From: an uncultured Nitrosomonadaceae bacterium
GTDB taxonomy: Bacteria > Pseudomonadota > Gammaproteobacteria > Burkholderiales > Nitrosomonadaceae
Assembly (NCBI GenBank): GCA_905612245.1
Contig: CAJQRL010000027.1
Coordinates: 1-41,472, forward strand
DNA: 41,472 bases
Direction: 5' to 3'
In this document: positions 1 to 41,472 of the stretch, one piece after another
Position numbering within the stretch: position 1 is the first letter of the stretch
How the letters are laid out: every line of letters begins with the position of its first letter
Notes under the pieces: generated by a model
Told to the model about the DNA's origin: nothing
The model's input: the letters and a program-made list of their open reading frames with translations, nothing else
Databases searched by the model: none
Position numbers and translations under genes: made by a program

Positions 1-803
1 GAGGTAAAAGTAGATTTAACTTACAAACACTTCCAACAGAAGATTTTCCAAAGCTTCCAGAAAAAACAGAAATCGAAGATAAAATTATAGTAAAGGAAGG
101 GGAACTAAAAAAACTTTTGTTACTTGTACAATATGCGATGGCCCAGCAAGATATTCGATATTATTTAAACGGTCTTCTTTTGGTAAAGGAAGAGCATAGT
201 TTAAAAGCTGTCGCAACAGATGGACATAGATTAGGATTTTCTTTTCTAGCTCTTGAAGAAAAACAAGAAAAAAAAGAAATTATTCTTCCTCGAAAAGCAG
301 TATTAGAACTAACAAAACAATTAAAAGAAAACGAAGATCCAGTAACGATTGAACTATTTAAAAATCAGATACGTTTTACCTTTGCGAATGTTGTTTTAGT
401 CTCAAAACTAGTAGAGGGAAAATTTCCGGATTATAATAGGGTGATCCCATCCGGGTATAAAAAACATATTGAATTAAACCGGGTATTGTTTTTACAGACT
501 CTACAAAGAGCTTCTATCTTATCTAACGAAAAATTTCGTGGGGTACGTATAATTTTAACAGAAGGAAAATTACGTATAGTTTGTAGTAATAATGAGCAAG
601 AAGAGGCTCAAGAAGAACTAGAAGTAAGTTATAAGGGAGAAGAGTTAGATATAGGTTTTAATATATCTTATTTATTAGATGTACTAAATAATCTAACAAG
701 TGAAACAATACAATGTTCATTCGGCGATTCAAACAGTAGCGCCCTAATCACTATTCCGGGAAATGATAATTTTAAGTACGTAGTAATGCCAATGAGAATA
801 TAG
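1..803 (+). CDS. dnaN: DNA polymerase III beta sliding clamp, 3' part
   Basis: This is the C-terminal part of the beta clamp, which tethers the replicative polymerase to DNA. The reading frame is open from base 3 to the TAG at 801-803, so the gene begins before the window. The first in-frame TTG at 117 is internal, because the upstream codons already read as clamp sequence. Family landmarks are MAQQDIRYYLNG, ATDGHRLG, the segment around GKFPDY, and the C-terminal MPMRI. gyrB follows 56 bases later, as in the usual dnaA-dnaN-gyrB order. The gene is unusually A-rich: I counted 55 G+C in 180 bases (181-360), well below the rest of the window. The identification is secure; the cause of the composition is not known. 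Confidence 0.95.
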   Translation, partial: GKSRFNLQTLPTEDFPKLPEKTEIEDKIIVKEGELKKLLLLVQYAMAQQDIRYYLNGLLLVKEEHSLKAVATDGHRLGFSFLALEEKQEKKEIILPRKAVLELTKQLKENEDPVTIELFKNQIRFTFANVVLVSKLVEGKFPDYNRVIPSGYKKHIELNRVLFLQTLQRASILSNEKFRGVRIILTEGKLRIVCSNNEQEEAQEELEVSYKGEELDIGFNISYLLDVLNNLTSETIQCSFGDSNSSALITIPGNDNFKYVVMPMRI

Positions 804-841
804 CCCGCTTTTGGAAAACGATAAAATCCAAACTAAACTAA

Positions 842-3286
<2,445 letters not shown>

Positions 3287-3330
3287 GCAGCCATTAATAA
3301 AGGCACCAAAAGAAGAAGGTGAATAAATAT

Positions 3331-4743
3331 TTAGATAGTGGTAGACCGGTTTTCTTTTTGTTTTGCAGTAAGTGCGTGATTACCAATTTTCATTAGGATC
3401 TCCCAGGCGGGCCCTGGAAATTTGTGGAGTTTCACCATCACGTCTTCAAACGCACCTAGAAACCAATCAACATCAGTATCTTCAATATTAAGGGGAGGTA
3501 ATATTTTTATGATTGGTACGGCATGTCCAGCAACCTGCGTAAGGATGTGGTGATCCTCTAAAAGAGGAATGACTATCGCCTGAGCAAATAGGTTTTCATC
3601 TATTTTATTGGCCATTGCCCAAGCCGCTTTTAGGGGAAGTGAGCTAGGTTTTCCAAATTCAATGCCGATCATCATCCCTCGCTGCTGAACACCCTTTAAA
3701 AACTCAAAACGGGGCACCATTGCCTCAATACCCTGTCGAAAACGAGCGCCGGTTTCATTCGCACGTGTAAGAAGGTTTTCATCATCTAAGACGGCAAGCG
3801 TAGACAGTCCTGCTGCCATTGCAAGATTTCCCATCCCAAAAGTACACGCATGAACAGTAGCACGATCCATTGAATCATAGACGCTGTCATAAATCTCTCG
3901 GCGGGTGATAGTGGCGCCCAGTGGAACATACCCACCTGAAAGAGCTTTAGAAAGACAGATAATGTCGGGTTGCAATCCTTCAATCCATTGGCAGGCTAAA
4001 AAGCGACCAGATCGACCCATTCCGGACTGAATTTCGTCACAAATCATAAGAGTTTTATACTTACGACACAGATTCTGTGCTGATAAGAGATATTCGTTAC
4101 TAAGAATATTAACTCTTTTTCCTTGAATTGGCTCAAAAACAAAAGAAGCAACGTCACCTTGTGCAAGCCGTGCTTCCAGACCGTTAAGGTCGCCTGGGGC
4201 TAATTCTAAGTTACCCGGAAGAAGAGGCTCAAATCCTTTGCGGAAATTTTGTTCGCCACTCAAAGATAATGCACCGGTAGTTAAGCCGTGAAAAGATTTT
4301 GTAAGATGTACTGAACAAGGCCGACCGGTTGAAGCACGTGCAAATTTAATGGCAGCTTCTACAGCCTCTGTTCCAGAGTTACAGAAGTAAACTATATCGA
4401 GATTTCCCGGCGTACGTTTCGTAAGCTCGCGGGCAAGAGCGCCTGCAAGCGGGGGCGCATCAAGGCCAATCCACCCGGGAAAATCAGAATCCAATACTTG
4501 TTGTAGTGCGTTACGAATAGTTGGGTGCCGACGACCAACGTTAAACACGCCCCAGTTGGTAAGAAAATCAAGATAACGTGTGCCGGATTCATCCCACAAA
4601 TATGAACCTTCACCGCGTACCCAGGAACGGTTGAATCCCGTTATGCGTAATACTTTGACAAGAACAGGGTTTATATGTTTTTCGAAAAGCTCAAAATTTT
4701 TACCATGAGTTTGGTTGAGAATTTCATTGATATCGATTGGCAT
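3331..4743 (-). CDS. Class III PLP-dependent aminotransferase
   Basis: This is a 470-residue fold-type I, class III aminotransferase. The expected PLP lysine is K266 in CLSKALSGGYVPLGA, the cofactor-ring aspartate is D236 in CDEIQSG, and NSGTEAVEAAIKFAR (about 122-136) is the phosphate-binding region. The start ATG (minus strand, 4743) has AAAGG nine bases upstream. The substrate cannot be read from the sequence. Relatives include ornithine, putrescine and diaminobutyrate aminotransferases and HpnO, which makes aminobacteriohopanetriol. The RGEGSYLWDESGTRYLDF block and the overall length would allow an HpnO-like role, but no hopanoid genes lie nearby. The gene stands alone between gyrB (convergent) and glyA (divergent). 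Confidence 0.85.
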   Translation of the reverse strand: MPIDINEILNQTHGKNFELFEKHINPVLVKVLRITGFNRSWVRGEGSYLWDESGTRYLDFLTNWGVFNVGRRHPTIRNALQQVLDSDFPGWIGLDAPPLAGALARELTKRTPGNLDIVYFCNSGTEAVEAAIKFARASTGRPCSVHLTKSFHGLTTGALSLSGEQNFRKGFEPLLPGNLELAPGDLNGLEARLAQGDVASFVFEPIQGKRVNILSNEYLLSAQNLCRKYKTLMICDEIQSGMGRSGRFLACQWIEGLQPDIICLSKALSGGYVPLGATITRREIYDSVYDSMDRATVHACTFGMGNLAMAAGLSTLAVLDDENLLTRANETGARFRQGIEAMVPRFEFLKGVQQRGMMIGIEFGKPSSLPLKAAWAMANKIDENLFAQAIVIPLLEDHHILTQVAGHAVPIIKILPPLNIEDTDVDWFLGAFEDVMVKLHKFPGPAWEILMKIGNHALTAKQKENRSTTI

Positions 4744-5161
4744 GTGCTAGCCTTTCAATATAAGAAATATATGTTGAGTTTTTTTTTCAAGTTTTATCCA
4801 GCGAAAATTTATAGGTAAGTTTTCCAAATTTTAAGATGAGCATAGTCTGATAAATTCGAATATATAAACAATTTAGAAGTTTGTTTAATTTATGGCCCTT
4901 AAATACGCTATATAGCAATGATGTTAACTAGTCAGGTAAGCAATTGCAATGTGCGGGTTTTTCTAAAATGAAGAGGAATAACCTATATTTAACCTATGTA
5001 AAAGGATAAAACAGAATACTTATAATGGGTTACAAAGATAATGTGGTTTTTGTGGAAAACAAAGTAGTTAACAGAAAGTGATGTTTTTTGAATCCGCCCA
5101 CGGTTTTCAATTGATAATGGTAAAATCTGATTTCTGACAATTATACAATGGCGATACTGAC
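4744..5161. other. Divergent intergenic region, aminotransferase/glyA
   Basis: This 418-base A+T-rich region separates two divergent genes and should hold the promoters for both. No convincing -35/-10 pair at normal spacing was found on either side. The only repeat noticed is TAACCTAT at 4979-4986 and 4990-4997, eleven bases start to start (one helical turn). No riboswitch-like core or credible small ORF was seen. Confidence 0.5.
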
Positions 5162-6412
5162 ATGTTTTCATCTAAGCAAACTATTCAAAACATTGATCCT
5201 GCAGTATGGGAGGCAATTAAAAGCGAAATTGGGCGTCAAGAAGACCACATTGAGTTAATTGCCTCAGAGAATTATGCCAGCCCAGCTGTTCTGGAGGCGC
5301 AAGGATCTTTATTAACAAATAAATATGCAGAAGGATATCCTGGCAAACGTTATTATGGTGGTTGTGAGTACGTTGATATAGTTGAGCAGTATGCAATAGA
5401 TCGAGCAAAATCATTATTTGCAGCAGAATATGTCAATGTGCAGCCACACTCTGGATCACAGGCAAATGCTGCCGTGTATTTATCCGTGCTGCGGCCTGGC
5501 GACAAAATTCTAGGTATGTCACTTGCTCATGGGGGACATTTGACTCATGGATCATCAGTCAATCTTAGCGGTAAAATTTTCAACTCCGTTTCATATGGAC
5601 TTAATCCTGATACTGAGGAGCTTGACTACTGCGAGCTAGAACGGTTGGCGCATGAGCACAAACCAAAAATGATCATTGCAGGTGCCTCTTCCTATTCTTT
5701 AGTAATAAATTGGGAGGCTTTTCGTAAGATTGCCGATGACGTGGGGGCTTATTTATTTGTAGATATGGCTCATTATGCTGGGTTGATAGCCGCAGGACTC
5801 TACCCTAACCCGGTTGGAATCGCTGATTTTATTACTAGCACTACACACAAAACATTACGTGGGCCACGGGGCGGCATTATTATGGCAAAGCCCGAGCATG
5901 AAAAGGCGCTCAATTCAGCGATTTTCCCACAGACTCAGGGCGGACCAATGATGCATGTGATTGCTGCCAAAGCGGTTGCTTTTAAGGAGGCGGCTAGTGA
6001 GGAATTCAAGGATTACCAGAGACAGGTAATTGATAATGCACGTGTAATGACAAGAGTACTGACAGAGCGCGGGCTACGTATAGTTTCCGGACGCACTGAT
6101 TGTCATATGTTCTTGGTGGACCTTCAGGCAAAAAACCTTACCGGCAAGCAGGCAGAGGAAGCGCTAGGACGCGCGAATATTACTGTAAACAAAAATGCTA
6201 TTCCTAATGACCCACAGAAGCCGTTTGTTACCAGTGGTATTCGTATAGGGACCCCTGCAGTTACCACGCGTGGCTTCAAGGAAATAGAGGTAGAGCATCT
6301 ATCAAACCTGATCGCCGATGTATTAGAAGCACCTACAGACAATACAGTTTTATTGCAAACGGCTAATGAGGCAAAAGCTTTGTGTGCAAGATATCCGGTT
6401 TATGGAACCTAA
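5162..6412 (+). CDS. glyA: Serine hydroxymethyltransferase
   Basis: This PLP enzyme converts serine and tetrahydrofolate to glycine and 5,10-methylene-tetrahydrofolate, the main source of one-carbon units. Its length of 416 residues is normal. The Schiff-base lysine is K230 in [13 protein letters not shown]. Other landmarks are [13 protein letters not shown] near the N-terminus, [11 protein letters not shown], and VDMAHYAG before the lysine; most family members carry V or I where this one has Y. The ATG at 5162 gives the standard N-terminus. nrdR and ribD follow on the same strand, a common arrangement in beta- and gammaproteobacteria. Confidence 0.97.
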
Positions 6413-6503
6413 TTACCTGGCAATTTAATCAGCACGTTTTATTTTTAAATTGAAATATTTTGATAGCAGATAAGAACACCCCACTTTTTCTAAAATTTTA
6501 ATT

Positions 6504-6971
6504 ATGAAATGCCCTTTCTGTAATGCGGATGACACTAGCGTAATTGATTCCCGTGTTAGTGAAGAGGGAAACAAGGTGCGTCGTCGTCGTCGATGCTTGA
6601 GCTGTGACAAACGATTTACTACCTATGAAACTATTGAGCTGCGTCTGCCGCAAGTAGTAAAAGAGGGGGGTACTCGTTCTGAATTTAGTCGTGACAAATT
6701 ACTTACAGGTTTTATGCGCGCTTTACACAAGCGTCCTGTGCCGACTAAAGATGTAGACAAGGCGATAGACCAGATTATACAAAAACTTCTAAGTTTAGGA
6801 GAGAGAGAGATAGCATCGCGTAAGATAGGTGAAATGGTAATGCAGGAGCTTTATAACTTGGACAAAGTGGCATTTATCCGTTTTGCTTCTGTTTATAGAA
6901 GTTTTCAGGATGTAGATGATTTTCATGACGCAATTAAAGAAGTACAAAGACCGCGCCGTAAAAAAAAATAA
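6504..6971 (+). CDS. nrdR: Transcriptional repressor NrdR
   Basis: This is the ATP/dATP-sensing repressor of ribonucleotide reductase genes. It has 155 residues. An N-terminal zinc ribbon (C3, C6, C31, C34) is interrupted by a run of arginines (about 26-30) that contacts DNA. It is followed by an ATP-cone domain (about 49-139). It lies 91 bases after glyA and ends nine bases before ribD, so nrdR and ribD are probably co-transcribed. No NrdR box pair was recognised in the window, so its targets are presumably elsewhere. Confidence 0.96.
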
Positions 6972-6980
6972 AATAGAATT

Positions 6981-8066
6981 ATGTTTTCATCTGATGATCA
7001 TGCTTACATGTCTCAGGCGTTACAGCTAGCCGAAAGAGGCCTGTATAGTACAAGCCCCAATCCCCGTGTAGGCTGTGTAATCGTTCGTGATGGCAAGATA
7101 GCTGGAAGTGGCTGGCACGTTCATACGGGGCAACCTCATGCCGAAATCAATGCACTTAATGTTGCCAGAGAGGCAGCACAAGGTGCGACAGTATATCTTA
7201 CGCTGGAACCTTGTAGTCATTATGGTCGTACGCATCCTTGTGCAGAAGCGCTGGTTAGAGCTAAAGTTGCTAAAGTAATAATTGCAATGCAGGATCCTAA
7301 CCCTTTAGTTGCAGGAAAAGGGGCTTCACTTCTGAAACAATCCGGAATTGACGTGCTATTTGGTTTAATGGAAGAGAGAGCCAAAGACCTTAATGTTGGC
7401 TTTGTTGCTAGAATGACAAACAATCGTCCTTGGGTACGAATGAAAATTGCCGCAAGCCTTGATGGCAAAACGGCGCTAAATAATGGCGTTAGTCAGTGGA
7501 TTACTGGAGAGGCGGCGCGACATGACGGGCACAGGCTCCGTGCCCGCTCTTGCGCAGTTCTAACAGGGATTGGTACTGTACTTGAAGATGACCCACAGCT
7601 ATCCGTACGCTTTATTGAGACATCCAGACAACCGCTACGTATCATAATAGACAGTCGACTGGAAATCCCAATAACGGCTAGAGTTCTCAGGGGTGAGGGC
7701 GAATTAATTTTTACTACAAATGATAATAAAGAAAGAATAGCTGCGTTAAAAGATGTAGGTGCTCGTCCAATTATATTGCCGAATGAAAAAGGAAAAATGG
7801 ATCTTACAAAGCTGATGCAAATACTTGCAGATTTTGAAATTAATGAGGTATTAGTTGAGGCAGGAAACAGATTGAATGGTGCATTTATCAGGGCAGGTCT
7901 GGTAGATGAACTGGTAATATATCTTGCCCCACACCTAATAGGTAACAGGGCAATGGGCATGCTACAGTTGCCGGAATTAACTGATCTTTCGGAAAAATAT
8001 AATCTTAAAATTAAAGATTTGCGTATGGTAGGAGAAGATATTCGGATTATGAGCCGATTTTTATGA
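6981..8066 (+). CDS. ribD: Bifunctional riboflavin deaminase/reductase RibD
   Basis: This enzyme carries out the second and third steps of riboflavin synthesis: deamination of the pyrimidine product of GTP cyclohydrolase II, then NADPH-dependent reduction of its ribosyl side chain. The N-terminal deaminase domain (about 1-145) has the zinc site H53-A-E55, C78 and C87. The C-terminal reductase domain (about 146-361) starts at RPWVRMKIAASLDGK. The length of 361 residues is typical. It is separated from the other riboflavin genes (ribE, ribBA-like, ribH) by the divergent regBA operon. It is convergent with regA, with 29 bases between them. Confidence 0.96.
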   Translation: MFSSDDHAYMSQALQLAERGLYSTSPNPRVGCVIVRDGKIAGSGWHVHTGQPHAEINALNVAREAAQGATVYLTLEPCSHYGRTHPCAEALVRAKVAKVIIAMQDPNPLVAGKGASLLKQSGIDVLFGLMEERAKDLNVGFVARMTNNRPWVRMKIAASLDGKTALNNGVSQWITGEAARHDGHRLRARSCAVLTGIGTVLEDDPQLSVRFIETSRQPLRIIIDSRLEIPITARVLRGEGELIFTTNDNKERIAALKDVGARPIILPNEKGKMDLTKLMQILADFEINEVLVEAGNRLNGAFIRAGLVDELVIYLAPHLIGNRAMGMLQLPELTDLSEKYNLKIKDLRMVGEDIRIMSRFL

Positions 8067-8095
8067 TTATTTTAAATAACAAGAAATCTTATGAT

Positions 8096-8665
8096 TTAAT
8101 GAGGGCTCTTATTAAGTTTGCGCTGTAATGTACGGCGATGCATATTAAGTTTTTTTGCGGTTGCTGAAACGTTACCATTATTTTCAAGTAATATACGTTG
8201 AATATACTCCCACTCAAATTGGCCTACCGACAGCGATTTAGTATTAATTTTAGTTGAAGGGTCGCCTTCAATGCGCCCGAAAGACATCATAATTTCGTCG
8301 GCATCAACAGGTTTTGCAAGATAATGTATCGCACCAAGTTTAATTGCTTCTACGGCTGTAGTGATGCTTGCATAGCCTGTTAGCATGATGATACGGGTAC
8401 CAGGGTCCATTTCTTTTAATTTTTCAACTAAAACCAAACCAGATGGGCCGGGCAATCTCAAATCAATAACTGCATACTCAGGTGAAAATGTTTTAGTACA
8501 CTCCAATGCGTGGGGGACAGAATGCGCACAAGTAACATTAAATCCACGTTTTATCATTGCTTTTTCAAGCACGCTACAAAAAACTTCATCATCATCAACA
8601 AGCAATAAACTTGGACGATCAGGAGTCGATTTTGCATAATGTTTGAGGGGTTTCAGTCCGGTCAT
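8096..8665 (-). CDS. regA: RegA/PrrA/RoxR-family redox response regulator
   Basis: This is the DNA-binding half of a RegB/RegA-type two-component system, which controls respiration, nitrogen oxide metabolism and carbon fixation genes according to redox state in relatives. Its 189 residues comprise a receiver domain (about 18-130) and a Fis-type helix-turn-helix (about 145-189). The receiver has the acidic pocket D24-D25-D26, the phospho-acceptor D68 in VIDLRLPGPSG, the MLTGYAS motif and the LAKPVD lysine. The ending MHRRTLQRKL is a hallmark of this family. The ATG overlaps the regB stop in an ATGA, so the two are translationally coupled. Candidate binding boxes occur in the window, one of them at its own operon promoter. 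Confidence 0.93.
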   Translation of the reverse strand: MTGLKPLKHYAKSTPDRPSLLLVDDDEVFCSVLEKAMIKRGFNVTCAHSVPHALECTKTFSPEYAVIDLRLPGPSGLVLVEKLKEMDPGTRIIMLTGYASITTAVEAIKLGAIHYLAKPVDADEIMMSFGRIEGDPSTKINTKSLSVGQFEWEYIQRILLENNGNVSATAKKLNMHRRTLQRKLNKSPH

Positions 8666-9966
8666 ATCGTAGTCCTAATAAGAGGTAATATAACCTGAGT
8701 ACAAGCGCCACCTTTCTCATAGTTAGTTAAATGGACACTTCCACCATATCGCTCAATATTTGCATTTGCTAGGAATAATCCAATTCCAAAGCCATGCTCA
8801 TCCTTACTGGTAAAAAAAGCTTGCCCTGCCCGCTCTAGAGCTTCTTCACTAAGACCTTTACCAAAATCAAGAATTTCCAAGCGTAGTTCCTTTTTATTCC
8901 AGTCGCTGTTGATAATAATATTTTCTACTGAAATACCTGTTGAGCTGTTGATAATATTAGTTTCTATTGAAGCATCCGCTGCATTATTTAATAGATTTAA
9001 AATTGACTGGCTCAGTGGTTGTGTATTTATTATGCTAGGTGCCGGAAGACCGCCATTGCAGACATAAGTAAATTTGACTGTAGGGCGCATCAATCTCCAT
9101 TTTTCTAATATGTCTTGTAGAAAGAGATCAACAGCTTGACCACTGGCACCTTCGGTACGGGATTGGCCAGCATCGGCAAGTAGTTCAGTCAGCGTATGCT
9201 TACATTGATTAATCTGGTTCCGTAAGATACTCATGCTTTTTTGAAGATCTTGGTTTTCAATATGATCGTTTTGTATTTCCTTGCTTACGATGGCCATAGT
9301 TGCTAGCGGCGTTCCAAGTTCATGTGCTGCCCCAGCAGCCATAGTTCCAAGTGCGATAAGCTGTTCGTCACGTAGGGCTTGCTCACGAATCTCAGAAAGA
9401 TCCTTATCGCGCTCCCGTATAGAGCCGCTCATCTTAACAACAAACCAAGAAATCAGTGTAGTACTTAAAACAAATGCGAGCCACATTCCGGATACATGCA
9501 GATCAAATTCACTCATATGTTCGTTATGATCATGTGGCAATGGCACATGCTTAAATACTAGCAAAGAATAAAATCCAATAGTGGTTGCTGCCATCAACCA
9601 TGTATATACCCACGGTAGAACAGCAGCAGTAATTGTCAGGGGTAACAGATAGAGGGAAACAAATGGGTTGGTCGAGCCGCCATTAAAATATAGCAATGTA
9701 CTTAATGCAAAAACATCTATTAAGATTTGGAGAAAAAACTCAATGTTTGATACCGAAAAATTTCGGCGCAAACGGATCCAGGTCGCAAAGTTTAATATAG
9801 AAAGAAGAGATAACGTCGTAATTATTTCTGTCCAGAGCAACGGTATATTAAGTATCCAATATGTTGAGGCAAAAGTGAGGGACTGGATAACAATAGTTAT
9901 GCACCTGAGAAAAAACAGGCGATGTAAATTTTTATTTAACGTTGTTTGACTAAGATTACTGAACAT
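8662..9966 (-). CDS. regB: RegB/PrrB/RoxS-family redox sensor histidine kinase
   Basis: This is a membrane-bound sensor kinase of 434 residues. About six membrane segments (roughly 15-175) contain GGSTNPF at 96-102, the quinone-binding signature of RegB. The H-box AAGAAHELGTP places the phosphorylated histidine at H215. C255 lies exactly 40 residues further on, the same distance that separates H225 and the redox-active C265 of Rhodobacter capsulatus RegB. The catalytic ATPase domain follows, with a C-terminal GFGIGLF box. The start ATG at 9966 gives a normal N-terminus. It is first in an operon with regA. A promoter and an overlapping palindrome lie at 10021-10059. Confidence 0.94.
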   Translation of the reverse strand: MFSNLSQTTLNKNLHRLFFLRCITIVIQSLTFASTYWILNIPLLWTEIITTLSLLSILNFATWIRLRRNFSVSNIEFFLQILIDVFALSTLLYFNGGSTNPFVSLYLLPLTITAAVLPWVYTWLMAATTIGFYSLLVFKHVPLPHDHNEHMSEFDLHVSGMWLAFVLSTTLISWFVVKMSGSIRERDKDLSEIREQALRDEQLIALGTMAAGAAHELGTPLATMAIVSKEIQNDHIENQDLQKSMSILRNQINQCKHTLTELLADAGQSRTEGASGQAVDLFLQDILEKWRLMRPTVKFTYVCNGGLPAPSIINTQPLSQSILNLLNNAADASIETNIINSSTGISVENIIINSDWNKKELRLEILDFGKGLSEEALERAGQAFFTSKDEHGFGIGLFLANANIERYGGSVHLTNYEKGGACTQVILPLIRTTI

Positions 9967-10020
9967 TTCAATAGTTCATCGTGAATTTATTACAAAAATT
10001 TTATTTTATCCAAACATTAG

Positions 10021-10050
10021 CTTATATCGTATTTCCTAGCTATGTGGCAA
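10021..10050 (-). promoter_or_regulatory. Predicted sigma-70 promoter of regBA
   Basis: Read on the minus strand, TTGCCA (10050-10045) and TATAAG (10026-10021) are separated by 18 bases. Each hexamer matches the consensus at five of six positions. The predicted transcription start is about 45-50 bases upstream of the regB ATG. The -35 lies inside the palindrome at 10043-10059. This is a prediction from sequence only. Confidence 0.6.
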
Positions 10051-10059
10051 ATTGTCGCA
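10043..10059. promoter_or_regulatory. RegA-like box upstream of regBA
   Basis: TGTGGCA-AAT-TGTCGCA is a near-palindrome with 7-base arms. It matches the shape GNGRC(R)-N4-GNCGC known for RegR/RegA-type boxes, apart from the central TT. It overlaps the predicted -35 of regB, so a bound regulator would be expected to repress its own operon. It also lies 224 bases upstream of ribE. Confidence 0.6.
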
Positions 10060-10282
10060 GAGTTATGGCACATAAAGTTAGACTAGCCTATTGAATTCTA
10101 CTCTAGATCCAGAATTAGAACCCTTCGTGATATCCTCTTGAGAGAGATAAACTGATATTAGCCGTAACTATTATTACGAATTAGGAAAGATATTTTTTAG
10201 TAAAGGATGTGATCTAAGTATTTTACTAAAACTTGTTACCATATAACATGAGCGCACAAAGATCAGAGGATAAAAGGGACTA

Positions 10283-10879
10283 ATGTTTACGGGAATTATC
10301 GAAGCGGTTGGTGAGATAAAAAAAATCATACCTTTGGAAAGTGGTATACGTATAGAGATTACATCAGGCGGACTAGATTTAAGCGATCTACGTATTGGTG
10401 ACAGCATTGCAACTAACGGAGTATGTCTCACCATAACAACTTTAATGGGTGACACAATTAGCATGGAAGTGTCAGGGGAAACTCTAAGTTGCACCCAGAG
10501 CCTGGGTACACGGGGCGGGCAAGTCAACCTTGAAAAAGCCATGCAATTATCCGATAGAATAAACGGACACCTGGTAAGTGGCCACATAGACGGAGTAGGA
10601 AAAGTAATAAAATTGGAGCCAGCGGGAGAAAGTTATATATTAGCTATAAAGCCCCCAGATTCTCTGATGAGGTATATTGCAAAAAAGGGTTCCATTACTG
10701 TGAATGGCGTGAGTTTGACAGTAAATTTAATTACGAAGGATGAGTTCAGAGTTAATCTTATTCCCCACACTTTGGCAGTGACCACACTTAAAGAGCTGAA
10801 GAAGGATATGGAAGTAAATTTAGAAGTAGACATGCTTGCACGTTATCTTGAGAGATTTTTAATTTCGGCTCCTAGATAA
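10283..10879 (+). CDS. ribE: Riboflavin synthase alpha chain
   Basis: This enzyme dismutates two molecules of 6,7-dimethyl-8-ribityllumazine to riboflavin, the last step of the pathway. It has 198 residues, with the standard MFTGIIE start and two tandem lumazine-binding beta-barrel domains (about 1-97 and 98-195); NGVCLT and NGVSLT mark equivalent positions in each. AGAGGA lies upstream of the ATG. It heads the run ribE, ribBA-like, ribH, nusB. The 316 bases between regB and ribE hold the regBA promoter and box, but no FMN riboswitch core was seen. Confidence 0.96.
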   Translation: MFTGIIEAVGEIKKIIPLESGIRIEITSGGLDLSDLRIGDSIATNGVCLTITTLMGDTISMEVSGETLSCTQSLGTRGGQVNLEKAMQLSDRINGHLVSGHIDGVGKVIKLEPAGESYILAIKPPDSLMRYIAKKGSITVNGVSLTVNLITKDEFRVNLIPHTLAVTTLKELKKDMEVNLEVDMLARYLERFLISAPR

Positions 10880-10926
10880 TATTTGCATATATTTGAATTA
10901 CTAATTATTAATTAAAGAGTAACGAC

Positions 10927-12042
10927 ATGGTCATCAGCTCCATCAAAGATATCATCCATGACATTAAGAATGGAAAAATGGTAATTCTTGTCGATGAAGA
11001 AAATCGCGAGAATGAAGGGGATCTGTTGTTAGCAGCAGATTTTGTCACACCGGAAACAATAAATTTTATGGCCACGCACGGCCGCGGGCTTATTTGTCTA
11101 ACGTTAACTGAAGCACACTGCCGGCAGCTGAACCTTCCGCTGATGGTATCTGCTGCAACTAATCACTCCCCACTGGGAACAAATTTTACACTTTCTATTG
11201 AAGCCGCAACCGGGGTTACTACTGGTATCTCTGCTGCTGATCGTGCTCATACTGTAAAGATGGCAGCAAACCCGGACGCAACGCCGGGGGATATTATTCA
11301 ACCTGGGCATATATTTCCATTAATGGCTCAGAAAGGCGGAGTACTTTCGCGTGCGGGTCATACTGAAGCGGGGTGTGATTTAGCTAATCTGGCCGGACTT
11401 ACACCTACATCAGTAATTTGTGAAATTCTGCAGGATGACGGGAGTATGGCAAGGCTGCCAGAGCTAATTAAATTTGCTACAAAGCATCAGCTTAAAATAG
11501 GAGCAATCGCTGACCTTATTCATCATCGTAGTCGCACGGAAAGCCTTATAGAGCGTGTGGCAGAAAAGATTATCCAAACAGTGCATGGTGAGTTTCGTCT
11601 CATTGTTTATCTTGATAAGACTTTTAATGCGTCGCATCTTGCGCTAATTAAAGGTGAGATTACTCCTGATGATGATACTCTGGTGCGGGTGCATGAACCT
11701 CTGTCCGTTATTGATTTATTGGATATGAACGACAAGTCTCATTCCTGGAACATTAATGATGCACTTCGAGTAATTTCTAATGACGGGCGCGGGGTAGTTG
11801 TTTTATTGCATAGCAGGGAAAACTCTGCAGAATTAATTGAGCATGTTACGTGGGAAAAAACTGATCCTCATCCCTCTACGAGAAATGATTTACGTAACTA
11901 TGGGATTGGTGCGCAGATATTAAAAGATCTAAATGTAGGAAAAATGCGTTTACTTGCGGTCCCACGTAAAATGCCAAGTATGACAGGTTTTGGTCTACAG
12001 GTTACAGGATACCTAGAGCCTGAGAATACAGAGCGAAGCTAA
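10927..12042 (+). CDS. ribBA: DHBP synthase RibB fused to degenerate RibA-like domain
   Basis: The N-terminal domain (about 1-200) is 3,4-dihydroxy-2-butanone 4-phosphate synthase, with [18 protein letters not shown] and HTEAGCDLA. It makes the four-carbon unit for lumazine synthesis. The C-terminal domain (about 205-371) has the fold position of GTP cyclohydrolase II but lacks the cysteine cluster that binds zinc: after LVRVHEP there is no CLTGD...RCDCG-like stretch. This resembles the RibBX arrangement known in other proteobacteria, in which the RibA half has no cyclohydrolase activity. Total length is 371 residues. A separate true RibA would then be needed elsewhere in the genome. ribH follows 47 bases later. 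Confidence 0.9.
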
Positions 12043-12089
12043 AAGCCGCATTCTTTTCATTTTTCCAGTTAATAATTTCAGGAGAGTAT

Positions 12090-12566
12090 ATGGGGCGTTA
12101 CGAGAAGATTCATGAACTCGAATCAGAGCTAAATGGGGCTGAGTTAAATATAGGCATCGTCATGAGCCGTTATAATATTGATGTCAGCAAGGGTCTTCTT
12201 GATAGCTGTACTGCAGAGTTAGAAAAAAACGGAGTGCTGAATATTGTGATGATAACAGTTCCGGGCGCACTGGAAATCCCTTTGGCTTTACAAAAAATGG
12301 CTTTAACCGATCAGTTTGATGCATTGGTAGCATTGGGTGCAGTAGTTCGTGGAGACACCTATCATTTTGAGGTTGTGTCGACAGAATCTGCTGGCGGAAT
12401 AACTGCTGTACAGCTTGATACAGGCATTCCAGTTGCTAACGGCATACTTACAACTAATACTAATGATCAGGCCCTAGAGCGAATGAGTCAGAAAGGAGCT
12501 GAAGCTGCAAGAGTAGCAATAGAAATGGTTCATATACTCAGAAAGCTTGACGAAGAAATTCAATGA
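12090..12566 (+). CDS. ribH: 6,7-dimethyl-8-ribityllumazine synthase
   Basis: Lumazine synthase condenses the RibB product with the RibD-pathway pyrimidine. It has 158 residues. Visible motifs are SRYN near the N-terminus, [11 protein letters not shown], and [14 protein letters not shown] with the catalytic histidine. A clear Shine-Dalgarno (AGGAGA) precedes the ATG. Its stop overlaps the start of nusB in an ATGA, the usual ribH-nusB coupling. Confidence 0.96.
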
Positions 12567-13063
12567 CAGAGAAGATACCGGCAGCACAAACAGAAATTAG
12601 ACCGGAACAGAAAGTCAAACGTAAGGGTCGTCGTCGTCGATCACGTGAGCTAGCTTTACAAGGTCTATATCAATGGGTTGTAGCCGGGGGAACGATTCAG
12701 GCTATCACAGAGCAGCTACATGAGACGAAGGAGTTTCTTAAGACAGATCAGGAATATTTTTCTGATCTGTTGAGGGGAGCGCTAACAAATCTAACGGAGC
12801 TGGAAAAACATATTCAAATATGTCTGGACCGTCCCTTTAAAGAGCTTAGTCCAATAGAGGCTTCCATTCTTTTACTAAGCGCCCACGAATTTACTAGCTA
12901 TCCAGGAATACCGTATAGGGCAATTATCAATGAGGCAGTAGAGTTAGCTAAGACCTATGGCGGGACGGACGGACACAAATATGTAAATGGTGTATTGGAC
13001 AAGCTGGCTAAACAGTTACGTCCAGAGGAGTTGGCACTACCGGCTAAGTCGCGGAAGATCTGA
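12563..13063 (+). CDS. nusB: Transcription antitermination factor NusB
   Basis: NusB joins NusE (S10) on boxA RNA to prevent early termination of rRNA operons. It has 166 residues. A basic N-terminal tail ([20 protein letters not shown]) leads into the all-helical fold, and the conserved [27 protein letters not shown] segment, quoted here only by its key parts ([17 protein letters not shown]), lies near residues 123-150. It overlaps ribH by four bases. thiL begins 71 to 128 bases downstream depending on the start chosen. Confidence 0.95.
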
Positions 13064-13191
13064 AATAAAATATGTTGTGAGTTATATAAGGACACATAGG
13101 GGCCAGGGATTATAAGCAGGAGTCTGTATTTTGTGTGACTAACAATTCAGGCGTACTACAAAAAACTGTCAACCTTTTACAGAAAGCAAAA

Positions 13192-14163
13192 ATGATTTCC
13201 GAAGCAGACATAATTCGTCTTTTTACTCGCTCTGACCCCAACGTTGTTTTGGGGCCAGGAGACGATTCGGCTTTATTTAGACCCGAAACCGGAATGGAAG
13301 TGGCAGTTTCCATTGATATGTTGGTATCTGGGCAGCATTTTTTTGCTGATACTGATCCCTACAAATTAGGACATAAGGCTCTTGCTGTGAATCTATCCGA
13401 CATGGCTGCAATGGGTGCGAACCCACGTTGGGCGACTTTGGCGCTTGCGTTACCAGAATCATTGATAAAAATTGATACGAAATGGGTAGAGTCATTTGCA
13501 AGAGGACTTTTGGAGCTTGCGGGCTCACATCAGGTAGCACTTATTGGCGGAGACGTTACACGTGGCCCCCTTACCATTTGCATACAAATTATTGGTGAGG
13601 TGGCAAAAGGAAGTGCCTTGCACCGCAGTGGCGCCAGGGAGGGAGATGACATCTGGGTATCAGGCAAACTGGGCGATGCCGCACTGGCACTTCTACATGA
13701 GCGTCGCGAAATTAAGCTTGAGCCCAATGAGTTTGCTGAATGTCTAAACGCTTTGCTTCTTCCTGTTGCACGGGTCGATCTGGGGCAGAGATTAGTTGGC
13801 CTAGCTAACAGTGCAATTGATATTTCAGATGGCCTGCTAGCAGATTTAGGACATATCTTGGAGCGCTCAAATGTCGCTGCCACCATTAGTTTGAAAGAGA
13901 TAAACTGCTCAGTAATATTAAAAAAATACTTTTCTCATCCAAAGGTTATCAATTGCATGCTAGCGGGCGGAGATGATTATGAGCTTTGTTTTACTGTGCC
14001 AGAAGAGAGGCGTAGTAAAATTGATAAAATTTCACAAGAAACGGGAATCCCTTTAACCCGCATCGGAAAAATTATTATGGGGGAAGGGTTGGTAGTGTTA
14101 GATTCAACAGAGAAACCAATAATGCTGGAAACAACAGGCTATGACCACTTCCACACCACCTGA
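13192..14163 (+). CDS. thiL: Thiamine-monophosphate kinase
   Basis: ThiL phosphorylates thiamine monophosphate to the active diphosphate. Visible motifs are GPGDDSALF near the N-terminus, SDMAAMGA, ISDGLLADLGH and AGGDDYELCF near the C-terminus. I prefer the ATG at 13192 (MISEADIIRLF), which gives the usual 323 residues. A GTG at 13135 in the same frame has a better Shine-Dalgarno (AGGAG) and would add 19 residues not usual for the family. The 3' end overlaps pgpA by 23 bases. Confidence 0.93.
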   Translation: MISEADIIRLFTRSDPNVVLGPGDDSALFRPETGMEVAVSIDMLVSGQHFFADTDPYKLGHKALAVNLSDMAAMGANPRWATLALALPESLIKIDTKWVESFARGLLELAGSHQVALIGGDVTRGPLTICIQIIGEVAKGSALHRSGAREGDDIWVSGKLGDAALALLHERREIKLEPNEFAECLNALLLPVARVDLGQRLVGLANSAIDISDGLLADLGHILERSNVAATISLKEINCSVILKKYFSHPKVINCMLAGGDDYELCFTVPEERRSKIDKISQETGIPLTRIGKIIMGEGLVVLDSTEKPIMLETTGYDHFHTT

Positions 14164-14707
14164 GTCTCAGGAAGTAGTTGAGCAGGAATCTGGCCCGTTA
14201 TTGACGACGAAAGTCACCCCTGTATATTTGACTCCTAGTATAAAATTCATATTTCAGCACCCTGCTTTTTTCCTGGCCTTTGGCGGGGGCTCTGGATTAA
14301 GCCCGGCTGCTCCAGGTACTGTAGGGACTCTTGTTGCATTCCCTTTATTCTGGGGATTAAATCAATACCTGGAACCGCTTCATTTTTTGTTTCTCATATA
14401 CGTGATGTTCTTTGTTGGCATTTGGGCTTGCGCTCTGACAGGTAGAGCTCTCGGCGCTCATGATCATGGTGGAATGGTATGGGATGAAATAGTTGCGTTT
14501 CTACTCGTGTTATTTTTTACGCCGGATAATTTAATGTGGCAAGCATTTGCTTTTTTGTTATTTCGTTTGTTTGATATATATAAGCCTCAGCCAATTCGAT
14601 ACTATGATAAGAAATTACGAGGCGGATTTGGTGTAATGTTTGATGATATGCTGGCAGCATTCTATACCTTACTGTGTTTGGCAGCATGGAAAGCATTTGT
14701 ATTGTAG
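14141..14707 (+). CDS. pgpA: Phosphatidylglycerophosphatase A
   Basis: This membrane lipid phosphatase converts phosphatidylglycerophosphate to phosphatidylglycerol. It has 188 residues. About 40 polar N-terminal residues precede the family motif GSGLSPAAPGTVGTL. Several membrane helices follow, with the acidic sites WDEIVAF and FDDMLAA. The gene starts inside the end of thiL, as in many proteobacteria. The long N-terminal tail could mean the true start is further in, but no better-supported start is visible. Confidence 0.94.
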   Translation: MTTSTPPESQEVVEQESGPLLTTKVTPVYLTPSIKFIFQHPAFFLAFGGGSGLSPAAPGTVGTLVAFPLFWGLNQYLEPLHFLFLIYVMFFVGIWACALTGRALGAHDHGGMVWDEIVAFLLVLFFTPDNLMWQAFAFLLFRLFDIYKPQPIRYYDKKLRGGFGVMFDDMLAAFYTLLCLAAWKAFVL

Positions 14708-14728
14708 TAGTACAGGCGGAGTATAAAT

Positions 14729-15259
14729 TTGGGTGGAATCATAAATGCTATAGATGACCAGACACTTCATGATCTTGCGAAGCAAGTTGGTCTGGCGCTT
14801 ACGCGGCAAGGGTTGATGCTTGCAACCGCAGAATCTTGTACGGGTGGTTGGTTAGGACAAGTAGTTACTTCTATTCCGGGGAGTTCAGCCTGGTATCAGA
14901 GTGGCTTTATTACTTATACGGCTAACTCTAAGCAGAAAATGTTAGGCATAAGCACTAAAACACTAAAAGAATATGGTGAAGTATCTGAGCAGATAGCGCG
15001 GGAAATGGCGCATGGTGTGGTTACCAAAAGTGGTGCACAAGTTTCAGTTTCTATTACCGGAATTGCCGGCCCTGGAGGTGGGACAACGAAGAAGCCAGTA
15101 GGCATGGTATGTTTTGCTTGGGAGATGAAGGATAACCATATGCGAAGTGAAACTAGGCATTTTAGCGGAGACCGTGAGGCAGTTAGGCAGCAGTCAGTTG
15201 CTGTAGCTATGCAAGGTCTGATAACTCTTCTTCGCGATACGGATTACTCAGTAGCCTGA
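14729..15259 (+). CDS. pncC: Nicotinamide-nucleotide amidase PncC (CinA C-terminal type)
   Basis: This enzyme deamidates nicotinamide mononucleotide to nicotinate mononucleotide, recycling the by-product of NAD-dependent DNA ligase. It has 176 residues and consists only of the CinA C-terminal domain. TAESCTGG is the active-site segment and GIAGPGGG follows. It starts at TTG (14729) with GGCGGAG about eight bases upstream; no ATG fits without losing the conserved N-terminus. It precedes recA, a frequent neighbour. Confidence 0.93.
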   Translation: MGGIINAIDDQTLHDLAKQVGLALTRQGLMLATAESCTGGWLGQVVTSIPGSSAWYQSGFITYTANSKQKMLGISTKTLKEYGEVSEQIAREMAHGVVTKSGAQVSVSITGIAGPGGGTTKKPVGMVCFAWEMKDNHMRSETRHFSGDREAVRQQSVAVAMQGLITLLRDTDYSVA

Positions 15260-15312
15260 CTGCGTTGATTTACATGTGAGATAATTCAATGAAACTATAA
15301 AAGGATCTAGTC

Positions 15313-16332
15313 ATGGATGATAATAAAAGCAAGGCGTTGGCAGCTGCACTTTCCCAAATAGATAAACAGTTTGGTAAAGGCTCGATCATGCGCCTTGGCG
15401 ATAGCGATGCCATTAAAGATATTGAAGTGGTTTCCACCGGTTCTTTAGGGCTTGATATTGCGTTAGGTGTAGGGGGTTTGCCGCGCGGCAGAGTAGTAGA
15501 AATTTACGGACCAGAGTCATCTGGTAAGACCACACTCACTTTGCAAGTAATAGCAGAAATGCAGAAAATAGGTGGCACGGCAGCATTTATTGATGCGGAG
15601 CATGCATTAGATCCGCTGTATGCACAAAAAATTGGTGTCAACGTTCAGGAATTACTCATCTCTCAGCCTGACAATGGAGAGCAGGCGTTGGAGATCGTTG
15701 ATATGCTCGTACGTTCTGGTTCGGTGGATGTGGTGGTAGTTGATTCAGTTGCAGCATTAACGCCACGCGCAGAAATTGAGGGCGAAATGGGAGACCATCA
15801 AATGGGTCTGCAGGCGAGGCTGATGTCGCAGGCATTGCGAAAGCTTACTGCTAACATCAAACGTAGTAACACAATGCTAATTTTTATTAACCAGATTCGT
15901 ATGAAAATTGGAGTTATGTTTGGTAATCCAGAAACAACTACCGGTGGGAATGCTCTAAAATTTTACGCATCGGTTCGCCTTGATATCCGGCGTATTGGTG
16001 CTATTAAGAAAGGTGATGAAATCTTGGGTAATGAGACCAGGGTTAAGGTAGTTAAAAATAAGGTGGCGCCACCATTTAAGAAAGCAGAATTCGATATTCT
16101 TTATGGGGAAGGTATTTCACGCGAGGGTGAGATTGTCGAACTTGGTGTATTACACAACTTGGTTGAGAAAGCTGGCTCTTGGTATTCTTACAACGGTGAA
16201 AAAATTGGTCAGGGCAAGGATAACTCGCGTGAATATCTTAAGGAGAATCCTGACATTGCGAATGAAATTGAATTAAAGATTCGCGCCATCGTAGGGGTAG
16301 CCTCCCAGACTGAAATAGTGCCTGCAGATTAA
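15313..16332 (+). CDS. recA: Recombinase RecA
   Basis: RecA forms the filament on single-stranded DNA that drives homologous recombination and activates SOS. It has 339 residues. The Walker A motif GPESSGKTT is at about 66-74, Walker B is around [10 protein letters not shown], and the DNA-binding loop region contains [14 protein letters not shown] good Shine-Dalgarno (AAAAGGA) precedes the ATG. I saw no clear LexA box of the CTG-N10-CAG type in the 53 bases upstream. recX follows five bases after the stop. Confidence 0.98.
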
Positions 16333-16337
16333 AAAAC

Positions 16338-16781
16338 ATGTCATCCGGGCCGACTTTAAGAGGCCGTGCCCTCGGCTATCTGGCACGACGCGAGCACTCC
16401 AGATTAGAACTGGAAAAAAAACTTACACCTTATGCCTCGACTGTTGAAGAGCTGTCTTCTATGTTGGATTCATTGGAACACTGTGGTTTTTTGTCGGCAG
16501 AGCGGATGGTTGAGCAGGTTGTACACATCCGAAGGAACAGGTTTGGAAGCCGCCGTATCGTATATGAATTACAGCAAAAAGGTATCGACGAAGAGTTAAT
16601 TTCAGCAGTGTTACCGCGCCTTAAAGAAACTGAACTTAAAGCTGCTAGAACGGTATGGCAGAAAAAATTTGGTGCAGCACCGGGTAGTGCAACAGAGCGA
16701 GCAAAACAAATACGGTTTTTAATGGGGAGAGGGTTTGGTACAGAGATCATCACGAAGGTGCTGGATCCCCGGGATGAGTAA
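16338..16781 (+). CDS. recX: RecA regulatory protein RecX
   Basis: RecX caps and limits RecA filaments. It has 147 residues of three-helix tandem repeats, with RALGYLARREHSRLELEKKL at the N-terminus (a family landmark) and RRIVYELQQKGI in the middle. It is five bases from recA, so the two share a transcript and expression is probably tied to that of recA. Confidence 0.94.
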   Translation: MSSGPTLRGRALGYLARREHSRLELEKKLTPYASTVEELSSMLDSLEHCGFLSAERMVEQVVHIRRNRFGSRRIVYELQQKGIDEELISAVLPRLKETELKAARTVWQKKFGAAPGSATERAKQIRFLMGRGFGTEIITKVLDPRDE

Positions 16782-16820
16782 TTAAGTTGGGATTAAATTC
16801 TTTGTATCAAGAAAGTTGAT

Positions 16821-19709
16821 ATGAAAAGTAACGAAATAAGACAAAAATTTTTAGAGTTTTTTAAGGCGCGTGAGCATACAATCGTGCCGTCAGGCCCGCT
16901 TGTTCCCGGCGATGACCCGACTTTATTATTCACCAATGCGGGCATGGTTCAGTTCAAAGATGTATTTCTTGGGCAGGACAAACGCTCATATGTTCGTGCT
17001 GCAAGCGCACAGCGTTGTATTCGCGCGGGTGGAAAACATAATGATCTTGAGAATGTAGGGTATACCGCTCGGCATCATACATTTTTCGAAATGTTGGGTA
17101 ATTTTAGTTTCGGAGATTATTTTAAACGGGAAGCTATTCATTATGCGTGGGAATTTCTTACCGAAATATTAAAAATCCCACAAGAAAAATTATGGGTGAC
17201 GGTCTATGCTGAGGATGATGAAGCCGCTGAAATCTGGCTTAAGGAAATAGGCATTGATTCCTCGCAGTTGGTACGAATTTCTTCCATGGATAATTTCTGG
17301 CAGATGGGAGACACGGGTCCTTGTGGTCCCTGTTCTGAAATTTTCTATGATCGTGGTCCGAATTTATCAGGTGGCCCACCTGGTTCGCCGGATGAGGACG
17401 GGGATCGCTATACAGAAATCTGGAACCTGGTATTTATGCAATATAATCGGGACAGTGATGGCACACTTCATCCGCTACCGAGACCCTCAGTAGATACGGG
17501 GATGGGGTTAGAGCGCATTTCTGCTGTAATGCAACATGTGGACTCTAATTATGAAACTGACTTATTCCAGAGCCTTATTCGTAAGGCGGCAGACATAACT
17601 AATACCGCTGATCTTAACGAAAATTCACTTAAAGTAATTGCTGACCATATTCGGGCATGTTCTTTTCTCATCACTGACGGGGTAATTCCTGACAATGAGG
17701 GGCGTGGATATGTGCTTCGTCGCATCATTCGTCGTGCTATCCGTCATGGCTATCAGCTGGGGCAGAAGAAGGAGTTCTTTAATTTACTGGTAGAAGAACT
17801 TGTAAATGTTATGGGAAAGCACTATCCGGAATTAGACAAAGCAAAGGTGCGGGTAGCTTCAGTGTTGAAGCAAGAAGAAGAGCGTTTCGGAGAAACGTTA
17901 GGGAGAGGAATGCAGTGGTTTGAGAGGCTGGTTAGATTAGAAAATCGTGGCATAGGTTACATACGAGAAAAATATGAAATTAAGTCTTCAGATATTACAA
18001 CAGGCGGCGCTCCTTTTGATGGGAAATTAGATCTAGCTGAAGGTGGTTCTGTTGCGGTACAAACAGTAATATTATCTGATAAAGATAGCATAATTAAATT
18101 TAAAAAAGATTTTGTAGCTGCTATAAATAATTTTTCACAGAAGAATAAAATAGCAGTTTCTGGTCACGCAATAATAATTGGTAATGAGAAAGAAGAACTG
18201 GAAGAAGCGGGCATGACAGTCTTTCATTTTCTTAATGAAAGCTCAGTGCCTTTTGCGGGTAGAGACGTATTTACTTTGTATGATACTTTTGGTTTTCCTA
18301 AAGACTTAACACGGGATCTGTGTCGTGAGAGGGGGCTCTCTATTAATGAAAAAGAATTTGAAAAGGAAATGGGGGCGCAGCGTGATCGTGCACGTAAGGC
18401 CAGCAAATTTATTATGGAGTCAGGCATAGAATACAACGGAAGCAAGACCCATTTTCATGGTTACGATAGTCTTCAGCATGAGGGTCAGGTAGTAGCAATC
18501 TACAAGACGGGCGACTCGGTCGGGTTTATCGAAGCCGAGGATGAGGCCTTAATTGTATTGGATCACACGCCGTTTTACGCTGAGTCAGGAGGACAGATAG
18601 GAGACCGAGGTGTGTTGTTGTTTGATGGCGGAGAATTCGTTGTCGCAGAAACACAAAAGATTCAGGCCGAGGTATTTGGACACAGGGGTCAGTTGCAAAG
18701 CGGAAAGCTATCGGTAAACGATACGATTTTAGCAAAAGTTGATCCAGTTACGCGGGCCCGTACGGAACGTAATCACTCTGTGACTCACCTTATGCATAAA
18801 GCTTTACGGGAGGTGCTTGGCTCCCATGTTGAGCAAAAAGGTTCGCTGGTAGATGCTGATAAAACACGATTTGATTTTGCACATAATTTGCCGATAACCG
18901 ATGGAGAGATTTATCAGATAGAAGCGATAGTTAATGCTGAGATTTTTACCAATACTAAGACTGAAGCAAGTGTCATGAAAATGGATGAGGCACAAAAAAC
19001 TGGGGCGGTCATGCTTTTTGGAGAAAAATATGGCGATGAAGTTCGTGTGCTGAAAATTGGTTCTTCACAGGAGTTATGCGGAGGAACACATGTTAATCGC
19101 ACAGGGGATATTGGTCTATTTAAAATTCGCATGCAAAGTGGAGTAGCTGCCGGCGTCCGGAGAATTGAGGCTGTCACAGGAGACAAGGCGCTGGCTTATG
19201 TACAACAGAATGAAATGTATTTAACGGAAGTTGCCAAAGTGTTAAAAACGCAACCGGAAGATGCAACACAAAAATTATCTCAGCTAAATGACAGTATCCG
19301 ACGCCTTGAAAAAGATTTGTCACTATTGAAGTCAAAGCTTGCCGGTTCGCAGGGGGATGACCTTATTAAGCAGGTGCGAGAGGTTAAAAGCATTAAGGTA
19401 TTGGTTTCCAGTTTAGAGAGTGTAGATATAAAAACAATGCGTGAAATTTTAGATCGACTCAAGGGGAAACTAAAAACATGTATTGTAGTATTTGGAACAG
19501 AGAGCGCCGGCAAGGTAAAATTAATTGCGGGGGTTACAGAAGACCTTACGACAAAAATAAAGGCAGGAGAGCTTGTAAACTTTGTAGCGATGCAAGTAGG
19601 AGGCAAAGGTGGCGGGCGGGCTGATATAGCACAAGCAGGAGGAACACAACCTGAAAACTTGGAAAAAGCACTGAACAGTGTTTTAGACTGGGTTGAGCAA
19701 AAGTTATAG
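16821..19709 (+). CDS. alaS: Alanyl-tRNA synthetase with internal insertion
   Basis: AlaRS charges tRNA-Ala. The catalytic domain begins [12 protein letters not shown], and [16 protein letters not shown] and [10 protein letters not shown] are visible. The editing domain has [18 protein letters not shown] and the zinc-binding [11 protein letters not shown], and the C-terminal part has a coiled coil and a glycine-rich C-Ala segment. At 962 residues it is about 88 longer than the usual ~875. The excess lies between GMQWFERLV (about 366) and [14 protein letters not shown] (about 480), where relatives have only a short linker. The inserted DNA (about 17945-18250) is A+T-rich and stays in frame. 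No intein motifs are present. Confidence 0.95.
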
Positions 19710-19728
19710 AAATTTTAATTTTAAATAA

Positions 19729-20700
<972 letters not shown>

Positions 20701-20722
20701 CTAAATAAGGCCAGAGTTTCAT

Positions 20723-21286
20723 ATGAAACCACGCGACAAGACTCCTGTGGACGGAAGTGATGAAGCCTCATTATTTCGAGATGCCGTTCGGGACGTAGAG
20801 CCAATGCCGGCAGCTGACAAGGCAATTCATTCTCGTAAGCTTCCACGACCCAACATACAACAACGAAGTATATCAACACCGGACAATTCGTTTGCCAACT
20901 ATAGCTCGGCATCAGAAATGGAACCAGGTGGCGAACATTCTTTTTTACGTTCTGGGGTATCCCGAAAGACTTTAAAGCAACTCCGGAGAGGTTATTGGAA
21001 TACTGATGATCAGTTAGACCTACACGGATTTACCAGAGACGAAGCGTTACGGGAGCTGGACGAATTTCTTAATACTTGTAGCATGAGAGGATTTCGCTGC
21101 GTGCAGATAATACATGGAAAAGGGCTGAACTCAAAAAACCAAGAGCCGGTATTAAAAACTCTAGTTTGGAATCAGCTTAAACTATACAATTATGTTCTGG
21201 CTTTTTGTCAGGCGGGTCCGGCTGATGGCGGTAGTGGCGCGGCAGTGGTGTTGTTCAAAGTATCTGCAACAAAGAGAACAAGGTAA
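20723..21286 (+). CDS. Smr-domain protein
   Basis: This 187-residue protein has an unstructured, charged N-terminal half (about 1-95) and a C-terminal Smr (small MutS-related) domain. The domain shows LDLHGFTRDEAL, IIHGKG and GGSGAAVVLFK, the three conserved blocks of stand-alone Smr proteins such as E. coli SmrA/SmrB, which act as endonucleases. The DLHG and HGKG motifs expected for nuclease activity are present. Whether it cleaves mRNA on collided ribosomes (the SmrB role) or DNA cannot be told from sequence. It is probably co-transcribed with trxB and convergent with the peroxiredoxin gene. Confidence 0.88.
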   Translation: MKPRDKTPVDGSDEASLFRDAVRDVEPMPAADKAIHSRKLPRPNIQQRSISTPDNSFANYSSASEMEPGGEHSFLRSGVSRKTLKQLRRGYWNTDDQLDLHGFTRDEALRELDEFLNTCSMRGFRCVQIIHGKGLNSKNQEPVLKTLVWNQLKLYNYVLAFCQAGPADGGSGAAVVLFKVSATKRTR

Positions 21287-21307
21287 GCTTTATTAAATAG
21301 TCATAAC

Positions 21308-21841
21308 TTACAGATTTTGTAATTTTTTTAAATCTTCTATTACTTCTATCGAATTACGTGAAGTGCTAGCAGATAAATAAATTTTTGCGATCTTTCCATC
21401 TGGGTCAATTAGAAATGTGTTTCGTTTGGCAAATTTTATGATTACAAGATTTAACAGGGAACCGTATTGAGCGGCGGTTTCGCCATTGTTATCAGCAAGA
21501 AGTGGAAACGGAAGATTATATTCCTTAGCAAATTTAGCGTGACTGGTAGTATTGTCTACACTTATGCCAACCACGTTAGCACCTAAGGCCTCAAGTTTGT
21601 GGAGATCATCACGAAACTTACATGCCTGTTCTGTACAGCCCGGGGTATCATCCTTAGGATAAAAATAAAGTGCTAGCCATTTCCCACGGAAATTATTTAA
21701 TGTATGGATTTTACCGTTTTGGTCTGGTAGTTTAAAGTTTGGCGCAGGTTGCCCAACTTCAGGAGCGTCAGCTTGTGCAATCTGGCTTGAGAAAAACATA
21801 ATTACTCCTGTTAATGTTGCAGCTATTGCCAACCATCTCAT
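21308..21841 (-). CDS. Exported Bcp/PrxQ-type peroxiredoxin
   Basis: This is a 177-residue thiol peroxidase of the Bcp (PrxQ) type. The peroxidatic C69 sits in DDTPGCTEQAC and the resolving C74 is five residues later, the usual Bcp spacing. Unlike most Bcp proteins it has an N-terminal signal-like segment (about 1-24: one positive residue, a hydrophobic stretch, then AQA before D), so it is probably periplasmic. Reduction would then need a periplasmic thiol donor. It stands alone on the minus strand opposite smr. Confidence 0.88.
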   Translation of the reverse strand: MRWLAIAATLTGVIMFFSSQIAQADAPEVGQPAPNFKLPDQNGKIHTLNNFRGKWLALYFYPKDDTPGCTEQACKFRDDLHKLEALGANVVGISVDNTTSHAKFAKEYNLPFPLLADNNGETAAQYGSLLNLVIIKFAKRNTFLIDPDGKIAKIYLSASTSRNSIEVIEDLKKLQNL

Positions 21842-21979
21842 GGCATATCCCCTTTGTATATATTGGGCAAACTATGCTCTGTACTTTAAGATATAACAAT
21901 AGTCCCTGACAAGCTATTAATCTAGCGGGTCAGCTACTCAATTCTTTCTTCCGAGAGATTTTAACGTAAAATGCAGAAA

Positions 21980-22055
21980 GCCTTGGTAGCTCAGTGGATA
22001 GAGCGACCCCCTCCTAAGGGGTAGGTCGCAAGTTCGATTCTTGCCCAGGGCACCA
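21980..22055 (+). tRNA. tRNA-Arg (anticodon CCT)
   Basis: A complete 76-base cloverleaf. The acceptor stem GCCTTGG pairs with CCAGGGC (one G-U). The D-stem is GCTC/GAGC, the anticodon stem ACCCC/GGGGT with loop CTCCTAA, and the T-arm GCAAG/CTTGC with loop TTCGATT. The discriminator A and the CCA end are encoded. The anticodon CCT reads AGG codons. A terminator follows directly. This tRNA is a common integration site, but no second copy of its 3' end was found in the window. Confidence 0.96.
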
Positions 22056-22062
22056 TATAAAT

Positions 22063-22097
22063 AAGGGGTTGGTGTAGTAAGCCGGCCCCTTTTTATT
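22063..22097 (+). terminator. Rho-independent terminator of tRNA-Arg
   Basis: AAGGGGTTGG (22063-22072) pairs with CCGGCCCCTT (22082-22091) through two G-U pairs, with a nine-base loop and a T-rich tail. Confidence 0.85.
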
Positions 22098-22194
22098 TTA
22101 GGAGGCGCACAGGGAAAACTTTGTAAGGCGATACAATCATTAAAGAAACAGCAGATAAACTGGACCTTTTTAGGTTTGTGACGGTGTCATTATT

Positions 22195-22608
22195 TTATTT
22201 TTGTCCTGCATTCTTCAGGCACGCTATCCGTTGACTGATCTTGCCATCGCTTCGGGGAAGAATTGGTTTCCACTTGGCTTTTGGAGAATCTTTTGTACTA
22301 ATAGATATTCCCGCTCCCATATTTTCAGAATGCCAAGAATAAAAGATCGTTCTACTCTTTATTTCTTTACAGTCGTACTCGTTTAGCATCTTTACTGACA
22401 AGTATTTTTCACCAGAGGCAAGTGCTTGGGCCGAAGTTGAATCATACATAACCCACATTTTTGCTTTGTTACCAGAATTTGTAACTTCCTCCATATTAAG
22501 ATGGAGGTTAAAAGCATTGTCACTAGCATTGGGTATTTGCATCCACTCTGCTGCTACTGCACTACTACTGATTAACGTTAACGCTAATGTTATTAGCAAT
22601 TTATTCAT
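22195..22608 (-). CDS. Exported adhesin-E-like protein
   Basis: This is a small exported protein of 137 residues. It has a clear signal peptide (MNKLLITLALTLISSSAVAA, cleavage about residue 20) and a mature domain with two cysteines (in EYDCKEI and RIACLKN) that could form a disulfide. The pattern of an early tryptophan, a central MWVMYD strand and EYDC resembles the surface-adhesin protein E family. That assignment rests on pattern only, and the function is unknown. The gene stands alone. A perfect RegA-like palindrome lies about 180 bases upstream, in the region shared with the flippase gene. Confidence 0.7.
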   Translation of the reverse strand: MNKLLITLALTLISSSAVAAEWMQIPNASDNAFNLHLNMEEVTNSGNKAKMWVMYDSTSAQALASGEKYLSVKMLNEYDCKEIKSRTIFYSWHSENMGAGISISTKDSPKAKWKPILPRSDGKISQRIACLKNAGQK

Positions 22609-22778
22609 TGTTTAGCTTCCTCAATCGATGTACCACAAATTCCACTCTGGCTGTCCGTCTTGGCACAGATACGTTTAACTTAACATTGTTAACACAGCAG
22701 AATCAGCCTAGTAACAAGTATTAATTTCGTGCTTTATGCTTGATGGATCAATCAATGCAGTTTTATGTATCACAAATC

Positions 22779-22795
22779 TGCGACAGTTTGTCGCA
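22779..22795. promoter_or_regulatory. Perfect RegA-like palindrome
   Basis: TGCGACA-GTT-TGTCGCA is a perfect inverted repeat with 7-base arms. It is the most symmetrical of four related sites in the window. It is centred about 180 bases upstream of the adhesin-E-like gene (minus) and 194 bases upstream of the flippase (plus), so it could serve either. Confidence 0.6.
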
Positions 22796-22864
22796 TAGCC
22801 GTAAAATACGCTATAAGTTTATACGTGATCTACTAAATAAGTAATAATTGGCCTAATCTAAAAC

Positions 22865-22873
22865 TGATATAAT
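22865..22873 (+). promoter_or_regulatory. Possible extended -10 promoter of flippase gene
   Basis: TGA-TATAAT gives a perfect -10 with a TGn extension. No good -35 is seen at the right distance, which would suit an activated promoter. The RegA-like palindrome is centred about 93 bases upstream of the predicted start. Confidence 0.4.
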
Positions 22874-22980
22874 GCTCAGGCTAGATCTGTTATCTAAGTA
22901 CTTTAAGCACTTTCTCTCATATCTGCGTACGTTCCCTAACTATTCCAATAAATCTAATGGTTCAGCAGGCCACGTTGTAA

Positions 22981-24513
22981 ATGAAATTAACCCCATCGGT
23001 GCGACATAATATCATTGCTAATTTTACTGGCAATGTATGGAGAGGCATATTTAATCTTGCCTTCATTCCAGTTTATATCAAATTGATGGGAGTAGAAGTA
23101 TACGGACTTCTTGGCGTCTTCATGTCATTAAGCGCCTTATTTGTTCTATTAGACATGGGGCTCAGTACTACTTTGAGTCGCGAATTGTCTAGATTATCTG
23201 TAATAGAAAATTCCGTACAGGAGTCGCGTAATTTAGTGCGGACTTTTGAGGTTGTTTACTGGTTGATTGGTATTGTAATTGGGGCAGCCGTGATAATTCT
23301 AGCCCCCTTAATTGCTGAATACTGGATTAATTCAGCTAACATCAGTACTGAAATAATTGAACAAACGCTACTTATCATGGGGATGCTGCTTGCATTTCAG
23401 TGGCCAAGGGCCATTTATATTGGTGGATTAGAGGGACTTCAACGACAGGTTTTGTATAACGTAATTAAAACCTTGTCAATGTTGGCGCGCCATATTGGGG
23501 CTGTATTAGTACTAATCTTTATTTCGCCCTCAATATTATATTTTTTCTATTGGCAGGCGTTTGTTGCATTAATCACCACAATAGTACTGGCAGTATATCT
23601 CTGGAAATCACTTCCTGAATCTAATAGTCGGAGTAAATTTGATAAAAATCTGTTTGTAAAAAACTGGAAATTTGTGTCAGGAGTGATGGGCATTTCGTTA
23701 GGGACTGTTCTATTGACTCAAATGGATAAAATAATTCTCAGTAAAATGCTTACACTAGAAGTATTTAGCTGCTATATGTTGGCGACGACTGTGGCAACTT
23801 TAACTATGGGCCTTGTGTCGCCTATTCACACTGCATTATTTCCAAGGCTCTCACAGCTTGTCGTAAAGAAAGATGAAGCTGGCATATCAGATTTATATCA
23901 TAGAGGATGTCAGTTGGCGTCAATCATCATATTGCCTATCTCAATTACGATGATCTTCTTCTCGAAAGAAATTCTTTCTACTTGGATTGGAGACCCAACA
24001 GTAGTTAATAATACTCATATGTTGTTAAGCTTATTAATTGTTGGAACTACAATTAAAGCTTATATGACATTGCCTTATACGTTACAGCTTGCACACGGGT
24101 GGACTAAATTAGCATTTTATAAAAATGTTGTCGCTGTGATTATTATCGTCCCATCAATGCTGTGGGCGGTGCAAATGTACCAAGGTATTGGAGCGGCTTG
24201 GGTACTGATTTTTCTTTATTTGGGATTATTGATTGTTGAAATTATAATAATGCATAAACGAATACTCAAAGGTAATATAAGAAAACGATACGATTATGAT
24301 GTATTAATGCCTCTTTTAATAGTTAGTATCATAGGATTAGCTGCGCACGAAATTCACGATATATTCCCAATAGATGTATCTGCGGTGATAACTGCACTAG
24401 TAGTAGTCTGTACACTTCTTTTCTCCTTTATGGCCTCTGCATGGTCAACAGGTAACCTAAATGGAAAAGTTATGTCGTTGCTAAAAATAAAAGAGCGAAA
24501 GAAAATAGTCTAA
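22981..24513 (+). CDS. Polysaccharide flippase (Wzx/MATE-like)
   Basis: This is a 510-residue integral membrane protein with about 12-14 hydrophobic helices, belonging to the lipid-linked oligosaccharide flippase superfamily. The N-terminal half, including FIPVYIKLMGVEVYGLLG and LLDMGLSTTLSREL, is characteristic. It would move undecaprenyl-linked sugars across the inner membrane. No glycosyltransferase or polymerase genes are nearby, so its glycan is unknown. The DNA is A+T-rich (68 G+C in the 180 bases 23041-23220). The ATG at 22981 is the only sensible start. Confidence 0.85.
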   Translation: MKLTPSVRHNIIANFTGNVWRGIFNLAFIPVYIKLMGVEVYGLLGVFMSLSALFVLLDMGLSTTLSRELSRLSVIENSVQESRNLVRTFEVVYWLIGIVIGAAVIILAPLIAEYWINSANISTEIIEQTLLIMGMLLAFQWPRAIYIGGLEGLQRQVLYNVIKTLSMLARHIGAVLVLIFISPSILYFFYWQAFVALITTIVLAVYLWKSLPESNSRSKFDKNLFVKNWKFVSGVMGISLGTVLLTQMDKIILSKMLTLEVFSCYMLATTVATLTMGLVSPIHTALFPRLSQLVVKKDEAGISDLYHRGCQLASIIILPISITMIFFSKEILSTWIGDPTVVNNTHMLLSLLIVGTTIKAYMTLPYTLQLAHGWTKLAFYKNVVAVIIIVPSMLWAVQMYQGIGAAWVLIFLYLGLLIVEIIIMHKRILKGNIRKRYDYDVLMPLLIVSIIGLAAHEIHDIFPIDVSAVITALVVVCTLLFSFMASAWSTGNLNGKVMSLLKIKERKKIV

Positions 24514-24838
24514 GCTGCCAATATTTTTTTAGGTTCTTAGTGTCCGTATTTAGAACCTGAAATTCAGAAATTCAGAGAACCCTTTATTCTGGCAGTCTAT
24601 AAAAAGATGCGGGTCCATGCGGCCCTGTTCTTCCAATGAAAAAATTCAATGCTACTCATCAAAATATACTTTACACTTTCAATACGAGTAATTAGATAGA
24701 AATCAATAATAGGTCATTAGTTTCTATCTAATTTGGATTCTGAAAGAGTGTTAGGTAGTGAATCATTAATTGAGAGTTTCCCGTACAAGGGAAAAAGAAT
24801 TCATCGATATAATGGGCGCTTATGAAAAGGTTAAGTGT
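24514..24838. other. Intergenic region with inverted repeats
   Basis: This region follows the flippase stop. It contains AGGTTCT/AGAACCT arms at 24531-24537 and 24552-24558, with no T-run, and a longer inverted repeat described separately at 24690-24733. No credible gene was found, apart from weak alternative starts of the next gene (TTG 24770, ATG 24812). Confidence 0.5.
24690..24733. repeat. 13-base perfect inverted repeat
   Basis: AATTAGATAGAAA (24690-24702) and TTTCTATCTAATT (24721-24733) are exact reverse complements separated by 18 bases. There is no T-run after it, so it is not an ordinary terminator. It lies about 110 bases upstream of the transporter start and could be an operator or an RNA hairpin. 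Confidence 0.7.
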
Positions 24839-26470
24839 ATGACTAATAATCCCATTTGGCGATGGATCGACGATACGTTTCTTGACCTTGGGAGACAGTT
24901 CCGCTGGACTTACCTGCCCCCACTTATGGTGTATCTTGCAGCAGGCGTATCCGGGCTGACGGCCATCGTGGGCACTTTTTTTATCAAAGATTATCTTGAT
25001 CTTTCCGCCGCTTTCCTCGCCGGACTAGCATTTTGGGCGGGAATTCCATGGACACTAAAAATGCCGCTTGGCCATCTGGTTGACCTGATTTGGCGCCAAA
25101 AAGCAATCCTGGTCTATATCGGCGCGAGCCTGATCGCGCTCAGTATAGGGATCATGTACGGGATCATCGCTCACACCGAGATGATGGGTGAGATCATGAA
25201 AGTTGAGGTCTGGTTCGTGATTGCCACCCTGCTCGCACCGACCGGATACGTCGTGCAGGACGTAGTTGCAGACGCAATGACTGTAGAGGCTGTACCAACA
25301 ATAGACGAGCATGGAAATCCTTACTCGGATAGCGAAATCAAGATGATGCACACCACGATGCAGACCCTTGGACGCGTTGCAATCATTGGTGGCTTGATCG
25401 CAGTATCCTTGTTAAACATCACTATGTTTAAGGGTGTCGAGAACATGTCCGAGGAGATGAAAGTCGCCATTTATGCAGACATATACTTGCTGGCACTAAT
25501 TATTCCGGCTGTTTCGATCGTTGGCGTTATTCTCGCCGCCTATCTGCTTAAACGTCGTGCCCGCGAGCTGCATGAACAAGGTCACGATAGTGAAAGTGTT
25601 GATAAAATACTTTTTGCTCCCGCTGGCGAAACACATCCAAACTGGTGGATACTTGGTGGCAGCATTATCTTTGCTGCATTCACGCTGATCATGGGCATCA
25701 GCGAGGTGCCATTGGCACAAGAAATCATCTTTTTGGGATCGATGAGCATAATTTTATTCGTGATGTATCGGTTGCTACTCGAACTTGATCCTGGCGTACG
25801 TAAGATGCTGGTAGGAACAGCAGTAATTATCTTTGTATTTCGCGCAGTTCCCTTACATGGTCCTGGCCTTCTTTGGTTCGAGGTCGACGTGCTCAAATTC
25901 GATCAACACTTTCTTTCCATATTGTCTCTGATTGCTTCGGTCCTCGCACTTCTCGGCATGGTATTGCTACGGCCAATGATGGCAAAGCGTTCTATTGGTT
26001 TCGTAGTTGTGATCCTAACGATCGCTGGGGGCATTCTCTCGTTACCCAACATCGGTCTTTATTACGGGGTACATGAGTGGACAGCCGCGCACACTGGGGG
26101 TGTCGTCGATGCGAGATTTATAGCCGTTATCGATACAGCGATGGAATCTCCGCTTGGCCAAATCGCTATGATCCCGATGCTAGCTTGGATTGCAAAAAAT
26201 GCACCTCCGCATCTTAAAGCCACATTTTTTGCGGTGATGGCATCCTTCGTTAATCTCGCATTATCGGCCTCTAGTCTCGGGACCAAGTATTTAAATGAGA
26301 TTTATCTAGTTACTCGGGAAGTTCGTGATCGTGCCACTGATGTTATCAAGTCCGTAGCAGATTACAGTGAACTAGGCTGGCTTATGATCATAGTCGCGAT
26401 AATTTCCTTGCTGGCACCGTTACTGACGGTCGCTCTGATCCAGCGCTCAGCGCTGCGCACCCAGCAATAA
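24839..26470 (+). CDS. BT1-family (folate/biopterin type) membrane transporter
   Basis: This is a membrane protein of about 543 residues with roughly 12-14 hydrophobic helices. The motifs FWAGIPWTLKMPLGHLVD and VVQDVVADAMTVE match the BT1 branch of the major facilitator superfamily, known for folate and biopterin transport in kinetoplastids, cyanobacteria and plants. The substrate here is unknown. The ATG at 24839 has AAAAGG eight bases upstream; an ATG at 24812 or TTG at 24770 would extend it. It is richer in G+C than its neighbours (93 of 180 bases at 25021-25200, against 68 of 180 in the flippase), which suggests acquisition by transfer. Confidence 0.82.
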   Translation: MTNNPIWRWIDDTFLDLGRQFRWTYLPPLMVYLAAGVSGLTAIVGTFFIKDYLDLSAAFLAGLAFWAGIPWTLKMPLGHLVDLIWRQKAILVYIGASLIALSIGIMYGIIAHTEMMGEIMKVEVWFVIATLLAPTGYVVQDVVADAMTVEAVPTIDEHGNPYSDSEIKMMHTTMQTLGRVAIIGGLIAVSLLNITMFKGVENMSEEMKVAIYADIYLLALIIPAVSIVGVILAAYLLKRRARELHEQGHDSESVDKILFAPAGETHPNWWILGGSIIFAAFTLIMGISEVPLAQEIIFLGSMSIILFVMYRLLLELDPGVRKMLVGTAVIIFVFRAVPLHGPGLLWFEVDVLKFDQHFLSILSLIASVLALLGMVLLRPMMAKRSIGFVVVILTIAGGILSLPNIGLYYGVHEWTAAHTGGVVDARFIAVIDTAMESPLGQIAMIPMLAWIAKNAPPHLKATFFAVMASFVNLALSASSLGTKYLNEIYLVTREVRDRATDVIKSVADYSELGWLMIIVAIISLLAPLLTVALIQRSALRTQQ

Positions 26471-26551
26471 GCTGAAATTAAGTATGGATTATATGGGGAT
26501 AGTTTTTGGCACTGAATAAATAAGAAGGTAATTTAGTAAGAGTAGGCGTTA

Positions 26552-27025
26552 TTAATCTTTTGCCTTATTCAAAATCTCAGTTATTTCTATTTTCTTACCT
26601 AGCTGCTCAATAGCAATTGAGTCATACAGAGCGAGTATACGTTTTAATTCAGTAGCTATAAATTCGTCGTCTGTATCATTATTTTCTTCTCCCAAGCCAC
26701 AGAACCGCCCTATATCGGCCAGGTCTTTTGTGACAGGCCATTCTTTGTCAGCCGGTGTTTTTGATATAACCAATCGTAACGCAGTCGCTATCCAATCGTC
26801 ATGTTCGCCTGATGGCGTGCCAGCCAGCCCTGGCTTTACCTCTTCGGTACCATGAAGACCGAATGCTAGGTCAAGGCTTTTCTCCTTACCTTCAACATAC
26901 GATTGGATACAATCGGCGGCCCAGGACAAGGTATCATCTCCCGGTAATAATGAGGATTGCATATTTAAAAAGGTTCCTACGCTAGCCAAGTCTTCCTGAA
27001 TTTCTTCTTTACTTTTGGGCTTCAT
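26552..27025 (-). CDS. Unrecognised acidic protein coupled to ppa
   Basis: I do not recognise this 157-residue protein. It is acidic, has no signal peptide or membrane segment, and is probably all-helical. An Asp-Asp helix pattern recurs three times: after D30-D31 (TLSWAADCIQSYV), after D76-D77 (WIATALRLVIS) and after D119-D120 (EFIATELKRILA). DLASVGTFL (12-20) and DLADIGRFC (101-109) are similar, suggesting an internal duplication. Its ATG overlaps the ppa stop by four bases, so it is translated together with pyrophosphatase and could act with it, but no function is claimed. Confidence 0.8.
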   Translation of the reverse strand: MKPKSKEEIQEDLASVGTFLNMQSSLLPGDDTLSWAADCIQSYVEGKEKSLDLAFGLHGTEEVKPGLAGTPSGEHDDWIATALRLVISKTPADKEWPVTKDLADIGRFCGLGEENNDTDDEFIATELKRILALYDSIAIEQLGKKIEITEILNKAKD

Positions 27026-27558
27026 AATTTGACAGTTTTTGCGCGGTTGATAGATTCTTCAATAAACCTGACAGCTTCGCTCGCATTTTCCCACCCATCT
27101 AGTTCCACCCATTTATCTGCTTCTAGATCTTTGTAATGGGTAAAGAAATGTGAAATTTGCTCCAGAAGGATATCTGGCAAATCAGAATATTGTTTTACAC
27201 TGGTATAGTACGGATGCAGCGCATCTATGGGAACAGCAAGGATTTTTTCATCGAGGCCTTTCTCATCTTTCATTTTTAGCACCCCAATTGGGCGTGAACG
27301 CACAACAGAGCCAGAGATGAATGCCACGTTACTAGCCACTATTACATCAATCGGATCGCCATCTTCTGAAAGTGTATGTGGTATGAAACCATAATTACAA
27401 GGATAGCGCATCGAAGTATGCATAATACGATCTACAAATAGGGCACCTGACTCTTTATCCATCTCATACTTAACGGGCTCTTTGCCCAGCGGGACCTCGA
27501 TGATTACATTAATGTCCCATGGGGGCGCGGTGCCAATTTGTATTTTTCTTATATCCAT
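27022..27558 (-). CDS. ppa: Inorganic pyrophosphatase (family I)
   Basis: This enzyme hydrolyses pyrophosphate and so drives biosynthetic reactions. It has 178 residues, the usual bacterial length. The metal-binding signature DGDPIDV is present. YEMDKESGALFVDR, RYPCNYGFIP and the later HYKDLE complete the active-site set. CAGGAAATGAT lies just upstream of its ATG. It is the first gene of a two-gene unit with the overlapping unknown gene downstream. Confidence 0.95.
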   Translation of the reverse strand: MDIRKIQIGTAPPWDINVIIEVPLGKEPVKYEMDKESGALFVDRIMHTSMRYPCNYGFIPHTLSEDGDPIDVIVASNVAFISGSVVRSRPIGVLKMKDEKGLDEKILAVPIDALHPYYTSVKQYSDLPDILLEQISHFFTHYKDLEADKWVELDGWENASEAVRFIEESINRAKTVKL

Positions 27559-27647
27559 ATCATTTCCTGAGAGTTCTTAGGTTAAGAAGTGCATCTCAGG
27601 TATCTGTAGAATAAAATAACTCCTGGGCAGGCAGCTTCAGAAAGGAT

Positions 27648-27953
27648 TTACTTGGGCTTACTGTTCTCTAATATATATTTAGCTAGCCGCTCCCCTGATT
27701 CACCCTTAATATTTGGGAAGGCAGGCATAGACATACTACCAGATTGGATTTGTTTTAGAATAGCCTCTTTACTTGCTTTATTTGAGCTGAGTCGTATAAC
27801 AGCATCAACTTCTGGCTTATGGCATTTAGTGCAGTTAAGATTGAATATTTCTTCCCCACTAATCGTACTTGATGGAGTGTAGGTATCAGTTTTTGAACAG
27901 CCAGCTAAAGTAATAAGTGCACAACTCACTAAGATTACAGATATTTTTTTCAT
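27648..27953 (-). CDS. Lipoprotein monohaem cytochrome c
   Basis: This is a 101-residue class I-like cytochrome c. The signal sequence ends in a lipobox, LAGC, with C19 as the lipid-modified residue, so the protein should be anchored in a membrane facing the periplasm. One haem site, C41-TK-C44-H45, is present, and M74 or M76 (MSMPAFP) is the likely sixth ligand. The length is close to cytochrome c5/c8-type carriers. It could pass electrons to a periplasmic enzyme; nirK is 2.5 kb away, but no direct link is shown. Confidence 0.9.
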   Translation of the reverse strand: MKKISVILVSCALITLAGCSKTDTYTPSSTISGEEIFNLNCTKCHKPEVDAVIRLSSNKASKEAILKQIQSGSMSMPAFPNIKGESGERLAKYILENSKPK

Positions 27954-28152
27954 TTTCTATAGGCCAGTTTATATTATCCGAGAATTGAGAATTGGTTTTT
28001 TTGTCAAACTTTGAGGATAAGATGATGTATCCATAGCTTATAATATTAACATTAATTGTTGTTTAGTTCTGTAGGGATTCATACGGGTTATGTTAAGCCT
28101 TTTGAATATATAACGAGGAGAAGCTGGGGACGGGAGGTCATGGTAAAATTGC

Positions 28153-28198
28153 CTAATGAAAGCAATAAATACAGAACCGCTCATTAGTCTTATTGCTT
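28153..28198 (+). repeat. Interleaved inverted repeats (possible pseudoknot)
   Basis: CTAATGA (28153-28159) is complementary to TCATTAG (28181-28187). AAGCAATAA (28160-28168) is complementary to TTATTGCTT (28190-28198). The order A-B-A'-B' means the two stems either exclude each other or form a pseudoknot in RNA. Both loops are 21 bases. Confidence 0.6.
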
Positions 28199-28322
28199 AA
28201 TAAACGTAATGGGATTTTTCAAAAGTACCCGCATTATAAGGATCGATAAAAAAACCTTAGTCAGAAATTAGCATACTAGAATTCATATGGACCATTATGC
28301 TGGCTTCTATTTTTAGAACTTG

Positions 28323-28338
28323 TAAGATAATTATCTTA
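28323..28338. promoter_or_regulatory. 16-base palindrome, possible Fur-like operator
   Basis: TAAGATAA-TTATCTTA is a perfect palindrome about 48 bases upstream of the DUF3460 gene. The overlapping 19-mer from 28326 matches 14 of 19 positions of the classical Fur box GATAATGATAATCATTATC. The A+T-rich background weakens this. Confidence 0.35.
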
Positions 28339-28385
28339 ATTATGTTACAGTTTTCTTTCTTTTTATTAAAATGTAAAAATACATT

Positions 28386-28574
28386 ATGGATATGTACGAA
28401 TCTGAGCATACTAAATTTATGCGGGAGCTCTTCAATAAAAGACCAGAATTAGCTGAGAAACAGAAAGAAGCGCGCGCTATTTGGTGGGATAAGAAACTTG
28501 ATAAAGAGGAGCGCAAACGTTTCAAAGATTCAAGTATTTCGCAGAAATCTTATGTCTATTTTGGGCAGAAATAA
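28386..28574 (+). CDS. DUF3460 family protein
   Basis: This is a 62-residue protein matching the small betaproteobacterial DUF3460 family, with MYESEHTKFMRELF at the start, ARAIWWDK in the middle and a KSYVYFGQK ending. It is soluble and charged, with no known function. ATG 28386 and ATG 28392 (MYES, the usual family N-terminus) are both possible starts. It stands alone, with a palindrome upstream. Confidence 0.88.
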   Translation: MDMYESEHTKFMRELFNKRPELAEKQKEARAIWWDKKLDKEERKRFKDSSISQKSYVYFGQK

Positions 28575-28919
28575 TCAAAAATAAAATTTCGTGAGAAATG
28601 GAATAGAGATATCTTGTATACTTATTTAAAATTTACAACGCCTTTTTAGGCGGGTCACTGTTCTGAATTCATTCTAGTTTCATTTCCTGATATTTAATAA
28701 GTTGTTCCTTGTTCTAATTTTGGCGGGAGCTGATAGTAACGCGCTAACATAGGCCTACACACGATCGATGGTTAAGCCATTATTTGGTATTTCGTAACAA
28801 ATTTCTACGAATAATTTGCCAAAAGACAAAGTAATGGAAGTATTGTTTTTTAGAGCATTGCATAGGAATAGTAAAGATGGGCCGGCGCTTGACTAAAAAA
28901 TTAAAACAGCGGAATAATT
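28575..28919. other. Intergenic region before the acyl carrier protein gene
   Basis: This 345-base region holds a small hairpin (CGCCT-TTTT-AGGCG, 28639-28652) without a downstream T-run, and a 6-base dyad TTCGTA/TACGAA at 28791 and 28806. No gene, promoter or known RNA family could be supported. Confidence 0.45.
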
Positions 28920-29171
28920 ATGGATAATCTTGATAAAGTGAGAGATATTTTATCTGATGCGCTCGGGTTAGGTGAGCGAAAATATTCTATAACGGCTGAA
29001 TCAAATTTACTCGGAAGTATTCCTGAATTAGACTCGATGGGAGTTGTTAGTGTGATTACTGCGTTAGCAGAGCATTTTGACATCACGATTAACGACGATG
29101 AAATTAGTGCTAAGACCTTCGAGACCTTGGGTAGTCTTGCTTCCTTTGTTGAGCAGAAGTTAGCAAAATAA
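28920..29171 (+). CDS. Orphan acyl carrier protein
   Basis: This 83-residue acyl carrier protein has the phosphopantetheine attachment serine S39 in ELDSMGVV. It is not the housekeeping AcpP, because the surrounding sequence differs and no fab genes are nearby. Similar stand-alone carriers occur in exosortase/PEP-CTERM and polysaccharide loci and in some nonribosomal systems. It has no obvious partner here: the nearest acyl-activating enzyme is the acyl-CoA ligase 2.3 kb away on the other strand, beyond nirK and yciA. Confidence 0.9.
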   Translation: MDNLDKVRDILSDALGLGERKYSITAESNLLGSIPELDSMGVVSVITALAEHFDITINDDEISAKTFETLGSLASFVEQKLAK

Positions 29172-29344
29172 AAAGGTTTGCTAGAAATTGTTCTGACGAA
29201 CCATTTGTCTTTATCATGACCCTTATCCTTTCAGCTGTAAGCCCTTTGCCCTATTCCTACTTCTAATCTTGGCTTCTCTACAGCCTGTTGGTAAGAACTA
29301 AAATTTAGCTTCTAGTAGTCGGTATGTGTATTGTGTCCATATAA

Positions 29345-29380
29345 AAAAACGGCTTCAACCATATGGCTGAAGCCGTTTTT
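29345..29380. terminator. Bidirectional terminator between ACP gene and nirK
   Basis: AAAAACGGCTTCA (29345-29357) and TGAAGCCGTTTTT (29368-29380) form a 13-base-pair stem. It gives five T's on the plus strand and seven on the minus strand. It sits 20 bases after the nirK stop and 174 bases after the ACP gene stop, so it is mainly the nirK terminator. Confidence 0.9.
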
Positions 29381-29399
29381 ATAAAGCAAAGGTCTTTAC

Positions 29400-30485
29400 T
29401 TATTTTTTAGATATAGGACCTGGTGCTTTGGTTTGTTCCATTACTTCGTTGTCCCATTCACCTTCAACCATCATATGAGCAGCTGCACCTAGCAGAACTG
29501 CCTCAATCAGGTTGTGACTGAGATAAACGTATAGGCCTGGTTGCACAAACTGGTATCCGGCTGCACTAGCAGATCCACCTGGAACGAACCAAGTTTCATA
29601 GTTAGTGGTAGGAGTATCAGCGAATGAACCACCTTGCCATACTAAGTCAGCATGACCACCGATCAGATGCGGGCGGGAATCACGATTAGCTTGAGAATGG
29701 ATGAAAAGAACTTTTTCGCCCACTTTGCCTTTGAGTGCATTATCACCCGTTAGCGCGCCTGCGGTGCCGTTGAAGACAACATGGCTTGGAACGAGTCCCT
29801 TTGATACTTCTAGCATGTCGGCCATACCTTCGAGTGGCTGTGCATATTCTTTGTACTTTCCATCTTTATCTTTAGGAAGATATAGATCCTGTTCACCTAT
29901 GTAATAGGCACGGTCATAATGCCAAGGCTTGCCTTTAGCATCTGTCAGTCCTTTACGAGGAAGGATCATGATAGCGCCGTTCATTCCAGAAATGGTATGG
30001 AAAGGAATCATGGTTCCGCCTGGAGCACAATGGTAGACAAATACGCCTGCTTTCATTGCTTTCCAAGTTAGAACAACTTCTTCACCAGGAGCTACTTTAT
30101 CTTTCATTGCGCCACCTAATGCACCGGTTGCAGCATGGAAATCTAGGTTATGTGACATTGTGTTGCTTTTTGGATTAACTAGAGTCATTTCAACCCAGTC
30201 GCCTTCATGTGCAACAATCATAGGAGCAGGTACTGAACCATTGAATGTTAATGCCCAATAGCTTGCATTGGCATCAGCTTTCATTAGTTTTTCTTCTACT
30301 ACTAAACGAATAGCAACAACCTTAGGCTTTCCTTTAGCTACCTGATTATGCTTAGGTAGAAATGGAGGAGCAACTAAGTCTTGTACTACGCGAGGAGTTC
30401 CTGCAGGGGCATTAGCCATAACCTGAGTCGCTCCAAAGCACAGAAGACTCACGCCTACAAGTGATTTAAGTAATGTTTTGTTCAT
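29400..30485 (-). CDS. nirK: Copper nitrite reductase NirK
   Basis: This periplasmic enzyme reduces nitrite to nitric oxide. It has 361 residues including a signal peptide (MNKTLL to about residue 25, ending VMANA). All copper ligands are present by motif: type 1 H112, C153, H163 and M168; type 2 H117, H152 and H324. The catalytic D115 is in SHNLDFHA and the catalytic histidine is in RPHLIGGH (H273). The start at 30485 is chosen because GGAG lies five bases upstream and the signal peptide follows; an upstream in-frame ATG would add 15 non-signal residues. A strong terminator follows. Its promoter region carries two RegA-like boxes. Confidence 0.96.
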   Translation of the reverse strand: MNKTLLKSLVGVSLLCFGATQVMANAPAGTPRVVQDLVAPPFLPKHNQVAKGKPKVVAIRLVVEEKLMKADANASYWALTFNGSVPAPMIVAHEGDWVEMTLVNPKSNTMSHNLDFHAATGALGGAMKDKVAPGEEVVLTWKAMKAGVFVYHCAPGGTMIPFHTISGMNGAIMILPRKGLTDAKGKPWHYDRAYYIGEQDLYLPKDKDGKYKEYAQPLEGMADMLEVSKGLVPSHVVFNGTAGALTGDNALKGKVGEKVLFIHSQANRDSRPHLIGGHADLVWQGGSFADTPTTNYETWFVPGGSASAAGYQFVQPGLYVYLSHNLIEAVLLGAAAHMMVEGEWDNEVMEQTKAPGPISKK

Positions 30486-30633
30486 GTTTTCTCCAAAAAA
30501 AAATCTGTTAAATGTATCTAGATATTGCAACTAATAAGCCTCAATAGGTTCAGAGGGGAGCTTGTTCTAACTTTACTAAAAAGAACTGGCTTCTGAAGCA
30601 AAATCAACTTTAAAATTAAAAGAAGCAACGCGT

Positions 30634-30662
30634 AATATACATAATCATATAAAGTTTGTCTA
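30634..30662 (-). promoter_or_regulatory. Predicted sigma-70 promoter of nirK
   Basis: On the minus strand, TAGACA (30662-30657) and TATATT (30639-30634) are separated by exactly 17 bases. The predicted start is near 30627, giving a leader of about 140 bases. The two RegA-like boxes are centred at about -51 and -101. Confidence 0.6.
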
Positions 30663-30669
30663 GAAAAAA

Positions 30670-30686
30670 AGTGACGCTTTGTCGCA
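30670..30686. promoter_or_regulatory. RegA-like box, nirK proximal
   Basis: AGTGACG-CTT-TGTCGCA, read on the plus strand, keeps GNGRCR and GNCGC of the RegR-type consensus. It lies eight bases upstream of the predicted nirK -35, a position typical of class I activation. Confidence 0.6.
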
Positions 30687-30719
30687 CCAGTCTTAAGCAT
30701 ACAAAATTTATCGAAAAAA

Positions 30720-30736
30720 TGTGACAAATTGTCGCA
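30720..30736. promoter_or_regulatory. RegA-like box, nirK distal
   Basis: TGTGACA-AAT-TGTCGCA differs at only one base from the box upstream of regBA (TGTGGCA-AAT-TGTCGCA). It is centred 50 bases from the proximal nirK box, close to five helical turns, in the same orientation. Confidence 0.62.
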
Positions 30737-30976
30737 CCCATGCAGCTTTAATTATGAGACGTGGATATTCATATTAAGTTTCATAATATCTTAAATATTT
30801 CTCTGTTCCGGCCCCGGCCCCAGTACACGTTGTGACCATCCCGTATCTTTCTCTTATGCCGTAGTAAGCCTATTGTGTCGTCGTAAAATAGGTAGTATAT
30901 TATTGTTTTTAAAAGGTTTTTGAGGATATCTTCGACATTAGCGTTTCGGTTCGTTCTGTTTGATTCGGTTTTTATA

Positions 30977-31393
30977 TTATTCCTGCGGCACTATACGAGG
31001 CCTGCTTTTTTCATCTACCGCTACATAAGTTAGTAGGGCCTCGGTTACCTTAATACATATCTCTTTATTTCCTTCGCGAGGTCCCCGTTGTGCATACACG
31101 GCAACATCTACTGTAATTGAAGTACGCCCTATTTTAGTAATCTCAGTATAGAAACTGACAAGGTCACCAATAAATACAGGATGTTTAAATACAAAATTAT
31201 TTACTGCAACTGTGGCTACCCGCCCACCTGTACGGCGGATTGCTAAAATACTACCGGCTATGTCAACCTGTGACATTATCCAGCCCCCGAACACATCCCC
31301 CGCATGATTAGTGTCCGTTGGCATGGGAACTATCCTCAGCGTTGGATCACAGTCTTTTGGTAATGAAGTATAAATTTCTTTGTTATTATCCAT
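30977..31393 (-). CDS. yciA: YciA-type acyl-CoA thioesterase
   Basis: This is a 138-residue hotdog-fold thioesterase of the YciA type. It has MPTDTNHAGDVFGGWIM with the catalytic aspartate region, and VNNFVFKHPVFIGDLV. It cleaves short- to medium-chain acyl-CoAs. It lies 47 bases downstream of the acyl-CoA ligase gene on the same strand, so the cell makes and breaks acyl-CoA from one operon. The 491 bases downstream contain the nirK regulatory region. A dyad CCTATT/AATAGG (30869-30892) and a GGCCCC repeat (around 30809-30820) are the only other structures seen there. Confidence 0.92.
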   Translation of the reverse strand: MDNNKEIYTSLPKDCDPTLRIVPMPTDTNHAGDVFGGWIMSQVDIAGSILAIRRTGGRVATVAVNNFVFKHPVFIGDLVSFYTEITKIGRTSITVDVAVYAQRGPREGNKEICIKVTEALLTYVAVDEKSRPRIVPQE

Positions 31394-31440
31394 TTTAGCT
31401 ATACCTTATTGTTTTTAGTCGGGCAGTAGTAAGCTATATT

Positions 31441-33243
31441 CTAGTGTCCTTCATAGAGCTTATTTACGGCGGTTTGATAATGATCTAATACCTTTGTCCG
31501 TTTAAGTTTCAGGGTGGGGGTTAGCATACCATTCTCAACGGTCCACGGTTCCAGCGCCAATGCTACACGGCGTATTTTGGCATAGCCTGGGAACTCATAT
31601 ATCTGTTGTGTAATTCGCTCTAGAAGAATTTTTTTTATTTTTTTGTTATGTTCCGAGTGGTCTGTTTTTAGATCAAGGTTATGCTGAAGCGATATTTTCC
31701 CCCAGCAGTCAGGATCTATAACCACCAACACACTAAGATACGGGCGCCCCTCACCTATTAACATTACTTGTTCAAATAACCGGTCACGTAAAATTGCTGC
31801 TTCCATATCAGCCGGCGGAATTTTTTCACCAGTTGACATGACAATAATTTCTTTCAACCGTCCGGTTATCGTTATTATTCCGCCGTCGATACGGGCCATA
31901 TCACCTGAGTTAAGCCACCCATCCGAGGCTAGAATTGCTGCAGTAGCATCAGGATTATTCCAGTAACCCAGCATAACGTTTGGGCCATGAATCAGGAGGC
32001 TATTATTTTCATCGAGTTTTACTGCTACACCAGGAATAACATGACCTACGCTTGACGGCACATTATTATCTATACTATTAACGCAGGCTACCGGGCTACA
32101 TTCAGTCATGCCATAACCTTGTAGGAGTGGTAACCCTAGACCAATAAACATACGTGAAACTTCAATTGACAACGGAGCACCCCCTCCCATGGCAAGTCGT
32201 AGTCGGCCGCCCAGTTTGCCCATTACTTCTTTTGCCACCAGTAAATTTAGAAGAGGCCATAGCAGGTGAGATATTTTCTTAGGCCCTCTCTGCTGCTGAA
32301 ATTCAAAGCGACTGTACCCCACCTCAACAGCATAATTAAAGATAAGGCGACTGAGTGCAGATTTTTTTTCTAGCTTGGCATGAATTGCAGCATAAACCCG
32401 CTCATAAATTCGTGGGACCGAAATAAGAACTGAGGGGCGAACACTTATCAGGTCTTCTTGTAATTGTTGTATTGAGCGCGCATAAGCAACTGTAGCCCCA
32501 GTCATTACAGGAAGGTAGTAACCTACTGTGCGTTCAAATGCGTGAGAAAGTGGTAGAAAAGAGAGAAAAAGATCATCCTGCGAGACCGATACAATTTGTA
32601 AGCAGCTATTTGCATTAGTTAGCAGATTGTGATGGCTGAGCATTACCCCCTTAGGCCGACCTGAAGTCCCGGAGGTGTACATAATCGTAGCAAGATCATT
32701 TGGTTTATGATTCGCGTGCTGTACTTCTCCAGCCTCTTCCGGCAGCCAGTCACAAAGTGCGCTCAAATCAACACTCATTGCATCTTTGGTAAGGTCTTCA
32801 AATGGATTAATCGTTATGACTCTAAATAGATCACCCATTTGGGCATGTAATTTTTTTAGTGGCTGCCACTGTTTCTGGTCTTCAAGTAGTAACAATTTGG
32901 CACCAGAGTTTCCTAAAATATATGCTGCATTCTCAGCTCGATCATCTGTATAAAGAGGCACAACCACAAGCCCTAAACCTAGCGCGGCTTGGTCAAATAT
33001 CACCCATTCCGGACAATTTTTTGACATTATTGCTACACGGTCACCGGTTACTAAACCCTCTTTAGTCAAAGCAATCTGCCATCGTGCAATCTCTCTATCT
33101 ACCTGTTCCCAAGTATGGTCATACCAGTTTCCGGCAACCTGATCATAACTACGATAGGCTATCATCTGGGGTGAGCGCCGCACCCGTTCACTGAATAAAC
33201 CATCTAGTGTTTTTGCTATTTCTGTTGGAATTATATTTTCCAT
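31441..33243 (-). CDS. Long-chain fatty acid CoA ligase (AMP-forming)
   Basis: This is a 600-residue ANL-superfamily enzyme that activates fatty acids with ATP and CoA. The phosphate-binding loop YTSGTSGRPKGVMLSH, the GYGMTECSP motif and the SGDMARID region are in order, and the length matches the FadD15/long-chain group. The exact chain-length preference is not known. It lies 23 bases after miaA and 47 bases before yciA, so the three minus-strand genes probably form an operon. Confidence 0.92.
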   Translation of the reverse strand: MENIIPTEIAKTLDGLFSERVRRSPQMIAYRSYDQVAGNWYDHTWEQVDREIARWQIALTKEGLVTGDRVAIMSKNCPEWVIFDQAALGLGLVVVPLYTDDRAENAAYILGNSGAKLLLLEDQKQWQPLKKLHAQMGDLFRVITINPFEDLTKDAMSVDLSALCDWLPEEAGEVQHANHKPNDLATIMYTSGTSGRPKGVMLSHHNLLTNANSCLQIVSVSQDDLFLSFLPLSHAFERTVGYYLPVMTGATVAYARSIQQLQEDLISVRPSVLISVPRIYERVYAAIHAKLEKKSALSRLIFNYAVEVGYSRFEFQQQRGPKKISHLLWPLLNLLVAKEVMGKLGGRLRLAMGGGAPLSIEVSRMFIGLGLPLLQGYGMTECSPVACVNSIDNNVPSSVGHVIPGVAVKLDENNSLLIHGPNVMLGYWNNPDATAAILASDGWLNSGDMARIDGGIITITGRLKEIIVMSTGEKIPPADMEAAILRDRLFEQVMLIGEGRPYLSVLVVIDPDCWGKISLQHNLDLKTDHSEHNKKIKKILLERITQQIYEFPGYAKIRRVALALEPWTVENGMLTPTLKLKRTKVLDHYQTAVNKLYEGH

Positions 33244-33266
33244 GTTTATTTGATTGGTCTGTATAT

Positions 33267-34292
33267 TTAATCCGAACTGGATTTGTATTTTTTATCTTCA
33301 AATCCATTTTCTTGTAAGAAATCTAAAATCAGTTTCGGTAAATTTTCTGCAAAACAATTGAATTCTTTAGATTTTTGCATTGATCGGAGCCAGGTAAGCT
33401 GTCTTTTTGCTAGCTGGCGCGTGGCAGCAAGGCCCATCTCGCGCAATTCGGTCAGGCTAATTTTATTGTCTAGATACATACATGTCTGTCGATAGCCGAC
33501 ACATCGCATTGAAGTAGCGTCAGTATCGAGACTAAATTTATTCCGTACAGCACGAACTTCATCGATTAGCCCTAGTTCTAGCATTTTCTCGAAACGGAGG
33601 GCAATATGTTTATGAAGGGTGATACGGTCATCAGGGATCAGGGCAAGACTATTTACATGATAAGGAAGATATACATGCTTTGGTTTTTTCAGCAACTCTG
33701 ACATAGGCTCATCAGTAAGGTAATATACTTCCAATGCACGTTGAATGCGTTGACTATCAGTGGGTTTGATACGCGCTGCGATGACTGGGTCAAATTGTTG
33801 CAATTCTTTATGCATCGCCAGCCAGCCAATGTTTTTTGCCTTATTGTCAATTTCCATACGCACGCCGTTGTCAGCCGACGGAAGCTCAGACATGCCCTCC
33901 AGTAATGCCCGGAAATAAAGCATGGTGCCACCAACTAGCAGCGGAATCTTCCCCCGCCCGGCAATTTCTCTCATCGCAATTAAAGCGTCTTTTCTGAACT
34001 GTGCTGCAGAATAACGCTCATATGGTTCAATCAGATTGATAAGGTGATGTGGTATTGATGCCATTGTTTCTGCACTTGGTTTGGCGGTTCCAATATCCAT
34101 ATGCCGGTATACCTGAGCGGAATCCACGCTAATTATTTCTACAGATAGATGTCTGGCAATTTCTAATGCAATATTGCTTTTGCCGCTTGCAGTGGGGCCC
34201 ATCAAAAAAATAGCGGGCGGGTAGTCCAAGGCGCTCTTATCTTTTTGTGCTAATGCAGAATTTTTTTTGGATAATGAAGCAGTCAATTTCAC
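33267..34292 (-). CDS. miaA: tRNA dimethylallyltransferase MiaA
   Basis: MiaA adds an isopentenyl group to A37 of tRNAs that read UNN codons. It has 341 residues, slightly longer than usual because of about 25 N-terminal residues before the P-loop GPTASGKSN. DSAQVYRHMDIGTAKPS and VGGTMLYFRALLEG follow. The first ATG (34292) is accepted, although an internal start cannot be excluded. It is the first gene of the miaA-acyl-CoA ligase-yciA unit. Confidence 0.94.
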   Translation of the reverse strand: MKLTASLSKKNSALAQKDKSALDYPPAIFLMGPTASGKSNIALEIARHLSVEIISVDSAQVYRHMDIGTAKPSAETMASIPHHLINLIEPYERYSAAQFRKDALIAMREIAGRGKIPLLVGGTMLYFRALLEGMSELPSADNGVRMEIDNKAKNIGWLAMHKELQQFDPVIAARIKPTDSQRIQRALEVYYLTDEPMSELLKKPKHVYLPYHVNSLALIPDDRITLHKHIALRFEKMLELGLIDEVRAVRNKFSLDTDATSMRCVGYRQTCMYLDNKISLTELREMGLAATRQLAKRQLTWLRSMQKSKEFNCFAENLPKLILDFLQENGFEDKKYKSSSD

Positions 34293-34693
34293 ATTTATTA
34301 CAGAAATCTATTTTTAAATAAAGATTTAAGTTCGGCAAGCGGATTATAAACACACAGTAGCTCAAAATTTCTGCCATCAGAAGAATTGTATTTTGCGATT
34401 ATGATTCCTGTGGCGCGTTATAAAAGAATGAATATTTATACGGGTAAGTTCACGTGTGAGGTGCCCGCAGTTAAGAAATAATTTTATCCGTCCTGTTGCT
34501 GCCTGATAAAGCTCTTTTAGATAACATAGGGCAATAATAAATAAAGATTTTCCCTGCAAAGCTTTGTACGCCAGAAATTGCGATTAAACGCTATATTCAA
34601 TTACATGGCAAGTGGCGGTCATTTCAGTTAAAATTCAGGCCAACCTAATTACTTGTGTTGTATAACTTATATAACTAATTTACATCAAATTCT
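34293..34693. other. Divergent intergenic region, miaA/aroF
   Basis: This 401-base region separates miaA (minus) and the DAHP synthase gene (plus). On the minus strand TATAAT (near 34350) lies about 60 bases upstream of miaA but has no good -35. No repeats, RNA genes or coding sequence could be supported; the one open frame on the minus strand has no family features. Confidence 0.4.
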
Positions 34694-35812
34694 ATGATCC
34701 TCATCCTGACGCCGGACGCTTGCGCGACCAAACCTGATTACAAGCAGTTAATGGAGCATCTTGCCGGTCTTCCCGGTATTTCTACCCGCGTGCATGCTGA
34801 AGCCGGTGTTGAACAGACGCTAACAGAAGTATATTTGATTGGCGACACTAAATCTTTACCTTTAGAAGACATGCAAAGTTTGCCTTGTGTGGACAGGGTA
34901 GTGCGGATCTCAGAGGAATATCTTGTTCTCGGGCGGCACAAGAATGATGATCGTCCTACTCACTTTGATTATAACGGAGTACGTTTTGGGCAAGATACAT
35001 TAAACATATTTGCAGGATTATGTGCAGTTGATACGCCAGAACATGTGGAATTAATGATGAAAGCTCTGAGGGATAACGGTTTAAACTGTACCCGAATGGG
35101 CGCCTACAAGCCTCGTACCAGTCCGTATTCCTTTCAGGGTCACGGCAAGACATGTCTGCCTTATGTATTTGATTTAGCAGGAAAATATGGAATCAAAGTT
35201 ATTGCTATGGAAGTCACACATGAATCCCATGTCGACGAAATCCGTGAAGCACTGGCGCAGGCCGGTAACCCTACGGGAGTAATGTTACAGATTGGCACTC
35301 GAAACACACAGAATTTTGAATTATTGAAAATTGTTGGACGTCAGCAGGACTTTCCGGTACTTATCAAACGTGGTTTTGGTATCACGTTAGATGAGTCACT
35401 AAATGCTGCAGAATACCTGGCATCTGAGGGAAACAGTAGGGTGGTGTTTGGTCTGCGGGGGATGAAGACTAACGGTGCTGATCCTCATCGTAATTTTGTA
35501 GATTTTGCCCATGTGCCTGTAGTGAAGCGTCTAACACGTATGCCAGTTTGTATTGATCCCTCGCATTCGGTCGGTGCTCGCACATGTTCTCCAGAAGGGA
35601 TACTGGATATTATGCAGGCTACTGCTCAGGGCGTAATTGCCGGTGCAAATATGATTCTAGTGGACTTTCACCCGGCACCAAGTAAAGCCTTGGTGGATGG
35701 ACCACAAGCACTGAAAATGAATGAGTTGTCACATTTTTTGGAAGACATTTCCATTGCCCGTGAAGCTTATTTACAGCGTACAGCCTTAGCTAAGAGATAC
35801 CCGGATGAATAA
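34694..35812 (+). CDS. aroF: DAHP synthase (class I-beta type)
   Basis: This enzyme condenses phosphoenolpyruvate and erythrose 4-phosphate, the first step of the shikimate pathway. It has 372 residues. An N-terminal ferredoxin-like regulatory domain (about 1-75) precedes the barrel. KPRTSPYSFQG, VLIKRGFG, FGLRGMKTN and CIDPSHSVG are landmarks of the I-beta group, which is related to KDO8P synthase. It differs from the E. coli AroF/G/H I-alpha proteins, so the symbol denotes function only. Two hairpins follow the stop codon directly. Confidence 0.92.
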   Translation: MILILTPDACATKPDYKQLMEHLAGLPGISTRVHAEAGVEQTLTEVYLIGDTKSLPLEDMQSLPCVDRVVRISEEYLVLGRHKNDDRPTHFDYNGVRFGQDTLNIFAGLCAVDTPEHVELMMKALRDNGLNCTRMGAYKPRTSPYSFQGHGKTCLPYVFDLAGKYGIKVIAMEVTHESHVDEIREALAQAGNPTGVMLQIGTRNTQNFELLKIVGRQQDFPVLIKRGFGITLDESLNAAEYLASEGNSRVVFGLRGMKTNGADPHRNFVDFAHVPVVKRLTRMPVCIDPSHSVGARTCSPEGILDIMQATAQGVIAGANMILVDFHPAPSKALVDGPQALKMNELSHFLEDISIAREAYLQRTALAKRYPDE

Positions 35813-35813
35813 G

Positions 35814-35853
35814 TATTCGCTATGACGAGCGAATATCTGCAGCGAAACCGCTG
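35814..35853 (+). repeat. Tandem hairpins after aroF
   Basis: TATTCGCT-ATGACG-AGCGAATA (35814-35835) and CAGCG-AAAC-CGCTG (35840-35853) follow the stop codon. Neither has a T-run, so they are more likely 3'-end stabilisers or Rho-linked structures than intrinsic terminators. Confidence 0.6.
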
Positions 35854-35923
35854 AGTAGCTTGTCAGAAAAAATCTGTTTTCATTTGTCTAAAATGTAAAG
35901 TGTTCTAAGCGGGGAATAATTTT

Positions 35924-37027
35924 TTGGCAGATGACATTGTTGTTATAGGCGGAGGGGTAATCGGGCTTACCGTAGCGAATGAGCTTTTGCGGCTGGGTGC
36001 GAAAGTACGGATCCTAGAACGAAATTACTGCGGAAAAGAATCTTCTTGGGCAGGTGGCGGCATACTTTCACCTTTGTTGCCATGGGATTATCCGGACCCA
36101 GTGACAGAATTAACACAATTTAGCAACCGATTATTACCGGGATTGGCTGAAACTCTCCGACAAGAAACAGGGGTTGATCCAGAATACCGAGCTTGTGGCA
36201 TGCTTGCTCTTCCTGATATGAATAATAAGGAAGGCACTAAATTTATCGGAGCTAAGAATTGGTGTGCACGCAACACTTTCCCTCTGAAGGAAGTGTATCC
36301 GAATGAAGCTTTTCCAAAGCTCACATTTGGCGAATTTGCAGATAAATCAGCATTATGGCTCCCCTCAGTTGCACAAGTGCGTAGCCCCAGATTATTACAG
36401 GCGCTAAAAATCTCAGTAGAATTATCTGGCGGTTCTATCATAGAGCATACTAAGGTTACAGGTTGGCGGATGGGCCAAGGTCGGGTCGAGTCCGTTATTA
36501 CCGACGGGGGGGAATACTCTGGCACGGATTATATTGTTGCAGCTGGAGCGTGGAGTCGTGAAATACTTGATAAATATGCTTTAAAAATTAACATTTATCC
36601 CGTGCGGGGACAGATGCTGCTTTTTAAAGTAGAGACTGGTTTGCTTGATGCAGTTGTATTGCAGAATGGGTTTTACCTGATACCGCGTCAAGACGGATAT
36701 ATACTTGCAGGGAGCACTGTAGAGGATGCCGGATTTGATAAAAATATTACTACAGATGCACGTAAGCAATTACTTGAAAGGGCTCATAAGTTTTTACCCG
36801 AACTGACTGAAAGAACTTTAGTTGGGCACTGGGCAGGGCTTCGCCCCGGATCTCCTGAAAATATACCGGTTATTAGCCGTCACCCTACTTTTGATAATTT
36901 TTATTTAAATAGCGGCCATCACCGCTATGGTGTAACTATGGCACTCGGGAGTGCGCATCTTTTATCAAATATGATCATGAAAAATCCTCAGCCATTTGAT
37001 GTTGCCCCCTATAAATGGCACGTATAA
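35924..37027 (+). CDS. thiO: Glycine oxidase ThiO (FAD-dependent)
   Basis: This flavoenzyme oxidises glycine to the imine used to build the thiazole of thiamine. It has 367 residues. The N-terminal dinucleotide fold VVIGGGVIGLTVA, ESSWAGGGILSPL and the C-terminal HWAGLRPGSPENIPVI are typical. It starts at TTG (35924), eight bases after GGGGA; the nearby ATG is out of frame. Other thiazole genes (thiS, thiG) are not in the window. thiL, which uses the pathway end product, lies 22 kb away. Confidence 0.9.
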   Translation: MADDIVVIGGGVIGLTVANELLRLGAKVRILERNYCGKESSWAGGGILSPLLPWDYPDPVTELTQFSNRLLPGLAETLRQETGVDPEYRACGMLALPDMNNKEGTKFIGAKNWCARNTFPLKEVYPNEAFPKLTFGEFADKSALWLPSVAQVRSPRLLQALKISVELSGGSIIEHTKVTGWRMGQGRVESVITDGGEYSGTDYIVAAGAWSREILDKYALKINIYPVRGQMLLFKVETGLLDAVVLQNGFYLIPRQDGYILAGSTVEDAGFDKNITTDARKQLLERAHKFLPELTERTLVGHWAGLRPGSPENIPVISRHPTFDNFYLNSGHHRYGVTMALGSAHLLSNMIMKNPQPFDVAPYKWHV

Positions 37028-37060
37028 ATACTAGGAAATATTATTTCTGATGTCCCCGCT

Positions 37061-37069
37061 TTATCCACA
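37061..37069 (+). promoter_or_regulatory. Consensus DnaA box upstream of yebC
   Basis: TTATCCACA matches the strong DnaA-box consensus exactly, 50 bases upstream of yebC. It is a single copy, and chance alone predicts about 0.3 such matches in a window of this size. Confidence 0.35.
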
Positions 37070-37118
37070 GAGAACGGAGTGGTAATATTAACGTACCTCA
37101 ACAAAAAATATAGACGTC

Positions 37119-37844
37119 ATGGCAGGGCACAGTAAGTGGGCAAACATCAAGCACAAGAAAGCAGCAACAGATGCCAAACGCGGTAAGATTTTTACTCGGG
37201 CAATTAAGGAAATAACAGTTGCTGCACGACTGGGTGGTGGTGAAATAGCAAGTAATCCGAGATTACGGTTAGCGGTTGACAAGGCCTATGATCAAAACAT
37301 GCCTAAGGATAATGTAGAGCGCGCAATTAAACGTGGTAGTGGCGATCTGGAAGGTGTAAATTACGAAGAAATTCGTTATGAAGGTTATGGCATTGCAGGT
37401 GCAGCTGTAGTCGTAGATTGTATGACAGACAATCGCGTGCGAACTGTTGCAGACGTACGACACGCTTTTACTAAACATAGCGGCAACCTGGGTGCTGATG
37501 GGTCGGTTCTGTTTTTATTTAAACATTGCGGTCAGCTCTTTTTTGCTCCGGGTACTAACGAAGACAAACTAATGGAAGCTGCTTTAGAAGCAGGCGCCGA
37601 GGATGTAATCAATAACGATGACGGTAGTATTGAGGTTATTACCCCGCCGTATGAATTTATAACTATTAAAGCTGCTTTGGAGAAAACTGGTTTCAAATCA
37701 GAGTTAGCTGCGGTGACCATGAAGTCAAGCAATGAGATTATATTAACAGGTGAAAATGCAGTAAAAATGCAAAAGTTATTGGATGCTCTTGAAAGTATAG
37801 ATGATGTTCAGGAAGTTTTTACCTCAGCAGTAATTGATAGTTAA
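37119..37844 (+). CDS. yebC: YebC/PmpR-family protein
   Basis: This is a 241-residue member of the YebC/TACO1 family, beginning [15 protein letters not shown]. These proteins were described as transcriptional regulators and more recently as ribosome-associated translation factors. It precedes ruvC by 22 bases, the standard yebC-ruvC-ruvA-ruvB order. A consensus DnaA box lies upstream. Confidence 0.95.
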
Positions 37845-37866
37845 TTTATTATCTGACAGGTGACAT

Positions 37867-38385
37867 ATTCGCATTCTAGGTATTGACCCAGGCTTGCGCA
37901 TAACTGGTTTTGGGGTCATCGATAAAACTGGCAATAAATTAACTTATGTCAGCAGTGGTCGCATCAAAACTTTAGATGCCGAGCTGCCATTACGTCTAAA
38001 ATCAATCATGGATAACCTCAATGAAGTTATCGCGCAATATCATCCCGATCAGGTTGCAGTGGAGCAGGTATTCGTTAACATTAATCCAAAGTCAACGCTG
38101 ATGCTTGGGCAGGCGCGAGGTGCAGCAATTTGTGCGGCTGGATTAAACGATCTTTTTGTTGCTGAATACACTGCACTGCAAATCAAACAGGCAGTTGTCG
38201 GTAACGGTCATGCAAAGAAAGAGCAGGTTCAGGAAATGGTGAAGCGTTTATTAGGCCTTTCTTCTAAGCCAGGTTCGGATGCGGCGGATGCGCTTGCTTG
38301 TGCTATTTGTCATGCTCATGGTGGCTCAGGCTTAGGCAAGACATCAACAGAAGGGTACAGTATGAAACGCGGAAGACTGGCATGA
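37867..38385 (+). CDS. ruvC: Holliday junction resolvase RuvC, AUU start
   Basis: RuvC cuts Holliday junctions moved by RuvAB. The catalytic acids are the aspartate in GIDPG, the glutamate in VAVEQVF, and two aspartates in [13 protein letters not shown] is encoded at 37879-37893, upstream of the first standard start (TTG 37894), and a stop at 37861-37863 closes the frame. The only start that keeps it is ATT at 37867, preceded by a strong Shine-Dalgarno (CAGGTGA) at the right distance, giving 172 residues (E. coli 173). AUU starts are known for infC and pcnB in E. coli. A base error turning ATG into ATT is the alternative. The stop overlaps ruvA in an ATGA. Confidence 0.9.
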
Positions 38386-38966
38386 TTGGGAGATTAACGG
38401 GCTTGTTGTTAGAAAAGCAGCCGCCTTTAGTGCTGCTTGACGTGCAGGGCGTGGGATATGAAGTAAATGTTCCGATGAGTACATTTTATACCCTGCCAGA
38501 TACTGGAGAGAGAATTATTCTTCATACTTATCTTGTAGTGCGGGAAGATGTACATTTGTTGTTCGGCTTTGCAACTGACACTGAGCGACAGGCTTTTCGT
38601 CAACTCGTAAAAATTTCCGGTGTGGGAGCAAGAACTGCATTAGCAGTTTTGTCAGGTTTAAGCGTCTCTGATTTATACCAGGCGGTGGTAGATCAGGATA
38701 GCAGACAAATCATTCAGGTTCCGGGAATTGGCAAAAAAACTGCTGAGCGCTTACTGTTGGAATTGCGGGACAAACTTAGTTCTGACATGATTGGTACTGA
38801 TGGTCATGCATCCTCTTCAAAAATAACTAATGACGTGCTCAATGCTTTGTTATCATTGGGTTATAATGAGCGAGAGGCTAGTTGGGCAATTAAAAAACTG
38901 TCTTTAGATGTTACCGTATCCGAAGGGATACGAGAGGCTCTTAAATTTCTTTCAAAGGAAAGATAG
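38382..38966 (+). CDS. ruvA: Holliday junction helicase subunit RuvA
   Basis: RuvA binds the four-way junction and loads RuvB. The start is ATG 38382 ([12 protein letters not shown]), overlapping the ruvC stop; a longer open frame upstream is not RuvA sequence. It has 194 residues. Domain I lies at about 1-64, the helix-hairpin-helix motifs [15 protein letters not shown] and [16 protein letters not shown] form domain II, and a C-terminal RuvB-binding domain III lies at about 145-194. ruvB follows 26 bases later. Confidence 0.96.
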
Positions 38967-38992
38967 CGTGAATATTCACCCTATACAGTTGA

Positions 38993-40033
38993 ATGATTGA
39001 AACTGAGAGATTAATAGCTGCAGCTCCCGTTTCCTCTGAAGAAGAGGTCGTAGAGTTAGCTCTGCGTCCAAAGCGCCTAGATGAATATGTTGGTCAGGAA
39101 AAGATACGCGGACAGTTGGAGATATTTATTGAGGCTGCAAGGAATCGGAAGGAAGCGCTTGATCATGTGCTGTTGTATGGTCCTCCTGGATTAGGCAAGA
39201 CTACACTTGCTCATATAATTGCAAGAGAAATGGGGGTAAGTTTGCGCCATACGTCTGGTCCTGTACTGGAGCGCCCTGGTGATTTGGCGGCACTTTTGAC
39301 TAACCTTGAGCCCAACGACGTACTATTTATTGATGAAATACATCGCCTTTCTCCGGTGGTAGAAGAGATTCTTTATCCGGCGCTTGAGGATTATCAACTT
39401 GATATCATGATTGGTGAAGGTCCTGCGGCACGCTCAGTTAAGCTTGATTTGCCTCCTTTTACTTTAGTGGGGGCCACTACCCGTGCCGGTATGCTGACTA
39501 ATCCTCTACGCGATCGCTTTGGTATTGTTTCACGGCTGGAATTCTATTCTTCTGATGAACTTACCAGAATCGTAACTCGTTCAGCCCGGGTGATGAACGT
39601 AGAGATCTCTCCTGATGGCGCAACAGAAATTGCTATTCGTTCACGCGGAACGCCACGGATTGTTAATAGACTCTTACGCAGGGTACGGGATTTTGCTGAG
39701 GTCAAAGCAGAAGGGACCATCAGTCAGGTTGTGGCAGATTCTGCACTGACGATGCTGGATGTAGACAGCATTGGTCTTGATGTGATGGATAGAAAGTTAC
39801 TTCTATCAGTAATAGAAAAATTTGATGGTGGCCCCGTCGGAGTTGATAATCTTGCAGCGGCCATTAGTGAGGAGCGGGATACTATAGAAGATGTACTAGA
39901 ACCATACCTGATACAGCAGGGATTCCTGAAACGTACGCCACGCGGACGTATGGCCACGAGCATTGCTTACCAACATTTTGGAATACCATTGAAAAATGGG
40001 TTGAGCGGCGATATGAGTGAAGAAAAACACTAA
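38993..40033 (+). CDS. ruvB: Holliday junction helicase ATPase RuvB
   Basis: RuvB is the AAA+ motor for branch migration. It has 346 residues. Walker A is [11 protein letters not shown], Walker B is LFIDEIHRL, sensor 1 is in VGATTRAG, and the C-terminal winged helix contains RTPRGRMAT. It ends three bases before ybgC, linking the ruv genes to the tol genes. Confidence 0.97.
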
Positions 40034-40036
40034 AAC

Positions 40037-40474
40037 ATGGAGATAGATATTAGAACTAATCTGAAAACAGATCCTGCTTTTACTCTCCCTACCCGAGTCT
40101 ATTATCAAGATACGGATGCGGGGGGCGTGGTCTATCATTCCACCTATTTAAACTTTATGGAGCGTGCCCGTTACGAATGGATGCGCGGACTGGGCTTGGA
40201 TATAAAAGTATTAGCTGAGGTTCATAAGGTGATATTTATGATACGTTCGCTGAATATTGAATATTTTAAGCCTGCGATACTGGATGATCTACTCGATGTA
40301 ACAGTACAGGATGCTGATCTTGGCAAAACCCGTATTACAATTTCTCAGCATGTTATCCGCGGACAAACTACACTAGTCAGCGCAACTACTCAGGTGGTAT
40401 GTGTAGGCGCTGATACACTTAAGTTAGCAAGTTTACCCACTTCATTACGAAATAAATTTGGAAATCAATCATGA
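40037..40474 (+). CDS. ybgC: Tol-Pal-associated acyl-CoA thioesterase YbgC
   Basis: This is a 145-residue hotdog thioesterase, first gene of the tol-pal group. The active-site motif is YYQDTDAGGVVYHSTYLNFMERAR by position 22-45 (key residues D-T-D-A-G-G-V-V-Y-H), typical of YbgC. Its stop overlaps the tolQ start in an ATGA. Confidence 0.93.
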   Translation: MEIDIRTNLKTDPAFTLPTRVYYQDTDAGGVVYHSTYLNFMERARYEWMRGLGLDIKVLAEVHKVIFMIRSLNIEYFKPAILDDLLDVTVQDADLGKTRITISQHVIRGQTTLVSATTQVVCVGADTLKLASLPTSLRNKFGNQS

Positions 40475-41157
40475 ATGCAACTGTTACTCAGGACATGTCT
40501 ATATTTACACTTATTAGCTCTGCTAGCATACCGGTACAGCTAGTAATGGCAATGCTGCTAGTTACTTCTTTTTTATCCTGGTGGTTTATTTTTAGAAAAT
40601 TTTATACCATCAGGGAAGAAACAAAGCAAAGCGATGAGTTTGAGGATATTTTTTGGAAGGGTGCCGACCTAAATGAACTATACCAAAGCGTCTTAAGTGC
40701 AAGGTATACAACAGGTGGCATGGAAAGAATTTTTGAAGCGGGATTCCGAGAGTTTATCAAGCATGATCGCCAGCCAGGGGCAGATGTAAGCGCAGTAATG
40801 GATGGTACCCGCCGCGCAATGAGAGCGACATATCAACGTGAAATGGACAGGCTTGAATCACAGCTGTCTTTTCTTGCCACAGTAGGGTCAGTAAGTCCAT
40901 ACATTGGTTTGTTTGGTACCGTGTGGGGGATTATGAACTCTTTTCGTGGCCTATCAAATGTTACGCAGGCAACCATTTCCCATGTTGCGCCGGGCATTGC
41001 TGAAGCATTAATTGCAACAGCAATGGGATTGTTTGCTGCGATTCCTGCAGTTATTGCCTATAACCGCTACGCCACCGATATTGATCGACTTGCAACCCGC
41101 TTTGAAAGTTTTATGGAAGAGCTGTCAAATGTATTGCAGCGCCAAGCTAATGGATAA
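40471..41157 (+). CDS. tolQ: Tol-Pal system protein TolQ
   Basis: TolQ is an inner-membrane proton-channel subunit that with TolR energises TolA for outer-membrane constriction during division. It has 228 residues with three membrane helices (about 17-37, 133-153, 168-190) and the MotA/TolQ/ExbB core motif GLFGTVWGIMNSF. It overlaps ybgC by four bases; tolR follows 24 bases later. Confidence 0.95.
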   Translation: MNATVTQDMSIFTLISSASIPVQLVMAMLLVTSFLSWWFIFRKFYTIREETKQSDEFEDIFWKGADLNELYQSVLSARYTTGGMERIFEAGFREFIKHDRQPGADVSAVMDGTRRAMRATYQREMDRLESQLSFLATVGSVSPYIGLFGTVWGIMNSFRGLSNVTQATISHVAPGIAEALIATAMGLFAAIPAVIAYNRYATDIDRLATRFESFMEELSNVLQRQANG

Positions 41158-41181
41158 GATTAAATTAATAGGAACAGTTTC

Positions 41182-41472
41182 ATGAGTATGCGCCGAACAA
41201 AGCGACGCTTGATGAACGAAATTAACGTTGTGCCATATATTGACGTAATGTTGGTGTTATTGATCATTTTTATGATTACAGCGCCGTTAGTTAATTCTGG
41301 CCAGATTGAATTGCCTCAGATCGGCAAGTCTCTGAAGCCAGCGATTGCGCCCCTGGAGGTGATTATTAAGGCTGATAAAAGCTTAGCAATACGTGATCTT
41401 GCATTGACGACTACAGAACGAAAGGTAAACCGTGATGAATTGATAGCTGTAATTAAGAAAAAACAGGAAAAA
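41182..41472 (+). CDS. tolR: Tol-Pal system protein TolR, 5' part
   Basis: This reading frame begins ATGAGTATGCGC after AGGAACAG and runs off the window end. The 97 residues include [20 protein letters not shown], with the conserved membrane aspartate (D24 in PYIDVML), and the start of the periplasmic domain. This is the ExbD/TolR family and fits the position after tolQ. Confidence 0.94.

Follow-up and report, generated by a model that had tools for sequence, protein, structure and literature searches.

A probable AUC or AUU start codon for ruvC, conserved in the Nitrosomonadaceae

Bacterial genes that start with an AUH codon are already known, namely infC, pcnB, cvfC1 and ccpN. The infC gene, which encodes initiation factor IF3, has an AUU start in Escherichia coli, and pcnB of the same species is reportedly kept low by an inefficient AUU start, to go by the title of a 2002 paper by Binns and Masters. 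To our knowledge, conserved AUC or AUU starts beyond infC and pcnB are few. In Staphylococcus aureus, excerpts of one study (PMC13009471) give AUA as the infC start and describe cvfC1 (AUU) and ccpN (AUA) as genes whose conserved non-canonical starts accompany a strong Shine-Dalgarno sequence; in reporters from the same excerpts, non-canonical starts gave about 10% of the AUG output in poor medium. The word ruvC is absent from the main text of that study. Excerpts of two further papers deal with IF3 itself, where raised IF3 inhibits non-canonical starts (PMC2268962) and where, in a reconstituted system, more IF3 lowers the full-length fraction when CAU reads AUU (PMC10158994).

The gene considered here is the ruvC of a 41,472-nt stretch of DNA that was analysed as a whole (the window), which forms contig C27 of a 1.0-Mb draft genome (69 contigs, 72% complete) from a relative of ammonia oxidisers. 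The gene order is yebC, ruvC, ruvA, ruvB (Table 1); names other than ruvC were assigned from the protein sequences. Positions 37857-37899 read CAGGTGA CAT ATT CGC ATT CTA GGT ATT GAC CCA GGC TTG CGC, giving (I)RILGIDPGL as the N-terminus from 37867, and the gene closes with TGA 38383-38385. A preliminary description had proposed an AUU start on the grounds that no canonical codon precedes GIDPG in frame, that a stop lies two codons upstream of ATT 37867, that a Shine-Dalgarno sequence is properly placed before it, and that the resulting length equals the family norm. Each of these observations is borne out. Between TGA 37861-37863 and GIDPG, the ruvC frame of the window contains no ATG, GTG or TTG, the first being TTG 37894, after GIDPG; one codon (CAT) separates that TGA from ATT 37867; AGGTGA ends 3 nt ahead; and 172 aa is the commonest length, found in 97 of 121 family genomes. 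The open reading frame list, which uses canonical starts, gives 163 aa from TTG 37894. Mechanical calling also places the ruvA start at TTG 38298 (38298-38966), and the conserved MIGRLTG start of RuvA corresponds to ATG 38382.

Table 1. Features around the ruvC start site in the window
Feature	Position	Strand	Remarks
yebC	37119..37844	+	Upstream neighbour; ATG start; TAA 37842-37844; 22 nt lie between it and the ruvC start codon
Shine-Dalgarno AGGTGA	37858..37863	+	3 nt between its end and ATT; last three bases are an in-frame TGA stop
Putative ruvC start codon ATT (AUU)	37867..37869	+	From the window sequence and relatives
ruvC, 172 aa, Holliday junction endonuclease	37867..38385	+	Catalytic GIDPG at 37879-37893; from profile and structure alignment
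First canonical in-frame codon, TTG (Leu10)	37894..37896	+	A start there would lose the catalytic Asp
ruvA	38382..38966	+	ATG overlaps the ruvC stop (ATGA, 38382-38385)
ruvB	38993..40033	+	ATG start

The same position was then compared across the family, called Nitrosomonadaceae after its nearest named records, where 122 of 125 genomes had a ruvC match and 121 were read, one (G107) being dropped at a contig edge. The three without a match were G007, G031 and G143; G031 is 99% complete in about two contigs, so that it may lack ruvC or carry a copy too diverged to match. Of the 121 genomes, 95 have no in-frame ATG, GTG or TTG in the interval between the upstream stop and the catalytic Asp, and codon 1 in these is ATC (55), ATT (39) or ATA (1). 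Over all 121, the counts are ATC 69, ATT 47, ATA 2 and one each of ATG, ACC and ACT. The preliminary description had named the codon in relatives as a check on a base error, and the outcome that would have pointed to one, ATG throughout, is absent, ATG occurring in 1 of 121. Its AUU start is strongly supported, but the trait is no oddity of a single genome: it is family-wide, and AUC is commoner than AUU.

Some canonical in-frame codon is present in the other 26 genomes. One (L023) has ATG at codon 1, and the remaining 25 have an upstream TTG, GTG or ATG, or a TTG for Leu at codon 4, which is the sole reason for counting L222 here. Where an upstream TTG or GTG is present, codon 1 can be ACC or ACT (L160, L229). 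The clade-mates of L023 (L019, L160, L163, L169, L179, L194 and L206) carry TTG 5-10 codons before codon 1, and none of them has a strong Shine-Dalgarno sequence at codon 1. Some of the 26 may thus really use a canonical codon (the ATG of L023, the TTG of its clade-mates), in which case the AUY (AUC or AUU) trait can be lost.

Among the 95 relatives, Shine-Dalgarno pairing peaks 3-5 nt before codon 1, and pairing of -5 kcal/mol or better at 3-9 nt occurs in 81, against an average of 14.7 and at most 22 over 50 shuffles; a strong Shine-Dalgarno is missing in the other 14. Moreover, 14 of the 26 genomes with a canonical codon also keep a strong one at codon 1, including L229, where that codon is ACT, and no upstream alternative among those listed has one at the -5 kcal/mol level. 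Mapped on the family tree, codon 1 underwent 14 C/T changes at its third base and two between pyrimidine and purine (toward ATA and ATG), whereas Ile codons 3 and 6 show 8 and 10 pyrimidine/purine changes; Ile codon 12 shows 5 over 96 rows, so that the contrast with codon 1 is modest. The pattern hints at a preference for AUY over AUA and AUG at codon 1, within the limits set by transition bias and by a poorly resolved tree (37 of 124 inner branches open). Neither the window nor three relatives showed RNA structure at the start in excess of that expected by chance (z 0.01, 0.35, -0.82 and 1.23). In 400 kb of one same-genus relative there are 10 tRNA genes, one of them Met (cat) and none odd.

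Beyond the family, 106 of 114 matched genomes of the order were compared, with canonical starts sought solely upstream of codon 2. Codon 1 encodes Met in 27, Val in 22, Ile in 22, Leu in 14, Thr in 9, Arg in 8 and other residues in 4, and many of these ruvC genes have an upstream canonical codon together with Ile or Val at the codon 1 position. Five of the 106, from four families, have no canonical start (L012, L310, L337, L351 and L352). Two of them, L351 and L352 of a single family, have ATT behind AGGAG or GGGGAG, which looks like an independent origin. A further record outside the family, titled Sulfuricella sp. (L067), has ATC at codon 1, with the frame closed by a stop two codons earlier and without a canonical start. 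A DNA-level search for the E. coli ruvC gave no match.

Judged from sequence, it is very probable that ruvC has a true, conserved but weak AUY start behind a strong Shine-Dalgarno, and that AUU 37867 is used in the window, probably with low RuvC output. The scheme that we infer comprises initiation at AUU 37867, low output, dependence on IF3, co-transcription, and RuvC kept scarce relative to RuvAB. The AGGTGA sequence would hold the ribosome while the ordinary initiator fMet-tRNA pairs imperfectly with AUU 37867, and IF3 would disfavour AUU or AUC; poor pairing with the initiator anticodon and disfavour by IF3 would together make initiation weak and, hence, RuvC synthesis low. The four genes, yebC, ruvC, ruvA and ruvB, are probably co-transcribed, and ribosomes finishing yebC may help initiation at ruvC. 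The weak start would keep RuvC low, with ruvA and ruvB having starts of their own, so that the AUY codon probably keeps RuvC scarce. Sensitivity of the ruvC start to IF3, which the preliminary description had also put forward, is plausible by analogy, as it fits both the literature and the ATA start of infC in this family. It is tempting to go further and to picture AUY as fixed in the family because it forms an IF3-sensed throttle in a compact yebC-ruvCAB operon, one that would hold the RuvC:RuvAB ratio low and make Holliday junction resolution follow the levels of initiation factors, selection having favoured AUY over AUG and AUA and similar starts having arisen independently in other families of the order; taken whole, this proposal is rather unlikely.

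Another possibility deserves serious weight, even if we lean somewhat away from it: the AUY start could be real and without any regulatory role. The ancestral upstream start would have been lost, a near-cognate codon behind a strong Shine-Dalgarno would supply enough RuvC, and there would be no pressure for AUG. This would agree with the many ruvC genes outside the family that have Ile or Val at codon 1 and a canonical codon upstream, with the missing canonical start in four other families (5 of 106), and with the gain and loss of upstream canonical codons within the family, which amount to 13 changes on its tree. Against it, AUG is one third-base change away and yet occurs in 1 of 121 genomes, with some 14 C/T changes to 2 involving a purine, a point that transition bias weakens.

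That translation begins at some other codon, such as TTG 37894 (giving a truncated, inactive product), ATT 37873 or another non-canonical codon, is very improbable. TTG 37894 is the first canonical in-frame codon and the choice of gene callers restricted to ATG, GTG and TTG, but it lies 30 nt beyond the end of the Shine-Dalgarno, as compared with 9 nt for ATT 37873 and 3 nt for ATT 37867. Moreover, RILGIDPG is conserved in 119 of 121 family genomes (93 of the 95 without a canonical codon) and the third bases of its codons vary among relatives, which together indicate that these codons are translated. The protein itself argues in the same direction. From ATT, RuvC scores 194.1 bits against TIGR00228 (cut-off 100.65; profile positions 1-149 of 156) and 183.3 bits against PF02075 (cut-off 22.2; positions 1-148), and narrowly misses the cut-off of NF000711, a further NCBI model (157.9 bits; cut-off 163). 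The version from TTG 37894 still passes TIGR00228 at 176.6 bits, but it begins at profile position 9, having lost the first eight positions and, with them, the catalytic Asp. The full version aligns with the solved RuvC structure 1hjr, which we take to be that of E. coli, from residue 3 of both, and GIDPG, VEQVF and DAADAL all align. The catalytic acidic residues include Asp7 along with others, and Asp7 is part of the product only if translation starts before TTG 37894. By profile and alignment, then, the predicted product is a full RuvC, a Holliday junction endonuclease, and it is 90-94% identical to the nearest named records (assemblies titled Nitrosomonadaceae, Betaproteobacteria and Nitrosospira).

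A base error or assembly artefact that turned ATG into ATT at 37867 might be suspected in a draft assembly of 69 contigs and 72% completeness, but its probability is negligible. Five same-genus genomes (L025, L026, L213, L226 and L227) have ATT without a canonical alternative, and the named strains L035, L036, L072, L097 and L098 carry ATC or ATT. No canonical codon is found in N. multiformis Nl18 and Nl7, N. oligotropha Nm75, N. marina Nm71 or Nitrosovibrio tenuis Nv1, placing the trait in named strains of Nitrosospira, Nitrosovibrio and Nitrosomonas, although these loci partly duplicate genomes among the 121. Relatives and named strains refute such an error at the level of the family.

Finally, that a frameshift or stop readthrough extends YebC into RuvC may be rejected with near certainty: yebC ends 22 nt upstream, and in L165 the ruvC frame stays open for 249 codons into yebC, but yebC in the window occupies a different frame with TGA 37861 in between, and the open frame of L165 is a low-complexity shadow translation of yebC rather than YebC. 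The same open ruvC frame into yebC was seen in L068 (Nitrosovibrio sp. Nv17).

To gauge how rare such a start is, orthologs were paired across 400 kb from each of two genomes, one of the same genus and one of group g3. From 219 reciprocal best pairs, 140 were kept; the others overlapped a better pair or sat within a longer frame. Before this filter, 29 pairs seemed to match ahead of the first canonical codon on both sides; the 27 that it removed were judged to be mostly antisense frames. Besides ruvC, a single pair survived, its match being 4 of 9. In ruvC alone of the 140 pairs, the stretch that precedes the first canonical codon of both genes is fully conserved (9 of 9), and no other pair among them has more than four identities on both sides. 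One-sided matches included 5/9, 5/13 and 4/7 (ruvA). One genome also holds a 72-codon frame without a canonical codon that matches at 33 of 72 positions and is probably antisense. As to the neighbours, yebC starts with ATG in 118 of 121 family loci (its start was not seen in three) and ends 20-27 nt ahead of ruvC codon 1 in 83 of the 118, and a crude reading of ruvA in the 121 gives ATG 68, GTG 28, TTG 11 and 14 without a clear motif.

A search of open-access full texts, a scope outside which most subscription journals lie, found, among the matches listed, no report of a non-canonical ruvC start, its ruvC matches concerning other matters. An AUC or AUU start on a DNA-repair nuclease persists in most of the 121 sampled family genomes, and the family offers a natural AUC/AUU/AUA/AUG series of one gene for studying what maintains a weak start and whether IF3 affects recombination. 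In practical terms, gene callers limited to ATG, GTG and TTG would be expected to shorten these RuvC proteins at the N-terminus, with loss of the catalytic Asp.

One of the closest known parallels is infC, the textbook case. Its start position is ATA in all 20 family loci read, and in 17 of these the conserved motif is not preceded by any canonical codon; the remaining three have GTGs inside the conserved segment, and L147 has a further one far upstream. Ten loci outside the family gave ATC in seven, ATA in one (L151), ATG three codons upstream in one (L145) and a start that was not located in one (L131), the AUH codon of infC varying by lineage across these loci (L129-L158). The window's own genome, at 72% completeness, gave no infC match. 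Like ruvC here, infC has an AUH start without a canonical alternative that is kept across species. Unlike ruvC, it is autoregulated through the IF3 that it encodes; RuvC is no initiation factor, and any IF3 control of ruvC would therefore run one way. The pcnB gene shares the AUU start, but it is another gene in another lineage, and the commonest ruvC codon is AUC. Finally, cvfC1 and ccpN resemble ruvC in combining a conserved non-canonical start with a strong Shine-Dalgarno, and differ from it in belonging to a distant lineage and in having been mapped experimentally.
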